From Candidatus Acidulodesulfobacterium acidiphilum (GTDB lineage Bacteria; SZUA-79; Acidulodesulfobacterales; Acidulodesulfobacteraceae), in the NCBI GenBank assembly GCA_008534395.1, contig SHMQ01000005.1, forward strand, positions 48,851-112,850: a stretch of DNA of 64,000 nt, written 5' to 3'. The notes beneath the pieces were generated by a model. The model saw only the letters and a list, made by a program, of their open reading frames with translations, was not told the origin of the DNA and did not search any database. Positions 1 through 64,000 of this stretch are shown here, one piece after another; positions within the stretch are counted from its first letter, which is position 1; each line of letters begins with the position of its first letter. A program made the position numbers and the translations under genes.

Positions 1-7
1 AAATATA

Positions 8-964
8 TTAACCATGATTTTTCTTAAGCAATTCTTCTACTTTTAATTCATTAATTTCAGGACGAAAATCTTTATATTTTTTAACAAGGTCATAAATACT
101 TTGCGCCTTAAAATGGCAATAAATATGCCGACCAGCAAATTTAACAATATAATAATTGAATTTTTTAGCTATTTGATTTGTTCTTTTTTTAAAATTCATT
201 TTCATGAAATCGGAATTAGAAGAACCCCAGATACAGTAATCTTTAGATAATGGCATTATGTAAGTTTTCTTATTCTTACTTTTTTCGTAAATATATATAA
301 ACGGATAATCGCTCGTTAAAAATTTATATTCTCCTACAGGACCAATAACCCGCCAATAAGCTCTCTGAAAATCTTGATTAAAATTATCTTGCATTAAGAT
401 TAACCACATAAGAGACTCCTGTTTATCTACCTCATAGCGCCCATCTATGTTAATATATTTTTGCCTTTCCGTTTCTATTTCTTCATCGCTAAACCTTATA
501 TTATAACCATTCTTGCGACGATTATTTATATACTCGCGAAAAATTTCTTTATCTTTTGCTTTTAAGGCAATTTCTTTAATAATTGTATTTGCAATAGGCT
601 TAATCATATTTCTTGTTGTTGGTGTCCTAATGGCCATCGTTACAAGAAAATCGGAAACAAAAGTTGAAAATTCGTTATCGGCTAATTTTTGTCCGCCAAT
701 AATTTTCTCCAACAATAGGGCGGCATTACTTTCTTTTTCCGCAAATATGTTTTCTATTGTTTCGGAATCTGTAGTACCATCTGGCAATTTTACGGTATAT
801 CCGTGTTTTTCATATCCTATAGCAGCAGGCGAAACTCCTGTCAAAACTTCACTATAACTTTCTGTTTTATCCTTTGAATAAACACATAGCTTACCTGACG
901 TATCCGTAAAACCTTTTAAATAAAATATTGGTATATAATGGTGTTTTCTTTTAGGGTTATTCAT
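8..964 (-). CDS. DUF4238 domain protein
   Basis: 318-residue soluble protein of unknown function. Residues 8-19 (HHYIPIFYLKGF) match the conserved N-terminal signature of the DUF4238 family, and the length is usual for that family. No signal peptide or membrane segment is visible. It ends in TAA at the window edge and is complete. The start has no clear ribosome binding site. It lies on the same strand as the recombinase operon but about 20 bp downstream of it, so it may be co-transcribed. DUF4238 genes are commonly found in accessory regions, which fits a mobile-element location; no biochemical role is known to me. Confidence 0.75.
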   Translation of the reverse strand: MNNPKRKHHYIPIFYLKGFTDTSGKLCVYSKDKTESYSEVLTGVSPAAIGYEKHGYTVKLPDGTTDSETIENIFAEKESNAALLLEKIIGGQKLADNEFSTFVSDFLVTMAIRTPTTRNMIKPIANTIIKEIALKAKDKEIFREYINNRRKNGYNIRFSDEEIETERQKYINIDGRYEVDKQESLMWLILMQDNFNQDFQRAYWRVIGPVGEYKFLTSDYPFIYIYEKSKNKKTYIMPLSKDYCIWGSSNSDFMKMNFKKRTNQIAKKFNYYIVKFAGRHIYCHFKAQSIYDLVKKYKDFRPEINELKVEELLKKNHG

Positions 965-982
965 TTTAAATATAGAGCAAAT

Positions 983-1636
983 TTATTTATATATACTTAG
1001 ATTGTTTTTCGAATTAACCTTTCCGATAGCTTCTTCCATATCTTTATTGCTGAATTTCAAATAAACCAAAGTACTGTTTATGTTGGCGTGTCCCAGAAAG
1101 TTCTTGATATGCATGAAATTTACGTTGTCATCCGCTAAATGTATTGCCCTGGTATGCCTCAAAACATGTATATGCGCCCTATCTTTGTATCCGGCGCCTA
1201 ATATTCTTATCACAAATTTCTTAAAGGCTTTATCCGCCGCCCGTGCAGTTATGGGCATATCCTTTTTCGCAAAAATATATTCTCCACTATATTCAATATG
1301 CCTGGCAAGTATCATGGAAAGCAATTTCGATGAAACAGGGAGCATTTTATAAAGTTTTCTTCTTTGTTTAAGAATAGGAAGCCTCACCCTCGAACCTTTT
1401 ACGTCCACGTCGGCATACTTAACCGAAAGCGTTTCCGAAACCCTGGAGCCGGTTTCATAAATAAACAAAAAAAGCAGCTGATAAAATTCGTTGTCGATTC
1501 CAGATAGCAGCTTATCCAATTCATCAGCATATAGAAACTTAATAGTTTCGTCCGGCTTTTTAAAATTAGTCTTACTTAGGGTTATTTTGCCGTCTTTTTT
1601 GACCTCTTCGTATATAATAACGTCGTTCATTTTCAC
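983..1636 (-). CDS. Short tyrosine recombinase (catalytic domain only)
   Basis: 217-residue site-specific recombinase of the phage-integrase/Xer class. The full catalytic set can be seen: R65 (in TGSRVSE), a lysine near 90, H157-x-x-R160 (HVLRH), H183 (LGHANI) and the nucleophile Y192. What is missing is the N-terminal SAM-like core-binding domain, so the protein is about 100 residues shorter than XerC/D or typical integrases. It is translationally coupled to the cytochrome gene upstream by an ATGA overlap at 1633-1636. It could be the element's integrase or resolvase, or a small Xer-like protein; the missing arm makes an accessory role possible. Annotation as a tyrosine recombinase is secure, the exact role is not. 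Confidence 0.88.
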   Translation of the reverse strand: MKMNDVIIYEEVKKDGKITLSKTNFKKPDETIKFLYADELDKLLSGIDNEFYQLLFLFIYETGSRVSETLSVKYADVDVKGSRVRLPILKQRRKLYKMLPVSSKLLSMILARHIEYSGEYIFAKKDMPITARAADKAFKKFVIRILGAGYKDRAHIHVLRHTRAIHLADDNVNFMHIKNFLGHANINSTLVYLKFSNKDMEEAIGKVNSKNNLSIYK

Positions 1637-1986
1637 TTTCCTTCCACTAACGAATTAAGATAATATGCCACGTCTTTTACCTGAGCGTTCGTCAAAATCT
1701 CCGAACAAACCGTATCCATCTTACAAGAACGTATAACTTTCATTGTTTCTTTTATGGTCAAATGCCTGTTGCCGAAATCGTAAAGCGAATCTATCCCGCG
1801 AATGTTTTTGTCTTTAATAAGAGAATGGCACCTTAGGCATCCGGATTTAATAAATATAGCCCTGCCGTTTTTTATTGCCTTATCCGCCGTGTTTTGATTT
1901 GCATCCGCCCGCAGAGTCGCGGGAAATAAAAAGAATACAAACATTAACATAATTACTGCAATAATAATATTTTTGCGGTCGTTCAA
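1633..1986 (-). CDS. Small secreted c-type cytochrome
   Basis: 117-residue protein with an N-terminal hydrophobic signal segment (about residues 8-27) and a single haem-binding CLRCH motif (C50, C53, H54), placing it in the periplasm as a monohaem cytochrome c. Two more cysteines lie at about 88 and 94 (SCKMDTVC), with methionines that could provide the sixth ligand. It overlaps both neighbours by ATGA (recombinase downstream, A24 peptidase upstream), so the three are one translationally coupled unit. A cytochrome inside a recombinase operon is odd. The specific electron partner cannot be told from the sequence. Confidence 0.8.
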   Translation of the reverse strand: MNDRKNIIIAVIMLMFVFFLFPATLRADANQNTADKAIKNGRAIFIKSGCLRCHSLIKDKNIRGIDSLYDFGNRHLTIKETMKVIRSCKMDTVCSEILTNAQVKDVAYYLNSLVEGK

Positions 1987-2594
1987 AATTTCATCCTCCC
2001 AAAATAGAACAATACGGCAGTCGAAAGCAGTAAAAAGGGAACGAATGCCATATGCAATTGCAACTTTTCCGTCTTTCTAAATATGCTTGCACCGTAAATA
2101 CCGAAACGCATAGCTATTATGCCCATTATTATAGAAAACAATGCAATTGCGAGCATATTCCATACCCCGACAAAAATACCTATAGCCCCGGCGCATAAAA
2201 CGTCGCCCATCGCATAGGAACCCAGCCTGGTTATATTGACAACCACGAATATTCCGGAACCTATAAGCGCCCATTCAACGACGGATAAAAGACGTTCGCC
2301 TCCGGCCGCAGCGAATATAAAACCCAAAACTATGAGAAAGATAGCATTAGGCACTTTTATTTTTTCAAACAAGCTGTCGGTCAACGACATAAGTATTAAA
2401 AGCGCAAACAACCCCAGATATTTGGCATCATATAAAATTACCCCGGTAAAATCTAAATGACGGTCGAAGATTGCATTATATAGAGCATTTATAATTTTAC
2501 CGCATGCTAAAAGCAAAAACCTGTATAAAATTAAAATGCTTAAAACAGTTGCCGCAACAGGCAATATAAAAATTCTTTTTGTTTTAATAGGCAT
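1983..2594 (-). CDS. A24-family prepilin peptidase-like membrane protein
   Basis: 203-residue polytopic inner-membrane protein. It carries the two aspartates of the A24 aspartyl peptidases: one in SLTDSLFEKIKVPN (about D88, equivalent to the D-x6-IPN motif of PilD/CpaA) and one in SYAMGDV (about D129, a GxGD-like motif with Met before GD). These enzymes clip the leader of type IV prepilins at the cytoplasmic face. The N-methyltransferase domain of PilD is absent, so it resembles the short TadV/CpaA type. No type IV prepilin gene is visible in the window. The start sits 1 bp from the stop of the upstream small gene and overlaps the cytochrome gene, indicating co-translation. Confidence 0.75.
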   Translation of the reverse strand: MPIKTKRIFILPVAATVLSILILYRFLLLACGKIINALYNAIFDRHLDFTGVILYDAKYLGLFALLILMSLTDSLFEKIKVPNAIFLIVLGFIFAAAGGERLLSVVEWALIGSGIFVVVNITRLGSYAMGDVLCAGAIGIFVGVWNMLAIALFSIIMGIIAMRFGIYGASIFRKTEKLQLHMAFVPFLLLSTAVLFYFGRMKF

Positions 2595-2595
2595 A

Positions 2596-2847
2596 TTATT
2601 TTATAAATTTTTCAGCGAGAATCAATACGCCTTCGGTATAACTATACCCTAATCCGGCATTATTAATACCTTTTCCGGAGATAACGGACTGTATTCCCAC
2701 TATTCTATATTTTTCCATATTTAAAATATTTATAGCTTTATTTATATCCTCCCCAAACTGATTAGTATTTATTTGATAATTAGAATCTTTACTTAATGAA
2801 AATGCCGGAACGAACACAGTCTTATTTAATTCTTCAAAAAACTCCAT
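2596..2847 (-). CDS. Hypothetical small protein
   Basis: 83-residue soluble protein that I do not recognise. It has a good ribosome binding site (AGGAGG) about 9 bp before its ATG and lies in a same-strand run with only 18 bp to the upstream zinc-protein gene and 1 bp to the peptidase gene, so it is very likely translated. The composition suggests a mixed alpha/beta fold; the central part (residues 30-70) contains a run that reads like an N-terminal domain of a signalling or binding protein, but there is no motif to name. It belongs to the recombinase-cytochrome-peptidase operon. Confidence 0.6.
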   Translation of the reverse strand: MEFFEELNKTVFVPAFSLSKDSNYQINTNQFGEDINKAINILNMEKYRIVGIQSVISGKGINNAGLGYSYTEGVLILAEKFIK

Positions 2848-2865
2848 TTTTAAAACCCTCCTTTT

Positions 2866-3858
2866 TTATTTTTTTAAAAACAGAAAATCCAAATTCTTTA
2901 AATATAAAACTATAGAACTGCCTTTTACCGCCGGAATCCCCCGAGCGAACCATTTTATATCGTAATAATTCTTCCTGTCTTTTGCCGCGGATTCCATAAA
3001 ATCTACGATATCCCTGTGGGACCTTGGCATATGCTCAACATTTACAATTTCTATAAGCACGTAAAAAGGAACGGTGCTCCCGTTCTTAAGAAGTATACGC
3101 TTATTGGAGTTTACCTGATATAGACTTCCGCGTTTTTCTATATAACCCTTTCCGTGATATATCCTTTCTCTTTTAAAATCTAAAAATTCTTCTTTATACA
3201 GACTTTTAAAACCGTAATAATAGTTTGTAGCGTTATCCTTTGAAAACACAAGATTTTTAGCGGACAACTCTTTTTTGACGTATTCGTTAAACTGCTCCTT
3301 ACTCCACTTATTTTCGTCGCGAAGTTTAAAGGCTTTTTTGTAAAATAACGCATAGCATTCGGCAAACGATCTCATAGAATACACCCTTGATGCCGAATTT
3401 CTTGCTCCGTCAATATAGCAGTCGGACGATTTGCCCTTGTGAACGACACTCCGTAGAGCTTCATTAGAAACTGCCTGTTGCATTTTGCGCCGCGAATCGC
3501 TTTCAGCCCTATTCTGCCAATAAGACTCGGTCCTGACCGCAAAAATTTCAGGATCGTCAGCGGAGGGTTTATTTGTGCGCGAACCAGTTAAAACTCCCCC
3601 TGTTTCTTCCTGGTCGACTTTTTCCAGCGCTTCGAATTCGCAACCCAAAGCGTGTCCTTTCCCTGGAAATGAAGCAAAATAAGGCTGCTTTATAAGTTCT
3701 TCGTTTCTATCCCTATAAATGTTCTTGGCAATAAGCCTAACATCGCAATAAGGACAGAAAAACTCGTCGTAAATTATATCCTCATCGAGATAAAGTTCCC
3801 TGTAATACCACGCCGAATGTTTTTCGCCTTTAATTTTAACCGAAGCTTCGGAAGACAT
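2866..3858 (-). CDS. CoiA-like zinc-finger protein of unknown function
   Basis: 330 residues. The N-terminal part has C35-x-x-C38 (FFCPYC) and H69-x3-C73 (HALGC), with a Y-Y-R-E-L segment before it, an arrangement like the N-terminal zinc domain of competence protein CoiA and related nuclease-like proteins. The rest (residues 95-330) is basic and unrecognised, with a C-terminal segment rich in aromatic and basic residues. No PD-(D/E)xK core could be assigned with confidence. The start ATG lies 4 bp after the TAG of the upstream exonuclease gene and lacks its own ribosome binding site, suggesting translational coupling. A role in processing or binding single-stranded DNA during transfer is only a guess. 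Confidence 0.55.
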   Translation of the reverse strand: MSSEASVKIKGEKHSAWYYRELYLDEDIIYDEFFCPYCDVRLIAKNIYRDRNEELIKQPYFASFPGKGHALGCEFEALEKVDQEETGGVLTGSRTNKPSADDPEIFAVRTESYWQNRAESDSRRKMQQAVSNEALRSVVHKGKSSDCYIDGARNSASRVYSMRSFAECYALFYKKAFKLRDENKWSKEQFNEYVKKELSAKNLVFSKDNATNYYYGFKSLYKEEFLDFKRERIYHGKGYIEKRGSLYQVNSNKRILLKNGSTVPFYVLIEIVNVEHMPRSHRDIVDFMESAAKDRKNYYDIKWFARGIPAVKGSSIVLYLKNLDFLFLKK

Positions 3859-3862
3859 ATTG

Positions 3863-4609
3863 CTATACCGCTAATAATAAAGCTTTTTTTAAATAAGGGT
3901 CAATATCTTTTAAATTTAACAGCGCCCATTCTATATAATCCGGCGGCAGCTCGCCTATGGGCGTTCCTTTGTGTTTGCCAAACGGCATGGTTTCAGGAAT
4001 CCTGTATTCCTCCGAAATTTTCCAGAGCTCATTCCATGATTTCACGCCGAGCACATTCACGATTTTACTTAATATAAACCGGCAGATTTTTACGTCGGTC
4101 AAAGCGGAGTGCGCTGACTTCAACCTTTCCCTGACTTTTCTTTTGTCCTGAGATAGCATATATATAAGCGCCGCCTGAGAATAAGAACCGGCATCCTTCC
4201 AAATCCGCCTCGAAAGGGCAAGGGTATCTATGCGTTTTACTTCCGGACAGCCTATGGCTTCCCAATCGTAGTCTATTTTATGTCCGATTATATATTCCGT
4301 TTCCTGCGGAAGTTCGAAAGTTTTATAAGAAGGCTCGTCGGCCACGTCTTCGTCCAGAATATGATGCACGGCCATGGCTCCGAATTCGATAGGCTTACCA
4401 GGATTATACCTATGCTCGAATTCATGGACTATACCCAAAGATTCGACATCATTCAGTCCGAGCCACGCGATTTCGACCGGACGAGGTTCGGCGAAACCGG
4501 TTGTTTCCGTATCTATTATAACGGCTTTCATTAATTCATTCTCCTTGATTTCCTCAATGTTATCCGGACCAAAAACTTCGATGATAGATTTTAACGCCTC
4601 ATTTTCCAT
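3863..4609 (-). CDS. DEDDh 3'-5' exonuclease with C-terminal DUF3820
   Basis: ExoX/DnaQ-type exonuclease. Counting from the chosen ATG (248 residues) the catalytic residues are D33 and E35 (IIDTETTG), D113 or D115 (GHKIDYDW), H167 and D172 (HSALTDV). Residues 208-230 (FGKHKGTPIGELP...) form a DUF3820-like module, a small domain often attached to such exonucleases. The frame stays open to 4711, but the extra N-terminus is hydrophobic and without a ribosome binding site. ATG 4609 has AGGA about 9 bp upstream. ATG 4531, just before MKAVIIDTET, has a better AAGGAG and is an equally plausible start. It ends in TAG, showing that TAG serves as a normal stop here. First gene of the operon running to the recombinase. 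Confidence 0.85.
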   Translation of the reverse strand: MENEALKSIIEVFGPDNIEEIKENELMKAVIIDTETTGFAEPRPVEIAWLGLNDVESLGIVHEFEHRYNPGKPIEFGAMAVHHILDEDVADEPSYKTFELPQETEYIIGHKIDYDWEAIGCPEVKRIDTLALSRRIWKDAGSYSQAALIYMLSQDKRKVRERLKSAHSALTDVKICRFILSKIVNVLGVKSWNELWKISEEYRIPETMPFGKHKGTPIGELPPDYIEWALLNLKDIDPYLKKALLLAV

Positions 4610-4773
4610 AAAGGTTTTCCTATTTGTTCTTATTACAACAAAAAAGGAACTAAGTGTCAATACATAATTTATTAATAATGCAAAGCCGTATAAAATGCTT
4701 TTCTCGGCCAAAATACCTTCACATATATAGCAAATTATTTCAGGGAATATGATTGAAAACCGGCGGGAGGATA

Positions 4774-4816
4774 TTTAAAAAGTTCTTAATATATATGATA
4801 TTAAGAACTTTTTAAA
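4774..4816. terminator. Perfect 17-bp inverted repeat, probable terminator
   Basis: Arms at 4774-4790 and 4800-4816 are perfectly complementary with a 9-base AT loop; the stem ends in A/T runs on both sides, so it could end transcripts from either strand. It lies 29 bp past the end of the Panacea toxin-antitoxin pair and upstream of the exonuclease operon, separating the two units. AT content is high, so a protein-binding site is possible too. Confidence 0.6.
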
Positions 4817-4844
4817 AAGCCAAAGAATAAAATTGATTATTTAG

Positions 4845-5291
4845 TTACACTGAAGAACGTTTTTTATTTTTATATAATTTGTGGTCGGGATCCAACCATA
4901 CCACGCAAAAAATATTTCCTATAAAGAATCCATGAACTCTGCCATGCTCATTAGAGGAAAGAGCAAATTGAAATTCGCCACCGTTAACAATTTTATCTTC
5001 ATTTGGAATGCCGAAACAAGTTTCGGTGGTCTCTTTCCAATCTATACGGTGACATCTTAACGTTTTCCCTTTAGCGCCGATATCATTAACTCTTATTTGC
5101 GAAACATCTCGTAATCTTTCTATAAGACAATTAAAATAAGAGAATCCTTTACCATTACAATTAAATTTCTTATGGTTTAAATTCAAATAGCGAAAAGAGA
5201 AAATTATTTCTTTATCTTTTAAAAAGGCTTCTTGAGATGCCGTTTTAACACGTTCATTTTGTTTGGGAATAGAGGAGGGCTTAATTGACAT
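4845..5291 (-). CDS. Candidate toxin partner of Panacea antitoxin
   Basis: 148-residue soluble basic protein lying 19 bp downstream of, and co-oriented with, a Panacea (DUF4065) antitoxin gene, the usual layout of PanAT toxin-antitoxin pairs, in which the toxin is variable. The C-terminal half (residues 85-140) has beta-rich segments ending in HGRVHGFFIGN and VVWLDPDHKLY, which is reminiscent of small RNase or ParE-like folds, but no catalytic set can be assigned and I do not recognise the family. There is no membrane segment. A perfect inverted repeat follows the gene as terminator. The toxin call rests on context; activity is inference. Confidence 0.5.
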   Translation of the reverse strand: MSIKPSSIPKQNERVKTASQEAFLKDKEIIFSFRYLNLNHKKFNCNGKGFSYFNCLIERLRDVSQIRVNDIGAKGKTLRCHRIDWKETTETCFGIPNEDKIVNGGEFQFALSSNEHGRVHGFFIGNIFCVVWLDPDHKLYKNKKRSSV

Positions 5292-5310
5292 TCAATACTA
5301 AAACCATGAT

Positions 5311-5766
5311 TTACATATTTAAAAGGCGAGAATAAAAGATTTGCATTGTTTTTTCAGATATTATCTCATTAGAAGGCTCATATGGAGAAATTCCTTTTCT
5401 TGCTTCCTGCCATGGCAACTCATTGTGAGTCATTATCTCAAGTTCAAGTCCATCGTATTTAAAATATGCTTCGGCTACCTCGTCTAAAAAGTCCGCTATA
5501 TCTTTAGTTATAGAGGCAGGAACTTTTTTTACTTCGATGTTTATAGGTGACCATCTAAAATCCTTAAATTTTCTATATAATTCAGGCTGAACAGGACCAT
5601 GAACCCAAGCCTCAAATTTTTCCGTAAAAAGAGGCTTATCATTATTAGCCAAATACCACGCCTGAGCATAATAAACGAGCTTTTGAAGCTTAAGATTACT
5701 TAGAAATGAACCTACTTGATTTGCCTTAAAAATAAAATATTTTGCAACATCGGAAGCTGTAGTCAT
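5311..5766 (-). CDS. Panacea (DUF4065/SocA-like) antitoxin
   Basis: 151 residues covering a complete Panacea domain: the N-terminal DVAKYFIFKA, the KLQKLVYYAQAWYLA helix (residues 27-41), EAWVHGPVQPELYRKFK (52-68) and the C-terminal LPWQEAR. The family includes GepA/SocA-like proteins and the antitoxins of PanAT systems, which neutralise unrelated toxins encoded beside them. Here the partner follows by 19 bp. No separate DNA-binding domain is present, so autoregulation is not obvious. A G-rich tract lies just before the ATG and may act as the ribosome binding site. The pair would help to maintain the mobile element. Confidence 0.85.
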   Translation of the reverse strand: MTTASDVAKYFIFKANQVGSFLSNLKLQKLVYYAQAWYLANNDKPLFTEKFEAWVHGPVQPELYRKFKDFRWSPINIEVKKVPASITKDIADFLDEVAEAYFKYDGLELEIMTHNELPWQEARKGISPYEPSNEIISEKTMQIFYSRLLNM

Positions 5767-6108
5767 TTTAACCGCCCCCCCCTAATTTATTAAATAAAAC
5801 ATTTGTTTATATTTTAAATTGTATTATTGTTTCTTTATAAAGTCAATCGGAAATTTTTAATAAAAACTTAAAAATATACACAAACCTATTATTTTATCTT
5901 ATAAAATAATGAAACGAAAAATAAAACGCTAATAATATATTTTTTGCCTAAAGTATTTTAACAATTCATAAATAAAAGCTGTCCATAAAGTATCAGACGT
6001 CGAATTGCCGGCAACGTAAGATATGCGAGGAGAGATAGACAATAAACCTAAAACCGCAAAAAAATAATATTATTTTTTTATGCTATCGCTCTTTTATAAT
6101 TTTCAGTT
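5767..6108. other. Intergenic region with two palindromes
   Basis: A 342-bp stretch with no gene that I can support on either strand. It holds the promoter region of the Panacea pair (no convincing -35/-10 assigned), a 10-bp inverted repeat with a 3-base loop at 5888-5910, and a perfect A/T palindrome of 22 bp at 6058-6079 that may terminate transcripts of the secretion operon, whose last small gene ends at 6109. Confidence 0.5.
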
Positions 6109-6342
6109 TCAATCTTTATTAATATAATTTTTTACCGACTTTCTAACTGAAGGGAATAAAAGCAGAAGCGGAGATTCTATAGACATCCAAGTCCAAAAAA
6201 ACGAACCTTTCTCTTCTTCCGGTTCTATAGGTTTTAAAAGCTTAACGGCGGGGTCGTTATCTTTAGCCATTTTATTTATGAGCATAAACAATAAAACTAT
6301 AGGAATGAAAATAGCAACTATTATAATCAAAATAACAGCCAT
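6109..6342 (-). CDS. Small inner-membrane protein, end of tra operon
   Basis: 77-residue protein starting at the internal ATG 6342, which has a perfect AGGAGGT seven bases upstream; a longer frame to 6369 lacks one. It has one hydrophobic segment at the N-terminus (about residues 1-23), a charged middle rich in Asp/Glu/Pro/Lys and a second weakly hydrophobic segment near 50-62. It is not recognised. It lies 120 bp downstream of traG on the same strand and is probably the last gene of the secretion operon; a role in entry exclusion or pore assembly would fit the position but nothing in the sequence shows it. Confidence 0.6.
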   Translation of the reverse strand: MAVILIIIVAIFIPIVLLFMLINKMAKDNDPAVKLLKPIEPEEEKGSFFWTWMSIESPLLLLFPSVRKSVKNYINKD

Positions 6343-6462
6343 TGAAATTACCTCCTCATTTAAATTCAAACATTTTCGTATTTTTAATTAATTATATAAT
6401 AAACATCTAAATTGTCAAATTAGTTATTTTATTCTTGTTTATTATATAGCAAATTTTATATT

Positions 6463-9423
6463 TTAATGTCCGGAAGTAGGTTGAAATCCTCCGCTTAACC
6501 CTGTAAATTTATGCGTTCCTAAATAATTTCCTAAGTCGCCACTACCAATAGCATATCCTAAGTCGCCGCCGTGCAATCCAAAATAATTATTTTCATTACC
6601 ATTAATGCTACCAATGCCGCCAATGCCGCCAAAAAGAACACCATTAACCATTCCATCCGCAGTATTAGCCACAAACGAATATCCCCTTAACGCATTATTA
6701 ATGAGAGGGTTGCCATGCGGAACGCTGCTTGCCGTTTGAGCAGATATGAAGCCTGGTCCGGCTATAGGACTGGATATAGATAAAGCATTAAGATTGTAAT
6801 TTTTGCTGTATTCGTAATTCAAATTAGAAAATTCACCGTTTCCTTGATTTGTTGCGCCCGCATACGCATTACTAAAATTAGTCGGCGTAAGTATGTTCGT
6901 TTGTTTACTTAAACTTGCCGCTCCGTTACTGATTTTCGTATTAATATTCCCAAAGTCGGATAGTTTCGCGTCGTAAGATCCCTGTTGCGAGATAAAACCC
7001 TCTATGCCGCTTACTGAAGCAGCTTCATTATTAACAACTTCAAATGCCGATGCAAAACTATTTAAACTACCTTTATTCGTTACCATATTATTTATGGCGT
7101 TGGGCATTACGCTACCGGACACAGCAAAAGACCCCGTTTTCGCTTCGCTTAAGTCCTGACGATAGGTTTTGATTTTAGATATGGAATCGCTCCATTTATC
7201 CACGGCAGTCAAGGCTTTGCTCGCAGCTTCAGCAACTAATGAGTTGTGAGAATTAGTTAATGTATGAAGTTCGTTTTTAAGGTTATCTATCTTATGTTGC
7301 ACGCCCGAACCGTAGGCATTTCCGGTCGAATTCATTAAAGAATTACTGTTGGTAAAACCCACGCCCAGCTTAAGCCCAAACAAATTTAATCCAATACCGC
7401 CGGAGCCGTCAGCGGTACTTTTTGCATCGACAGTTTGATTGTTTGTCTGATTTCCTCCGCTACTAACTATCGCGTTTCTATTTTTGCCCCTTGTAACGCT
7501 GCCATTACTCGTCGCATTATATTGGTTTATTGCACTTTGGAGGGTCTCAATGGAATTGCTGGCGGTCTTATGTAACGAAAGTTCCTGCTTATCCGCAGAC
7601 GATAGGTCTTTTTTTACACCCTCTATCCATTCTTTTTTATCCACCGCTGACAAGGAACCGTTATATTTAGTAACCTCCCAATCCCCATCGGATTGCCGCT
7701 GCAAACTTACAGTATTTTGTCCCTGAGTTATAGTAGCAAACACGCCGTGGCCATCGACACGCTGTTCGCTTATAGTTCCATTAATACCTTTTTGGGTTGT
7801 TTCGGTTACATACGGGGCGCTCTGAATTCCCGTCGCTCCTACTCCAACGCTTGCCTGATGCGTAGCATTAAAAGAGTTAGCGGTCATCATATTATCTTTT
7901 ACGACACCTGCTTCAAAATCTCCTTTAGACAAAGCATTTGCTCCTGGAATAGAAGCATTCCTCGTAATAGAACTTTCCATACCTCCAACCATGGACACCA
8001 TAGCGTAAGAAGAATTCGAGGCTATCGCGTAGGCTACCATCGGAACCGACCATGAAAAATAACCCATCCACGCAAGAGATTCCGACAGATAAGACGAAAT
8101 TGCTCCCGAAGAACCTATAGAATAGCCCAAACCGGAATATCCCGAAAATTGCGCCTGAATAATAAGTTGGGATATATAATTAAAAATTACCACTAAAGAA
8201 GGCCATATCATTATCATTATTAAAAACTGAAACATCATCTTTATATAACCGTGGCCTAGATGCGTTATACCTAAAATAAGAAGTATAACGCAAACGCCAA
8301 GCATAAGAGCCTCGAAAAGGCCGAATACTATAGGCATGTATTTACCGGCAAGTATACCGCTTTCGATAAGCCCCGACGTCGTGCTCTGAACGGCCGTTCC
8401 GGTAGCCACAGCCAATGAATCGGCATTAGCTCCGGATATCTGCGCCATCTTTAAAATAGCAGGGGAATACATATTTGCGCCTATTGACTGATAAAGCATA
8501 TTCATAGAACTCTGCTGCATATTGTAAATATAGGGGTTTATCGATCCTATTGCATTGGATAGTTCGCTTACGGTAGCAAATTGGAGGGCACCGGCCATGG
8601 AGTTCATTAATGGACCGTTTATATAATCCTGAACAGCCGATTGAATCCATACAGTTTCCTGTCCGCAGGTCGTCGTTATGCCTTGAGGATCGCTTTGCCC
8701 GCTGGCCTGTTCGGTCATAGAAGACGGATTTGTCCCTGAATACCAGTTCGTAAGTATATTCGCTCCTGCGCCGGCAGTATAAGACGACATGACGTCCCAC
8801 ACGGAATAAGCATTACTGGCTTGATAAGACAATGAACTAGTATCGGTTGCGTTTCCTGCGCTAAACAATGTAGATGCGTTTATATTGCCGGTTGCTATTC
8901 CCGGTGCTACGCAGTTTTGAATATACATATTGTAATCTTCGTAAAGATATGAGTTGGACGGCGATATGGTAGCATTAGTTTCGTCATTCATAAGAGAAAC
9001 GCCTATCCCGTTTTCTAAAAGATTGTCGCCGTTGGGTACGGAAAAAGTGTTTTGAAAATCCTGGGCAAGAGCGTACTGCGCGGTCGTAACGAGGCTCCAA
9101 GGTTCCGCTATGCCTATAGGGACATGTGATATCACCTGAGCGTTAGTTGGAGAACCGGGGTTGGAAATATCCTGGACGTTCACGTTTACCTGTACGCTTA
9201 TCAATGCAAGGTAAACAACCGCAAAACCTCCGGTGTACATAAACATAGTTTTTAGGTGAAAATGATTTCCTGTAACTATTACTCTTATTAACAAAAAAAT
9301 ATAGCTTATAAGGACAAGCCCTTCTAATAATGCATATGTGTCGCCGTTCGCGAAAAAAGACGATATTGCCATAAACATATTCGACAAAAGGTAACCGTTG
9401 CCGAATGCATAAACTACGTACAT
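6463..9423 (-). CDS. traG: TraG-like mating-pair protein
   Basis: 986 residues, close to the 938 of F-plasmid TraG, and in the expected place after traH. Hydrophobic segments lie at about 35-51, 62-80, 361-388, 394-416 and 450-475, with a periplasmic loop of some 280 residues between the second and third, the TraG_N layout. The C-terminal half (about 500-986) is hydrophilic, rich in Ser/Asn/Gly/Ala and predicted periplasmic. In F systems TraG acts in pilus assembly and mating-pair stabilisation, with the C-terminal region also recognising TraS for entry exclusion. AAAGGAG lies 8 bp before the ATG. The C-terminal region has diverged strongly, so the sequence match is mainly in the membrane half. 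Confidence 0.8.
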   Translation of the reverse strand: MYVVYAFGNGYLLSNMFMAISSFFANGDTYALLEGLVLISYIFLLIRVIVTGNHFHLKTMFMYTGGFAVVYLALISVQVNVNVQDISNPGSPTNAQVISHVPIGIAEPWSLVTTAQYALAQDFQNTFSVPNGDNLLENGIGVSLMNDETNATISPSNSYLYEDYNMYIQNCVAPGIATGNINASTLFSAGNATDTSSLSYQASNAYSVWDVMSSYTAGAGANILTNWYSGTNPSSMTEQASGQSDPQGITTTCGQETVWIQSAVQDYINGPLMNSMAGALQFATVSELSNAIGSINPYIYNMQQSSMNMLYQSIGANMYSPAILKMAQISGANADSLAVATGTAVQSTTSGLIESGILAGKYMPIVFGLFEALMLGVCVILLILGITHLGHGYIKMMFQFLIMIMIWPSLVVIFNYISQLIIQAQFSGYSGLGYSIGSSGAISSYLSESLAWMGYFSWSVPMVAYAIASNSSYAMVSMVGGMESSITRNASIPGANALSKGDFEAGVVKDNMMTANSFNATHQASVGVGATGIQSAPYVTETTQKGINGTISEQRVDGHGVFATITQGQNTVSLQRQSDGDWEVTKYNGSLSAVDKKEWIEGVKKDLSSADKQELSLHKTASNSIETLQSAINQYNATSNGSVTRGKNRNAIVSSGGNQTNNQTVDAKSTADGSGGIGLNLFGLKLGVGFTNSNSLMNSTGNAYGSGVQHKIDNLKNELHTLTNSHNSLVAEAASKALTAVDKWSDSISKIKTYRQDLSEAKTGSFAVSGSVMPNAINNMVTNKGSLNSFASAFEVVNNEAASVSGIEGFISQQGSYDAKLSDFGNINTKISNGAASLSKQTNILTPTNFSNAYAGATNQGNGEFSNLNYEYSKNYNLNALSISSPIAGPGFISAQTASSVPHGNPLINNALRGYSFVANTADGMVNGVLFGGIGGIGSINGNENNYFGLHGGDLGYAIGSGDLGNYLGTHKFTGLSGGFQPTSGH

Positions 9424-9426
9424 AAA

Positions 9427-9657
9427 TTACTCCTTTGGCTTATCGTTTTTAGAAAGTATCGATAAAACCGCAAATACAGCTAACAATAAAACAATAACGA
9501 CTATAGTTTTTAAAACGGATGCATAATGTCCTTTAATAAAATCAACAAACAAACCGGCTGTTATAAGCGCCCAAAATATAACGGCAATAATCAACGTGCT
9601 ATAAATCCATCCTTTTTTAGCAATACCGATTGTTTTATTTTTTTTGTTTTTTGGCAT
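9427..9657 (-). CDS. Small two-helix membrane protein between traH and traG
   Basis: 76 residues: a basic N-terminus (KNKKNKTIG), hydrophobic segments at about 17-38 and 46-68, and a charged C-terminus. It ends 3 bp before traG and begins 9 bp after traH, so it belongs to the operon. F-type operons often have small membrane genes between traH and traG, but I see no similarity that would justify a name. Probably an inner-membrane assembly factor; low certainty on function. Confidence 0.65.
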   Translation of the reverse strand: MPKNKKNKTIGIAKKGWIYSTLIIAVIFWALITAGLFVDFIKGHYASVLKTIVVIVLLLAVFAVLSILSKNDKPKE

Positions 9658-9666
9658 ATTTATTAT

Positions 9667-11304
9667 TTAATATGAACTTGCATTATACGCCCCCGCAAGA
9701 CCGTTATTAGACAAAGCCGATATCCACTGCTGGTTTAACATTTGCAGGTATTTAATATTATTATTATCAAGATTTAATTTAGATACCGCCCTTTCATAGC
9801 TTTTTTGCAATTGTTGTATAACCGAAGTAGCGGCCTGTTGGTATTTTTGATAGTATTTTAAATGCTTTGAGTGGCTTATATCTTTATTAGACGCTACGGC
9901 TGCATTTATAGCGCTAAGAATAGTACTAAACAGCTTGATTTCCTGTCCGTAAGCCATTGCAAGAGCGGCATCGTCCATAATTTGCGGATCGTTATAAACA
10001 TAGGCAAGTTTTGCTATAAGAATTACCGGCATGTTAGATGAAGCTATAAAATTGCCGGCGATTGACGTATTAACGTTTAAATTGGCAATGGGTCCTCCGC
10101 ATTTAGTCGGTATCGAAATGCTATTCTCGGCCGAAGGATTAAAATACATATCCTGCACATAAGTTAGATAATACTCATATATAGGAAAAAAACCGCTAAA
10201 ACAATCATTTGTCTTTGTTTCTATCTGCGGTTGAGATACGTAAGAATATCCCCCCGAACTATTAAATTGCTGCGAACCGTAATTTATAGTTATAGACGTC
10301 AGTTCTCCTCCGTAAGTAAGAGAATCGAACAAAGAAGTAGTTTCGGCGGCTGTAGCGGAACCGGGTTGATCGACCAAATCAACGTATTTAGGAGATACCC
10401 ATCTGATAACCGGTTCTTTCTTTCCCGCAGACATATAACCTATAATATCCCCGATAAACGAACCTCTCAAAATGCCTATCATATCCCCATTGCCTCCGCT
10501 GCCGGCATAAGTTCCAGCCACAAGCCCTATATGGGCATGCTTCAACGTATCCCTAAGGAGAGATCCTACGACCACGAACATATTCGACGCCTTATCATAA
10601 GCTGAACATTGCCCAGTCTCCACGTAGTTACTAGCAACGTTTATGTTCGTCAAGCTATTAACGCAGTTCGTAAAACTGGTAATATCGCCCAAATAAGTGT
10701 TGACTGCGGACTTAGGGTTAGTCAGTTCTGTATTTAGCGAGTCCGCCCACGAAGAACCGCTTGTTCCGGCCTGAGAGGAAAGGTTTAAAGTTTTGCCTAA
10801 TTCGGCGCCGGCAAGATTGCCCATAGCCTCAGCCGCCGTACAAGAGTTAAAATTGAGACCGTTTAATTTGTTTGCGATAGATTCGATTTGACTCATTATG
10901 TTTTGGCACTGCTTACATAAAACGCCCAAAACCATATTAAACGCAAAAACTAGCACTTCTCCGGAGGATATTATCTCTTGAAGCACCTGCATAAGCTTGC
11001 TGCCCAACATAGCAATAGCGCCGAATCTCGCACTTATACCGGAACAGCCTATAGAAAAAGAAGGAGGCGTTATGCTGAATAACTGAATATTAGTCCCCGA
11101 ATTATTAAAATCGACATTGGAATAACCAAGCGAATAAATATTTTCTCCCTGCATAGAAAAAGATGAAGGAGACTGGGTAGTAGCCGTAACGGAATTGTTA
11201 AAAATTGAATTCACGAAATCGGAAGGACCTGCCAAGGCTATCGGAACGCAGTAAGAAACAGTAAAATAACATAATAAAGTTACTAATAAAACAATTTTTT
11301 TCAT
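9667..11304 (-). CDS. traH: TraH pilus assembly protein
   Basis: 545 residues with an N-terminal signal peptide (about 1-25) and several paired cysteines, for example CKQC at about 130-133. Length and the Ser/Asn/Gly-rich body match TraH of F-type secretion systems (458-550 residues), a periplasmic/outer-membrane associated factor needed for pilus extension. The ribosome binding site GGGGAGG precedes the ATG. In F plasmids TraH works with TraF, TraW, TraU and TrbB; apart from the disulfide enzymes those partners are not found in this window. Cysteine pairs fit the presence of DsbC and a TlpA-like protein in the same operon. Confidence 0.85.
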   Translation of the reverse strand: MKKIVLLVTLLCYFTVSYCVPIALAGPSDFVNSIFNNSVTATTQSPSSFSMQGENIYSLGYSNVDFNNSGTNIQLFSITPPSFSIGCSGISARFGAIAMLGSKLMQVLQEIISSGEVLVFAFNMVLGVLCKQCQNIMSQIESIANKLNGLNFNSCTAAEAMGNLAGAELGKTLNLSSQAGTSGSSWADSLNTELTNPKSAVNTYLGDITSFTNCVNSLTNINVASNYVETGQCSAYDKASNMFVVVGSLLRDTLKHAHIGLVAGTYAGSGGNGDMIGILRGSFIGDIIGYMSAGKKEPVIRWVSPKYVDLVDQPGSATAAETTSLFDSLTYGGELTSITINYGSQQFNSSGGYSYVSQPQIETKTNDCFSGFFPIYEYYLTYVQDMYFNPSAENSISIPTKCGGPIANLNVNTSIAGNFIASSNMPVILIAKLAYVYNDPQIMDDAALAMAYGQEIKLFSTILSAINAAVASNKDISHSKHLKYYQKYQQAATSVIQQLQKSYERAVSKLNLDNNNIKYLQMLNQQWISALSNNGLAGAYNASSY

Positions 11305-11314
11305 AAATCCTCCC

Positions 11315-11851
11315 CTATAACCTTAACGGTAGAATATTATAAAGAATCCTGCTTTCTTTAATCAGTCCAAAATACCTCGAATCAAGCCCGTATTCGTTCG
11401 GACATGTTGCAAAAAAATATCCTGCTGGTATCCTATAATTATGCCATACGGGAAAACCTTTTATTTTTACGTGCGGCTGAGGAATCAAAAACAAATACTT
11501 AGGCACGCTTGTTAAAAGTTTTCCGTCGCAGTAATCGCTTCTGCCTACGGTATTTAAAATTTCTCCGGACGAACACCCGACATATTTTAAAAAAATTTCT
11601 CCTTTTTCGTATTTTAGACGACTTAACTCATAGTATTTTTTCCATTTAAAAACTTTTTTTGACGGCATCCTAAAGGCGACCGCATAACCGTCCTTTACAA
11701 TTTTACTTTTTTTTAACGTAATAAAAAAATAAGCGTCCATAGAATCGGAATTTGAAATAGTCAGGGAATAAAACGGGGACAAGAGTAAATATAGCATGAC
11801 TAAACAAATAAAGATAGAAAGACCTATTAAGCTATACCGCCTTACGCTCAT
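11315..11851 (-). CDS. traF: TraF-type conjugative signal peptidase (S26)
   Basis: 178-residue S26 serine peptidase of the plasmid TraF (RP4-type) group. S37 in SNSDSMDAYFF and K89 in FLKYVGC form the Ser/Lys dyad, one N-terminal membrane segment spans about 8-27, and the conserved box GLDSRYFG lies at 155-162 near the C-terminus. Such enzymes process the pilin or other transfer proteins on the periplasmic side. It overlaps trbI by ATGA (11848-11851). It is not homologous to the F-plasmid TraF, which is thioredoxin-like, so the gene name should be read in the RP4 sense. Candidate substrate: the pilin at 19473-19871. Confidence 0.87.
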   Translation of the reverse strand: MSVRRYSLIGLSIFICLVMLYLLLSPFYSLTISNSDSMDAYFFITLKKSKIVKDGYAVAFRMPSKKVFKWKKYYELSRLKYEKGEIFLKYVGCSSGEILNTVGRSDYCDGKLLTSVPKYLFLIPQPHVKIKGFPVWHNYRIPAGYFFATCPNEYGLDSRYFGLIKESRILYNILPLRL

Positions 11852-12225
11852 AAAACCCCCTGCTTCTCAAGTTCCTTTTTAAGCGAATTTGTAATATCTT
11901 TATATCCGCCTCCTCCTATAACGACCTGTTTTGCTATTATTACGCCGTTTTCGTATTTTTTCGCGTCCGCGTTTATATCGCCGATAAAAATAGTTATTTC
12001 TTTTTGAGTAACGGCAGGAGTGTTTTTCAAGGGATGTTTTAACGCCTCCTCGTTCATTTCTTTCCTTTTTAAATCGACGATGCTTTTCAGGTTAAGAACA
12101 TATATTCTACTTTGTGTTTTAACATTATAAATATATTTTGTCAATACTAAATTTATTAAAAATGTTAATATTACGGAAACAGCTACTAATACGGCGTAAT
12201 TCATTGCGTTTCTGCTTATCTTCAT
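11848..12225 (-). CDS. trbI: TrbI-like (F-type) inner-membrane protein
   Basis: 125 residues with one N-terminal membrane segment (about 9-32) and a periplasmic tail with the F-type TrbI pattern: a V-L-N-L-K-S-I-V-D-L-K strand, then a segment ending in IAKQVVIGGGGYKDIT. F-plasmid TrbI (128 residues) affects pilus outgrowth and retraction. The location directly after traC is as in F. It overlaps the peptidase gene by 4 bp and lies 25 bp after traC. In F, traW and traU follow; here they are absent and the operon goes to the peptidase and traH. Confidence 0.75.
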   Translation of the reverse strand: MKISRNAMNYAVLVAVSVILTFLINLVLTKYIYNVKTQSRIYVLNLKSIVDLKRKEMNEEALKHPLKNTPAVTQKEITIFIGDINADAKKYENGVIIAKQVVIGGGGYKDITNSLKKELEKQGVL

Positions 12226-12250
12226 ATATCCTCCCGTTTTTTAGATTGAT

Positions 12251-14809
12251 TTAAGCTGCGTTTCTTTTGTCGTCTTCTATGACTTTTTTTATGGCCGCGG
12301 AAATTGAATCGCCCTGCTCAACGTAACCGTTTATTCTTATTTTGTCCGGCATATAAGTAGTAAACAGGTAATACATAAATCTGTCGGTTACTATCCTAGC
12401 GGGAACTTTTATGCCCCATGGCGTAACCATAAAAACCTCGGAATGAAACGGTTTATAGTTATCGATGCTTCTTAGAAGGTGATAGTCCATCTCGCTAAAA
12501 CTGAAAAGATTCGAAGATTTTAAGGCATTAATAGACTCATCGTTTTGTTTTAAAAAGAATTTCCATGCACTGGTGTTTAAAATAGTGTTGCCGGCGCTGT
12601 CCGGATCCGTGTCGTTCGGCGAATATATGTCGTTAAATCCCTGCGTGGCTCCAAATATGGCACCGTCATGCTTCCTTATCTGCCTGTAGGCGTTTTTCGT
12701 AAACAAATCTACCCTCGGAGACGTCCTAAGAAACCTGTGCTGTTCGTCGAAAATTAGAATAGTTCTGTGTTTGGCTATTTTAGACAGGTAAACCTTGCGC
12801 GATATATGATATGTCATAACCATCATAACGGCATCTCTTAACTCCAGGTTTCCTATTATCGTATCGAGTTCCATAACCACGAACTGCTTATGGAAATCTA
12901 CCGATGAAGGACCGCTGAAAAAACGTCCGTATATGCCGTCTTTAGTGAACGGCTTTAACTGCTGCCCGAAATCGATTAGCTCTTTTTTATCATTTTTACG
13001 CCCTGCATTTATGAACCATTGGGAAATATGGGATATTTCAAGCGTATCTTTATATTCATTCCAGAGCTCCTGAAGAACCTCATCTATATAAGACTTGATA
13101 AGTTTCTCGTCTTTTTTCGCCTCCTCCTTAGAGAGCGAACCGCCTATCATATATATAAAATCTCTTAGATATTCCCAACCGTCGTCAAAATCTTCTTCCG
13201 TTTTAATCTCCGAAAACGGATTCAAACTCATTGGGTTTTTCGGATTAAACTCTATCCACTGTCCTCCTATTGTTTTTGCAAGTTTTTCATAAGAACGGCC
13301 GACATCAAAAATAAACACGTTGTCGCCTTTGGCAAGATACATCAAAGTTAAATCGTTTATAAAAACGCTCTTGCCGGCTCCAGACGTGGCAACTATGTAA
13401 CCGTTATAATTAGAGGGGGAATCGAATAAATCAAATGCCATAAACTGCCCCCTACGCGTAATTAGCGGAACAACAGGATTCGGCGTCCCTTTCCAGTCCG
13501 ACTCCACCGGTATGAAACAAGAAGCCTGTTCGGTAAAGATAGTCCTGTATTTCTCGGTTAGTTCGTAATAATCGTAATTTACGCCGAGCGGAACGGCGGA
13601 CAAAATATTTACGGTATTAATAAATTTGTCCTCTTTAAGCTTAATCCTCTGCTCCGCCGAACCGCTTGCCCAGTACATCTTTATAGCGTCTACGTTAGAT
13701 TTAAGGTTCTTTTTAGAATTTCCGGTAACTATTACGTTCAAGGACATCTTGACCAGTTTCTTCTTCTCTTCGAATGATTTAGTAGCTATAGTCGCATCTA
13801 TTTTCTTTTTTGCAAGGCGCGGAAAGAGGTTTTCGGGAAGTTCCTGCGAATGTATGGACTGAACGTTTACTTTTATTTTGCCGACTTCGCTTTCGGGAAC
13901 AGCGCTAACGGCCGTAGAAACTATAAAAGGAGAATTAAACTGCTGTTTGTCTTTATTCTCGCTTAAGTAATCCCCTAGCCTCGTACAGAAATGCCAGAGG
14001 CTTGTCCGCATAGGCAGCTCTATCGGGTTTAAAGACGCATAGTAAATTCCATCCGATACTACGAACCTGCTTTCGCTGCCGTCCAAAAGGGTATCCGGCG
14101 CGAGTATCTGGTTGGCTATTATCTGGGAATCGTCGTATTCGGGTATATCCCTGAAATCGTGGTTCATATTAAAATACTCGTAAAGAGTGCCGACCAGATT
14201 ATCCGGTTTCACTGCTTCCGGTTCGAAACCTTTAGTATTCAGGATATTCTCTACCGATTCCGCTATATAGGAAATATTGTCGTGATTCTTTTCAAGCAGG
14301 ATAGAAACAAACATCCTGTAATCTTTAAGAGTCGTAGGCATCATTTTGTTTACGCCTTCCCTGGTAGCCCTTTCGAAAAAACCTGCGTATTCCTCTATTA
14401 TATCTTTGAAAAGGGGGTTTTCTTTTGCCATAACCGCCTGTTTTTTAAAGGCATCTATTCTCCTTGTTATATTAGGCGAGCCGTATAAAATGAATTGCAA
14501 GGTTGCGCCGGGTATAAGAATATCGAATAAGGCATCGAACGCGGAATCGTCTACCGCCACTATAGCGGGAGAAATCTCGAATATTGCCCCTACCGCAGTA
14601 GAACCGTCTTCATATTCGAGTATATATTTTCTCTCGGCTGGATCATACAGCCTATAAGGGAAGGCCTTATTTGCATGGGCATACTTATAAGTATACTCCC
14701 TGAGCCGCCGCCCTTCTATGCCTATCCCAAAAATAGAAATTATCTGTCTTCTTAAAAAAAACGATACAGAGACAAACGCAATTAAAAATAAAGCGAAATA
14801 CCATATCAT
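12251..14809 (-). CDS. traC: TraC/VirB4-type secretion ATPase
   Basis: 852 residues, the size of F TraC (875). The N-terminal part includes a membrane-proximal hydrophobic stretch and the TraC_F domain; the C-terminal ATPase has Walker A ATSGAGKS at 474-481 (K480) and Walker B with D688-E689 (TILIFDEQHRFL). It powers assembly and transfer through the type IV apparatus at the inner-membrane face. It lies 6 bp after traV and 25 bp before trbI. All ATPase motifs are intact, which argues that the system is functional rather than decaying. Confidence 0.95.
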   Translation of the reverse strand: MIWYFALFLIAFVSVSFFLRRQIISIFGIGIEGRRLREYTYKYAHANKAFPYRLYDPAERKYILEYEDGSTAVGAIFEISPAIVAVDDSAFDALFDILIPGATLQFILYGSPNITRRIDAFKKQAVMAKENPLFKDIIEEYAGFFERATREGVNKMMPTTLKDYRMFVSILLEKNHDNISYIAESVENILNTKGFEPEAVKPDNLVGTLYEYFNMNHDFRDIPEYDDSQIIANQILAPDTLLDGSESRFVVSDGIYYASLNPIELPMRTSLWHFCTRLGDYLSENKDKQQFNSPFIVSTAVSAVPESEVGKIKVNVQSIHSQELPENLFPRLAKKKIDATIATKSFEEKKKLVKMSLNVIVTGNSKKNLKSNVDAIKMYWASGSAEQRIKLKEDKFINTVNILSAVPLGVNYDYYELTEKYRTIFTEQASCFIPVESDWKGTPNPVVPLITRRGQFMAFDLFDSPSNYNGYIVATSGAGKSVFINDLTLMYLAKGDNVFIFDVGRSYEKLAKTIGGQWIEFNPKNPMSLNPFSEIKTEEDFDDGWEYLRDFIYMIGGSLSKEEAKKDEKLIKSYIDEVLQELWNEYKDTLEISHISQWFINAGRKNDKKELIDFGQQLKPFTKDGIYGRFFSGPSSVDFHKQFVVMELDTIIGNLELRDAVMMVMTYHISRKVYLSKIAKHRTILIFDEQHRFLRTSPRVDLFTKNAYRQIRKHDGAIFGATQGFNDIYSPNDTDPDSAGNTILNTSAWKFFLKQNDESINALKSSNLFSFSEMDYHLLRSIDNYKPFHSEVFMVTPWGIKVPARIVTDRFMYYLFTTYMPDKIRINGYVEQGDSISAAIKKVIEDDKRNAA

Positions 14810-14814
14810 AAGGT

Positions 14815-15333
14815 TTATCTCCTGATTATAAACATATTGTAGTTTTTATCGTCTTTTTTGAAGATATAATTTCCATAAAGCCAGTGTCCTTTTTTAATCA
14901 CGACGTAAACGTCTTCGCCTCCGTGAAATACGTTTTCGGAAGAATACGGCAGCACCCATATTTTCTTGATTACCGCAGGCACGTATAGCGGCGGATTATT
15001 GCCTTCGACTTCATATTTAAGCAAGTATTGTCTTACGCTTATATATCCCTTCGCAAATCTTTTTCCTTTAGCCGCAGTTTTATATATCTCCTTGCAAGCA
15101 TTAGTTCCTCGCAAGGATACAGGACAGTTGATTAAATCTCCATGATTTGCTCCCGGCGATTTTATCTGCCCGGTCGATATTTTATAGTTGGTTTCAAGCG
15201 ATGAGCAATTTCCCATGCCAGATTTCGATTCCGGACACGAATAGTTTGAACTATACGGCATAAGCGAACAGCCGGTTAAAACCGCGGAAAATAAAAACGC
15301 CGCGGAAAATAAAAATAAAAGTTTCTTTTTCAC
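14815..15333 (-). CDS. traV: TraV outer-membrane lipoprotein
   Basis: 172-residue lipoprotein: signal segment followed by lipobox AVLTGC with C22 as the lipidated residue, and two further Cys in the first 45 residues (YSCPES, MGNCSS), the layout of TraV, which joins TraK and TraB in the envelope-spanning core. Translation starts at GTG 15333, overlapping the dsbC stop (GTGA) with a GGGAGG ribosome binding site. The C-terminal half (80-172) is basic and beta-rich. Position between traB/dsbC and traC agrees with F-type operons. Confidence 0.8.
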   Translation of the reverse strand: MKKKLLFLFSAAFLFSAVLTGCSLMPYSSNYSCPESKSGMGNCSSLETNYKISTGQIKSPGANHGDLINCPVSLRGTNACKEIYKTAAKGKRFAKGYISVRQYLLKYEVEGNNPPLYVPAVIKKIWVLPYSSENVFHGGEDVYVVIKKGHWLYGNYIFKKDDKNYNMFIIRR

Positions 15334-16148
15334 GGTTGCCTCCCAAAAAGTTCATGGTCTAATTTGGCCACGTTTACGCCTTTAACCCCTAAATCTTGTA
15401 AAATAAGGCCTATATTGATGCCGTCGACCACCTTGCCGTTTATGATAAAAAACGGAACTCCGAATATGGAGTATTCGTTCGCAAGCCCGGTATTATAGGA
15501 AAGCCTTTCTACCGCTTTCTTAGACACTTTAATTTTAGGGGCTATATTCCCAAACTTAGTCTGATATATATGCCCCACCATTATTTTATTTAGAAGCGAT
15601 AACCGATATGATAAAGGTCTGCCGTCGGCCTTAGTAAAATAATATAGCGTCATGGCGGTAGAATGAGGATGTATTGAAGGTTGTGGAATTAAAAAAATAT
15701 ACCTCGTAACTTTTTTTGCTATTTCAGGCCTCGAAAAGAATTTTTCCGCGACGCGACAGAACGGGCAATCTATATTGGCGAATTCTATGACCTTAACCGG
15801 ACCGTCTCCTACTTTGATAGCCTTTTTTAAATCGACTCCCTTTTCTATATCTTCCGCTTTAGACTGCTGCATCTTCAGCCTTGCTTCCTGCGTAAGATTT
15901 TTGCCTGCAGCGGTCCACATTTGACCAAGAAGGATTATTTTATCTTTAGGAAAAACATATATTATCTGACCGTTAGATATCACCGCCCCATAAAGTCCTT
16001 TTACCGGCGTATGAAAAGTACCGGACATTTTTATCTTCGGCAAAATGGACTGGACGGCCGGATTAACCGCTTGTCCGGCAAAAACGCTGCCGGTTGAAAA
16101 CAATACCGCAGTTAAAGCAAGAATAATTAAAAGTCCTCTGAAACGCAT
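15330..16148 (-). CDS. dsbC: DsbC-like disulfide isomerase of the transfer operon
   Basis: 272 residues from ATG 16148, which has AGGAGG upstream; a longer frame reaching 16226 overlaps traB and has a basic tail unlikely to be used. Signal peptide about 1-24, DsbC-type N-terminal dimerisation region, then a thioredoxin fold with the active site C128-P-F-C131 and a cis-Pro region (IFGVPFFIING, about 225). It would reshuffle disulfides in TraH and other Cys-containing components in the periplasm. F plasmid uses TrbB for this; DsbC homologues at this place are known in related systems such as SXT/R391 elements. Confidence 0.88.
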   Translation of the reverse strand: MRFRGLLIILALTAVLFSTGSVFAGQAVNPAVQSILPKIKMSGTFHTPVKGLYGAVISNGQIIYVFPKDKIILLGQMWTAAGKNLTQEARLKMQQSKAEDIEKGVDLKKAIKVGDGPVKVIEFANIDCPFCRVAEKFFSRPEIAKKVTRYIFLIPQPSIHPHSTAMTLYYFTKADGRPLSYRLSLLNKIMVGHIYQTKFGNIAPKIKVSKKAVERLSYNTGLANEYSIFGVPFFIINGKVVDGINIGLILQDLGVKGVNVAKLDHELFGRQP

Positions 16149-16150
16149 GA

Positions 16151-17437
16151 TTATTTTCCTCCTTTCATTTTGGTTGTTTTGCTGTTGCCGCCGACGCCCC
16201 TGACGTTTGGCGTATCTTTTATCCAAAAGCCTTTAGTAATTACAATGGTGAGTTTTCTTCCTGCGCCTACTTCAACGACCGGAACCATCGAATCCGCCAT
16301 TTTAATATAAAACTGGGAAAGATTATTGGCGGCGTTGGTTAATCCCTGACCGACGGCGGCCTGCCCTATATTGCCCGGATTAATCGTTGACGTAGAACCC
16401 AAAGCGCTCATGGAATAAGTCATCGACTGTTGAGATATTATATTACCGAATCCCTGCAGCAATCCTGCTGCGAATTCCCTTGCGAGTATAGCTCCTTGTT
16501 TCGTTACGACCTTACCCCTGAGACCTACCTTGCCGTGCTGCCCTACTATGTAACCGTGCAAAGGAACGTCCACGTGATAGACCCCGCCCCTTACGACGCA
16601 CGATAGGTTTACCGCACGTATATAAACCCTTTCGCTCGAAAGCGAACCATAGCCCTCGGCAATAATAAAACATCCCTTAAGCGACGAACGAAACTCGTTA
16701 GGTAAGAACGAGAGATCGGTAAGCCTTATCAGCGCAGGATAAGGATTAGATTTTCCCTTCATGCTGGCGGGAGCGTCCATGCCGTTAAGGAGCGTCGCTT
16801 CTGTAAATGTTCCCGACGGCACGTAATATTCCAAAGTTCTTTTTTTTTTAGATTTTTGCGTAGTCGGAGACGGTTGGCTGTTTAGGATAGTATTAATTGG
16901 ATTATTAAGCGGCACTATCGTAACCGGCGACTGTTTTGCGGAAGAACCCGCAGCCGGAGTATAACCTTTTCCGCCATTAGAAGACCCGGTAAAAGCTAAA
17001 CCTTTTTCCTGCCCGGGTATAGGCGGATAAATGACTTTGTTCCCGCCTTTTTCCCGGCTTTGTTTTATAACCGCCATATCGTGAAGTTCTTTTTGAAATA
17101 CGGCGTTTCGTTTTTTCAATGCTTCTATTTCTTTATTATTTTCTTGTAGTTTAGTCGCTGCGCTGGAAACCCACGCCTGTTTGGATAATTTGTCCGAATT
17201 CACAAGGTTGACCACATTAGGAGATGCTTTTACGATTAAATGCGGTTTGCGGGCGGGCAGTACCACGAAAATAATTACGGCGAATATAGCGCTTAAAACG
17301 AAAAATACGGCGCCGAATATAAACATCTGCCATTGCTTCCTTGTTTTAAATAATGATTTAAATCTACTTATAGGACCAAGTTTGTCCTTTTCTTCTCCTC
17401 CGCCGGCATGCGGATCGAAGTTTAAATCATCTGCCAT
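16151..17437 (-). CDS. traB: TraB/VirB10-type scaffold protein
   Basis: 428 residues: cytoplasmic N-terminus, one membrane helix (about 37-61), a coiled coil (about 93-118), a Pro/Ser-rich stretch (125-200) that can span the periplasm, and a C-terminal beta-barrel domain of the TrbI/VirB10 family from about 210 onward. TraB bridges both membranes and contacts TraK and TraV. The gene overlaps the end of traK by 11 bp. The family assignment is supported by the architecture and by its place between traK and traV. Confidence 0.9.
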   Translation of the reverse strand: MADDLNFDPHAGGGEEKDKLGPISRFKSLFKTRKQWQMFIFGAVFFVLSAIFAVIIFVVLPARKPHLIVKASPNVVNLVNSDKLSKQAWVSSAATKLQENNKEIEALKKRNAVFQKELHDMAVIKQSREKGGNKVIYPPIPGQEKGLAFTGSSNGGKGYTPAAGSSAKQSPVTIVPLNNPINTILNSQPSPTTQKSKKKRTLEYYVPSGTFTEATLLNGMDAPASMKGKSNPYPALIRLTDLSFLPNEFRSSLKGCFIIAEGYGSLSSERVYIRAVNLSCVVRGGVYHVDVPLHGYIVGQHGKVGLRGKVVTKQGAILAREFAAGLLQGFGNIISQQSMTYSMSALGSTSTINPGNIGQAAVGQGLTNAANNLSQFYIKMADSMVPVVEVGAGRKLTIVITKGFWIKDTPNVRGVGGNSKTTKMKGGK

Positions 17438-18377
17438 ATGTTATCCTCCTCGTTACTATAAATAATCTGGTATATGTCTTTGGGAATAAATGCTCGTTTG
17501 AAACAGAAATCGCGACCGCGTCTTTTTCTAAATATAAAAACTCCTTATTCGATACGGAAAGCGGCGACTCGGACTCATTTTTTACGATAAATTCATATAT
17601 TTCGAGATTACCGCCGTTAAACTTTTTTACCAGCTTTATGCCGACCTGCGGGTAGTTGGATTTATAAATTACGTTCTTTCTGGAAGCAGTAAACGACCGC
17701 GGAACTATACCGTTGTAAATGCTTTTCAGCATCGGATACAAATAAGAAGCAAGCCCTCCTTTGATGTTTACTTTAATCGTCCTTGCCGCCGCATTGTTCA
17801 TATTTACGTACAGCGTTTGCGGAGGTATATCCTTGGGAATAAAAAGAAACGAATAAGTACGATGGTCAACCCTAAACATAGCGCTTGAAACGGATTTTGG
17901 AAATACCGCTCTTTTAACCGGACCTTTGGCGACAATATATGGCGTAACGCTTATCAGCGCAGTCTTACCCTGCAACAGCACCGAAATATCGCCCGTTTTA
18001 GACGTTCTAGCATATTTAACGTAATCCGGAAAAACTACCCGGTTTATAAATTTTCTCGCTATATAAACAGTCTTGGTTTCACCTTTCTTAACAGGCAAAT
18101 AAACAGGTGTCACAGAACTGTTCATTTTTGGTTTTGCCATATTGCGCATAGGCAGGACAATCTGCGAATTCACAGTTTTTTTTGCTGCCGCAGAATACTT
18201 TTTATTCTTAAGCTTATAAGCAAGAGTCCCTGCCTTAGTTTTTAATTTAACCGGAGGCTTATAAACCGGATAAGACGGCTGCGAACTAAGCGCATAAACC
18301 TTTAACGGCAATAAAACGCTAATGCCGCATAAAAATAAACTAAAAAGCTTTTTTAGTGAAACCGATGGAATTGACAT
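17427..18377 (-). CDS. traK: TraK/VirB9-like secretin-type protein
   Basis: 316 residues with a signal peptide (about 1-28), a basic linker and a beta-rich C-terminal half typical of TraK, the VirB9 counterpart that forms the outer-membrane core with TraB and TraV. It is longer than F TraK (242), mostly through a Lys/Pro-rich segment at 30-95. The start overlaps the 3' end of traE by 38 bp, with GGAGA upstream of the ATG. Identification relies on architecture and gene order more than on a strong motif. Confidence 0.78.
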   Translation of the reverse strand: MSIPSVSLKKLFSLFLCGISVLLPLKVYALSSQPSYPVYKPPVKLKTKAGTLAYKLKNKKYSAAAKKTVNSQIVLPMRNMAKPKMNSSVTPVYLPVKKGETKTVYIARKFINRVVFPDYVKYARTSKTGDISVLLQGKTALISVTPYIVAKGPVKRAVFPKSVSSAMFRVDHRTYSFLFIPKDIPPQTLYVNMNNAAARTIKVNIKGGLASYLYPMLKSIYNGIVPRSFTASRKNVIYKSNYPQVGIKLVKKFNGGNLEIYEFIVKNESESPLSVSNKEFLYLEKDAVAISVSNEHLFPKTYTRLFIVTRRITYGR

Positions 18378-18894
18378 AAAATTCTCCGTTTACGATTTTA
18401 TACTTTATAATAAAAGTTTTTTCCTCGGACGTGCTTTTGGCGCCTATTACCCTCATCAAATTTCCTTTAACTCTAAGAACATTTTTGCCTGCATTAATGG
18501 AAAGCGGATAAAAAACCTGGGAAATCTGAAGCTGGGAAAGAGTTTTATAATCTTTAAGCAAATCAAGCCTTATCGAGTCAAAATCTTTAGGGTTAACGAA
18601 TTGCATGAATAAATTAATCTGGTTTTCGTAATTTTTAGGATTAACGTTTAAAACCGTCTGCGATATAAAATTACCCATATCAATCAAATATCCCTTGGAA
18701 TAGCGATTACCCTGAACGGTAAACGCAGTGTTAACGACTGGCGGAAGAACGGTGAATTCTTTATCTTTAGCCATTATTCCTATTTCTATCGTTTGAGCAA
18801 TAATTACCGACGATAAAACGATTACCACGACCGAAAGTATCCAGTTTTTTAAAACCGACTTATTAAATTTGTCAAAAAATTTAGACGTTACCAT
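18340..18894 (-). CDS. traE: TraE/VirB5-group transfer protein
   Basis: 184 residues, near the 188 of F TraE. A cytoplasmic N-terminus is followed by one membrane helix (about 18-38) and a periplasmic domain with the fold expected of the TraE/VirB8-like group. It is needed for pilus assembly. It lies 7 bp downstream of traL and overlaps traK by 38 bp, the canonical L-E-K order. Confidence 0.85.
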   Translation of the reverse strand: MVTSKFFDKFNKSVLKNWILSVVVIVLSSVIIAQTIEIGIMAKDKEFTVLPPVVNTAFTVQGNRYSKGYLIDMGNFISQTVLNVNPKNYENQINLFMQFVNPKDFDSIRLDLLKDYKTLSQLQISQVFYPLSINAGKNVLRVKGNLMRVIGAKSTSEEKTFIIKYKIVNGEFYVNSIGFTKKAF

Positions 18895-18901
18895 GACTGA
18901 T

Positions 18902-19177
18902 TCACCTTATAAATTTATCCATATGCGACTTGATTATTTTTTTTTTATCTTTAAACCCGTACCAATACAATGCATGCTTGAAAAATCCTCTTACCGTATT
19001 TTCTTTATATTTAGAATAATAATGCATAATAAGCCCGGATATTATTATAGATATAAAGAAAAAGCCGAATATTATGCCTATAATGGTTCCTACGAAAAAT
19101 ATGCCCAATTCGTCTATTTCCCACCAGAGCGCCTGAAACGAAGAACCTATGTATCTTGGAATATATTTTATATTCAT
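18902..19177 (-). CDS. traL: TraL/VirB3-like inner-membrane protein
   Basis: 91 residues from ATG 19177 (AAAAGG lies 8 bp upstream; a GTG three codons earlier overlaps that site and is less likely). The N-terminus (IPRYIGSSFQALWWEIDE) and two hydrophobic segments at about 23-52 match TraL of F-type systems, an inner-membrane component at the base of the pilus. First of the compact L-E-K-B-V-C block. Confidence 0.85.
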   Translation of the reverse strand: MNIKYIPRYIGSSFQALWWEIDELGIFFVGTIIGIIFGFFFISIIISGLIMHYYSKYKENTVRGFFKHALYWYGFKDKKKIIKSHMDKFIR

Positions 19178-19252
19178 CAACAGCACCTTTTCTAAATTCC
19201 TGTTCCGCCCCTATGATGCAAATATAAGGACGGAACAACGAGTGTTTGCATT

Positions 19253-19432
19253 TTAAAAATGGAAATTCGCCGACAATGCTATAGGAATCATTATTAAAGC
19301 TGCAGCGCAAACGGCCGCGACAACGCGGATAAAAAGCATCTCGCGTTTGAATTTCTTCACGATTTCTTCACTTCCTTTTTCAATGCCGTCGGCAATTATA
19401 TCCGTTAATTCTTCTTTAGAAAGCTCCATCAT
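19253..19432 (-). CDS. Unrecognised 59-residue membrane protein between pilin and traL
   Basis: A short frame of 59 codons with GGGAGG directly upstream of two consecutive ATG codons (19432 and 19429). The first 30 residues are charged (SKEELTDIIADGIEKGSEEI), followed by one hydrophobic segment (about 33-54) ending in ALSANFHF. It is open, has a good start and fills the gap between the pilin and traL, so I take it as a gene. The family is unknown; a pilin-associated or chaperone-like small protein (compare TraQ of F, which helps insert pilin) is a possibility without sequence proof. Confidence 0.6.
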   Translation of the reverse strand: MMELSKEELTDIIADGIEKGSEEIVKKFKREMLFIRVVAAVCAAALIMIPIALSANFHF

Positions 19433-19472
19433 TCCTCCCTTAAATAAATTTTAGAAATAATAAAAAACAAAA

Positions 19473-19871
19473 TTAAATCATCGCGCCTGATGCAGCTGCG
19501 CCCGTTGACGCTACTGACAATACAAGATACGGAACACCGTAAAATAATAAAAGGGCTATAACGCAAAAAACAGTTATAAGCCAGTGCTTAACAAGCATCA
19601 ACGCTCCAAACGCAAGCAAAAGTATACCAACAGTTATGCCTATAGGGCCGTAGAAAAAGCCTACTATAGTATTATAAAAACTTGAACCGGTTCCGCTAGT
19701 AGAAACGGTAGCGGCAGAAACGCCTTTACCTTCAAAGGCTATAACCGCGATTATCAGCATGTAAAAAACTGACGTAAAAATTCTTTTTTTCTGCAAAGAC
19801 AAACCCGCAAACCATTCCGCAAAGTTGCGCCAGCCGCGCCGTAAAGAAACTAATTCCTTTGATTCCGACAT
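19473..19871 (-). CDS. traA: TraA/VirB2-like pilin precursor
   Basis: 132 residues with a long leader (about 1-53: positively charged N-terminus, hydrophobic segment 34-47, then KGVSA before ATVSTSGTG), a small Ser/Thr/Gly-rich mature N-terminus and two hydrophobic helices (about 70-90 and 96-118) ending in Ala/Gly-rich residues. That is the F-pilin/VirB2 pattern, where a leader near 50 residues is removed. The mature subunit would be about 79 residues. AAAGGAGG precedes the ATG. It is the first gene of the A-L-E-K block, preceded by a hairpin. Cleavage site is inferred. Confidence 0.7.
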   Translation of the reverse strand: MSESKELVSLRRGWRNFAEWFAGLSLQKKRIFTSVFYMLIIAVIAFEGKGVSAATVSTSGTGSSFYNTIVGFFYGPIGITVGILLLAFGALMLVKHWLITVFCVIALLLFYGVPYLVLSVASTGAAASGAMI

Positions 19872-19900
19872 CTTGATTCCTCCTTTATAAATTTTTTAAT

Positions 19901-19926
19901 GCCCTTCGAATTAATTCTAGAAGGGC
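19901..19926. terminator. Hairpin between outer-membrane gene and pilin
   Basis: Arms at 19901-19907 and 19920-19926 (GCCCTTC/GAAGGGC) with a 12-base loop, located 14 bp downstream of the broken outer-membrane gene and 29 bp upstream of the pilin start. No T-run follows on the minus strand, so it may slow transcription or protect the 5' end of a processed pilin mRNA rather than terminate. Confidence 0.45.
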
Positions 19927-19940
19927 TCAGTTGGATAGAA

Positions 19941-20765
19941 CTAAAAAGCAACATGTAAGCCTATTTCAACTCCTTCCGCATACGTATTGGAAGTCGGCTC
20001 TTGCAAATACGTGTAGCCGGAGCCGTTATAAAAATAAACATCGTTTGATTGCTCAAAGAAAAAATGGTTGTAAGCCAAATCAGCAACTACCGACGTATTG
20101 TTATTAATCCTGTATCTTACGCCGATTTTAGCGCCGTATTTCCACTCGCCGCCTAGCGTTTCCCCTATGGATTCAGCCGGAACGCCGACGTAAAGCGGAT
20201 AATTTGAAACCAGCACCGTTCCGTTGATTCCCCTATAAAATGATAAGCCCACGACGGTCGATAATTTAGGTGTAACAGCATAGACGTTTTTATAATGAAC
20301 GCCTAAATACTTGACGTTGTAGTTTTCGTCGTATCCTCCGGTAATATTGCCTGCCATCCACGTCATATTGTCTTCCGACAGAGATACGTAAATCTGGTTC
20401 TGCATAAGTCCTGACAAGATGCGCGGGTCTATTCCTATGCCTCCGAGGACAGACCAATTTTTGTAATCAACGTCCGCCGTCAGCGGCGTTCCGTTTGTAT
20501 ACGAGCCGTTATAAGTAGCCGGAGTATAAGCAACCGAACCCTTTAACACTGCAAGCAGCTAATGGCTATGATAGTCGAACCTCTGGATAAGCGAATATTG
20601 CGTTCCGCTGTCATTATCCAACCCTTCGTTATAATAAAAATGCGCAAAACCGACTTTAGAAGTGGAAGTCCAATAAGTATAGCCGTGAGCCGAAGCCGTT
20701 TCTGGGAAACCGACTCCCGCCGCCAAAAATAAAACGATTAAAAATAACAAAATCTTTTTAAACAT
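19941..20765 (-). pseudogene. Outer-membrane beta-barrel protein interrupted by in-frame TAG
   Basis: One reading frame of 275 codons, broken by a TAG at 20559-20561. Before it: a signal peptide (about 1-26) and a first beta-strand region (68 residues). After it, in the same frame: alternating hydrophobic/aromatic strands (YKNWSVLGGIG, VRYRINNNTSVVADLAYNHF and others) ending in HVAF, the C-terminal Phe typical of outer-membrane barrels. A GTG 9 bp after the TAG could restart translation but no ribosome binding site is visible. It sits between tlpA and the pilin gene. Likely a recent nonsense mutation or sequencing error; suppression is possible. Confidence 0.65.
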
Positions 20766-20784
20766 CTCACATCCTCCCGTTTAA

Positions 20785-21279
20785 TTAGTTTTTTATAGAA
20801 ATAATTTTATCCGTTACCGCTTTCAGAATACCTTTATTAAGCTCTCCGGACCAGTGAAAAACTATCCTATCGTCAACTATAAAAAACGTCTGCGGTATCA
20901 TGCCTAATCCGCCGTACTCCTCCGCCTCAATCAAGTTGCCCATAACGATTGGATAAGCAACATCGTAATTTTTTAGAAAAGAGGAAACTCCGTAAGAAGT
21001 TTCGTTCATGTTGACGCCTAAAATTAGAACATCTTTTTTGTGAGAGGAATAAAAATCGTTTAACGTAGGAATTTCCGCCCTGCATGGCGGACACCAAGTA
21101 GCCCAGAAATTAAGTATTACTATTTTGTTTTTAATGTTTTTAAGGCTAATCTTTTTATAGCCGCTATCGGCGGAATTTAAAACTTTTCCGCTTATATTCG
21201 GCGCAACCGGAGTATAAGCAAAACAATTTCCTCCAAAACCTATTAAAACAACCGTGAAAACTAATAACAGTATTTTCAA
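20785..21279 (-). CDS. TlpA/ResA-like thiol:disulfide protein
   Basis: 164 residues with a signal or anchor segment (about 1-20) and a thioredoxin-like fold of the AhpC-TSA/Redoxin type; the active site is C63-P-P-C66 in ATWCPPCRAEI and the cis-Pro in GMIPQTFFI (about 128). It would keep periplasmic thiols reduced, complementing DsbC in the same operon. No mature N-terminal Cys lipobox is certain. It lies 20 bp upstream of the broken outer-membrane gene on the same strand. Confidence 0.85.
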   Translation of the reverse strand: MKILLLVFTVVLIGFGGNCFAYTPVAPNISGKVLNSADSGYKKISLKNIKNKIVILNFWATWCPPCRAEIPTLNDFYSSHKKDVLILGVNMNETSYGVSSFLKNYDVAYPIVMGNLIEAEEYGGLGMIPQTFFIVDDRIVFHWSGELNKGILKAVTDKIISIKN

Positions 21280-21350
21280 TGTCTTTTCTCCTTCTTTTTA
21301 ACTTTTAACACTTTTAAGAAATTATGTCAATACGTATTATAAAAAAAATG

Positions 21351-21596
21351 TTAATTATTTATAGACGACTTTATATTTGCGTCGTTTGCGGCGTTTTCCA
21401 CGATAAAATAATCTTCATAGTTTGCTATCATACCTTTAATTCTTTTAATAACGTTCAGCACCTCCGGACAGCTCCCGGCCTCCTGTATCTCCCGCATAAA
21501 ATCGGAAAGTTCCACGCAAAAATCCCTGACGCATGGCATAGGATATTTCTTGTTTTTGTAATTTTTGGGCGGACAAACGTTAGATGTTCTAATCAT
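21351..21596 (-). CDS. Small Cys-containing hypothetical protein
   Basis: 81 residues starting at ATG 21596 with AAGGAGG about 6 bp upstream. It contains four cysteines (C8, C22, C27, C43), in the patterns VCPPKN, PCVRDFC and SCPEV, and a helical C-terminus. No signal sequence. I do not recognise it. A longer frame on the plus strand over the same bases has no ribosome binding site and is a shadow. The start overlaps the TGA of the upstream broken frame, suggesting translational coupling. Confidence 0.6.
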   Translation of the reverse strand: MIRTSNVCPPKNYKNKKYPMPCVRDFCVELSDFMREIQEAGSCPEVLNVIKRIKGMIANYEDYFIVENAANDANIKSSINN

Positions 21597-21874
21597 TTTC
21601 GACCTCCTTTTTTAATTAAAATGTTTTCAATAAATTCATGTATCCTCGATTTTCTCTTCAGATTCTCAATATATCCCGACGCAGCGGAAACGCTTTCCAA
21701 AACAACTGCGCATTACTTTTCCTTAATCTTGCCAAGAATAATTTTTTTGAAAGTCAAGCGCACTCCGACAGTTTTAGCTTCGCTTTGTAACCTGCGAAAT
21801 ATTTCGTTCTGGTCTCGACCAATACTGAAACAAACTGATTTAGATTTAGATTTGACCGCAGTTTTCATTTTCAT
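21593..21874 (-). pseudogene. Small basic protein frame with in-frame TAA, after rep
   Basis: Directly after the replication initiator stop (7 bp), a frame of 53 codons starts at ATG 21874 (or 21868) and ends in TAA at 21713-21715. The same frame then stays open for 39 more codons to a TGA that overlaps the ATG of the next gene. The first part is basic (MKMKTAVKSKSKSVCFSIGR) followed by a helix like those of ribbon-helix-helix or copy-control proteins; the second part is helical (LESVSAASGYIENLKRKS). It may be a complete 53-residue protein plus an untranslated spacer, or a 93-codon gene with a nonsense mutation. No family recognised. Confidence 0.4.
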
Positions 21875-21880
21875 TTTTTT

Positions 21881-23083
21881 TTAAGCCTCTTGTTTATTTT
21901 TATTTTTTAAAAAATCATCGAATACTTCGCTAATTAAAACAGTTTTAACCGATTCTTCTTCTTTTTTTTCCTTTAACCTGTTTGACAACCAGTCTTTGCC
22001 GTCCGCAACACCGGCTGAAACGGCAGGCGCTGATAACTGGTTAAGATAAATATCGAACTTATCCCCGAAAAGAACGTCCGGACGCAAATGTTTGGCCATA
22101 TCGGTATTGCGCCATTCCGAATATTTTTTATCTATAACGGACTTAAAATTTTCTATATCGTAGCCCTCACTTATGCGCGCTTTAATGAGTTTTTCGGTTT
22201 CTTTGGTTTTTTTGAATTTTACAGGATTCGTTTTTGTAGAGAGTTTTTGATTCAGGTAGTTTAAAACATCGTTAATAACTGGGGCGTAATTATAATAATC
22301 GTCAGCGGGAATATCGAAAAGAGAAGGTTCTTTTTCCTTTATTTCATTTTTGCATTCCGTAATTCTTTTATCGTTTTCTTTTAATAATTTTATTTTTACG
22401 CTTTCGAATCGATTCTTATTGCCGCGATTACGGTTTATCTGGTAGGAAACCAAATAAGGAACTATCTTTCTTTCGTTTACTTCCGAAACAGCGGGCTCAA
22501 GAACATATCGCCTTAGATTCTCTCCATCGCGGTATTTATCGCCGACGTTGAATATATCCCTAAAATCGGAAATGCGTAGCAGCGGTATAGATGGGCTGTT
22601 CACATAATCCCTGCAAAGCTCATAAAGCTTAATGGAATACTTTGATTTTAAAGACGCAATGGCTTTTAAGTCCAATGCCGTATAAATATTAGGGTCCAAT
22701 AAAACATCGATAATTTGTTCCGCAAAATTATAAGTAAAAACTCCCGGTCTGGACTCATATCCCGCAATCAAAACAAAACCCCCTTCTATAGGATATTGCC
22801 TCGGATCTTTGCCAAGGATATTATATTTGACTTTAGTATCGAGGAGATCATAAAAAGCATCCTTGATAAATTTATTAACCTGGCGCGTTTTAGAGATTTT
22901 TTTGATTTCCGAAACGCTAATAGTAAATTTGCGCACGGCAGAATTATTGTTTAACTGCTGTTTGGCATTAAACAGGAATATATTATACATTTTAGCCTGC
23001 AGAGCGGATATTTCCTTGCTTAAGCTTATCGCTATAAGCGCAGACGGCTTATAAACTGACGGAAAACCATCTTTTTTATTCAC
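21881..23083 (-). CDS. repB: Rep_3-family replication initiator
   Basis: 400 residues from GTG 23083 with AAGGAGG upstream. The N-terminal two winged-helix domains (about 15-235) show the Rep_3/RepB pattern: ALQAKMYNIFLFNAKQ, an SVSEIKKIS segment, SLKSKYSIKLYELCRDY and LLRISDFRDIFNV. The C-terminal third is charged and variable. Rep_3 proteins bind iterons at the origin of theta-replicating plasmids; a matching iteron array lies immediately upstream (23113-23357). This means that the element can replicate, or descends from a plasmid. It heads the long minus-strand transfer operon. Confidence 0.92.
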   Translation of the reverse strand: MNKKDGFPSVYKPSALIAISLSKEISALQAKMYNIFLFNAKQQLNNNSAVRKFTISVSEIKKISKTRQVNKFIKDAFYDLLDTKVKYNILGKDPRQYPIEGGFVLIAGYESRPGVFTYNFAEQIIDVLLDPNIYTALDLKAIASLKSKYSIKLYELCRDYVNSPSIPLLRISDFRDIFNVGDKYRDGENLRRYVLEPAVSEVNERKIVPYLVSYQINRNRGNKNRFESVKIKLLKENDKRITECKNEIKEKEPSLFDIPADDYYNYAPVINDVLNYLNQKLSTKTNPVKFKKTKETEKLIKARISEGYDIENFKSVIDKKYSEWRNTDMAKHLRPDVLFGDKFDIYLNQLSAPAVSAGVADGKDWLSNRLKEKKEEESVKTVLISEVFDDFLKNKNKQEA

Positions 23084-23112
23084 GCCGTACCTCCTTCAAA
23101 TATATTTTTTAT

Positions 23113-23357
23113 GTATATAAATTTTTCTGCTCTGTTTTTTAGTTAGTAAATACAAAGCTTTTATCCTTTTAAAGAAAGTTCATCAATATATATTTTTTTC
23201 TGGGCAGAAAAATTTATATACATACCTTTTTCTAATAAACACAAAACATTAAAGGATAAAACCGTATATTTTTTTCTGTGCAGAAATATTTATATATGTA
23301 TATTTTTTTCTGCTCAAATATATAAATTTTTCTGCCAATGTATATATTTTTTTCTGC
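23113..23357. repeat. Iteron array / replication origin
   Basis: Seven copies of an AT-rich iteron, consensus GTATATATTTTTTTCTGC (variable middle), just before the rep start. Plus-orientation copies lie at about 23113-23130, 23184-23203, 23264-23280, 23298-23313, 23316-23335 and 23340-23357; inverted copies at 23204-23221 and 23280-23300 form head-to-head pairs with their neighbours around GGGCAG or GTGCAG. A separate inverted repeat of a TTTATCCTTTT motif occurs at 23158-23170 and 23251-23261. The pattern is that of a Rep_3 plasmid origin with autoregulation of rep; no GC-rich DnaA box consensus is present. Confidence 0.85.
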
Positions 23358-23486
23358 TCTACCATGATTTTATTTAGTAAATTTAAGCAACTGCAAAAAC
23401 CTAAAATATTTAAAATATTTAAAATAAATACAAAGCGGTTTTTAAATTTTGTTATTTTTAAAAATTATAAATACGATGCCGCCAAA

Positions 23487-23556
23487 AAAACGGAAAAGAC
23501 AAATAGTGCTGTTACGGCACATGCAATTAACAAAAGCAGTATATCTTTTCCGTTTT
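23487..23556. other. Large hairpin between origin and HTH genes
   Basis: A 13-bp perfect inverted repeat (23487-23499 with 23544-23556, core CGGAAAAGA) encloses a 44-base loop that itself has a GTGC/GCAC mini-stem (23506-23509 with 23517-23520). The stem reads identically on both strands. It follows the iteron array and precedes the small HTH genes transcribed toward it, so it may terminate that short operon, form a structured RNA, or be a single-strand origin. A 69-codon frame over it is not convincing. Confidence 0.45.
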
Positions 23557-23583
23557 CACGTCCCGCATTCTAATCCTTATTAA

Positions 23584-23946
23584 TTATTTTTTAAGATTAT
23601 CAAGCGCCGTTTTGAAATCCGCTACTTCGGTTTTATTGATAATCTTTTCGATATTGCTTTTTTTAATATAAACCGTTCCTTTTATTTTCGAAAAAGGAAT
23701 GCGCCTTTCTCGGACAAGCATATAAACGTAAGAAGTTTTTCTTTTTAGTACAGCCGCAGTCTCTTTGACGGTTAAAATCGAATCGGTATCAGGTCTGCGA
23801 TTTTCTATAGGGGCAACGGCTAAATTCGATAATATAATTTTTTGCTCTCTAAGCTCGTTTAATATTTCCATCAAGATGGTATCGGTATGACTTTTGCTTA
23901 AATCGGTTAATTCGGTAAATATTTCTCGCATTACTCTTCTCGGCAT
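23584..23946 (-). CDS. Excisionase-like helix-turn-helix protein
   Basis: 120 residues. The C-terminal half has an AlpA/MerR-type DNA-binding domain used by excisionases: SILTVKETAAVLKRKTSYVYMLV then RRIPFSKIKGTVYIKKSNIEKII (residues 57-103), including the wing with basic residues. The N-terminal 45 residues are helical and probably dimerise. It overlaps the upstream Cro-like gene by 16 bp. A recombination directionality factor for the element, or a transcription factor for rep or the tra operon, are both consistent. Confidence 0.75.
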   Translation of the reverse strand: MPRRVMREIFTELTDLSKSHTDTILMEILNELREQKIILSNLAVAPIENRRPDTDSILTVKETAAVLKRKTSYVYMLVRERRIPFSKIKGTVYIKKSNIEKIINKTEVADFKTALDNLKK

Positions 23947-24128
23947 AAAATTATTGATTTAGGAATTCCAAATTTTATTAATTTTTCAAAATTTTTATTA
24001 GATATTTTCTTTGTTTTAAAATTAACGATACGATGAATCGTTATCTCCGATATCCCGCAAAGCCTCGCAAGCTCTTTTTGCTTAATTTTATTTTGCAGAA
24101 TATATATTTTTAACGGATGAATTTTCAT
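23931..24128 (-). CDS. Small Cro/XRE-type regulator
   Basis: 65 residues made up almost wholly of one helix-turn-helix: KIKQKELARLCGISEITIHRIVN (residues 13-35) with a following helix. It lacks any other domain, as in Cro-like switch proteins. It is divergent to the S24 repressor gene, separated by about 180 bp carrying several copies of a palindromic motif. The pair has the layout of a phage-like lysogeny switch, so it probably antagonises the repressor. The 3' end overlaps the excisionase-like gene. Confidence 0.75.
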   Translation of the reverse strand: MKIHPLKIYILQNKIKQKELARLCGISEITIHRIVNFKTKKISNKNFEKLIKFGIPKSIILCREE

Positions 24129-24158
24129 GCCTTTTTTTAATAATTATACTAATATTTG

Positions 24159-24267
24159 TTAGCTATGCTATTAAATTAACATTTCAAAAACATTATGTCA
24201 AGAAAAAATTTAGCAATATTAAAAAAATAATTAGCATATCTAACAAGTAATTAATTAGCATTAATTG
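24159..24267. promoter_or_regulatory. Operator cluster in divergent promoter region
   Basis: Between the Cro-like gene and the repressor gene lie four related sites: TTAGCTATGCTATT (24159-24172), TTAGCAATATTAAA (24209-24222), TTAGCATATCTAA (24231-24243) and a TTAGCATTAATTGC copy (about 24255-24268). Common pattern: TTAGC-N3-5-GCTAA-like dyad. Repeated dyads in a divergent switch region are what an XRE-type repressor binds. The binding protein is inferred; no -35/-10 pair is certain in this AT-rich sequence. Confidence 0.55.
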
Positions 24268-24304
24268 CTTGTTTTTTGTTATTAACAGTAATAAATTAAC
24301 AAGT

Positions 24305-25030
24305 ATGAAAAAAGACGATTCCAGTTTTTATGGATTATTAGGAAAAAGATTAAAAAACATTAGAAGGAAATACCTTAAAATTTCCGCTGAAAAACTTGCC
24401 GAGATTTTAGGCATTTCCGAACAGCAGATAAGACGATATGAACAGGGAATAGATAAGATTTCTTTAGACAAACTTGCAATTATAGAGGATAAATACAAAA
24501 TACCGCTTCAATATTTTTATAACGCTCAAACGGAAATAAACCATTTGACTGCAAAAAATCATGTAAATAAAAAAAATTCAACAATTCCCACTATCTTTGC
24601 ATTAGATGCTTCAGAGATAATAGATTCTTCCAAATACAAATCGCTACCGGTTTATTCATATACCGGCGCAGGCAAGTTTATAGACCTGACGGAAATAGAA
24701 CCTATCGACAATCTTTTAATTCCAAAAGAATTTGCCGTTAACGGTTCCATCGCCGTAGTAAAAGTTATCGGAAAATCTATGGAACCGGTTATCAGAGAGG
24801 GTGCTTATATAGGCGTCGAAAAAGACAATAAGATATTTGTATCAGGCAATATCTATGCTGTATATCTGCCCTATGAAGGCGCTGTTATCAAAAAGGTTTA
24901 CCTTAATTTAGACAGCGTAATTTTAAAATCGGAAAATAAGGATTTTCCCGATATCATAATACCGCTAAAAGACATCGACAAAGACAATTTTATTATAGGC
25001 AAAGTGAAATGGGTATTGCAGAAATTTTAA
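24305..25030 (+). CDS. XRE/S24 LexA-like repressor
   Basis: 241 residues from ATG 24305; the frame extends upstream only through a TTG. An N-terminal HTH_3 domain (about 8-62: SAEKLAEILGISEQQIRRYEQG) is joined by a linker to a LexA/CI-type S24 peptidase: a TGAG bond near residue 123-126 as possible self-cleavage site, catalytic Ser in GKSMEPVI (about S162) and Lys in GAVIKKVY (about K201). This is the CI class of repressor that is inactivated by RecA-mediated autocleavage after DNA damage. It is 22 bp upstream of the helicase gene on the same strand, so it probably controls that operon and itself. Confidence 0.9.
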   Translation: MKKDDSSFYGLLGKRLKNIRRKYLKISAEKLAEILGISEQQIRRYEQGIDKISLDKLAIIEDKYKIPLQYFYNAQTEINHLTAKNHVNKKNSTIPTIFALDASEIIDSSKYKSLPVYSYTGAGKFIDLTEIEPIDNLLIPKEFAVNGSIAVVKVIGKSMEPVIREGAYIGVEKDNKIFVSGNIYAVYLPYEGAVIKKVYLNLDSVILKSENKDFPDIIIPLKDIDKDNFIIGKVKWVLQKF

Positions 25031-25051
25031 TCCCAAGGAAAGAAAAGAATT

Positions 25052-28000
25052 ATGAAAGCTTATTACCAAAAAGACACTCCTCTAACCGATAATGAAGTTT
25101 CTGTTCTAGGAGAATTAAAAAAATGGCGGCTTGGATTATCAAAACAGCTGAATCTAAAAGCGTTTAATATAGCGTGGGACACCGACCTTATAGCTTTGGT
25201 AAAAATAAAGCCTTCAAGCAAAGAAGAATTATTTTCCATAAACAATTTTAACTACAACAAACCGTATATTGCCGAAAATGCCGAAACGATACTCAAAATC
25301 ATAAACGAAAAAACAAATCTGGCAACAAACAGCGAACAAACGCATCCTAATAAAAATCGCAACGCCGAAAAAAAACAAAATAAAATAAAAAATCCCTTTT
25401 CTGAAAAGGATTTAAAAATACTTTACCATTTAGAGTATTTTAAAAAAATAGTAGAATACGGCTTTTTTAAGGAATGGATAACCGTTAATCCTAACCATGC
25501 ATGCAATATCCCTTTAACCGATTTAAGAAGTTTTTTAAAAATAAATAAAAACGAAAACGATAAGGAATTGTATGACGACAGCAATGATTTTAGCCGATTT
25601 TACTACGGCAACATATTAAAAATAAAAAACCGTAACGCCAAATACAATCCAGACTATAAAAAATTTACATGGTTTTTAAAATCAGAATATCCGAAAATGC
25701 TCAATAACTTTGGATATATCGAGCAAAGCAGTTCTTTTTTGACGGACGCTTCAAGGATTTATTCAGAATTAAAAAAAACGGATAAAAACGAAGAAATAAT
25801 AAATATATTCGAATATTACCTGCATGCAAAAGATTTAGATTTTTATCCATTGCTGTATAAAAACACGGAAAGCAAGAAGAACGATTACGCCGCGCCGATT
25901 ATAATAACCGCAGAATTAGATTATTCACAATATTACGACAAGAAAAAGGTAAAGATAAAATTTTCAGAATTACCTGCTGTCTCTCCTTATAATCTCTATA
26001 TTGACGACGATATAGAACGAGCTTCGAATCATCTTATGCTTTGCAAAGAAGAAGATTGGTCAAATATTCTTAATACCGAAATATTTGGAAATAAGGATGC
26101 AGTAATAGAAGACGACGATATCAAAAACTCGGAAAGATGGAATAGACTTATAGATTTTCTTATGGACTGCGCCGAAAAACCTTTATTGAATAAAGGACTC
26201 ATAAAACAAAATTATTCTTTAATAACGGATAAGGAAGATCAGATAACGATACTCAGGGATTCTTATAACTCGTTTATAAAATTTATTAAGAACGGTGGTG
26301 ATAAAGACAACATAGATTACGGTCTTTTGGAACAATATATAAAAAAACCAGATCAAGAATCTTATGCCGAAAAACTGAAAAAAGAAACAAATTATGAAAA
26401 ACTCAAAGATTTCCTTTTTGACGAAAAAGAACCGAGTTTTACCGGGCAAATAAAATTTCACGGAAAACCCGATGATATGTATACGCTGAACGTGGAGCAG
26501 AAAATTTTTTTACATTGCTTAAAAAATTATAAAGATAACATTATAGCACTCAATGGCCCTCCAGGCACAGGCAAAACAACCATTCTGCAAAGCCTCATAG
26601 CAACAAAAATTGTTGATTCTACGCTTAATAACGAAGACATGCCTATTTTCTTCGGCGCATCTTTCACTAACCAGGCAAAAAACAATATTATAGGCGGTTT
26701 TAAAATTGACGCAATAGAATCGGACAGCTTGGCGGAAGATATAGGAAATATAACTAAAAGATGGCTCCCGAAAATCAACGATAAGACTATAGACTATGGG
26801 TGCGTCACAAAAAGCAACGAAAAAAGCGAACGCGAAGGATTCTTGGATTTGCAAGACTTGGAAACTATTACGCTCAATGAAGAATGGCTCAATAAAGCCG
26901 AAGAATTTTATATAAAAAACTTTTCGAAAATAAGCGGCATAGATTTTGCAAAAGAACTAAACATCTACGGCAATATTTCAAATTTTAAGTTTAACGCCGG
27001 ACAAAAAGCATCTCTTCAAGACGCAGTCAAACTGCTTAAATCATCCGTAAAAAAAATATACGACCTTTATCTTTCTCCCTTAGAATCAAAAAAGCAAAAC
27101 GTTTTAAAGTTAAAAACCATAGAGCATGAATCCCATATAATAAATCAAGAAATAAAAGCCCTTGAAAATTTATTAAATTCGTATACCGAAAAAATAGCTC
27201 AATGCGATCAAAACGAAAAACATAAAAATGAATTTATTCAATTTTGGTCTGAATATATAGAGAGTTATCATTTTATTAAAAAAATACTTCCGTTCTTACA
27301 AAACGAACTGGAACTTCACAGGATATACAACGACAATAAAAATAAATATCCTGGCATAAAAGAGATTATTATCGAACCGACAAGATATAGAATAAAATTT
27401 ATACAAGAAAGCATAGGTAAAATAATAAACGATAAAAGTATTGAAAAAGCAAAGGACAATCTCGCGGCAGAAGCCCGCAACATAAAGTCCAGGATAAAAC
27501 AAAAACAATCCGATTTAGATTCTTTAAATAAGACAATAGATGACGTAAAACAAATAATTATAAAGTCGAACGGAAAATTAAACTCCCTCTTAAACGACAA
27601 CGTAAGCGAAGAAGAATTAATACATATATACAATTATTTAGGCGCTATCATAGATAATTCTATCAAATATAGACTTTTTCACTTAAGCATGCGCGCAAAC
27701 GAGGGCGAGTTTATAATTCAAGCTAAAAAACTATTGAATGACGATTGCCTTAACAAGGAAAAAAAATTTAAAAAATCTTTCGACGGCAGGACAAAAAAAT
27801 ACAAGTTATTTGCACTTATAACTCCATGTTTTGTAAGCACTATGCATTCAATATACAAAACCCTTGTATACTATAAAGGTTCCGGAAGCAATACCGAATA
27901 TCCTTTATCAAGTTTTATAGACTATCTGCTGGTTGACGAAGCCGGACAATGTTCTCCGGAAATAGGCGCACTTAGTTTTTTATTTGCAAAAAGAGCTGTA

Positions 28001-28813
28001 ATAGTAGGCGATACTTATCAAATATATCCGATATATAAAGTTTCAGGACATCTTGATTACAGTATTTATAGACATATAGTCGAGTCCGAAAACGAGATAT
28101 CGGAAACAGAATTCGAATCCTTACCGTTCAACTGCCACGATTACGGCGGAAGCGTAATGAAAATAGCGCAGAATAATTCGAATTTCTGGGAATTTCCGGA
28201 CATAGAAAGAGGACTTTACGTTATAGAACACAGAAGATGTCCAAAAGAAATAATCGACTTTTCAAATAAACTTATGTATAAAGGAAAACTTAGATATCCG
28301 GATAACTGGGAATTTAAGAATATGGTCAAAGATAAAATATTCGAGAATCAAGAACCTTGGAACTTTATAAACGTAAGCGGTACATGCAAATATGTAAATG
28401 AAAGCCGCATAAACGAAGCAGAAATAGGTGCAATAACTCAATGGATTAACGATAACGCTCATTTTTTAGAACCTATAGAAAAAACCGTAGCCATAATTAC
28501 TCCTTTCAAATCTCAAGCATATGCGATTCAAAACAGAATAAAAGACTCTATTGATAACGGCGACAAAGTAACCATAGGTACCGTACATGCTCTTCAAGGC
28601 GCTGAACAAAAAATTATTTTATTTTCTATGACTTACGACAAGAACTCCGCAGGAAATTTTTTATTTATCGATAAATATAAAAATATAATAAACGTGGCTG
28701 TTTCGCGTACAAAGCAGAGTTTTTATGTATTCGGAGAAAAAGAACTATTCTTGAAAGCAAAGGAAGGAACGGCTACCAGACTACTGGGAAAATATTTAAA
28801 TATCGTAAATTAA
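25052..28813 (+). CDS. SF1 (Upf1/DNA2-like) helicase with N-terminal HRDC domain
   Basis: 1253 residues. Residues about 10-85 (LGELKKWRLGLSKQLNLKAF and the following helices) look like an HRDC domain, known from RecQ and RNase D. Residues 130-470 are unrecognised. The SF1B helicase core follows: Walker A GPPGTGKTT (about 501-509), a coiled-coil insertion (about 680-850), Walker B VDEAGQCSPE (about 960), and C-terminal motifs FKSQAYAI, GTVHALQGAEQ (about 1175) and NVAVSRTKQSF (about 1213). All key residues are intact. It is the middle gene of a repressor-helicase-Cys-rich protein operon next to the tRNA attachment site. Role could be DNA repair or anti-phage defence; neither is shown by the sequence. 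Confidence 0.85.
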   Translation: MKAYYQKDTPLTDNEVSVLGELKKWRLGLSKQLNLKAFNIAWDTDLIALVKIKPSSKEELFSINNFNYNKPYIAENAETILKIINEKTNLATNSEQTHPNKNRNAEKKQNKIKNPFSEKDLKILYHLEYFKKIVEYGFFKEWITVNPNHACNIPLTDLRSFLKINKNENDKELYDDSNDFSRFYYGNILKIKNRNAKYNPDYKKFTWFLKSEYPKMLNNFGYIEQSSSFLTDASRIYSELKKTDKNEEIINIFEYYLHAKDLDFYPLLYKNTESKKNDYAAPIIITAELDYSQYYDKKKVKIKFSELPAVSPYNLYIDDDIERASNHLMLCKEEDWSNILNTEIFGNKDAVIEDDDIKNSERWNRLIDFLMDCAEKPLLNKGLIKQNYSLITDKEDQITILRDSYNSFIKFIKNGGDKDNIDYGLLEQYIKKPDQESYAEKLKKETNYEKLKDFLFDEKEPSFTGQIKFHGKPDDMYTLNVEQKIFLHCLKNYKDNIIALNGPPGTGKTTILQSLIATKIVDSTLNNEDMPIFFGASFTNQAKNNIIGGFKIDAIESDSLAEDIGNITKRWLPKINDKTIDYGCVTKSNEKSEREGFLDLQDLETITLNEEWLNKAEEFYIKNFSKISGIDFAKELNIYGNISNFKFNAGQKASLQDAVKLLKSSVKKIYDLYLSPLESKKQNVLKLKTIEHESHIINQEIKALENLLNSYTEKIAQCDQNEKHKNEFIQFWSEYIESYHFIKKILPFLQNELELHRIYNDNKNKYPGIKEIIIEPTRYRIKFIQESIGKIINDKSIEKAKDNLAAEARNIKSRIKQKQSDLDSLNKTIDDVKQIIIKSNGKLNSLLNDNVSEEELIHIYNYLGAIIDNSIKYRLFHLSMRANEGEFIIQAKKLLNDDCLNKEKKFKKSFDGRTKKYKLFALITPCFVSTMHSIYKTLVYYKGSGSNTEYPLSSFIDYLLVDEAGQCSPEIGALSFLFAKRAVIVGDTYQIYPIYKVSGHLDYSIYRHIVESENEISETEFESLPFNCHDYGGSVMKIAQNNSNFWEFPDIERGLYVIEHRRCPKEIIDFSNKLMYKGKLRYPDNWEFKNMVKDKIFENQEPWNFINVSGTCKYVNESRINEAEIGAITQWINDNAHFLEPIEKTVAIITPFKSQAYAIQNRIKDSIDNGDKVTIGTVHALQGAEQKIILFSMTYDKNSAGNFLFIDKYKNIINVAVSRTKQSFYVFGEKELFLKAKEGTATRLLGKYLNIVN

Positions 28814-28832
28814 ATAAAGAAAGGAGGCGTTT

Positions 28833-29492
28833 ATGTCGTGCGGTAACTGCAGAGGCGATAAAAATAAGGAAAATTTAACAAAACTTTATTTGATAAAACC
28901 TCTTACGCATTTAAAACTCAATAAAGGTCAAGTTGAGAAATGCTGTTGCGGAGACAAAATTAACGATAACGACAGCAATAGCGAATGTTATATATTTTCC
29001 TGCACAAGCAAAACCGGCAATCAGCCTATACCTTCTACTTTTTTTGCAGGCATGGGATGTTCCGCTAAAATTTTGGAAATGACTTATGCACATAAACTAC
29101 CTGTTTTTAATCCATTTGAAGAAGAAAGCGAAAGCGAATATGAAATTGATACAAGTAACGGCGGTTCATCGCAAAATATTGCAAAAGTAAAATGGGACCC
29201 GCTCAACAAAGAACTATACAAAGCAATAAATATTCTTATTTTGTCGTGGAATATCCGTGATTTGTCAAAATACAGTACAATAGTAAAAATTTTATCTTTT
29301 CTGGAAAGCAAAAAGGAAATTAGAACTTATAAATGGGCAGTAGAAGCTATAAATACAATGATAGCAAAAGACAAGAAAAAAAGAAAAATCAAAGATATGC
29401 TAAAAGACTTAGGTTATAAAACTAAAAACATTAAATTTCCGGAAATCGGCGATTTACTCAAAGCTGAAAATATTGGGAATAATTTCGAATAA
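28833..29492 (+). CDS. Cys-rich protein downstream of the helicase
   Basis: 219 residues with a strong ribosome binding site (AAAGGAGG) and a 19-bp gap to the helicase gene, so it is co-expressed. The N-terminal 80 residues carry up to eight cysteines: C3-x-x-C6, a CCC run at about 37-39, C52-x4-C57 and C76 (MGCSAK), a pattern suited to two zinc sites. Then a low-complexity acidic stretch (about 93-103) and a helical C-terminal half rich in Lys. I do not recognise the family. A DNA- or RNA-binding partner or regulator of the helicase is possible. It is the last gene before the tRNA boundary. Confidence 0.65.
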   Translation: MSCGNCRGDKNKENLTKLYLIKPLTHLKLNKGQVEKCCCGDKINDNDSNSECYIFSCTSKTGNQPIPSTFFAGMGCSAKILEMTYAHKLPVFNPFEEESESEYEIDTSNGGSSQNIAKVKWDPLNKELYKAINILILSWNIRDLSKYSTIVKILSFLESKKEIRTYKWAVEAINTMIAKDKKKRKIKDMLKDLGYKTKNIKFPEIGDLLKAENIGNNFE

Positions 29493-29591
29493 AAAAACAA
29501 AATAATAAAAAAAACTTTATAAATTCTACCCACAAAATCACCCACAATTTTTAAAAACGATTTTTAATACTACCGATAAATCCTTATTGAA

Positions 29592-29668
29592 TGGTCGGGA
29601 CGACTGGATTTGAACCAGCGACCCCTTGCTCCCGAAGCAAGTGCGCTACCGAGCTGCGCTACGTCCCG
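29592..29668 (-). tRNA. tRNA-Pro(CGG)
   Basis: 77 bases including an encoded CCA. Acceptor stem CGGGACG/CGTCCCG, anticodon stem CTTGC/GCAAG around the loop TTCGGGA with anticodon CGG, T-arm containing GGTTCAAATCC. The 3' end faces the mobile-element side (lower coordinates). tRNA 3' ends are standard attachment sites for tyrosine-recombinase elements, and the last element gene ends 100 bp away. I did not find a second copy of the tRNA 3' end in the window, so the other att site would be outside to the left. Confidence 0.97.
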
Positions 29669-29744
29669 AAATGAAGTATAGAAATTATTATTATATTACT
29701 TATTGTATTTTTTTTCCATTATTTTTTTGCTTTATTTTTTGTAA

Positions 29745-30395
29745 TTAAATTCTTTCGCGCATTTCGTTAATAGTTGCGGTATAATTTTTCGTTCCTAATA
29801 TTCCTGAGCCGCTGACTATAATATCTGCTCCGGAATTAGCCGCTTCGGCTATATTTATTACTTTTATTCCGCCGTCGACCTCAATTTGAGTTTCAAGCTC
29901 TCTTTCTTGTATTATTCCATGAAGCTTTTCAATCTTAAATAAAGAAGAATATATAAATTCCTGTCCGCTGAAGCCTGGGTCTACCGACATAATAAGTATG
30001 AGGTCTACGTCGTGAAGTATTTCGCTTAAAAAATCCACGGGCGTTGCCGGGTTTATCGCTACTCCGGGGCTTGCATCCAGTTCCCTGATTCTTTCGACCG
30101 CTCTATGAAGATGAGTAGTCCCTTCAAAATGCACCGTTAAGATATCTGCGCCGCTTTTAACGAATTGTTCTATATATCTTTCCGGACGGTCTATCATTAA
30201 ATGAACGTCTAAAGGAATATCGGTGCGGGCTTTAATTGCTTCAACGATATTCCATCCCGCAGTAATATTGGGAACAAATATGCCGTCCATAATATCTATA
30301 TGTAAAAAATCTGCACCTGCTTCTTCAAGCAGTTTTATTTCTTCGGAAAGATTTAATATATCGCCCGATAATATCGAAGGCGCAATCTTTTTCAA
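29745..30395 (-). CDS. rpe: Ribulose-phosphate 3-epimerase
   Basis: 216-residue TIM-barrel enzyme that interconverts ribulose 5-phosphate and xylulose 5-phosphate in the pentose phosphate pathway. Metal ligands and catalytic acids visible: H32 and D34 (FLHIDIMDG), H65 (DVHLMID) and D174 (IEVDGGI). It begins SILSGD..., as usual for Rpe. First chromosomal gene to the right of the tRNA; a 180-bp gap separates it from scpB, so it is probably transcribed alone. Confidence 0.97.
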   Translation of the reverse strand: MKKIAPSILSGDILNLSEEIKLLEEAGADFLHIDIMDGIFVPNITAGWNIVEAIKARTDIPLDVHLMIDRPERYIEQFVKSGADILTVHFEGTTHLHRAVERIRELDASPGVAINPATPVDFLSEILHDVDLILIMSVDPGFSGQEFIYSSLFKIEKLHGIIQERELETQIEVDGGIKVINIAEAANSGADIIVSGSGILGTKNYTATINEMRERI

Positions 30396-30577
30396 TTTTT
30401 CCTCCTGTTAAAATATTTATTATATTATATATTTGATTGGCGGAGTAAAATTATTTTTATTAATTATACCACAAATTTATGCAGTTAATTATTATATACT
30501 ATGAAACTTTTAAAAAAATTTAATTCTCCCGATATATTCAGAAAACGTAAAATAAAAACACCTAAGCAAAATAAAAA

Positions 30578-31210
30578 CTATTCAAACAAAGCAGGCTCTT
30601 TCTCGGTTTCGGAGCCGTTATCGTTGCCGCTTAGGGCTTCTAATACGCTTTTCTTGCCAAAATCGTCCATTTCTTTGACGGAAGGCAAATCGTTAAGATT
30701 TTTAAGATTAAAAACTTCCAGAAAATAATCGCTGGTTTTATATATCAGCGGTCTTCCAACAATCTCTTTTCTTCCGGCGACTTTAATAAGGTTTTTTTCA
30801 AGAAGAAATTTCAGTGTGCCTGATGAATCGAATCCCCTGACGGCGTCTATCTCATTTTTGGTAACCGGCTGTTTATAAGCTATAATAGAAAGAGTTTCAA
30901 GCTGAGGACCGGTAAATTTTATAGGTTTTATCTCCAAACTGCCTGATATTGCATCGAAATATTCAGGCTTAGTCTTAAAGCTTATGCCGTTGTCATTTAC
31001 GGAAAGATATATTCCGTGATTCGATTTTTCGTTAAATTCCAGTTTTATAGATTCTACGGCTTTTAATACTTCTTCTTTTTTTACTTTAAATAAATCCGTC
31101 AATTTTTTTAAAGAAACGGGTTCTTCCGAAGCAAAAATAACGGCTTCGATAGCAGAAGTCAAAGAATCGAAATCGTCGCTGTAATTATTAAGCAATATTC
31201 GGTTAGTCAT
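30578..31210 (-). CDS. scpB: Segregation and condensation protein B
   Basis: 210 residues matching ScpB, the winged-helix kleisin partner of the SMC-ScpA complex. Typical segments are AIEAVIFASEEPVSLKKL (residues 17-34), ETLSIIAYKQPVTKNEID and RGFDSSGTLKFLLEKNLI, with the C-terminal acidic tail (NDNGSETEKEPA) usual for the family. scpA is not in the window. The start has only a weak ribosome binding site. The frame ends in TAA at 30578. Confidence 0.93.
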   Translation of the reverse strand: MTNRILLNNYSDDFDSLTSAIEAVIFASEEPVSLKKLTDLFKVKKEEVLKAVESIKLEFNEKSNHGIYLSVNDNGISFKTKPEYFDAISGSLEIKPIKFTGPQLETLSIIAYKQPVTKNEIDAVRGFDSSGTLKFLLEKNLIKVAGRKEIVGRPLIYKTSDYFLEVFNLKNLNDLPSVKEMDDFGKKSVLEALSGNDNGSETEKEPALFE

Positions 31211-31252
31211 AAAAGCGTTCCATATCCGTGCGTATATTATAAAACGTAAAAA

Positions 31253-31279
31253 GGGAGTCGGACTTTAAATCCGACTCCC
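31253..31279 (-). terminator. Rho-independent terminator of the ODP-like gene
   Basis: A perfect 10-bp stem (GGGAGTCGGA/TCCGACTCCC) with a 7-base loop, followed on the minus strand by a run of T (CCCTTTTTACG). It lies about 90 bp after the stop of the metallo-beta-lactamase gene and upstream of scpB, ending the chemoreceptor-ODP transcript. Confidence 0.85.
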
Positions 31280-31367
31280 GTATATAAATTTTAAAAACTT
31301 TTTTATAATTTATAAAACTTATAGTGCAGTTATTAAATTGTTAAGTATTTTATAAGTTTTAATTTTT

Positions 31368-32129
31368 TTATTTAGAATATAGTCCTACGTTTAAACCGTC
31401 GAACCAGTTTAAAAACCTGTCGATCATTTCTTTGCCTTTAAAAATAAGACCGTGCTGCGGAGCCAGAATTTCGATATCTAATTTTGATACTCTATCTATC
31501 CATACTTTTTTTGGTTCGTTGGAAGGCATCCATCTTTTATGGAAATACTCCATATATTTTATATGGGAATCGAAATCCTGCACAAAAACATTAGGTTTCC
31601 TTTTGCTTTTCAAGTCTTCCCTAGGTACCAGCGCGGCTCCTATATCTCCGCTAAAAAGTATCTTAGATATGGGATCGTACAAATTAAGCTGGCCCGGCGA
31701 ATGAAGATAATGAGCCGGAATAATATCGAAAGCGTAATCTTTGGTCATGTTTAACTTTACGGTATTACCGTCGTCGATCATTATCATATTTTCAGGTCTT
31801 GCGCCGTAATGCGAAATAAATGTCGACCATATTCTGTCTATAATAACTTTTGAGTCGGTAATCGAAAGCCATAGAGCAAGGGATGAATTAACGTCGGGAT
31901 CCTGATGCGAGCAGAATATAAATTTTACGTCCGACATCCTTACTTCGCCGGCAAAAGCGGAGGAAACCGAAGAAAACATTTCTATTCCTCCCGGATCCAT
32001 AATCGTCGCGACTTTATCGTGAATCAGCAGATACTGGTTGGTATCAATTATATAATCCGGCCTGTCGGCATCTTTTCCTATATAAACGAACTTATGGTTT
32101 GGAGATTCGTATAATACTTCTGACACCAT
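31368..32129 (-). CDS. ODP-like oxygen-binding di-iron protein (metallo-beta-lactamase fold)
   Basis: 253 residues of the flavodiiron-type metallo-beta-lactamase fold without a flavodoxin domain. Visible ligands: H75-x-D77-x-D79 (SHQDPDV), H140 or H143 (PAHYLHSPG), D162 (FSGDIGAA) and H in LAPQHG near residue 230. The SHQDPDV pattern and the length fit ODP of Treponema, a di-iron oxygen sensor that feeds the chemotaxis pathway. Here it lies directly (39 bp) downstream of a soluble methyl-accepting protein, the genetic link expected for an oxygen-taxis pair. Flavodiiron NO or O2 reductase activity is an alternative, but no flavodoxin is fused or adjacent. Confidence 0.75.
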   Translation of the reverse strand: MVSEVLYESPNHKFVYIGKDADRPDYIIDTNQYLLIHDKVATIMDPGGIEMFSSVSSAFAGEVRMSDVKFIFCSHQDPDVNSSLALWLSITDSKVIIDRIWSTFISHYGARPENMIMIDDGNTVKLNMTKDYAFDIIPAHYLHSPGQLNLYDPISKILFSGDIGAALVPREDLKSKRKPNVFVQDFDSHIKYMEYFHKRWMPSNEPKKVWIDRVSKLDIEILAPQHGLIFKGKEMIDRFLNWFDGLNVGLYSK

Positions 32130-32168
32130 GGTTATGATACCTCTTTAATAAATTTATATTACTGGATG

Positions 32169-32885
32169 CTAAACGCATATATCGTTGACTTTGCCGTCTA
32201 TGTTTTTTATAGTTTTCATAAGCCCTTCGTTCATTTTACTGTCTATTCTAAGCGTGTCGTTAAGCTTGGCGCTGACTTTTCTTATTCCGAAAAGAACGTT
32301 GGATATTTCTTTGGTAGAACTTGACGATTTTTCGGATAATTTCCTGACTTCGTCCGCAACGACGGCAAAGCCTCTTCCTGCTTCTCCCGCTCTTGCGGCT
32401 TCGATAGCGGCATTCAACGCAAGCAGATTAATCTGGTCTGTAATAGACACTATCGCGCTTAAAATTTCGTCGGTAAAAAGGGTTAATTTGTATAGTTCGA
32501 CGGAATCCTGATAAGTCTTTTCCAGCGTAGAAAAAGAACTTGAATACATATGGGATAACGAATCTACGAAATTTTTAATTCCGGTTTTAGATTCAAGGCA
32601 TTTTGATTTAAATTGACTAAATTGTTCGTTGATTTTAGGAAGCTCTTCGGAATCGCTTGCGCATGAATTCAAAAGATTATCCTTATTGCGGATATCTTCT
32701 TCAAGCGAAGCTACTTTAGACCTTAAAGATTCGATTTCCTTTTTGAATCCGTCTACAGCCGAAGCGTTATCGGCGTCTTTGCGTTTTAAAGAAACTTCAA
32801 GTTCGCCGTTTTTTTTCTTAAGTTCTTTAATTTCGTCGATTAATTTCTTGTACCCGCCGCTCGATAAGAATTTCATATAAAGCAC
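32169..32885 (-). CDS. Soluble methyl-accepting chemotaxis-like protein
   Basis: 238 residues without membrane segment or periplasmic sensor. An N-terminal coiled coil (about 12-80) leads to the MCP signalling hairpin, with the highly conserved tip [19 protein letters not shown] and [14 protein letters not shown] at about 152-185. The C-terminal helix is shorter than in full receptors, so adaptation sites are few. It can dock CheA/CheW in the cytoplasm and would need a separate sensor; the ODP-like protein encoded 39 bp downstream is the natural candidate. No che genes are in the window. Confidence 0.88.
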
Positions 32886-33000
32886 CCGCTTTTACGATAT
32901 GAGGTTAGTAATTATAATCTTATAATATTATATAAAAAATAATTTCCTTTCAGATGATTTTATATTTTTGTAAAATTTATTGCAAGAGTTTTTATTATCT

Positions 33001-34809
33001 TTAAAAAATTTTATTGGCAACGGCTGAGGCACATTTTATGCCGTCTATAGCGCTTGTTATTATGCCCCCGGAATAGCCGGAACCTTCCCCGCAGGGATAT
33101 AGACCTTTGACGGATAAAGATTCAAAATCGGCGCCTCTTTTAATTCTAACGGCAGAAGACGTCCCCGTCTCTATTGCCGTTAAAACCGAATTTGAAACAA
33201 ATCCCTTATATTTTTTATCGAATTCAATAAGAGAGCCTGCAATAGAACGATTAATAAAATCGGGTACGAGTTCGAACAAATTAAAATATTTTACGGACGG
33301 TTTATAAGACGGCTCAGGTATCAGATTTTTCCGTTTAATGCCGTTATCCGATTTTAAAGCGGAATTTAAATTAAACCCCGTTTCTTTTTTAGTTTTGCCT
33401 ATTACGTCCGCTATATATTCCGGCGTATATTGATAAGGTGCGCCGTAGCTTCCTCCGCCGGCGTTAAAGGCTTTAATTTCCAAATCTTTTCTAAAAGAAA
33501 GAAATCCGCCGTCCAATGAATATTCTTTTTTGTCTAACAGCGCTATAGTATCCGCCCTGACGGCGGCTACTATAGCGCTGTTAGAATTTTCCAAATCGCG
33601 GTTTGAATAACTCATTCCGTTAACAGACAGAATATTTTCGCCGGAACTGGAATTTATCACTACTCCGCCCGGACACATACAGAAAGAATAACCGCCATAT
33701 TCTTTGGAAGAAAGATTATAATACACTCCGCTGAATTTTAAATCGTCTTTGTTTCTGCCGCCTTTAAAAAACAGGGAATCTATAAAATTCCTCTTATGTT
33801 CTATCCTGAATCCTACGGCAAAAGGTTTGTTTTCTAAAAATACGTTTTTCCTTTTCAGCATTTCATAAGTATCTATGCTGTTAGAACCGGCGGCTAAGAT
33901 TAAAAAATCCGCCGGAATATTTCTTTTGTCGGTCGCCGCAGAAACTATACTATTTTTATCGTCGGTTTCAAAATCTTTTAATTCTTCTTCAAAAAAAATC
34001 TCGGCTCCGCCGTCGATAAGGTAATTTCTTGTATTTCTGAGTATATCTATAAGAATATCGCTGCCTATATGCGGTTTATGCTCTACGAGAATTTTTTTAT
34101 CCGCTCCCATTTTTACCAAAAAATTTAAAACGAAAGACACGGCCGCATCGTCTTTTCTCGTCGTTAATTTTCCGTCAGAAAAGGTCCCCGCTCCTCCTTC
34201 TCCAAAAACAACGTTGCTTTTTTTGTTAAATTGCCCTCTATTCATTAAAGCATCGACGTCTTTTATCCTTTCTTCTACGCATTTTCCTTTTTCTATCAAA
34301 ACAGGCCTTATACCTTGTTTCAACAAATATAACGCCGCAAAAATACCCGCAGGACCCATGCCCGTTATTAAAACAGCCGGTTTGCCGGAGTTATTTTTTT
34401 TAGTTTTGCATTTATCGGTTTTCCCGTGATTTTTATTTTGTTTTCCGCTTTCAAAATCTAACGAATTTTCACCGTCAAAAAGTTTTTCTTCTTCATCCTT
34501 TGCTTTTCTTGCTTTAATATCTATACTGGATAAAATATTTATAATCTCGTCTTCATTTTTGCCTGAAAAGTCGAATTTTATTAAAACCTTATAAACGTTT
34601 TTCGGTTCTTTTTGCCTGAAATCGAGGGATTTTTTAATTATTTTTATTTTGCCGATAAAATCTTTTATATCGATTATTGCTTCGGAAGATTTTTCGTTAT
34701 AATATTTCAAAAAATAATCCGGAAAAATTTCTTCTTCTAATCCGGTCGATCCGGTAGTTTCGGGATTTTTAATTTTCGCAGGTATTTTAAAATCATAAAT
34801 AAGAATCAT
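33001..34809 (-). CDS. COG2509-type FAD-dependent dehydrogenase
   Basis: 602 residues. The Rossmann FAD motif is at about 147-175 (ITGMGPAGIFAALYLL), followed by the family signature GEGGAGTFSDGKLTTR (about 204-219) and the C-terminal PCGEGSGYSGGI. This belongs to the uncharacterised FAD-dependent dehydrogenases of COG2509, soluble flavoproteins of unknown substrate. The N-terminal 140 residues form an extra domain usual in the group, here with a charged low-complexity linker (about 115-145) ahead of the FAD domain. It lies 12 bp downstream of a Usp gene on the same strand. Confidence 0.87.
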   Translation of the reverse strand: MILIYDFKIPAKIKNPETTGSTGLEEEIFPDYFLKYYNEKSSEAIIDIKDFIGKIKIIKKSLDFRQKEPKNVYKVLIKFDFSGKNEDEIINILSSIDIKARKAKDEEEKLFDGENSLDFESGKQNKNHGKTDKCKTKKNNSGKPAVLITGMGPAGIFAALYLLKQGIRPVLIEKGKCVEERIKDVDALMNRGQFNKKSNVVFGEGGAGTFSDGKLTTRKDDAAVSFVLNFLVKMGADKKILVEHKPHIGSDILIDILRNTRNYLIDGGAEIFFEEELKDFETDDKNSIVSAATDKRNIPADFLILAAGSNSIDTYEMLKRKNVFLENKPFAVGFRIEHKRNFIDSLFFKGGRNKDDLKFSGVYYNLSSKEYGGYSFCMCPGGVVINSSSGENILSVNGMSYSNRDLENSNSAIVAAVRADTIALLDKKEYSLDGGFLSFRKDLEIKAFNAGGGSYGAPYQYTPEYIADVIGKTKKETGFNLNSALKSDNGIKRKNLIPEPSYKPSVKYFNLFELVPDFINRSIAGSLIEFDKKYKGFVSNSVLTAIETGTSSAVRIKRGADFESLSVKGLYPCGEGSGYSGGIITSAIDGIKCASAVANKIF

Positions 34810-34821
34810 ATAGTCATCGCA

Positions 34822-35313
34822 TCAGGAAGGGTTTATTAAAGACAGGGCGGATTCTTTTATCAGCTCTTTTGCCGTTAATTTCGCCGTATTTTTAAGCGGA
34901 ATTAAAAGCACCGGACACACCGAATGTTTGGCGACGTAAAAAGAAACGGAACCGGATACTATTTCTTTAATTCCGACCCTTTGATGCGTTCCGACCGCAA
35001 TTATATCGGAAGCGTTTTTTTTTGCAAAATTGATAATCTCTTCCTGCGGATTGCCGGTATATACGGATATTTCGTAGTTTAAATAATACAAACCCGATTC
35101 CTTTAATTTATCCTCTATGGACAAGTGTATTTCAGCCGCTTTTGATTTTAAAGAGTTTTTTTTGCCGGAAAAAGAAAAAATGTCGTAAGGAATGACGTGC
35201 AATATTTGAAATCTCGCTGCGGATTCCCTGAAAAAAGATGCCGCAGACGAAAGCACGAACCCCGTTTCAAAATTTAAATCGACCGCTAAAAGAATTTTTT
35301 TTTCTTTTTCCAT
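34822..35313 (-). CDS. Universal stress protein (UspA family)
   Basis: 163-residue single-domain Usp: N-terminal KILLAVDLN strand, and the C-terminal VGTHQRVGIKEIVSGSVS (about 112-130), a slightly altered ATP-binding motif (G-x2-G-x9-G-S/T has Gln where the second Gly is expected). It ends SALSLINPS and is followed at 12 bp by the COG2509 dehydrogenase gene, so they are one operon. Function is stress tolerance or nucleotide binding. Confidence 0.9.
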   Translation of the reverse strand: MEKEKKILLAVDLNFETGFVLSSAASFFRESAARFQILHVIPYDIFSFSGKKNSLKSKAAEIHLSIEDKLKESGLYYLNYEISVYTGNPQEEIINFAKKNASDIIAVGTHQRVGIKEIVSGSVSFYVAKHSVCPVLLIPLKNTAKLTAKELIKESALSLINPS

Positions 35314-35453
35314 ATAATAATATTATACGATTGAAGCGTTTTTTTCAAGGCGGCTTTAAAATTGTGCAGTTTTTTGCTATAATCATAAAAACGGAAAGAT
35401 TTATTAATTTAATATAACCGATTAATCGATTAATTATTAAGGGGGATAACGAA

Positions 35454-35708
35454 ATGTGCGACGAACATCATTTAGACGACGCTTTAAGCGAAGAAACCAA
35501 AAACTTAGAAATGGCAAGACAATCGCTTATTGAAGAATTTCAAGCAATTAACTGGTATCAGGAAAGAATAGAATACACCGCCGACGAAGAATTAAAACAT
35601 ATTCTTGCGCATAATAGAGACGAAGAAAAAGAGCATGCCGCAATGCTTATGGAATATATAAGAAAACACGACAAGGTTCAGGACGACAAATTTCTTCATC
35701 ACGATTAA
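35454..35708 (+). CDS. Encapsulated-ferritin-like (EncFtn) protein
   Basis: 84 residues matching the half-ferritin EncFtn family: LSEETKNLEMARQSLIEE, E28, W34 and Y35 (INWYQER), and the metal site E58-x2-H61 in LAHNRDEEKEHAAM. EncFtn forms a decameric ring whose ferroxidase site lies at subunit interfaces and normally acts inside an encapsulin shell, targeted by a C-terminal peptide. Here the protein stops soon after the fold (ending FLHHD) and no encapsulin gene is present, so it may be free or loaded through another gene. AGGGGGA lies 8 bp before the ATG; a TATAAT box is at 35378-35383. Confidence 0.88.
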   Translation: MCDEHHLDDALSEETKNLEMARQSLIEEFQAINWYQERIEYTADEELKHILAHNRDEEKEHAAMLMEYIRKHDKVQDDKFLHHD

Positions 35709-35741
35709 AAAATAATGCTTTTTAAAACTACTCGTCTATGC

Positions 35742-35747
35742 TATAAT
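35742..35747 (+). promoter_or_regulatory. -10 box of SRP RNA gene
   Basis: TATAAT seven bases before the predicted 5' end of the SRP RNA (35754). No clear -35 element is seen in the AT-rich sequence upstream. Confidence 0.6.
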
Positions 35748-35753
35748 CTTATA

Positions 35754-35852
35754 GAGTAATCCGAAGGTACGGTATTAAGGCCGAAAACCCCGCCAGGTTC
35801 GAAAGAAAGCAACGGTATCGATTCGAGGTGCGCGTATTTAATCGGATTACTC
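35754..35852 (+). ncRNA. ffs: Bacterial small SRP RNA (4.5S-like)
   Basis: About 99 bases forming one long hairpin: the ends GAGTAATCCGA and TCGGATTACTC pair perfectly. The domain IV signature is present (CCCCGCCAGG then TTCGAAAGAA then AGCAACGG), binding Ffh. The tetraloop is GAAA closed by TTC/GAA, against GGAA with TCC/GGA in E. coli, a compensating change that supports the structure. A T-run (35853-35860) follows the closing stem and serves as terminator. It lies between the ferritin gene and iorA. Confidence 0.95.
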
Positions 35853-36021
35853 TTTTTTTATTGTATACTATACTATATTGACTATAGCTATTTTTTCGTC
35901 GGTAAAATATGCAATTATATATAATTCTTTAGTTTTCCCTTTATTTTTTTATTCATCTGCTTTATTTATATTGCTGTATAAAAATATATAACGTAAAAAA
36001 AATAAATACGGGCGTAATTTT

Positions 36022-37887
36022 TTGCTTAATAAAACTTTAGACTACTCAAAATTACTTCTTACCGGAAATGAAGCAATCGCTTTAGGCGGAGCAAAAGCAG
36101 GCGTTTACACGGCAGTCGGCTACCCCGGAACGCCGAGTTCCGAAATACTTCCTTATTTATCTAAATTAAACTGCGGAGCAACGGTAAACTGGTCTATCAA
36201 CGAAAAAACCGCGTTGGAAATAGCGATAGGAACGTCCATCGGCTGTAAAAGAGCAATGTTTACCACTAAACACGTCGGCTTAAACGTTGCTTCAGACCCG
36301 CTTATGACTCTTGCGCTTACGGGAGTAAGGGGAGGATTAGTCGTAGTTACCGCCGACGACCCCGGAATGCACAGCTCTCAAAACGAACAGGATAACAGGC
36401 TTTATTCAAAATTTGCTAAAATACCTATGTTCGAACCTTCCGACAGCCAGGAATGTTTAGATTTTACTTCAAAAGCTTTCGACGTAAGCGAAGAATTCGA
36501 TACTCCGGTTATTTTAAGAACTACTACGAGAATATCCCATTCAAGAAGCGTCGTCGTTTTTTCAGGCAAATTTACGCCGCCGGAAGAACTGAAAAATACG
36601 AAAAATACTTACAAAAAAGATACTGAAAAATTTGTAATGGTTCCTATTTATGCAAGAAAAAGACATAAAGCCGCTTTAGAAAGGTTAAAACGGCTCAAAG
36701 ATTTTTCTAACCGTTCAGGATTAAACTATGCCGAATATAACGATAAAGAATTCGGCATAATAACAAGCGGCATTTCTTATCAGTACGCTAAAGAAATTGC
36801 TCCTTTTGCGTCATTTTTAAAACTGTCTTTTTCTTATCCGCTTCCGGATTTATTAATTAAAGATTTTGTAAAAAACGTTAAAAACATAGTTATAATTGAA
36901 GAATTAGAGCCTTTTATCCAAAACGAAATCGCTTCGCTCGGCATAGAGTTAAAAGGAAAAGAATATTTTCCGCAGGACGGAGAATTTAATCCGGATATCA
37001 TATTATCAGGACTTAAAAAAGCAGGCTTTTTTAAAGGCAAAAAAACGGCGGGTAAAGAAAAAGATGCAGACAAAAGCGTCCGCATTAGTTTACGCAATAA
37101 TCTGCCGCCGAGATTTCCCGCTTTGTGCAGCGGATGCCCTCATACTTCGGTATTTTACGCTCTTAAAAAATTAAAAGTTCCCGTTATGGGCGATATAGGT
37201 TGCTATACCCTCGGAGCGCTTCCGCCTCTTAGTTCTATGGACAGCTGCATTTCGATGGGACTTGCGTTCGGCGCGGCGCAAGGTTTGTCGCTTACAAAAT
37301 CTTCGCATAAAAAAACCGTAGGAATTATGGGCGATTCTACGTTCTTTCATTCCGGCATAACTTCTCTTATAGACGCAAAATATAATAATGCAAAATTTAC
37401 AGCTATTATTTTGGATAACTCCACTACGGCGATGACCGGAGGACAGGATCATCCAGGAACGGGGAAAAACCTTTCTTTTAACCGATCCATTTCAAATAAA
37501 ATAGATATTAAAAAAATTATAGAAGGAATAGGTATAGAAGAAATTTTCGTCATAGACCCGTACGATTACAATGAAACGCTTAAGACTTTAAAAAAAGCGC
37601 TTGATTCAAACAATCTTAACGCAGTTATAACCGACAGACCTTGCGTATTATACCCCAAAAAAATAGATACCGGAAAAAAATTTAAAATATCGGACGGATG
37701 TACCGGATGCGATTTATGTATGCAGACCGGGTGTCCGTCTATACGCTTGCCGTACGATAAGACAGTCCGCATAAACGCTAAGAACGGAATAAAACCTGTT
37801 CCTTTTATAGATTCGTCCTGTATAGGATGTTCTATATGCAAAGATATATGCGTTTTTAACTTTATCGAAGAAATAAGGCAATCTTAA
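36022..37887 (+). CDS. iorA: Indolepyruvate:ferredoxin oxidoreductase, alpha subunit
   Basis: 621 residues from TTG 36022. The pyruvate:ferredoxin oxidoreductase core has the TPP-binding region (GDIGCYTLG near 392 and GDSTFFHSGI near 437) and the C-terminal ferredoxin domain with two [4Fe-4S] motifs: CTGCDLCMQTGCP beginning at about C560 and CIGCSICKDIC beginning at about C600, the second lacking the final CP proline (CVF). IorAB decarboxylates aryl pyruvates from aromatic amino acids to aryl-acetyl-CoA, reducing ferredoxin; oxygen-sensitive, thus pointing to an anaerobe. It is followed by iorB (73 bp) and paaK. Confidence 0.96.
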   Translation: MLNKTLDYSKLLLTGNEAIALGGAKAGVYTAVGYPGTPSSEILPYLSKLNCGATVNWSINEKTALEIAIGTSIGCKRAMFTTKHVGLNVASDPLMTLALTGVRGGLVVVTADDPGMHSSQNEQDNRLYSKFAKIPMFEPSDSQECLDFTSKAFDVSEEFDTPVILRTTTRISHSRSVVVFSGKFTPPEELKNTKNTYKKDTEKFVMVPIYARKRHKAALERLKRLKDFSNRSGLNYAEYNDKEFGIITSGISYQYAKEIAPFASFLKLSFSYPLPDLLIKDFVKNVKNIVIIEELEPFIQNEIASLGIELKGKEYFPQDGEFNPDIILSGLKKAGFFKGKKTAGKEKDADKSVRISLRNNLPPRFPALCSGCPHTSVFYALKKLKVPVMGDIGCYTLGALPPLSSMDSCISMGLAFGAAQGLSLTKSSHKKTVGIMGDSTFFHSGITSLIDAKYNNAKFTAIILDNSTTAMTGGQDHPGTGKNLSFNRSISNKIDIKKIIEGIGIEEIFVIDPYDYNETLKTLKKALDSNNLNAVITDRPCVLYPKKIDTGKKFKISDGCTGCDLCMQTGCPSIRLPYDKTVRINAKNGIKPVPFIDSSCIGCSICKDICVFNFIEEIRQS

Positions 37888-37960
37888 TTTTTAATATAAT
37901 TAAATAAAACATAGAATAAATTAGATAATAAATTAAAACTGCTTAAATAAATTTAAACAA

Positions 37961-38566
37961 ATGGGCGATTCAACACAAAACATATTAATTTGCGGAATAG
38001 GAGGGCAGGGCGTCGTACTTGCCGGTAAGATTATCAGCCTCGCGGCGTTTGAAAGCGGTATGGATATTAAAACGTCGGAAGTTCACGGAATGTCGCAGAG
38101 GGGAGGTTCGGTTTCAACGCATATAAGGTTAGGAAAAAAAATATTTTCCCCGCTGATACCGGAAAACGGCGCTACGGCGATTCTTTCTTTCGATATTTAT
38201 GAAACCTTAAGATATACAAGCAGTTTCGCAAACAAAAATACGATAATAGTTTCGTCTAACGACGGCAAAACGCCGGCGTGGACTTCTAAAACCAAAAATG
38301 ATACAATCATAAATAATTTTACCGATATATATTCTATCGCCTCGCTTTTAAAAGACAATTTTAAATCTTTGACTCTTTTGGACGATAAACAGATTGCCGA
38401 AAATCTAGGGAACGTCAAAGTTTCAAATATTATACTTATAGGAGCGTTATCGGTTTTTACGGATATAAAAGAAGATATTTGGCTAAAAACTATTGAAACA
38501 AACGTTCCCGAAAAAACCGTAGATTTAAATATTAAGGCATTTATAAAAGGCAGAACTTCATTATGA
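37961..38566 (+). CDS. iorB: Indolepyruvate:ferredoxin oxidoreductase, beta subunit
   Basis: 201 residues of the gamma-domain oxidoreductase fold: ILICGIGGQGVVLAGKI (residues 8-24) and the conserved HGMSQRGGSVSTHIR (about 44-58). It pairs with IorA to form the active enzyme. Normal length for IorB. The stop overlaps the paaK start (ATGA at 38563), so the three genes form one unit. Confidence 0.95.
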   Translation: MGDSTQNILICGIGGQGVVLAGKIISLAAFESGMDIKTSEVHGMSQRGGSVSTHIRLGKKIFSPLIPENGATAILSFDIYETLRYTSSFANKNTIIVSSNDGKTPAWTSKTKNDTIINNFTDIYSIASLLKDNFKSLTLLDDKQIAENLGNVKVSNIILIGALSVFTDIKEDIWLKTIETNVPEKTVDLNIKAFIKGRTSL

Positions 38567-39885
38567 ATATAAAATATTACGAAAAAAAATACGAAACTAT
38601 CGACCGTTCCGAACTTTCGCAGATTCAAACGGAAAGATTGAAAAAAACGTTAAAACTAATATTTTCCGGGGGCGGTTTTTTAAAAACAAGATTAAAGGAA
38701 TACGGAATAAAAAATTTAAGCGGCATCGAAAAAATAAAATCGATTGATGAGTTAAAGAATATGCCGTTTACCTATAAATCCGACCTCGTAAACAATTATC
38801 CATTCGGAATTTTTTCTCAGCCTTTAAATAAAATAATAAGAATACATGCATCGTCGGGTACTACCGGAAAACCTATTATAGCCGGATATACAAAAAACGA
38901 TATTAAAATATGGTCTAAGTTAATGGCTAGAGTTTTTTGCGCCGCAAGTATTTCTAAAAAAGATATAGCGCAGAATGCTTACGGTTACGGGCTGTTTACC
39001 GGAGGTTTAGGATTTCATTACGGGGCGCAGGAATTAGGTTTAATGATTATTCCTATGTCGACGGGTTTTACGGAAAGACAGCTTACCATGATGCAGGACG
39101 TCGGCGCAACTGTTCTTTTCTGTACACCTTCTTACGCTCTTTTTCTCTCCGAAGAAATAAATAAAAAAATTAGCGATAAATCAAATATTAAATTAAAAAA
39201 AGGTATTTTCGGAGCGGAACCATGGTCTGACGAACTCAGACAAAAAATAGAAAGCTCGCTTAAAATAGATGCGTACGATATATACGGATTGAGCGAAATA
39301 ATAGGACCGGGAGTAGCATACGAATGTATTTACAAAGACGGACTTCATATAAACGAAGATAATTTTTTTCCGGAAATAATAAACCCAAAAACAGGAGAAG
39401 TTCTAAAAGACGGGGAAACAGGCGAACTTGTATTGACCAGCCTTAACAGGGAGGCAATGCCGGTAATAAGATTCAGGACAAAAGATATAACGAGGCTTAC
39501 GAGAGAAAAATGCAGATGCGGCAGAACTTTCGTCAGGATGGACAAAATAAAAGGAAGAACCGACGATATGATTATTTTAAAAGGCGTTAACGTTTTTCCT
39601 TCTCAGATAGAATCCGTTTTATTTAAACTGGATTATTTAGAACCTATATATTTAATAGAATTATATACCGAAAATCTTTTAGATAAAATGAACATAATAG
39701 TTGAACCCAAAGAAGAAATTTTTAACGGCGGCGAAGGTAAAATCGAAGCGGTTACGAAAGAAATATCCCACAAAATATACGAACTTATCGGCATCAGGGC
39801 AAAAATAACAGCAGTCCCCCCTAAAACTATCGAAAGAAGCCAAGGCAAAGCCAAAAGAATAAACGACTTGAGGAAGAAATTGTAG
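38563..39885 (+). CDS. paaK: Phenylacetate-CoA ligase (PaaK-like)
   Basis: 440 residues of the adenylate-forming family. AMP-binding motif HASSGTTGKPIIAGYT at about 93-108, the IYGLSEIIGPG segment near 239, the hinge GRTDDMIILKGVNVFPSQIE and the C-terminal catalytic Lys region (ERSQGKAKRI). It forms aryl-acetyl-CoA from the acid, or in reverse recovers ATP from aryl-acetyl-CoA made by IorAB. Co-translation with iorB is consistent with a role in fermentation of aromatic amino acids. Directly followed by a REP-like palindrome that may end the transcript. Confidence 0.93.
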   Translation: MNIKYYEKKYETIDRSELSQIQTERLKKTLKLIFSGGGFLKTRLKEYGIKNLSGIEKIKSIDELKNMPFTYKSDLVNNYPFGIFSQPLNKIIRIHASSGTTGKPIIAGYTKNDIKIWSKLMARVFCAASISKKDIAQNAYGYGLFTGGLGFHYGAQELGLMIIPMSTGFTERQLTMMQDVGATVLFCTPSYALFLSEEINKKISDKSNIKLKKGIFGAEPWSDELRQKIESSLKIDAYDIYGLSEIIGPGVAYECIYKDGLHINEDNFFPEIINPKTGEVLKDGETGELVLTSLNREAMPVIRFRTKDITRLTREKCRCGRTFVRMDKIKGRTDDMIILKGVNVFPSQIESVLFKLDYLEPIYLIELYTENLLDKMNIIVEPKEEIFNGGEGKIEAVTKEISHKIYELIGIRAKITAVPPKTIERSQGKAKRINDLRKKL

Positions 39886-39990
39886 GAAAAGGTGTCAAGG
39901 AAAAGGTGTCAGATTTTATTTTCCGAATTTTACGTAATTAATTAATTTAGCGATTAATTTATTCGGAAAATTAATCTGACACCTTTTCCC
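39884..39990. repeat. REP-like palindromic element
   Basis: A 29-base arm at 39899-39927 (starting GGAAAAGGTGTCAGATT) is nearly the exact reverse complement of 39962-39989; between them lies AT-rich spacer. A direct copy of the first 13 bases (GGAAAAGGTGTCA) precedes it at 39884-39896. The GGTGTCAG-type termini look like repetitive extragenic or MITE-like sequences and also allow a strong hairpin that would terminate paaK and the convergent DUF116 transcript. No other copy is visible in the window. Confidence 0.6.
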
Positions 39991-40009
39991 AAATTACTGA
40001 ATCATTAAA

Positions 40010-40762
40010 CTATGAAATCCTCTCTATAAGCTCTGCTAACGCGCTTACGTCTACAAAAGTATCCCTGCAGGGTCCGTTAGGTCTCATATTGGGCAGACCG
40101 TAAACAAAAAGCGGAAAGCTGTCTATAATTCCCGAACTTAAATCTCTTTCGCATGCTACTGCTATGACGGCTTTAGGTCTTTTCTCCTCTATAACTCTGC
40201 GCGCGAGCGTACCTCCTGTAGCGACGGCCATAAATATGCCTTTCTTTTTGGAAAGCGCCGCAAGCTCTTTTATGTTGCATTTTCCGCAATTCAAGCAGTT
40301 GTTTATGTCGTCGGTAATTTTAGCCTTGCAGTTATGAAGCTGAAGGCAGTGCGGAAGCAGTATTAATATCCTGTCAAAAGCTACGTTTTTATTTAACGAG
40401 AAAAGAAGGAAATTGTTTATCTCGACAAACGAAGCCTGCATTTTATCCCTGTTTATCCTGAATACGGAAGTGATAAAGAAAGCCATCGGATAAAGAATTT
40501 TTATCAAAATATATCGCGCCGGATAAACCAGAAAAGATTTGCCGCCGTTTTTCCGTCTGCCTGTCAATCCCGCAAAAAAAATTATAATAACAGAAAGCAG
40601 TATAAAATCTAAAGCGAAAAAAATATATAACGGCAAATATGGGCTGATTTTTTCCAACCCGCCGGATATTATCCAGAAAAGAAGCAGAAATACGGATAAA
40701 ATAACGAAAAGCGAAATCGATACTATCTTCAAAAAATAAACATGTTCTTTTTTTAAAGACAT
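40010..40762 (-). CDS. DUF116 membrane protein
   Basis: 250 residues with two hydrophobic segments near the N-terminus (about 10-35 and 45-65) and a C-terminal DUF116 domain: PHCLQLHNCKAKI, NCLNCGKCNI (about 158-167, metal-binding Cys cluster), VATGGTLARR, VACERDLSSGI and GLPNMRPNGPC. DUF116 genes recur next to fmt and def, as here. The function is unknown; the conserved Cys and the nucleotide-like loop suggest a metal-bound enzyme. Its start overlaps fmt by 10 bp. The stop codon is TAG. Confidence 0.88.
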   Translation of the reverse strand: MSLKKEHVYFLKIVSISLFVILSVFLLLFWIISGGLEKISPYLPLYIFFALDFILLSVIIIFFAGLTGRRKNGGKSFLVYPARYILIKILYPMAFFITSVFRINRDKMQASFVEINNFLLFSLNKNVAFDRILILLPHCLQLHNCKAKITDDINNCLNCGKCNIKELAALSKKKGIFMAVATGGTLARRVIEEKRPKAVIAVACERDLSSGIIDSFPLFVYGLPNMRPNGPCRDTFVDVSALAELIERIS

Positions 40763-41880
40763 ATTAAATCGCCCTGTTTAATTCTAAATCCGTTGACGAT
40801 ATCGTTATAACTCATAATGTTTCTGCCTTCAGGCTTAAGCTTGATTAACCGTATATAAACACCTTTTTTAACCGTGGAAATAAGCAGTCCGGTTTTGTTT
40901 GCGACGACGGCCGTACCCGCAATAATATCGGATTTAGAAGATACTTTTTCTATTTCTTTTTTATAAATATCCGAAAAACCGCCGCAATAATCGGAATATT
41001 CGAATGTTTCATGCTGAACGCGGTTTTTAGTTTTTCCGTTTTCTATTTCCGTTTTTTCGCATGTATCGTCGACTATTAACTCTGCTTCTAATATTTTTAC
41101 GTTTTTGTTTTTTAAAATAAAAAAAGCTCCTCCCGCTTCAGAAAAAGCCCTTATTTTTGCATATATAAACGCAGGTTCTTCCTTGGAAAAATTTATTCTC
41201 AGCTCTTCCTGCTTTATTAAAGCGGTTAAATCATGCGACGTATAGTCTTCTTTTGTTGCCAAATCCTGACCGTATCCGCATTCAAAAAAATTTATTCTAT
41301 GCTTATATACAGTCTCTATTACTTCGGAAAGCAAGAGAGAACCGGTTAAAGATAATTTTTCGTAAAGACCGGAAAAGTTTTCGTTTTTGTCCAAAGCAAT
41401 TCTTTGCTGAGCCGCCAAAGGACCTGTATCTACGCCTTCATTCATAGCCATTATAGTTACTCCGCCGAATTTCATCCTTTTTAATATCGTATAGTGTATA
41501 GGGCTTGGACCCCTTAAATCCGGCAAAAGAGAAGGATGCAGATTTAATACTCCATATACGGGTATATTCAAAATATCAGGGGTAAGAATGAGTCCGAAAG
41601 CGACGACTATTATAACGTCGGGGGCAAGGATTTTTAAAAAATCGGTTTCTTCCCTGTTATTTTTAAAGGTTTTAGGGGTTCTTAAATTAATGCGGTTTTC
41701 ACGGGCAATTTTTTCGACCGGCGATTCAATATATTCTTTTTTTTTAGAATCCCATACCGGGGGCTTTGTATAAACTGCCTGTAAATCGACGATGCCGTTT
41801 TTCTGAAGTTTTAATATATCGAACAATGACAGCGACGCAATTTTAGGCGTCCCCATAAAGACCGTTTTAAGAGGCAGCAT
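40753..41880 (-). CDS. fmt: Methionyl-tRNA formyltransferase
   Basis: 375 residues. The formyltransferase domain carries the catalytic HPSLLPDLRGPSPI motif (about 116-129, with N-x-H-P and D in the following loop GVDTGP). The C-terminal domain binds tRNA and is expanded by a charged insertion (about 265-315, including VDDTCEKTEIENGKTKN) so that the protein is about 60 residues longer than usual (310-315). It formylates Met-tRNA for initiation; def, which removes the formyl group, overlaps by 14 bp upstream. Confidence 0.95.
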   Translation of the reverse strand: MLPLKTVFMGTPKIASLSLFDILKLQKNGIVDLQAVYTKPPVWDSKKKEYIESPVEKIARENRINLRTPKTFKNNREETDFLKILAPDVIIVVAFGLILTPDILNIPVYGVLNLHPSLLPDLRGPSPIHYTILKRMKFGGVTIMAMNEGVDTGPLAAQQRIALDKNENFSGLYEKLSLTGSLLLSEVIETVYKHRINFFECGYGQDLATKEDYTSHDLTALIKQEELRINFSKEEPAFIYAKIRAFSEAGGAFFILKNKNVKILEAELIVDDTCEKTEIENGKTKNRVQHETFEYSDYCGGFSDIYKKEIEKVSSKSDIIAGTAVVANKTGLLISTVKKGVYIRLIKLKPEGRNIMSYNDIVNGFRIKQGDLICL

Positions 41881-42433
41881 GCTCTAATTTCTTTTTTTTC
41901 TTAAGCGAAGCGTTATATAAGGAGCGTTTTAACGGAGAAACTTTATCTATAAATAAAATTCCGTCGAGATGGTCTATCTCATGCTGAAAAGCAATAGAAA
42001 GCAAATCTTTTGCTTCCATGACGAACTCGTTTCCTGAAATATCGTATGCTTTGACTTTTATTTCAAAAAACCTATCGACGTCTGCGTTAAAACCGGGGAT
42101 GGAGAGACATCCTTCTTCATAAGTCGTCTTTCCTTCCTTAAATATTATTTCCGGATTTACGGCTATTATTAAGTCTTTATTTGCCGTAAGAATAATATCT
42201 TCGTCGAGCGAAAACGATATTTCCTTATCTTTTTTTCTGGCTAAGTCTAAAACTATTATGCGTTTATTTATACCCGCCTGCGTAGCCGCAAGCCCGATAC
42301 CGTCCGCTTTATACATGGTATAAACCAAACTTTTAATCAAAGGAATATTGTTTTTAATATCGCTGATTTCAAGCGGATTTGCTTTAATCCTCAATTTTGG
42401 GTCGGGATATTTTAAGATATTTAAAAATTCCAT
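41867..42433 (-). CDS. def: Peptide deformylase
   Basis: 188 residues with all three motifs: G45-I-G-L-A-A-T-Q52, EGCLS with metal ligand C109, and QHEIDHLDG with ligands H151, H155 and catalytic E152. It removes the N-formyl group from nascent proteins. The insertion between motifs 1 and 2 (about 62-100) is slightly longer than in E. coli Def. It overlaps fmt by 14 bp and starts the def-fmt-DUF116 operon. Confidence 0.97.
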   Translation of the reverse strand: MEFLNILKYPDPKLRIKANPLEISDIKNNIPLIKSLVYTMYKADGIGLAATQAGINKRIIVLDLARKKDKEISFSLDEDIILTANKDLIIAVNPEIIFKEGKTTYEEGCLSIPGFNADVDRFFEIKVKAYDISGNEFVMEAKDLLSIAFQHEIDHLDGILFIDKVSPLKRSLYNASLKKKKKLEHAAS

Positions 42434-42476
42434 TGCCGAAATTAACGCGTAACCTCCATTATATATATTTTATCAC

Positions 42477-43058
42477 TTATTTTATTTTGTTAAAATTGAT
42501 ACTTTTTTGATAAATGATACTTTTTTGATAAATTACAAGTCCGTGAAGAGTGAGAGGAAGATTATATAAGTGTTCCGTAGCCGCGTTAGGCAATCCTTTC
42601 TTAACCGGTCTTGGCGGCACTTTTAAAGCGGCAAATCCGGCCGGAATCTTTTTTCTTTTGACTCTCAAAAGCGGACCGTGTTTAAGAGGACGCGGTATCT
42701 CGTTTTGTGGAGTAATAACATACATTCCGTTAATTTTTGCCGATTCAAACCATATGCCGTTAGCCCAGTAATAATATTTTTTTTTATAAAAATAATAAAC
42801 CTTTTGATTTTTTTTGTTTATATACGCTTTTAAATTTTTAGAAATTTTAAGCATTATATACATCTTTCCTTCAGTGTAATATTTCTTTTTTTTGTTTTTC
42901 TTAAATGCAGACGAACGCCCGTTTAATACCGAAGCAGAAAATGCCGAACACTTCGCGGACGGCATAGCATAAAATGACGCCGAAATTAAAAATACCGATA
43001 CGGCAGCCGCAAAAAACAAAAAGTATTTCAAAGGTCTATCCGTCCGACGTTTATACAT
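42477..43058 (-). CDS. Secreted basic hypothetical protein
   Basis: 193 residues with a signal anchor (about 12-32), followed by Tyr/Lys-rich sequence with alternating aromatic and basic residues (YYTEGKMYIM, YYFYKKKYYYWANG) and then PRPLKHGPLLRVKRKK. The C-terminal 25 residues end in the duplicated KSIIYQKS, from a 17-base tandem repeat at 42496-42535. No family is recognised; a beta-strand repeat protein of the envelope, similar in style to small periplasmic YSIRK-less surface proteins, is possible. It precedes def at 43 bp on the same strand. Confidence 0.55.
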   Translation of the reverse strand: MYKRRTDRPLKYFLFFAAAVSVFLISASFYAMPSAKCSAFSASVLNGRSSAFKKNKKKKYYTEGKMYIMLKISKNLKAYINKKNQKVYYFYKKKYYYWANGIWFESAKINGMYVITPQNEIPRPLKHGPLLRVKRKKIPAGFAALKVPPRPVKKGLPNAATEHLYNLPLTLHGLVIYQKSIIYQKSINFNKIK

Positions 43059-43180
43059 CTTTAACCTCTCAATTTAATATTAATATTTTATTTTTTATTT
43101 ATTTTATTTACTTTTATTATATACATTATTGACGGTAAAAATCAATTTTTATATTTTTTCAATATTTTTCAATATTTTTC

Positions 43181-43210
43181 TTGACTTTATATTTGAATTA
43201 GATATATAAA
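43181..43210 (+). promoter_or_regulatory. Promoter of the second usp gene
   Basis: TTGACT (43181-43186) and TATAAA (43205-43210) with an 18-base spacer, 49 bp before the ATG of the Usp. Two copies of AATATTTTTC lie just upstream (43161-43180), possibly an activator site or UP element. Confidence 0.65.
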
Positions 43211-43258
43211 TATTAAGATATAAAATAAGTCAAATTTTAAATAAAAAGGAGAGATTAA

Positions 43259-43705
43259 ATGTTTAAAAAAATTTTATGCCCCGTCGATTTCAGCGACACG
43301 TCAATGGATGCCGCAAATAACGCAATTCAATTTGCTTCCGAAATTAAAGCGGAAATAACTTTTGTGCATGTTGTAGATATTCAAACTTTGCAAAATATAG
43401 CGGATTTATCGGGCGGGGGCATAAACGATTTGGATCTTTTAGTCGAAGAAGAAAAACCGGTATTAAGCAAACTGAAAGACGAAGCCGAAAAAAGAGGCGT
43501 AAAAGTTAATACCGTTTTGACGCACGGCGAACCGGTAAACGTAGTTTTAAACGAAATTAAATCAGGAGGATTCGACCTCATAGTTATGGGAACGCACGGG
43601 AAAAAGGGGCTGACAAGGTTGGTTCTAGGTTCTATGGCTGAAAGTATAGTAAGGCAGTCGCAAATTCCGGTACTTTTATATCATTGCACCGGAGAAAAAT
43701 GCTGA
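43259..43705 (+). CDS. uspA: Universal stress protein with ATP-binding motif
   Basis: 148 residues with a complete Usp fold. The ATP-binding motif G-T-H-G-K-K-G-x6-G-S (GTHGKKGLTRLVLGSMAE) lies at about 118-135. It starts with KKILCPVDFSDTS, as in many deltaproteobacterial Usps, and ends near HCTGEKC. AAAGGAGA precedes the ATG and a -35/-10 pair lies upstream. It is transcribed alone, ended by a hairpin at 43781-43818. Confidence 0.93.
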   Translation: MFKKILCPVDFSDTSMDAANNAIQFASEIKAEITFVHVVDIQTLQNIADLSGGGINDLDLLVEEEKPVLSKLKDEAEKRGVKVNTVLTHGEPVNVVLNEIKSGGFDLIVMGTHGKKGLTRLVLGSMAESIVRQSQIPVLLYHCTGEKC

Positions 43706-43780
43706 AGCTTAAATAATTACGTAAAATATCTTCAAATTTTTAAACATCGTATAATATATAATAATAAAAAATAAAAATAA

Positions 43781-43818
43781 ATGGAGGACGTAACGCATAT
43801 TTTTTTTACGGCCTCCAT
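43781..43818. terminator. Hairpin terminator between usp and selenoprotein gene
   Basis: Stem 43781-43793 with 43806-43818 (ATGGAGG-CGTAA type, one mismatch) and a T-run on the plus strand. It lies 76 bp after usp and 48 bp after the convergent selenoprotein gene, so it may serve both. Confidence 0.75.
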
Positions 43819-43865
43819 TTTTATATACAGCAATAAGATTTAATTCTATAGATTATATCTTAATT

Positions 43866-44519
43866 TTATTGCTGATTAGCATACCCTTCCATAACTTTAC
43901 CTAGAAAAACCGATTCTGGAACCGCACCCACAACTTCGGCGGATTCGTTCATTACCGTTTTAGGTACGCTGAAAACCTCATATTTATCTGAAAGATTAGG
44001 AAATTCTTGAATTTCTATTACGTCTGACGTAATATTTTCGTTAGCTATAGCAAAACTGTGCGCAAGAACCGCCGCCGGCGGACAATGAGGTCAGGTAGGA
44101 GTTACAAATACCTGAATATTATACGGCTTTATAATTTCTTTTAATTTTTCGATAGTTTTTTCCGACAAGCCGGTTTCTTTAGTAGAAACATTGATTATGC
44201 CGTTTACTAAAGTCATAAATTCATGGCCTGCCGGCATTCCGTAAAATCTTACTCCGTAATCTTTATCGCCTTCGATAACTATAGCCGGAGTTCTTTTTAT
44301 TCCGTAAAGTTTAACTTTATCGGTATCTTTGTCAAAGTCGTATTCTTCTAAACTTAATTTATCGCTTAATCCCACAACCTCCGCAAGTATATCTTTGACT
44401 TCCTTGCAATAAAGGCAAGCGTCTTCGGCTTTAAAAAAAATTAACTTAACGTTATTTTTTAATTTTTCGTTAAAATCTTTTTTCAGGAACTCGGCATCCT
44501 GTTCGCTTAATAGAGGCAT
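43866..44519 (-). CDS. Selenocysteine-containing protein disulfide oxidoreductase (PDO, two Trx-fold units)
   Basis: 217 residues when UGA at 44091-44093 is read as selenocysteine (U143). The N-terminal unit has C35-L-Y-C38 and cis-Pro in RTPAIVI; the C-terminal unit has U143-P-H-C146 (TPT-U-PHCP), the UxxC form of the CPYC/CPHC active site, followed by FSVPKTV as cis-Pro motif and GAVPESVFL, so a fully sensible PDO/glutaredoxin-like protein. The frame is open to TAA at 43866. A hairpin fitting a bacterial SECIS lies right after the UGA. Annotators would cut it at 142 residues. PDO exchanges disulfides in the cytoplasm; Sec would raise its reducing power. selABCD are not in the window. Confidence 0.9.
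44069..44093 (-). promoter_or_regulatory. Candidate SECIS element directly after UGA
   Basis: On the minus strand, from the UGA the RNA reads 9 bases and then CCGCC-GGC-GGCGG: a 5-bp GC stem with a 3-base apical loop containing G, starting 12 bases and centred about 18 bases after the UGA. Bacterial SECIS hairpins lie within about 15-40 bases and present G in the loop, so spacing and sequence fit. It is inside the coding region, in the PPAAV codons. Confidence 0.7.
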
Positions 44520-44636
44520 TTTTTCTCCTTTTTTTTATTTGCTAAATTTTAATTTATACCTTATATATTATATAATTTTTGATACTTATTTACAAATATT
44601 TATTGATTTTTTTTTATAATATGATATAAATATAAC

Positions 44637-45338
44637 ATGCAGCCAAAATTACATAACTATTGCATAGATAAAACGTTTGAACTTCTTTACAACGATTCTA
44701 AATTAAGCGTTATCGATACCCTTCTCGATAATAGAATTTCCGGCATTAAAGCGGAAGAAAGAATCAATCTTATGCATCACGGCTCATACATAATAGACAG
44801 GCTTGCTATAAAAAAATTAAGGGTTCACTGGTTCGGCGGACACTACCTTTATCCTCATTCGCATGCCGGATATATAAGAGGTTTTTCCGACGCCGGAACA
44901 AAATGCGTTCAGCTTTTTAATATAGCGTTAAAAGATTGGGAGAAAGGCAGATTTAAAAAATCGTTTATAAATCTCGGAGGAGCGGTTCATCTTGTACAGG
45001 ATTTATGCATCCCTTTCCATACTACTAATCTTGCTCTAAAAAAACACGTACTTTTTGAAAGATGGATGTCTTCGCACTATTTGGAAACAGATTTAAAATT
45101 AGAAAAAGGCATATATAAATTTAAACCCCTAAAAGGACATTACAGAGACGCGCATCCTTTCGGATGGGTGGATTATAACGCCCATAATTCTTCGCTTTAT
45201 TTACCCGAATTGCTGTATGCAAAAACTAAATTAGAATATTTTAACGCAATGAACAGAATTTTACCGGAAGCCGTAAAAACTTCGGCAGGTTTTCTGGAAC
45301 TTTTCGCAAATAAAGCCGTGAAACTGCAAAAGAGCTAA
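44637..45338 (+). CDS. Zinc-dependent phospholipase C / S1-P1-like protein
   Basis: 233 residues. All-helical sequence with metal-type histidines: LMHHGS (about 42), HSHAGY (about 78), the signature GGAVHLVQDLCIPFHTTN (about 114-131) typical of bacterial zinc-dependent phospholipase C and S1/P1 nuclease folds. No signal peptide is visible and the N-terminal Trp ligand is not obvious, unlike the secreted enzymes, so this may be a cytoplasmic relative with a different substrate. It is a separate transcript next to the selenoprotein gene. Confidence 0.65.
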   Translation: MQPKLHNYCIDKTFELLYNDSKLSVIDTLLDNRISGIKAEERINLMHHGSYIIDRLAIKKLRVHWFGGHYLYPHSHAGYIRGFSDAGTKCVQLFNIALKDWEKGRFKKSFINLGGAVHLVQDLCIPFHTTNLALKKHVLFERWMSSHYLETDLKLEKGIYKFKPLKGHYRDAHPFGWVDYNAHNSSLYLPELLYAKTKLEYFNAMNRILPEAVKTSAGFLELFANKAVKLQKS

Positions 45339-45390
45339 ATAAGCAATATATCTGCAAACAAATAATAAGTCCAAAAATATATAAACAACA

Positions 45391-46584
45391 GTGTTAGAAA
45401 AAAATCAGACAGCTTTCTTATCAATAAACGAAAATTTTAGCGTTAATCCGCGATATGACGAAATTCACGGCGGAAATATTATCGATTACGGATACGAAAG
45501 CGGCATAATCGATTTTTCCGCCAACATAAACCCTCTTGGATTAAGTCCAAAAGCATCCGAAATTTTAAAAGATTTTAATAAATTAAAATTTTTTACGGAA
45601 AATTATCCAAAAAACTATCCGGAACCTTTCGTTAACGCCTTATCGTTTTATCACGGCGTAGAAAAACAGTTTATATGCGAGGGCGCAGGAGCTTCCGAAC
45701 TTATATTTAATATTACCGCTCGGTTAAATCCTAAAAACGTAATCATTGTAGAACCTTCATTTTATGAATATGAAAGAGCCGCTCTTTCAAAACTTCAAAA
45801 ATCTAAAATTTTTCATATTAATACTTATTTATCGGAAAATTTTGAATTAAAAGAAAAAAGTTTATCTAAACTAATTAACTGCATAAGCGAAAACATCGTC
45901 GAAAACGATGTCGTATTCATAGCAAACCCTTCAAATCCGGCGGGAAATATAACCCCGCTTCAAACCATAATAAAAATACTAAAAAAACTTAAAGAAAAAA
46001 AAGCTTTTTTAATATTAGACGAATCCTTTATGGATTTTTGCGAAGATTTTTCGGCAAAACATCTGATTGCCGGAACAAGTTTGGACGATAAAAAATTAGA
46101 CGGCACGTATAAATTTGATAATTTAATAATAATAAGGTCTATGACTAAGTTTTTTGCGATGCCGGGACTCAGGATAGGCTACGCATTTGCAAAACCGTTT
46201 TTGGCAAAACTTCTTTCGGAAACGTCCATTCCTTGGAAAATTACGTCTCTATCCGAGCAGATAGCTTATTTATCAATCTGCGACGACGATTATATTTTAC
46301 GCTCCAGACTGTTAATTAAAGAGTTAAGAAAAGATTTTGAAAATAAATTAAAAAAAATTAGGTTTTTAAGAATAATACCCGGTTCGGCAAACTTTTTTTT
46401 AATCAAAATAACCAATGAAAGTTTAAATGCAAAAAATCTAAAGAATTATCTTCTCGAATGCGGTATTTTAATAAGAAACTGCGGTAATTACAGAGGTTTA
46501 AACGACAAATATTTCAGGATAGCCGTAAGAAAAAAATCTGAAAACGACTATTTCATAAGCCGGTTAAAAAAAATAAAATTTTAA
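45391..46584 (+). CDS. cobD: Threonine-phosphate decarboxylase (CobD-like)
   Basis: 397-residue class-I aminotransferase-fold PLP enzyme from GTG 45391. Motifs are HGGNIIDYGYESG and FSANINPLGLSPKA, as in CobD of cobalamin synthesis (cleaves L-threonine O-3-phosphate to aminopropanol phosphate), NPSNPAGN, the PLP-binding SMTKFFAMPGLRIGY (Lys near 258) and the RNCGNYRGLNDKYFRIAVR end. HisC is the close relative, but the first motif favours CobD. No other cobalamin genes are next to it. The ribosome binding site is weak. Confidence 0.82.
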   Translation: MLEKNQTAFLSINENFSVNPRYDEIHGGNIIDYGYESGIIDFSANINPLGLSPKASEILKDFNKLKFFTENYPKNYPEPFVNALSFYHGVEKQFICEGAGASELIFNITARLNPKNVIIVEPSFYEYERAALSKLQKSKIFHINTYLSENFELKEKSLSKLINCISENIVENDVVFIANPSNPAGNITPLQTIIKILKKLKEKKAFLILDESFMDFCEDFSAKHLIAGTSLDDKKLDGTYKFDNLIIIRSMTKFFAMPGLRIGYAFAKPFLAKLLSETSIPWKITSLSEQIAYLSICDDDYILRSRLLIKELRKDFENKLKKIRFLRIIPGSANFFLIKITNESLNAKNLKNYLLECGILIRNCGNYRGLNDKYFRIAVRKKSENDYFISRLKKIKF

Positions 46585-46604
46585 ATTAACGGGCGTTAAT
46601 GATT

Positions 46605-48671
46605 TTAAGAATGAAAATAATCGTAAATATTTTTTGCCGTCGTTTTATTTACGCCTTCTACCGCCGTAAGCTCTTCTACGGAAGATTTTTTTATTCTCTC
46701 TATGCTTCCAAGCTCTTTTATTAAATTGCCGTAAATTTTTTTACCTACTCCGTCTATATTTAGCAAGTCGGAAGTAATCAGGGACTTTGTCTTAATTTTA
46801 GAAAAATAAGAGACGGCAAACCTGTGCGCCTCGTCTCTTAATCTCATAAGCATTATTATCGGTTCTTTATTTTTACCGAAATTAACCTCGTTTTTCCTGT
46901 TAGGAAGATAAATTTTATCGATGCCGCCTTTTTCGTAAGGGTCTATTTTGCTTTTTAAATTTTTATAATTAGAGCCGGTATTACTATTATAACCATTGTA
47001 ACCGTCTTTTGATTTTGCTATTGCAATAAGAGCCGGCATATCTTCTTTTTTTATATTCTCCGCATCCGTAAACTCTTTAGCCGCTTTTACGAGAACGTTA
47101 AGCTGTCCTTTTCCTCCGTCAACCATAATGACGTCGGGAAGAGGGTCTTTGCCCGACGCGGCGCCTTTAAAACGTCTGCTTAACGCTTCGTACATCATGG
47201 CATAATCGTCCGGCGTATTTTTGGTTTGAATTCTGTAACGCCTATATAAAGAAGTATCTTTTTCGCCGTTTTTCAAAACGGCTTTTGAAGCAACGGCGTA
47301 TGTACCGGAAATATTGGATATATCGAAACATTCTATAATTTCGGGAGTTTTGTTTAAGCGTAAAATATCTTTCAATAATAGCAGTTTTTTAAAATTAACG
47401 TTATCTTTATTGCGGAGGTAATGTCCTTTATTTACATCTTTATAATTAACTTCTCCAGCGGATTCGGCATTTTCTGCACTTTCATAAGCGGATATGGCAG
47501 TCGGCGCAATGCCTCCCTCAGAATCTCCTCCGTTTTTTTCAAAAAAATTCTTTTTAGCGTTTTCGTAAGCCATAACGACAATGGTATCATATCTGTTCTT
47601 ATTTCTTTTTAAATTTTCCGGATCTATAATTTTAACTTTCTTGCCGGAATATTTTTTAATATACTCGGAAAGGCTTTTTTTATTTTCTTCGTCAATTTTC
47701 ACGGGAACAAATATCTCGTCGGGAATATCGGCGTTAATTTCTAAATTTTTAACGTAGTACCTGTCCAAAAAGGCCGAAAGCATTTCGGCTTCCCTAAGAT
47801 AAACATTTTTGAAAAAGAAATTTTTCGTACCGGTAACCCTGCCGTTTCTAATAATAAGGACGGTTATATCTATTTTGTCGTTTTGCATATAAAAACCTGC
47901 CGCATCTATATCTTTTTCTTCGTTAAACACTACCGCCTGTTTTTCGTTGATTTTAATTATAGCGTTTATCTTATCCCTTAATTTTATCGCCGCCTCAAAA
48001 TTTAATTCCTTTACGTGTTTATCCATCGACCGTTTCATGTCTCTTATTAACTGCCTGTTTTTACCCCTTAAAAGCAGTATTATACCCTCTATAGATTTTT
48101 TGTAGGCGTTAATATCGACAAAGCCGCAGCACGGTCCCGAACACCTTTTTATTTGATAATAAAGACAGGGTTTTTTCTTTGCGGCGCAGGAATTAAACTT
48201 ATTATCGGTACAAGTCCGCATTTTAAAAATCCTGTTGACGGTTTTTATGGTCTCGTTTACGGCAAAAGCGCTGGAATAAGGGCCGAAATAAAGCCCGTCG
48301 CCTTTTTTAAAACTTCTCGTTTTGATTATAAATGGGAAACCGGTTTTAGAATCGGCTATTTTTATATAAGGGTATGATTTATCGTCTTTAAGGCTTATGT
48401 TGTATTTAGGCTTATATTGCTTAATAAGTGTGTTTTCGAGTAAAAACGCCTCTAGTTCGTTGCCTGAAATTATAGTTTCTATGTCGTTTATTTTTGAAAC
48501 TAAATGTTCCGTTTTTACGCCTGTATTTTTGCCGGAAAAATACTGGGAAACTCTTTTTTTTAAATTTTTTGCTTTCCCTACGTAAATAACGTCGCCGTCG
48601 GCATTTTTCATAATATAAACGCCCGGCGAACTCGAAATACCTTTAATCTTGGCAAACAAATTTTCGTTCAT
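46605..48671 (-). CDS. uvrC: Excinuclease ABC subunit C
   Basis: 688 residues: N-terminal GIY-YIG nuclease (SSPGVYIMKNADGDVIYVGK, residues 14-33), UVR helix that binds UvrB (about 207-240: KRSMDKHVKELNFEAAIKL), RNase H-like C-terminal nuclease with the DGGKGQL motif and a final helix-hairpin-helix pair (LLNIDGVGKKIYGNLI, GVNKTTAKNIY). A charged insertion (about 385-420, AESAGEV) is specific to this protein. Performs the dual incision in nucleotide excision repair with UvrA and the adjacent UvrB. Confidence 0.97.
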   Translation of the reverse strand: MNENLFAKIKGISSSPGVYIMKNADGDVIYVGKAKNLKKRVSQYFSGKNTGVKTEHLVSKINDIETIISGNELEAFLLENTLIKQYKPKYNISLKDDKSYPYIKIADSKTGFPFIIKTRSFKKGDGLYFGPYSSAFAVNETIKTVNRIFKMRTCTDNKFNSCAAKKKPCLYYQIKRCSGPCCGFVDINAYKKSIEGIILLLRGKNRQLIRDMKRSMDKHVKELNFEAAIKLRDKINAIIKINEKQAVVFNEEKDIDAAGFYMQNDKIDITVLIIRNGRVTGTKNFFFKNVYLREAEMLSAFLDRYYVKNLEINADIPDEIFVPVKIDEENKKSLSEYIKKYSGKKVKIIDPENLKRNKNRYDTIVVMAYENAKKNFFEKNGGDSEGGIAPTAISAYESAENAESAGEVNYKDVNKGHYLRNKDNVNFKKLLLLKDILRLNKTPEIIECFDISNISGTYAVASKAVLKNGEKDTSLYRRYRIQTKNTPDDYAMMYEALSRRFKGAASGKDPLPDVIMVDGGKGQLNVLVKAAKEFTDAENIKKEDMPALIAIAKSKDGYNGYNSNTGSNYKNLKSKIDPYEKGGIDKIYLPNRKNEVNFGKNKEPIIMLMRLRDEAHRFAVSYFSKIKTKSLITSDLLNIDGVGKKIYGNLIKELGSIERIKKSSVEELTAVEGVNKTTAKNIYDYFHS

Positions 48672-48773
48672 AATGAAAAAATACAGATAATATATACAAA
48701 TATATCCTTTTGAATCATAATTAGAAAAAAATAATTTTCCAACGGCAATTTTTAGATAAGGATAATGCTAAAC

Positions 48774-50777
48774 TTAAACTTTATCCATTAAAAGCATATT
48801 TTTTTTAATATTGCGGATTTCGTCCCTGATATGCGCCGCTTCTTCAAAATTAAGCTCTTTTACGGCTTTTTTCATTTTTTTTGTTAAATTTTTAATAAGT
48901 TTTTCGGCTTCTTTAGGGTCTATTATCAGAGGCGAATTTTCGTCGAAACCGTCGGATAAATCTATGTAGTCCTGCTCAAATATCGTAGTCAACAGTCCGG
49001 CGATATTTTTTTTAACGGTTGTCGGCGTAATATTGTTTTCTTTATTAAATGTTTCCTGAATTTTCCTTCTTCGCTCCGTTTCGGAAATTGCAAATTTCAT
49101 AGAATCGGTGATATTATTCCCGTAAAGTATTACTTTTCCCTTAATATTTCTTGCCGCCCTGCCAATAGTCTGAATCAATGATGTTTTGGAACGCAAAAAA
49201 CCTTCTTTATCGGCATCTAAAATTCCGATTAATTCGACTTCTGGAATATCCAGCCCCTCCCTCAGAAGGTTTATGCCGACGAGCACGTCGAATTCTCCAA
49301 GCCTTAACTCTCTTATGATTTTAAATCTTTCGAGCGAATCTATATCGGAGTGAAGATATTTTGCCTTTATGCCGCTGTCTATAAGAAATTCGGAAAGGTC
49401 TTCCGACATCCTTTTGGTAAGCGTGGTAACGAGCGCCCTGCCGCCTCCCGCGACCGTTTTTTTTATTTCCCCTATAATGTCGTCCACCTGATTTGTTTCG
49501 GGTCTTACTTCGACTTCAGGGTCTATTAATCCTGTAGGCCGTATTATCTGCTCTACCACCTGCGAACTCACACTAAGTTCGTAGTCTGCCGGAGTCGCAG
49601 AAACAAAAATAAGATTTTTTATATGCGACGAAAATTCCTCGAAATTAAGCGGGCGGTTGTCTAAAGCGCACGGCAGCCTGAAACCGTACTCCACCAAAGT
49701 AGATTTTCTTGAAATATCTCCGTTATACATCCCCTTGATTTGCGGAACGCTGACGTGGGATTCGTCTATCATTATTATAAAATCTTCGGGAAAATAATCC
49801 AAAAGCGTAGGCGGCGGTTCCCCTTTTTTTCTTCCCGTCAAATGCCTCGAATAATTTTCTATACCGGAACAATAGCCCATCTCCTGCATCATCTCAAGAT
49901 CGTACATCGTCCGCTGTTCCAGCCTCTGGGCTTCTACAAGTTTGCCGAGCGCTTTAAGCTCCATAAGCCTTTCTTTTAATTCTTCTTTTATTGTTTTAAC
50001 CGCGCTTTTCATCGTAACTTCGTCCGCCACGTAATGAGAAGCCGGATATATAGCAACTTTGGAAAGCCTGCGGATTATAACCCCTCTTAACGGGTCTATT
50101 TCTGCAATGGTCGAAACTTCGTTGCCGAAAAATTCTATTCTTATGGCGACTTCTTCTTCGTATGCCGGAAAAACATCGACGATATCCCCTCTCACCCTGA
50201 ACGTTCCGCGGTGAAAATCGATATCGTTTCTTTCGTATCTTATGTCGGTCAGTTTGTCTAAAACGTCGCTTAAGTTTATCTCGTCGCCTTTTTTCACCTC
50301 AATCAGCATATTGGCGTAACTTTCAGGCGAACCTAATCCGTAAATGCAGGATACCGACGCAATAACTATAACATCCCGTCTGGAAAGGATAGAACGGGTA
50401 GCGGAATGTTTCATTTTATCTATCTGGTCGTTAATAGCCGAATCTTTTTCTATATAAAGGTCTTTAGACGGAACATACGCTTCAGGCTGGTAATAATCGT
50501 AATAGCTTATAAAAAATTCTACGGCGTTTTCCGGAAATAAGGATTTAAATTCGGAATAAAGCTGTCCTGCGAGGGTTTTATTGGGCGCTATTATAAGAGC
50601 AGGTCTTTGCAGTTCTTTTATGATGTTAGCCATCGTAAAAGTCTTTCCTGAGCCTGTTACGCCCAATAGCGTCTGATACCGAAAATTTTTCTTTTCTATT
50701 CCGTCCGTTAACGCTTTAATCGCAACGGGCTGATCGCCTGCAGGAGTGTTTTCGGAAACAAGATTAAATAAATCCAT
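48774..50777 (-). CDS. uvrB: Excinuclease ABC subunit B
   Basis: 667 residues with Walker A GVTGSGKT (39-46), the beta-hairpin [14 protein letters not shown] that grips damaged DNA, the DESH box MIDESHVS, helicase motifs V/VI ([20 protein letters not shown]) and the UVR C-terminal helix ([18 protein letters not shown]) which docks UvrC. Complete for the family. It is 103 bp upstream of uvrC in the same direction, a probable operon, and no LexA box is visible upstream. A structured inverted repeat follows the promoter side. Confidence 0.98.
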
Positions 50778-50827
50778 AATGCTTTATTATAACATTTTTG
50801 GCGGTTTTAAAACAGAAGAGGAATTTG

Positions 50828-50943
50828 CCCAAAATTGCCGATAGAAAATTTCTTTTCTGGATGAGCCGTCTAAATATCGACGGCTCATCCAGAATTTATA
50901 ATATGTTGAAACAGTTTCAAAGATTTCTATCGGCAAATTTGGG
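50828..50943. repeat. Nested inverted repeat between uvrB and rmuC
   Basis: Outer arms 50835-50847 and 50924-50936 (TTGCCGATAGAAA/TTTCTATCGGCAA) with extended CCCAAA/TTTGGG ends; inner perfect 15-bp hairpin 50856-50870 with 50879-50893 (GATGAGCCGTC stem, 8-base loop); a third small palindrome at 50906-50920. The whole folds as a cruciform-like RNA. It may be the rmuC terminator or a MITE. No coding potential. Confidence 0.6.
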
Positions 50944-50952
50944 ATTTAGGAT

Positions 50953-52458
50953 TTACTCGTTTTCGATGGAAGGTATATAATCTTTATCGTCTTTTTCGTC
51001 TCCGTCGAACTTCGCGGCATCTAGAGTTTTAGATGTTTTTGCGCCGAGAAGCCTCATTTTTTCAAGTCTGGACATTATATTGCCTTTTCCCGACGAAAGA
51101 AGACTTTTTGCGTTATTATAGGATGCGGATGTTTTTTCTATAGAAGTTCCTATATCTTCCATGCTTTTAGCAAAAGAACAAAATTTATCGTAAAGGTTTC
51201 CCGCTAACGTCATCACTTCTGCCGCTTTCTCATGGCTTTTTTCCTGAATCCATAAATTATAAACTATTTTAAGGATTAGCAAAATAATGGAGGGTGTAGC
51301 TATTATAACTTTTTTCCCGTATGCGTATGTCAAAAGATCCCTGTCGTAGTTTACGGCGGCTGTATAAGCAAACTCTATCGGTATAAACATAATAACCGAA
51401 TCTAAACTTTTTAATCCGTATAGGGCTGTATATTTTTTGTCGCTTAACTCGTTTATGTGTCTTTTAATCGAAAGAATATGCGATTTAAGAAATTTTTCGG
51501 GGTCGTCATCCGAATTAGAATCGGATTTAATGTAAACCGCCGAAGAATCTGCGCCGTTTCCGTATGCCAAACTCATATATTTTTCGTAATCCGTTAAAGA
51601 AACTTTTGAGTCTATAATTAAATCCCTATCCTTTGGAAGATGCACTATAACGTCCGGCCTTAAATTTATTTTTTCGTCCATTTCGTTTACGGTTTTTACG
51701 GTCTTCTGGATTTCATACTGTATTCCTTCGATTAATTCGGAATATTCCAAAAGCTGTTCCAGTATCATCTCGCCCCAGTCGCCCTGAACCTTTCCGCTGC
51801 CTCTTAGCGCAGAAGTAAGATTGTCGGTCGTCTGCTTCATGACGTCTTGGGTATCTATGAGTTTTTTAATTTCGTTTTGAAGCGAAAACCTCTGTTTAGA
51901 CTCCTTATCGTAAGTTTCCTCCACCTTTTTTTGAAACTCCAGAATCTTTTCGGAAAGAGGGTTAAGTATGCCGCTAATGCTGTCTTTATTGATTTCTATA
52001 AGTTTTTTACTTTTTTCTTCTAGTATTTTTGAAGACAAATTTTCGGAAAGATTTTCAAAAGCCTGTTTAAAATCAAGAAATTCATCTTTTTGACGTTTTA
52101 ATCTGTCTTCGTAATCGGATTTAATATTTTCAATCTTTTCAAGCAGGTTTTTGTTTTCGGTCGATATTTCAGAAATTTTTACAGACAGATTTTTGTTTTC
52201 TTCCCTAAGATTTTCGGTTAGAACGGCGGCAGAATTAAGCTCCGCGCCTAAAACCTCAAGCCTGCCGTTTAAAGATTTAGCCTCTTCTTCCAGCGTTATA
52301 TTTTGCTTTATAAGACCGTCCTTTTCATCTCGGCTTGTGTCTATTAATCCGTCTATCGTCTTTTTGCTTTTTTTTACATACGAAGCAAAATAAACGGCAA
52401 GCGCAATCGAAGCCGCAAAAAAAATAACAAACAGCGATAAAAATAGGTAAGTAAGCAT
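50953..52458 (-). CDS. rmuC: DNA recombination protein RmuC
   Basis: 501 residues: N-terminal membrane anchor (about 5-28), long coiled coil (about 30-180) and a PD-(D/E)xK-like nuclease domain containing GSGKVQGDWGEMILEQLLE (about 216-234), PDVIVHLPKDRDLIIDSK (with catalytic Asp/Lys) and the helical end typical of RmuC. The acidic C-terminal tail extends the usual length. RmuC limits inversions and recombination at short repeats. It starts 8 bp after pyrKD ends. Confidence 0.92.
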   Translation of the reverse strand: MLTYLFLSLFVIFFAASIALAVYFASYVKKSKKTIDGLIDTSRDEKDGLIKQNITLEEEAKSLNGRLEVLGAELNSAAVLTENLREENKNLSVKISEISTENKNLLEKIENIKSDYEDRLKRQKDEFLDFKQAFENLSENLSSKILEEKSKKLIEINKDSISGILNPLSEKILEFQKKVEETYDKESKQRFSLQNEIKKLIDTQDVMKQTTDNLTSALRGSGKVQGDWGEMILEQLLEYSELIEGIQYEIQKTVKTVNEMDEKINLRPDVIVHLPKDRDLIIDSKVSLTDYEKYMSLAYGNGADSSAVYIKSDSNSDDDPEKFLKSHILSIKRHINELSDKKYTALYGLKSLDSVIMFIPIEFAYTAAVNYDRDLLTYAYGKKVIIATPSIILLILKIVYNLWIQEKSHEKAAEVMTLAGNLYDKFCSFAKSMEDIGTSIEKTSASYNNAKSLLSSGKGNIMSRLEKMRLLGAKTSKTLDAAKFDGDEKDDKDYIPSIENE

Positions 52459-52465
52459 TTTAAAT

Positions 52466-54574
52466 TTAGCGCCTGTCGTGCGCTAATCCTATAATTTGAT
52501 AAATATCGTCAAATCCGTTTTCCGCCAAATAATTTTTTAATCCGGCGGAAATTTCCGGTATTATTTTTGGATTTACGAAAGAGTAAGTTCCCACGGCTAC
52601 GGCGGTAGCTCCGGCGAGAAAAAATTCAACCGCATCCTGCCACGAACTTATGCCGCCCATTCCTATAACGGGGATTCTTACGGCATTATAAACGTCGCCG
52701 ACAAGCTTAATGGCGACGGGTTTAACGGCCGCTCCGGAAAGGCCTCCGTAACCCCTGCTAAGTTTGAATTTTTTGGTTTTTATGTCTATGCTAGCCGCAG
52801 GCAAGGTATTTATCAAAGAAATAATATCTGCTCCGGCTTTTTCGCAAACTTCGGCTATAAAAGATATATCGTTTACCATAGGGGTCAACTTTACTATTAA
52901 AGGAATTTTTCCGCCGGTACTTTCCTTGACGGAAGAAACGAGTTCATATACTACTTCCGGATCGGAACCGAAAGACCTGCCGCCTTCTTTTATATTCGGG
53001 CATGAGATGTTTGCTTCTATAGCGCTAATACCTTCCGTTTCCCCCAATTTTTTTGCGAGCTCTGCGTATTCTTCTATACTGCTCCCGTAAAAATTAACTA
53101 TTACCGGTTTATTTAAAGTTTTTAAAAAAGGCATTTTAGCTTCTATAAATTTATCGTATCCGACGTTCTGAAGCCCTATCGAATTAATCATGCCGCATGA
53201 AGTTTCGCAAATTCTGGGCATTTCGTTCCCTTTAGAAGGACTGAGGGATATTCCTTTGGTAACAAGCGCTCCGAAATTATTATATTCTATTATTTCAAAG
53301 AATTCTTCTCCATATCCGAACGTACCTGAAGCAGGCATAACGGGATAGTCTAATTTTAGGTTTCCGAGTTTTACCGAAATATCGGGAGAAACAATTTTAA
53401 CGCCGTCTTTGAGCGATGAATATGCGGAAGCGTTGCTTCGTTCAACTATCGAAGACTGCTCTGCGGCGGTTTCGCGGCCTTTACCCGTTTTTCCCGCTTT
53501 GTTTATAGAACTTGATGGATTTTCGTTTTCGGAAATGAAAATTTCGGAGGCGTAAAAAACGGGGCCGTCCTTACATACTCTTTTATACTGAAATTCAACG
53601 CTTTTGCCGCTGACGCCGGAATTTGCGCCGTCGTTTATGCCGTCACATACAGGGGGTTCCGATATGTTATCTTTAATATTATCGGTTTCGGATATATCTT
53701 CATTTAAGTTTTTATTAACGGAAGATTTGGATATATTGCCGGCATTATTATCGGGTTTAGTTTTAACTACGCATCCTAAACATACGCCTATACCGCATCC
53801 GAAACTTTCTTCAAGCGATACCTGCAGTTTTCCGGAAAGTCCGTCCGTATATAATCTGGAAATTAGCGAATTAAGCATAGGTTTAGGTCCGCAGGCATAA
53901 AAAGACGTATTTTCTAAATTTTTATAAACGTCTATATTTTCGTAAAGCAGATCTACGATACTGCCTTTGTAGCCGAAAGAGCCGTCGTCGGTAGCAAAGT
54001 AAACTTCGTCGAACATAGCATGAATGCTGTGCCTGAAATAAAGTTCTTCGGCTTTTTTAGCTCCGTAGTATAAAACGGTTTTAACATAATTTACTGAATT
54101 TTCGGAATTTACCGATTCCTCGTCCTGCACCGTAGATTGAGCGTCTGCAGATAACGATTCTCCTAAAAAAAGCGGAATAGTATTCAAAGGCGCTATACCT
54201 ATACCTCCTGCAATAAGAACGTTAATACCCGCGTTTTTGTTTTTTTTATTTAAACTAAATCCGTTTCCCAAAGGACCCGTAACGTCTAAATAAGTTCCTT
54301 CCTTAATATTGCTCAATATCTCCGTGCCTTTTCCGAAAACTCTGTATAAAATTTCAAATTCCGAATCGTTAAATTTATTGAATATCGAAAAAGGCCTGCT
54401 CAAAAGAGGATTCAGTCCGTCGGGGTTAATTTTAACCATAACAAACTGCCCCGGTTTAAAATTTGCCGCGATAAAATCGTTTTTTATTCTTAAAATATAA
54501 GTGCCTTCGGTATCTTTTATTTTTCTATTTACGGTAACGAGACATTTTTCGCTTACGATTCTTTTACCATGCAT
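52466..54574 (-). CDS. pyrKD: PyrK-PyrD fusion: dihydroorotate dehydrogenase with electron-transfer subunit
   Basis: 702 residues. Residues 1-350 are PyrK (ferredoxin-reductase type FAD/NAD domain: RPFSIFN at about 63, LIAGGIGIAPL at about 122, and [2Fe-2S] ligands C260, C265, C268, C334). Residues about 385-702 are class 1B PyrD (VMPASGTFGYG, NISCPNIKEGG with catalytic C525, GMGGISSWQDA). In Gram-positive bacteria these are separate genes. The [2Fe-2S] loop between C268 and C334 holds 65 residues instead of the usual 10-15. Uses NAD+ for pyrimidine synthesis. Confidence 0.9.
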   Translation of the reverse strand: MHGKRIVSEKCLVTVNRKIKDTEGTYILRIKNDFIAANFKPGQFVMVKINPDGLNPLLSRPFSIFNKFNDSEFEILYRVFGKGTEILSNIKEGTYLDVTGPLGNGFSLNKKNKNAGINVLIAGGIGIAPLNTIPLFLGESLSADAQSTVQDEESVNSENSVNYVKTVLYYGAKKAEELYFRHSIHAMFDEVYFATDDGSFGYKGSIVDLLYENIDVYKNLENTSFYACGPKPMLNSLISRLYTDGLSGKLQVSLEESFGCGIGVCLGCVVKTKPDNNAGNISKSSVNKNLNEDISETDNIKDNISEPPVCDGINDGANSGVSGKSVEFQYKRVCKDGPVFYASEIFISENENPSSSINKAGKTGKGRETAAEQSSIVERSNASAYSSLKDGVKIVSPDISVKLGNLKLDYPVMPASGTFGYGEEFFEIIEYNNFGALVTKGISLSPSKGNEMPRICETSCGMINSIGLQNVGYDKFIEAKMPFLKTLNKPVIVNFYGSSIEEYAELAKKLGETEGISAIEANISCPNIKEGGRSFGSDPEVVYELVSSVKESTGGKIPLIVKLTPMVNDISFIAEVCEKAGADIISLINTLPAASIDIKTKKFKLSRGYGGLSGAAVKPVAIKLVGDVYNAVRIPVIGMGGISSWQDAVEFFLAGATAVAVGTYSFVNPKIIPEISAGLKNYLAENGFDDIYQIIGLAHDRR

Positions 54575-55134
54575 AAAGCATCTTCTCCGTCGTCTTCATA
54601 ATAGTTTTTTCTTAACATAAATATCTTAAACCCGAATTTTTTATATAAATTAATTGCGGCAATGTTTGAGGTTCTGACTTCAAGAAAGAAATGTTTTATT
54701 CCGGCTTCCGAATTTTTTTTTATTACCCTGCTTAACATCAGAGAGCCTATGCCTTTAGACTGCATTTCTTTGGAAACCGTGATATCGAGTATATGCATTT
54801 CGTCTATAACGTTATAATAAATAAAAAAACCGACGATTAATGATTGTAATCCTATTTTTAAGGCGGGTTCAATATCTTTTTCGGTGAATTTTTTTAAAGC
54901 AAGACGCTTATCGCCGCCGTCCGCAGAGCCGGAATCGGAATAACATATTAAAAAACCCGAACCTTCGCGTTTTAATTCTTCGTCAAACATTGTTCTGTTC
55001 CATATGGTCTGAGAAGACTGCATATGTATATCGAACATCCTACCGATGAGATATTCGGCTAGAATATCGTTCTCATCGTTATTTGCAGAAGAAGACCGTT
55101 TTAACTCTTTCAAATCTAAAAAATTTATTTTCAC
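54553..55134 (-). CDS. rimI: Ribosomal-protein-alanine N-acetyltransferase (RimI-like)
   Basis: 193 residues of the GNAT fold: LDITVSKEMQSKGIGSLMLSR (motif A with QSKGIG acetyl-CoA loop at about 128-133), EVRTSNIAAINLYKKFGF and the final YYEDDGEDALCM typical of RimI. It is longer than E. coli RimI (148) by an N-terminal 40 residues of helical sequence with no assigned role. It overlaps pyrKD by 22 bp, so is co-transcribed. Confidence 0.88.
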   Translation of the reverse strand: MKINFLDLKELKRSSSANNDENDILAEYLIGRMFDIHMQSSQTIWNRTMFDEELKREGSGFLICYSDSGSADGGDKRLALKKFTEKDIEPALKIGLQSLIVGFFIYYNVIDEMHILDITVSKEMQSKGIGSLMLSRVIKKNSEAGIKHFFLEVRTSNIAAINLYKKFGFKIFMLRKNYYEDDGEDALCMVKES

Positions 55135-55140
55135 GTGCTT

Positions 55141-55968
55141 CTAATAATTAATAATATCTTTATACGCCATTTTATTTCGGTTTTCCATAAACGGCCAGTT
55201 TTTTCTTGCCGATTTGACTTCATCGGTATCGATATTATAAATAACGGCGCATTCATTTATTCCGGCAAAGTCGTTTATTATACTTCCGTCGGGCGAGACA
55301 CAAAAAGACTTTCCATAAAAATCTAAAGGCTTATCCCTTCCTACCCTGTTAACCCTTAAGATATACAAACCGTTAAGAAAAGCCGAGGCAGAAATAGACA
55401 AAAACCATTTGCCGTTAGTATTAAAAGCGGATGCCGTCGGCGCAAAAATAATATCCGCTCCTTTAAGCGCTAAAATCCTTGAAGATTCCGGGTAAAAATT
55501 ATCCCAGCCCATCTGTATCCCAATATTGCCGTATTTAGTTTTAAAAACCGGAATTTCGTCGCCGCTTGAAAAATAAGACTTTTCTTTATAATATTCTAAT
55601 TCCGGAAGGTGAATCTTGCGATAAACGCCGACAATTCCGCCTTCTTCGTCGATAACGGCGGAACTGTTGTAATATTTGTTTTCTAATTTTTCAAAAAAAG
55701 GAACTATTGTTACTATATTAAATCTTTTTGCCTGCTCTCTGAACAAACTTATAGTTTTTCCGTTTAAATCTTCGGCTGTTTTATAATGCGCGTCCATATT
55801 GTCGGGAGAATTATTCTGCAGAAACCAGTTCATTAAAAAAAGCTCTGGAAAGCAGACTATGCCGGCTTTATTTTTTGCCGCCATAGCCAAAAAATCTATA
55901 GCTTTCAATGCGGATGAATGTATATCCGCAGAAGGAGACATCTGTACGCCGCAAATTTTAATTCTCAT
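55141..55968 (-). CDS. Nitrilase-superfamily protein lacking the catalytic cysteine
   Basis: 275 residues from ATG 55968 (the frame runs on to 56019; MRIKICGVQMSP is the usual N-terminus). Two residues of the Glu-Lys-Cys triad are present (E42 in CFPELFL, K118 in YRKIHLPE), but where family members have an ICWD-type nucleophile this protein reads IQMGWDNFYPE, with G154 (GGC, one base from TGC) at 55507-55509. It would be inactive as an amidase or nitrilase; it may be a pseudoenzyme or the nucleophile may have been lost. Fold and length are otherwise normal. Follows rimI in reverse order by 6 bp. Confidence 0.82.
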   Translation of the reverse strand: MRIKICGVQMSPSADIHSSALKAIDFLAMAAKNKAGIVCFPELFLMNWFLQNNSPDNMDAHYKTAEDLNGKTISLFREQAKRFNIVTIVPFFEKLENKYYNSSAVIDEEGGIVGVYRKIHLPELEYYKEKSYFSSGDEIPVFKTKYGNIGIQMGWDNFYPESSRILALKGADIIFAPTASAFNTNGKWFLSISASAFLNGLYILRVNRVGRDKPLDFYGKSFCVSPDGSIINDFAGINECAVIYNIDTDEVKSARKNWPFMENRNKMAYKDIINY

Positions 55969-56070
55969 ATGCCCGATTCTAAATTTTAAATAATTATAAA
56001 AATTACAAAATATATACAATATATAATATTATATATTGTATATATTATTTAATATATTTACAATCTGCCG

Positions 56071-57912
56071 TCAAGCCTTAAGAAGTCCTCTGGATTCTTT
56101 TTTTCTGTCGTTCTCCGTTAATATTTTTTTTCTAAGGCGTATAGATTTAGGCGTAAACTCTACAAGTTCGTCGTCTTCTATGAATTCTAAGGCATATTCT
56201 ATCGACAGCCTTATAGGCGGAGTAAGCGTTATCATTTCGTCGGATGCCTTCGACCTCATATTTGTAAGCTGTTTTTTCTTGCAGGGATTTACCGTTATAT
56301 CTCCGGGCTTGGAATGTATTCCTATTATCATCCCTTCATAAACTTCGTCCTGCGGAGAAACGAAAAGGCTTCCTCTGTCCTGTAGATTATATAAACCGTA
56401 AGAGTTGGCTTCTCCGTTTTCCATGGAAATCATTACTCCGTTTTTCCTGGGGGAAATATCGAAAGCATATTCGTCGAACTTATAAAAATTATGGTTCATC
56501 GTGCCGGTACCTTTAGTCATAGTGAGAAATTCATTATGAAATCCCATTATGCTTCTTGAAGGTATTACAAACTCAAGGTAGGTATTGCCGTTATCGTCCT
56601 TAGTCATATCGAGAAGATTGCCTTTCATGGATGAAAGCCTTTCGAGCACTCCGCCGGTAAATTCGTCTTTTACCGTGATATACAAAAGCTCGTACGGCTC
56701 CATTTTCTTTCCGTCTATCTCTTTTATTACGCCTTTAGGTTTAGAAACGGCAAACTCAAAACCTTCTCTTCTCATTTTTTCGATTAAAATAGAAAGATGA
56801 AGAAGACCTCTGCCGTAAACGTCGAATACCGTTTCGTCTCCTGTTTCGACGACTTTTAATCCGACGTTGTTAGAGACTTCCTTAAACAGCCTTTCCCTTA
56901 ACTGCCTCGTAGTTACCAATTTTCCCTCTTTTCCGCAAAAAGGGCTTTTGTTTACTATGAAGTTAACGAGTATTACAGGTTCGTCTATTTTTATTCTCTG
57001 CAAAGGCGCTATCGGTTTGTCGTTAACTATATAATCTCCGGCATTTACGCCGGTCAAACCTGCTACTAAAGCAATGTCGCCCTCGTTAATTTCATCGGTT
57101 TCCGTTCTTTTTAATCCGTCGAAAAGAAAAATCTTGTTAGGTTTTGTTTTTATCAATTCATCCTTGGCATTATAAAGATAAACCGAATCGTTTACTTTAA
57201 GTTTTCCGGCCTTAACTATGCCGATAGCCGTAGCTCCGAGAAAATCGTCGTGGCCTATGCTCGTGACTAAAAATTCAAGTTCCGGTTTATTAAGTATGGG
57301 CGGATGAGGTATAAAATCTATTATTGCATCGAAAAGTGGATTAAGCTTGTCTTTAAACCTTTCCTCTCCTTGAACTTTTAAATCTTTAATAGCGTAACCT
57401 TCTTTTGCGGAAGCATAAATTACCGGAAAATCTAAATTTACGTTTTCCCCGCCGAGTTCCAAAAAAAGATCGTAAACCATTTCCAGTACTTCTTCCGGTC
57501 TCGCTCCGGGTCTGTCTATTTTATTAATGACAAGAAGTACGTGAAGGTTGTATTCAAAGCATTTTTTAAGAATAAATCTGGTCTGCGGCATAGGTCCGTC
57601 GAAAGCGTCTACTAAAAGCAGAACTCCGTCCACCATTGCAAGCACTCTTTCTACTTCACTGCCGAAATCTCCGTGGCCGGGAGTATCTACTATGTTTATT
57701 CTGTAATCTTTATATTTAATGCCGGTGCATTTCGATAAAATAGTTATTCCTCTTTCTTTTTCTAATTCGTCGCTGTCCATCGCCCTTTCGGAAAGAGCCT
57801 CGAAGTCTCTTTTGCTTATACTTTCCTTTAACATTTTGTCGATAAGAGTCGTTTTACCGTGATCGACGTGGGCAACTACGGCTATATTTCTAATTTTTTC
57901 TTGAAAATTCAA
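56071..57912 (-). CDS. typA: Ribosome-associated GTPase TypA/BipA
   Basis: 613 residues. EF-G-like GTPase: P-loop AHVDHGKT (14-21), DTPGHGDFG (about 76), NKID (about 130), then EF-G domains and the TypA C-terminal domain ending [15 protein letters not shown]. The length and C-terminal sequence separate it from EF-G and LepA. It aids ribosome assembly and stress adaptation. Ribosome binding site GGAGGAT upstream; transcribed alone. Confidence 0.97.
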
Positions 57913-57943
57913 TTATTTATCCTCCGATTTTTTTAAATAAAAA

Positions 57944-57975
57944 TACCCCAATAAATTTAATTTATTTACTGGGGT
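57944..57975 (-). terminator. Terminator of the cold-shock gene
   Basis: TACCCC/GGGGTA stem with an AT-rich continuation (one bulge), followed on the minus strand by TATTTTTATTT. It sits 131 bp after the csp stop and 32 bp upstream of typA, and would end the cold-shock transcript. Confidence 0.65.
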
Positions 57976-58105
57976 AAATGATTTTAAAACGGTATGCTTT
58001 TATTCGCTTGCTAACTTATATATATTATAATTTTTATTATTTTTTAATTATATTATTTTTAATGCAAGTGGCGCGCATACTCCGCTTAAAACGATAAACT
58101 AAGGA

Positions 58106-58309
58106 TTAACCCTTGGTTACGTTGACAGCCTGCGGTCCTTTTGCACCGTTGGTGATTTCGAACTCTACTTTCTGTCCTTCCGTTAAGGTTTTAAAACCGT
58201 CCTGCGAAATTGCAGAATAATGAACGAAAACATCAGGTCCATTTTCCTGTTCGATAAAACCAAAACCTTTACTGTCGTTAAACCACTTCACTTTCCCTTG
58301 GTACCTCAT
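58106..58309 (-). CDS. cspA: Cold-shock protein (CspA family)
   Basis: 67 residues of the CSD: RNP1 KGFGFIE (14-20) and RNP2 VFVHY (27-31), WF at 9-10, and GPQAVNV near the end. It binds single-stranded RNA/DNA and melts mRNA structures at low temperature. The start has GGAG 9 bp upstream, with a hairpin-bearing leader (58332-58358). Confidence 0.97.
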
Positions 58310-58331
58310 ACTTAACTTCTCCTTGAATCTT

Positions 58332-58358
58332 AAGCCGCTGTTTAAATAACGACGGCTT
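58332..58358 (-). promoter_or_regulatory. Hairpin in the 5' leader of the cold-shock gene
   Basis: AAGCCG/CGGCTT stem with a 13-base loop in the transcribed leader, 23 bp upstream of the ATG and just before the GGAG ribosome binding site. Cold-shock mRNAs carry structured leaders that regulate stability and translation; this is a short candidate, shorter than that of E. coli cspA. Confidence 0.5.
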
Positions 58359-58453
58359 GTAAATTAATAATATCGGCTTTTATCTAAACAACTAGATAAA
58401 ATAACCGTAATACAAAGTTTAAACTACTGCATAAATAATGTCAAGCTATTTTT

Positions 58454-59218
58454 TTAACTGCTGTTTTTAACTCCGTATTTCCTTTGACGTACGACTTCAT
58501 ATGCGGCAACCGCAAAACTTACGGATGCGTTAAGGGAATTAACGCCTCGTTCCATCGGAATTTTTAAAATCCTGTCGCAGTTTTCGGCAGTAAGACGCCT
58601 TAAACCGCTTCCTTCGGAACCTACGACTAATGCTAAGGGCAGGTTAAAATCCATATCGTATACAGTATCTTCCGCATCCCCCGAAAGTCCGGCTACCCAT
58701 ATGCCTCTCTTTTTTAAATCCGCTATAGTTCTGGAAATATTCACGACGCGGACCACGGCGACATAAAATAAGGCTCCCTGAGAAACATAAGCCGCCGAAG
58801 AAGTTATACCGACGGAATTTGCCTTAGGTATTATAATTCCGGATACTCCTGCTCCGTTTGCAGTTCTTATTATCGAGCCGAGATTCTGAGGGTCGGTTAT
58901 TTCGTCCAAAATTAGATAAAACGGTTTGCCTGTATTTTGTTCGGATTTATTTAATAAATTTTCATAATCCGATTCGGTATATTCGGCAACGGCGGCTATG
59001 CCCTTTATGAAAGCTTCCTTGCCGAACTCTTGCAGAAAAGAGGCATCTTTTTTTGAATAAATATTTATATTTTTATCTTTTGCGATATTAATAAAGCTTT
59101 TATCCGCTATGCCGCTTTTGTATTTTTTTTCAGTTATATAAACGCTGCCGCCTTTTTTAATACTGCCCGAAAGAATTGCTTCCCTGACCGTATTTACGCC
59201 GTAAACTATTAATTTCAT
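58454..59218 (-). CDS. rlmB: 23S rRNA 2'-O-methyltransferase RlmB-like (SpoU family)
   Basis: 254 residues with an N-terminal L30-like substrate-binding domain (about 1-95) and a C-terminal SPOUT domain. The three motifs are LDEITDPQNLGSIIRTANGAG (about 105-125), GSEGSGLRRL (about 205) and NSLNASVSFAVAAYE (about 228-242). It methylates a guanosine of 23S rRNA or a related tRNA site. Its start overlaps the TGA of pyrF by 4 bp (59215-59218). Confidence 0.93.
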   Translation of the reverse strand: MKLIVYGVNTVREAILSGSIKKGGSVYITEKKYKSGIADKSFINIAKDKNINIYSKKDASFLQEFGKEAFIKGIAAVAEYTESDYENLLNKSEQNTGKPFYLILDEITDPQNLGSIIRTANGAGVSGIIIPKANSVGITSSAAYVSQGALFYVAVVRVVNISRTIADLKKRGIWVAGLSGDAEDTVYDMDFNLPLALVVGSEGSGLRRLTAENCDRILKIPMERGVNSLNASVSFAVAAYEVVRQRKYGVKNSS

Positions 59219-60054
59219 ATTTTTTGCGTCTTGACGTTGTTTTTTATATCGGCATAAATTTTATCGAAAGCATAGGCGGGATCCGCAGCTCCGGTTATTT
59301 CTCTGCCTATTACTATATAATCGGCTCCGGCGTTAAAAGCCTCGGAAGGCGTCATTACTCTTTTCTGGTCGTCTTTGGAATTATTAGCGCAGTTCGTTAT
59401 TTTATTACCGCTTCCGGTTTTCGTTCTTATGCCGGGCGTTAAGGTTTTGAAATCGTTCCCGAACGTTTTTTTTATATTTGACGATTCGTGACCGGAACAC
59501 ACTACGCCGTCCAGTTTTGAAATTTTAGCCAGCATGGCTAAATGAATTGCTAAAGCGGAAGATGCGCTGTTTTTGCTAACTCTGCATTCATTGCCTTTTC
59601 CTTGCATAACTTCTTCATAATCCTTATTATAATCGTAAAAAATCCGATTTATATCGCCGTCCGAAAGGCTGGTCAAAACCGTAACCGCTATAATATCTAT
59701 ATGCCTGCCTGCATCTTCCGATGCTTCGTCTGCCGCTTTTTTTGCGGCGGACATCATTTCCGTTCCACCGGAAGCATGCACGTTTATTATATCTGCGCCT
59801 AATCTACCCGCCGCTTTTACTGCTTTATAAACGGTATTCGGAATATCGTGGTATTTAAGGTCTAAAAAAACTTTACATCCGCGTTCCTTGATAAATTTAA
59901 CGCTTTTTTCTCCGCAAGAAGTAAAGAGTTCGAATCCGACTTTATAAAAAAAAGCTCTTCCTTCAAGTTTATCTAATAAATTTTTTACCGGTTTTAAATC
60001 GCCGTAATCTAAAGCAATTATTATTTTATCGTTGAAATTTACGGAATTCTTCAT
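59215..60054 (-). CDS. pyrF: Orotidine-5'-phosphate decarboxylase
   Basis: 279 residues, TIM barrel. Catalytic triad of the D-x-K-x-x-D motif: D65-L-K67-Y-H-D70; N-terminal IIALDYGDLKPVKNLL, and phosphate-binding GREITGAADP near the end. About 45 residues longer than most (230-240) owing to an insertion near 150-165 (EVMQGKGNECRVSKNS) and a loop near 220-233. Last step of UMP synthesis, so it fits with pyrKD in the same region. ATGA overlap with rlmB. Confidence 0.95.
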   Translation of the reverse strand: MKNSVNFNDKIIIALDYGDLKPVKNLLDKLEGRAFFYKVGFELFTSCGEKSVKFIKERGCKVFLDLKYHDIPNTVYKAVKAAGRLGADIINVHASGGTEMMSAAKKAADEASEDAGRHIDIIAVTVLTSLSDGDINRIFYDYNKDYEEVMQGKGNECRVSKNSASSALAIHLAMLAKISKLDGVVCSGHESSNIKKTFGNDFKTLTPGIRTKTGSGNKITNCANNSKDDQKRVMTPSEAFNAGADYIVIGREITGAADPAYAFDKIYADIKNNVKTQKI

Positions 60055-61398
60055 TTAATTTAATTTAGTGCCGGTATTCTTAATAACGTTCCAGCTCTTT
60101 AACAGCTCGTATGCAAACCTGAATTGATTATCCTTTTTGAAATAAACGTTAAAGGTTTTATATTTATCTTTATCCCTGTTTGCTATATTTTTGTTTTCCG
60201 GATTTTTAAAATGATGCATTAAGTCGACTTCCCTTAGTTTTCTCAAAGGTTTTACGAATATGAAATCTTTAGAGCTGTGAACGTAAAAATTAGGTATTAC
60301 GCCGGTATCTTGAACGGATACCCCGTTTGGAAGAAAATAAAAAGCCGTCGTAAGCCCCATGCCGGTATCGTCTGGCAGAGTAAATATCGTCTGAACCGAA
60401 CCTTTGCCGAAAGTTTTAGTGCCTACTATTATTGCGCGTTTATGAACTTGTAAGCTGCCCGCCGTAATCTCGGCCGCGCTTGCCGTTCCGGCATTTACAA
60501 GAACGACTATAGGATAATTAGGCTGTATATGTTTACCCAATGCATAATATTTTACGTCTTGAGACTTTATTCTGCCTTTTGTATAAACTATAACTCCACT
60601 TTTTATAAAATCGCTGCATACCTTTACCGCTTGATTCAACAATCCTCCGGGATTGTTCCTGAGATCCAGTATAAGTCCTTGAATGCCGTGTTCTTTAGCG
60701 CTTATAATCTTCAAAGCCTTCAAAAGCTGCGAATTAGTATGCTCCTGAAAACTTGAAATTCTGACATACGCTATGTGATGCGGAAGAATCATATAGGTTA
60801 CGCTTTTAAGCAATATTTTTTCTCTAGTCAATACGAATGTTTTCGGTTTTTTAAATCCCTTTCTGTTTATTAAAAGCGTAACGGAAGTCCCTGCTTTTCC
60901 GTGCAAAAGCTTAACTGCTTCCATAATATTCATGCGATACGTTGAAATACCGTTAATTTTTTCTATGACGTCGCCTGCTTTTATTCCTGCGTTTGCGGCG
61001 GGAGAACCGTCTATCGGCGAAATAATAACGACGTATCCTTTTCTGGTAGATATTTTTACGCCTATGCCTATAAATTCGCCGGACGTTTCTGATTTCATCT
61101 GCCTGAATTCGCTGGGAGTTAGAAAATAGGTGTGGGGGTCAAGAGTAGATATCATGCCTTCCACCGCTCCAAATATAAGTTTTTTCGACGGCTCTTTTTT
61201 TATATAGTCGTTTTTTATCAACGCGTAAACTTTTGAAAACAGCCTTAAATTTTTAACGGTATTTGAATTAAATTTTTTAACGGCGGCTTTATGTTCGGTC
61301 TTTGCTGCGGCATAAACTTTTACGCAATTTACGGAGGATATAGATAAAATAAATAATGCCGAAAACAAAAATATTAAGCGGTATTTTATGTTGGACAT
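60055..61398 (-). CDS. ctpA: C-terminal processing protease (CtpA, S41)
   Basis: 447 residues: signal peptide (about 1-30), PDZ domain (about 97-185, GIGVKI and AGIKAGDVIEKING) and S41 catalytic domain with S307 (AGTASAAE) and K332 (KTFGKGSV) as the Ser/Lys dyad. It removes C-terminal tails or processes envelope proteins in the periplasm. It lies 11 bp downstream of the EnvC-like gene, a frequent ctpA neighbour. The segment after 385 is basic and variable. Confidence 0.93.
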   Translation of the reverse strand: MSNIKYRLIFLFSALFILSISSVNCVKVYAAAKTEHKAAVKKFNSNTVKNLRLFSKVYALIKNDYIKKEPSKKLIFGAVEGMISTLDPHTYFLTPSEFRQMKSETSGEFIGIGVKISTRKGYVVIISPIDGSPAANAGIKAGDVIEKINGISTYRMNIMEAVKLLHGKAGTSVTLLINRKGFKKPKTFVLTREKILLKSVTYMILPHHIAYVRISSFQEHTNSQLLKALKIISAKEHGIQGLILDLRNNPGGLLNQAVKVCSDFIKSGVIVYTKGRIKSQDVKYYALGKHIQPNYPIVVLVNAGTASAAEITAGSLQVHKRAIIVGTKTFGKGSVQTIFTLPDDTGMGLTTAFYFLPNGVSVQDTGVIPNFYVHSSKDFIFVKPLRKLREVDLMHHFKNPENKNIANRDKDKYKTFNVYFKKDNQFRFAYELLKSWNVIKNTGTKLN

Positions 61399-61409
61399 GC
61401 TTCACCTCT

Positions 61410-62168
61410 TTATTTTATTATTTGGAATATTACACCGCTATTGCGGGATTTATTTTTTAAATTCTTAATCAATTTTATAACTTTACGTTTTAAAAGTCTA
61501 TTCTTTTTATTGTCTCTGCTATTATTTCCGGGTTTTTTAGATTGGTAACCGTTATAATTTTTATCTTTTTTCATTTTTAACGACTTTATATATATATTTA
61601 AACCTGCTATCAATTGTTTGAACCTTTTTTTAGAGCGTTTTACGCCGTTAACGTCGGCAATAAGACTGTTTTGTTCGTTTTTTAAATATTTTTTTAATCT
61701 TAAAAATTTATTTTTTCGCCTGACGAGTTTTAAGAGTTTTGTTTCTTCTTTTTTTAGTAAATTTTTTAACTGATAATTTATTATATAGGCATTGCTTTCG
61801 TTTTTAAACGGCGTTATTCCGTCTAACTTATACTCTTTGTTGATAATAAAAATTTTTTCGGTTAAATCCTCTATCAGCAGTCCGTATTTTTTTATTTTCT
61901 TTTTTATTTTTTTTATTTGCTTTTCATCATTCTTAATCTTTTTTTTCAGATTGCTTACGGCAGAATCGCTGCGCGATATTTTAGAAGATATTAAGGATAA
62001 TTCTTTTTTATAAAATGTAAGGCGTTTAATTACGGAGCTGTATTTCAAACGCGTGTTTATATTTGGCTTATGTGCGGCGAAGCTATTGCGGCAATAATAG
62101 GAAAGCGATACCGATAGAAATATCGCAAAAAAAAACAATAGTTTATTATTAATAATAATTTTCTTCAT
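61410..62168 (-). CDS. EnvC-like coiled-coil protein without LytM domain
   Basis: 252 residues: signal segment (about 8-28) and a long Lys-rich coiled coil (about 45-215: KIKNDEKQIKKIKKKIKKYG and similar) like the N-terminal part of EnvC, the activator of cell-division amidases. The LytM/M23 domain that ends EnvC is absent; the frame ends with RNSGVIFQIIK. ctpA follows 11 bp later as in EnvC-CtpA operons. It could be a truncated EnvC or a distinct coiled-coil partner. The frame ends in TAA without a frameshift sign. Confidence 0.62.
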   Translation of the reverse strand: MKKIIINNKLLFFFAIFLSVSLSYYCRNSFAAHKPNINTRLKYSSVIKRLTFYKKELSLISSKISRSDSAVSNLKKKIKNDEKQIKKIKKKIKKYGLLIEDLTEKIFIINKEYKLDGITPFKNESNAYIINYQLKNLLKKEETKLLKLVRRKNKFLRLKKYLKNEQNSLIADVNGVKRSKKRFKQLIAGLNIYIKSLKMKKDKNYNGYQSKKPGNNSRDNKKNRLLKRKVIKLIKNLKNKSRNSGVIFQIIK

Positions 62169-62182
62169 TTATAAAAATAAAA

Positions 62183-62228
62183 TCCAGCCACCATTTTCAT
62201 TTAATAACGCATTGAAATGATAGCTGGA
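62183..62228 (-). terminator. Rho-independent terminator of the lipoprotein gene
   Basis: Imperfect hairpin (TCCAGC/GCTGGA ends, with an inner CATTT/AAATG pair) followed on the minus strand by GGATTTTATTTTTATAA. It is 20 bp after the stop of the lysine/alanine-rich lipoprotein gene and ends just 15 bp before the EnvC-like gene start. Confidence 0.75.
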
Positions 62229-62247
62229 CGAATTTAAATCTTTAGCC

Positions 62248-62469
62248 TTAGCTTTTTGCTTTTGCGGTTTTTGCAGCTGTTTTTTTAGCCGGTTTTGCCG
62301 CTTTTTTTGCGGTTTTTGCAGCTGTTTTTTTAGCCGGTTTTGCCGCTTTTTTAACTGCTGCAGGTTTTGCAGGTTTTGCCGGAGCCGCTGCTTTCTTTGC
62401 GCAACCCGAAAATGCAAAAGTCGATATGACTAAAAACACTCCCAAAACTAATACTGTAAGCTTTTTCAA
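62248..62469 (-). CDS. Lysine/alanine-rich repeat lipoprotein
   Basis: 73 residues from TTG 62469 with GGAGGTGA upstream. A lipobox FAFSGC (C22) is followed by KKAAAPAKPAKP and a tandem repeat of 15 residues (KPAKKTAAKTAKKAA), made by a 45-base DNA repeat at about 62264-62353. It resembles the histone-H1-like Ala/Lys/Pro tails, but is exported; the tail may bind peptidoglycan or polyanions. No known domain. Another frame over the same region (62169-62417) has no signal and is a shadow. Confidence 0.7.
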   Translation of the reverse strand: MKKLTVLVLGVFLVISTFAFSGCAKKAAAPAKPAKPAAVKKAAKPAKKTAAKTAKKAAKPAKKTAAKTAKAKS

Positions 62470-62776
62470 ATTTTATCACCTCCTTTAACATTTTTATTCT
62501 ATTTTTAGTGAAGAATTTTGTCAAGAAAAATTTTTATTGCAAATAGCGGTTAATTTATTTATTTTAAAGAATGAAATTTTATATCAAGATTAAAACTGTT
62601 AAACAAAAAGGGCTCGCGGCAAAAGCCTTTGAGCCCTCCGTTATAGATTTAACAAGAGTTTAATAAATTAAAAATATATTCGGTCTTTTCTTTTCTATGA
62701 TGCACATTTCTTCCGAAAATAGCCCCGGCTTTAAAATTACAGATGCACGACAGACTTACCGGACTGTGCCGTATTT
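62470..62776. other. Intergenic region with structured 3' end and terminator
   Basis: No gene is visible. On the minus strand, after the stop of the secreted gene, a GCACAG...CTGTCGTGC hairpin (about 62735-62768) and a GC-rich segment (62715-62730) precede a clear terminator at 62609-62637. I see no match to a known riboswitch. The remainder is AT-rich with the ribosome binding site and promoter region of the lipoprotein gene. Confidence 0.45.
62609..62637 (-). terminator. Rho-independent terminator of the secreted DUF302-like gene
   Basis: AGGGCTC/GAGCCCT stem continued by an inner GGC/GCC pair, followed on the minus strand by a run of T (CCCTTTTTGTTT). Confidence 0.85.
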
Positions 62777-63784
62777 TTAATATGCAAGTCCGTATAAAAT
62801 CATCTGCTTTAGAGATCCTTGAATGGAACTAGGCATACCCATATGGGTCATAAAAGCCATCATACCAGCGTCTGCAAAATAATATTTCATTCTCCACATT
62901 TCTCCTAGTATAGAAACATCGGTATAATTTCCTGCTCTGTATATAAGTATTTCAATAGGATAAGCAGAACTGTGGTCGATGCCTGGAAACTTATATGATG
63001 AAGTAGCCCTTGCACTGCTGTCTATTTCTATTGAATGTCTTTCCGTTGAATTTCTAGTGACGCCTATTTCTATAAATCCTATTGAAGGCTTTTCTATCTT
63101 GTAAACCAAATGCCATTTGCCTTTATTACGCCCTATACCCTTTAAAACTAAATCGGCTACTCCACGCAAATTCGAATCGGTGCTTCCGGAATAGTTGGAT
63201 ATCTGGTCGACGCTTCCAGGGAATGAGCCTCCGCCTATTCCACCTGGAAATCTTCCTGTTCTCATAGGTCCATACTGAGTGTTTGAAGGAGTTCCGCCTA
63301 TCGCTTTTCTTATTATGCCTTTTAAATAGTTATTTATTTCTAATGCATAAGCTACATAAGAATTACCTGAAAAAGTCCTTGCAAGCGCAGGCAAATTTAC
63401 CATACTCACGACGATTCCCTGATTTGGCGTAGTATAAACGGCTAATCTTAAAGGCAATCCAAAAGCTCCAAGAGGATATTTCCCGTTATCCACCATATAT
63501 TTGTCGTAAACATTATTGGTTGCGACTATAACTGTTGAATGATAAGTGTCGCCGGACGGAACCGATGTGTTAAATTTGCCAATAACCGTCCAATTATGCG
63601 CGTTCAAAGCGCTTTCTACTTTTTGCGTTACGGAAGAAATGCTTCCGGGAACATTTACGGCAACATTGGTAAACACCCCGTAATCAGCTGCAAACACGCT
63701 GTTGGCAATTAAAAAAACCGATAGAAACGCAAAAACCAATGAAAACAAAAGTTTTAACTTAAAGAACTTCATAACCTTTTTCAT
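62777..63784 (-). CDS. Secreted DUF302-like protein
   Basis: 335 residues with a signal peptide (about 1-32, VFAADYG). Residues 35-170 include a pattern typical of DUF302/TT1751-like domains (VTQKVESALNAHNWTVIGK, STVIVATNNVYDKYMVDNGK and PLRLAVYTTPNQGIVVS), domains with a ferredoxin-like fold often found in membrane-linked or periplasmic proteins. The Gly/Pro-rich stretch (170-195) leads to an unrecognised C-terminal part. GGAGG lies 7 bp before the ATG, and a good promoter is upstream. It may be an envelope stress or lipid-binding protein. Confidence 0.6.
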   Translation of the reverse strand: MKKVMKFFKLKLLFSLVFAFLSVFLIANSVFAADYGVFTNVAVNVPGSISSVTQKVESALNAHNWTVIGKFNTSVPSGDTYHSTVIVATNNVYDKYMVDNGKYPLGAFGLPLRLAVYTTPNQGIVVSMVNLPALARTFSGNSYVAYALEINNYLKGIIRKAIGGTPSNTQYGPMRTGRFPGGIGGGSFPGSVDQISNYSGSTDSNLRGVADLVLKGIGRNKGKWHLVYKIEKPSIGFIEIGVTRNSTERHSIEIDSSARATSSYKFPGIDHSSAYPIEILIYRAGNYTDVSILGEMWRMKYYFADAGMMAFMTHMGMPSSIQGSLKQMILYGLAY

Positions 63785-63830
63785 TACTTTTCCTCCATTT
63801 TTTTAAAATGTTAATAAAATGATAAATTAA

Positions 63831-63859
63831 TATTTATCATAAAATGTTTACTCTGTCAA
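63831..63859 (-). promoter_or_regulatory. Promoter of the secreted DUF302-like gene
   Basis: TTGACA (63854-63859) and TAAATA (63831-63836) with 17 bases between them, 47 bp upstream of the ATG. Two direct repeats (AACTTTTAATTTGTC on the plus strand at 63883-63897 and 63908-63922, 25 bp apart) sit upstream, at helical spacing for an activator. Confidence 0.7.
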
Positions 63860-64000
63860 TGAATTATTTTTGGTATGTTGTCAACTTTTAATTTGTCTAT
63901 TGAATTTAACTTTTAATTTGTCATAATATCTTTGTATTATTATTTTGCTTTTAATACGTTTTATTAATAATCGCAATCAACCTTCATCACCCCCTTTGCC

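Follow-up and report, generated by a model that had tools for sequence, protein, structure and literature searches.

A predicted selenocysteine codon in the second active site of a two-unit PDO-type disulfide oxidoreductase from Candidatus Acidulodesulfobacterium acidiphilum and relatives in its phylum

The minus strand of the window (the whole 64,000-nt stretch of DNA that was analysed) carries a coding sequence of 217 residues plus stop (44519..43866) with one in-frame TGA. The sequence starts with an ATG at 44519-44517, preceded at a distance of 5 nt by a Shine-Dalgarno-like GGAG (44525..44528), and ends with a TAA at 43868-43866. The TGA lies at codon 143 (44093-44091), with 74 codons between it and the TAA, and under translation table 11 the open reading frame ends there after 142 amino acids (...VFVTPT). 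When the frame is read through, two active-site motifs appear: CLYC (Cys35 and Cys38; 44406..44417), which is not recoded, and U-P-H-C, in which the TGA, predicted to encode selenocysteine (Sec), takes the first place and Cys146 (44082..44084) is the second thiol position. A predicted bacterial SECIS element occupies 44069..44081 on the same strand. The initial annotation had described this frame, with a UGA where the first Cys of a second CxxC motif belongs and a 74-codon continuation to TAA, and all of it was found as described, on the minus strand.

Open reading frames and profile matches place a universal stress protein gene at 43259-43705 and, at 44637-45338, a frame that matches zinc phospholipase C weakly, with a score under the cut-off. 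Both of these neighbours are on the plus strand, so the gene stands alone on the minus strand. A promoter scan around it gave two sites against 5.2 expected, and was not used as evidence. The window was also scanned for other TGA-interrupted frames (at least 60 codons before and at least 40 after the TGA, with at most one overlapping long frame), which listed 12 candidates; as judged by eye, only the gene described here was convincing. A separate minus-strand frame at 15330-16232 contains a CPFC motif and has a TGA at its end; it presumably encodes a DsbC-type exported thiol protein.

The read-through protein scored 268.5 bits against NCBIfam TIGR02187 (PDO_seleno_TRX) over residues 6-211, the curated cut-off of this family being 185 bits. 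The solved PDOs of Pyrococcus (1a8l) and Aquifex (2ywm) were matched by sequence, and in the alignment to P. furiosus PDO (1a8l), which runs along 1-211, the TGA residue stands opposite a Cys. An AF2 model built from a 33-row alignment (pLDDT 94.3) has two thioredoxin-fold units in one chain, with C35LYC38 in the first and U143PHC146 in the second, and superposes on 2ywm, 1a8l and 2ayt with TM scores of 0.94-0.95 (1a8l 0.94). C35, C38, C146, P78 and P186 are invariant across the 33 rows; P78 and P186 we take to be the cis-Pro residues. The protein thus resembles the Pyrococcus furiosus and Aquifex aeolicus PDOs (1a8l, 2ywm, 2ayt; 42% identity) in having two thioredoxin units per chain, and differs from them at the second motif, which in the solved proteins starts with Cys (CPYC in 1a8l, CGYC in 2ywm). 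Relatives outside the phylum that have no TGA likewise carry Cys at this place. The N-terminal domain of AhpF shares the two-unit fold (TM 0.79-0.87), but only at 24-26% identity; the window PDO has no attached reductase domain, and its score against TIGR03140 (AhpF), 80.6 bits, is far below the cut-off of 502.9 bits.

A protein search of 61 genomes returned 30 matches, comprising 23 full-length copies, one partial copy at a contig end and six copies outside the family. All 23 full-length copies belong to one family, share the architecture of the window gene and carry one TGA, while the six copies outside the family are without a stop. In 23 of the 30 phylum genomes a copy exceeds the TIGR02187 cut-off; each of these copies contains a single TGA, and together they represent five of the six genera examined. 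No second, Cys-containing PDO paralogue was found over the same cut-off in these 30 genomes. In the alignment the TGA of all 23 falls on one codon position (143 or 144) and an intact continuation follows it, and these copies form a single clade (support 100/100). A TGT or TGC at 44091-44093, the outcome of resequencing that the initial annotation had named as fatal to its proposal, is therefore very unlikely, the same TGA being present in 22 other genomes. Seven of the 30 phylum genomes have no full-length copy over the cut-off; the copy in G026 is cut at a contig end, and G020 is rated 100% complete, so the gene looks dispensable in the lineage. In one of the copies (L065, from G013) a second TGA is found where relatives end, in addition to that at codon 143; within this one gene UGA would serve both as Sec codon and as stop.

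The candidate SECIS element has a stem of five pairs, CCGCC with GGCGG, around the loop GGC. Nine nucleotides separate the TGA from the stem; the loop lies 14 nt after the end of the TGA or 17 nt from its U. The GC hairpin with a G-containing loop that had been reported earlier is present, but the stated distance of about 18 bases after the UGA agrees with the loop only when counting begins at the T of the TGA. Across the 23 copies, an amino acid with degenerate codons is fully conserved at 47 of the 106 codon positions compared around the TGA, and the codon itself is unchanged as well at just five of the 47. They are consecutive, from +3 to +7 (TGT CCG CCG GCG GCG), and hold the CCGCC-GGC-GGCGG that is the consensus fold of the 23 copies (22 distinct 60-nt sequences). 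Elsewhere in the same genes other codons outnumber those in the block, with CCT used 62 times versus 49 for CCG (Pro), GCC 88, GCA 75 and GCT 67 versus 53 for GCG (Ala), and TGC 34 versus 12 for TGT (Cys). When single 45-nt pieces are folded, the stem is missing from the energy-best fold in two of the 23 copies (L068 and L069). Folding energy was rejected as evidence for the hairpin, because an equal or better fold was obtained in 392 of 2000 synonymous shuffles of the window copy.

The window holds 1321 TGA trinucleotides on its two strands, which were scanned for hairpins at a spacing of 14-37 nt, a lower bound chosen to admit the PDO hairpin. Some hairpin within loose published limits follows 673 of them, whereas only two are followed by a hairpin with at least five G-C pairs, and only one of these two, the PDO TGA, has a loop beginning with GG. 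The hairpin after the PDO TGA is more than chance. The bacterial model given in the legend to Fig. 2 of PMC13188914 allows 16-37 nt from UGA to loop, a loop of 3-9 nt and an upper stem of 4-16 bp, with a G in the first two loop places. The 5-bp stem, the GGC loop and the placement of G lie within this model in 23 of 23 copies, limits that are weak alone, given the 673 of 1321 TGAs above; the spacing, at 14 nt from the end of the UGA or 17 from its U, is the only point that does not clearly fall inside.

The genome encodes the proteins of a Sec pathway, each over its cut-off: selA (C4:73048-74448; 558 bits), selB (C14:45585-46667 and on; 292 bits, or 315 with neighbours, in a frame for a 652-residue protein) and selD (C4:78610-79536; 370 bits with one in-frame TGA). 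The selD TGA (...AHG-U-GCK...) is itself followed by a hairpin, GGTCC-GGA-GGACC, with its loop 17 nt after the TGA; the stem has four G-C pairs and would fail the strict five-pair test used in the window. The initial annotation had staked its proposal on there being sel genes in the genome, selC (tRNA-Sec) among those to look for. The proposal withstood this check for selA, selB and selD, whereas tRNA-Sec is missing from the assembly (2,093,156 bases in 70 contigs), apparently in a contig gap. The Rfam tRNA-Sec model gave 12 matches in this assembly, all below the cut-off, and a pattern search for an unusual tRNA-Sec gave none. Eight of the 12 were checked with ARAGORN and rejected as tRNA-Leu, Ser, Trp or Arg.

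A tRNA-Sec exceeds the cut-off in 25 of the 30 phylum genomes; the five without one are the source genome (G000), G002, G007, G015 and G024. The tRNA-Sec (TCA) of relatives has a tRNA-Ser(GGA) in the same stretch in nine of 14 loci scanned, at a distance of about 130-170 bases in L047, L050 and L054. In the source genome, contig C64 begins (C64:1) inside tRNA-Ser(GGA), and contig C46 ends (C46:13809) at the start of the opposite flank of L054 and L050; the tRNA-Sec of L054 (1501-1595) falls between the parts of that locus matched in the source genome, 1-1300 and 2619-3090. In the comparison with L047, C64 again breaks in the tRNA-Ser, and the other flank matches parts of C22, of which the examined stretch holds no tRNA-Sec nor any other tRNA. 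The missing tRNA-Sec is well, though not perfectly, explained by a gap between the contig ends C64:1 and C46:13809. L050 contains a repeated stretch near the C64/C46 break at tRNA-Ser(GGA), and a repeat of this type may have caused the assembly to fail there. A short repeat of 23-44 bases (L054:2583-2631; C30:96-272 in the source genome) has 26 matches at about 20 places in the genome, several of them on both strands and, on C30, in steps of 38-40 bases.

We regard it as nearly certain that the minus-strand gene at 44519-43866 encodes a two-unit PDO, with the in-frame UGA of U-P-H-C predicted to be decoded as Sec. Insertion of Sec at codon 143 is strongly predicted from the sequence, and the earlier proposal of a PDO-type selenoprotein with UxxC in its second unit is supported by the TIGR02187 score, the alignment to PDOs, the conservation of the UGA, the codon invariance after it, the dN/dS ratios and the fold. 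Compatible with this explanation is a version in which decoding of the UGA as Sec is only partial, giving a 142-residue short form beside the full Sec form in a ratio set by selenium supply. Recoding of UGA in Sec genes is generally incomplete, which speaks for this version; against it, no sequence feature was found that favours a functional short form, a product in which the second unit would be cut off after its first strand, and we consider it decidedly unlikely.

If the UGA were instead a true stop, the gene would make a truncated functional product of 142 residues, and the remainder of the frame would be a decaying remnant or a sequencing error. Proteins of 142 aa are present in databases, making up at least 37 of 120 among the matches listed, but the same UGA and intact continuation recur in 22 other genomes. 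Median dN/dS was 0.057 before the TGA (55 codons) and 0.064 after it (61 codons), from 22 pairs each taken against the window gene and with dS above 1 in many of them, so that the ratios are rough; they point to the same purifying selection on both sides of the TGA. In the AF2 model the second unit has its first strand at E133-139; a stop at codon 143 would come shortly after it, and the product would be expected to lose the rest of that unit. A true stop is thus very improbable, and a pseudogene or sequencing error was rejected on the TGA in 23 of 23 full-length copies together with dN/dS.

Least credible of all is a genome-wide reading of UGA as Trp (or Gly), which would make codon 143 an ordinary sense codon: Trp is printed at the site in at least seven full-length database proteins (P0002-P0008; 69-99% identity) among the matches listed, probably from gene callers run with another genetic code, but outside relatives lacking the TGA, like the solved PDOs, have Cys at the site, the genome carries selA, selB and a selD that itself contains a UGA, and the G013 gene has its additional UGA where relatives end. 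Moreover, the six reading frames of the window contain 40 stop-to-stop frames that reach 200 codons, and UGA terminates six of them, including two at 56071-57912 and 59215-60054 that read as complete genes (TypA-like and PyrF-like, we assume); UGA is therefore a stop by default here.

Outside the phylum the TGA form is the less frequent one. A TIGR02187 member over the cut-off is present in 88 of 386 genomes, namely the 23 phylum genomes, all with TGA, and 65 outside, of which 11 have the TGA form and 54 do not. The suggestion that Sec confined to the second unit is a rarer form found no support, as the TGA lies at the second motif in 12 of 12 TGA-bearing outside PDOs (the 11 over the cut-off and one, from G272, below it). 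In the tree, Cys copies are interspersed with the 11 outside TGA copies, a pattern that takes eight label changes, three of them forced by well-supported branches; bootstrap support had not converged, and the tree contains several long branches. The simplest reading of this pattern would be repeated switching between Cys and Sec within the family, in one direction or the other. Three TGA-bearing outside PDOs, L169 (G314), L170 (G176) and L171 (G272), have the motifs UPYC, UKYC and USYC, and their N-termini look by eye like lipoprotein or export signals, making them possible candidates for exported Sec-PDOs.

In the mechanism that we propose for the Sec-containing PDO, with the ribosome at the UGA the stem-loop would bind SelB loaded with Sec-tRNA-Sec, Sec would enter at codon 143, and translation would continue to the TAA. 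The Sec143/Cys146 pair of the C-terminal unit would then act as a fast thiol/selenol exchange site that reduces protein disulfides, with the CLYC pair of the N-terminal unit as a putative second site, and the protein would be re-reduced by an NADPH thioredoxin reductase encoded elsewhere in the genome. The candidate reductase gene (C7:17990-18883; 372 bits, over its cut-off) is not adjacent to the PDO gene. In flanks of about 1.5 kb, the only distance considered, a thioredoxin reductase gene accompanies PDO at 0 of 23 loci in the phylum and at 11 of 29 distinct outside loci, which include some that are closely related. Archaeal PDOs are reduced by thioredoxin reductase and pass the electrons on to peroxiredoxin and further targets (PMC7278568). 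Because of this precedent and the presence of the reductase gene, the likeliest role for the Sec-PDO, by analogy, would be that of a thioredoxin reductase-fed protein disulfide reductase working through its C-terminal unit.

The Sec form of the PDO family is already known, and the window gene is a further case of it. The family was listed in 2006 as a selenoprotein 'homolog of AhpF, amino-terminal domain' in Carboxydothermus and Symbiobacterium (PMC1794560), both PMC9312934 and PMC13188914 give TIGR02187 as a selenoprotein family with one representative and a UxxC motif, the second of them specifying one Sec, and a TIGR02187 selenoprotein was described in Asgard archaea in 2024 (PMC11227280). 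The known members belong to the family whose curated cut-off the window PDO exceeds, and share with it one Sec in a UxxC motif; in the 12 outside TGA members examined here the TGA lies in the same unit, the second. They differ in coming from Carboxydothermus, Symbiobacterium and Asgard archaea, whereas the window gene belongs to a phylum probably at home in acid mine drainage, in which all full-length copies found carry TGA. New is the fixation of the Sec form throughout a phylum, in all full-length copies recovered, and its appearance in databases as a truncated protein or with Trp.

No paper joining the name of the lineage with selenoprotein or selenocysteine was found in the open literature searched. 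Candidatus Acidulodesulfobacterium (AP4) was recovered from acid mine drainage (PMC6776010, Table 1), which is likely the habitat of the source bacterium; the main text of that paper contains no selenium or selenoprotein words, its sole 'selen' word being an author name. The described phylum members carry cytochrome bd (PMC6776010), and members of the phylum are therefore probably not strict anaerobes.

Database entries give either the 142-residue fragment or Trp at the active site, and work that starts from them would therefore miss the catalytic residue. The frozen block of five codons offers a compact candidate SECIS for testing. Possible but doubtful is a wider reading, in which the Sec-PDO would be a redox hub that defines the lineage, an entire phylum of uncultured acidophiles. 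In this reading, decoding would rely on a minimal SECIS (five G-C pairs and a GGC triloop, placed 14 nt after the UGA), smaller than in the published bacterial model and nearer to the codon, and matched by a GGA hairpin of 5-6 pairs in selD, with the SelB of the phylum recognising a short, lineage-specific class of elements frozen to single synonymous bases. For the family itself, the TGA is mostly absent outside the phylum, yet within the phylum the TGA form is fixed in the full-length copies found.
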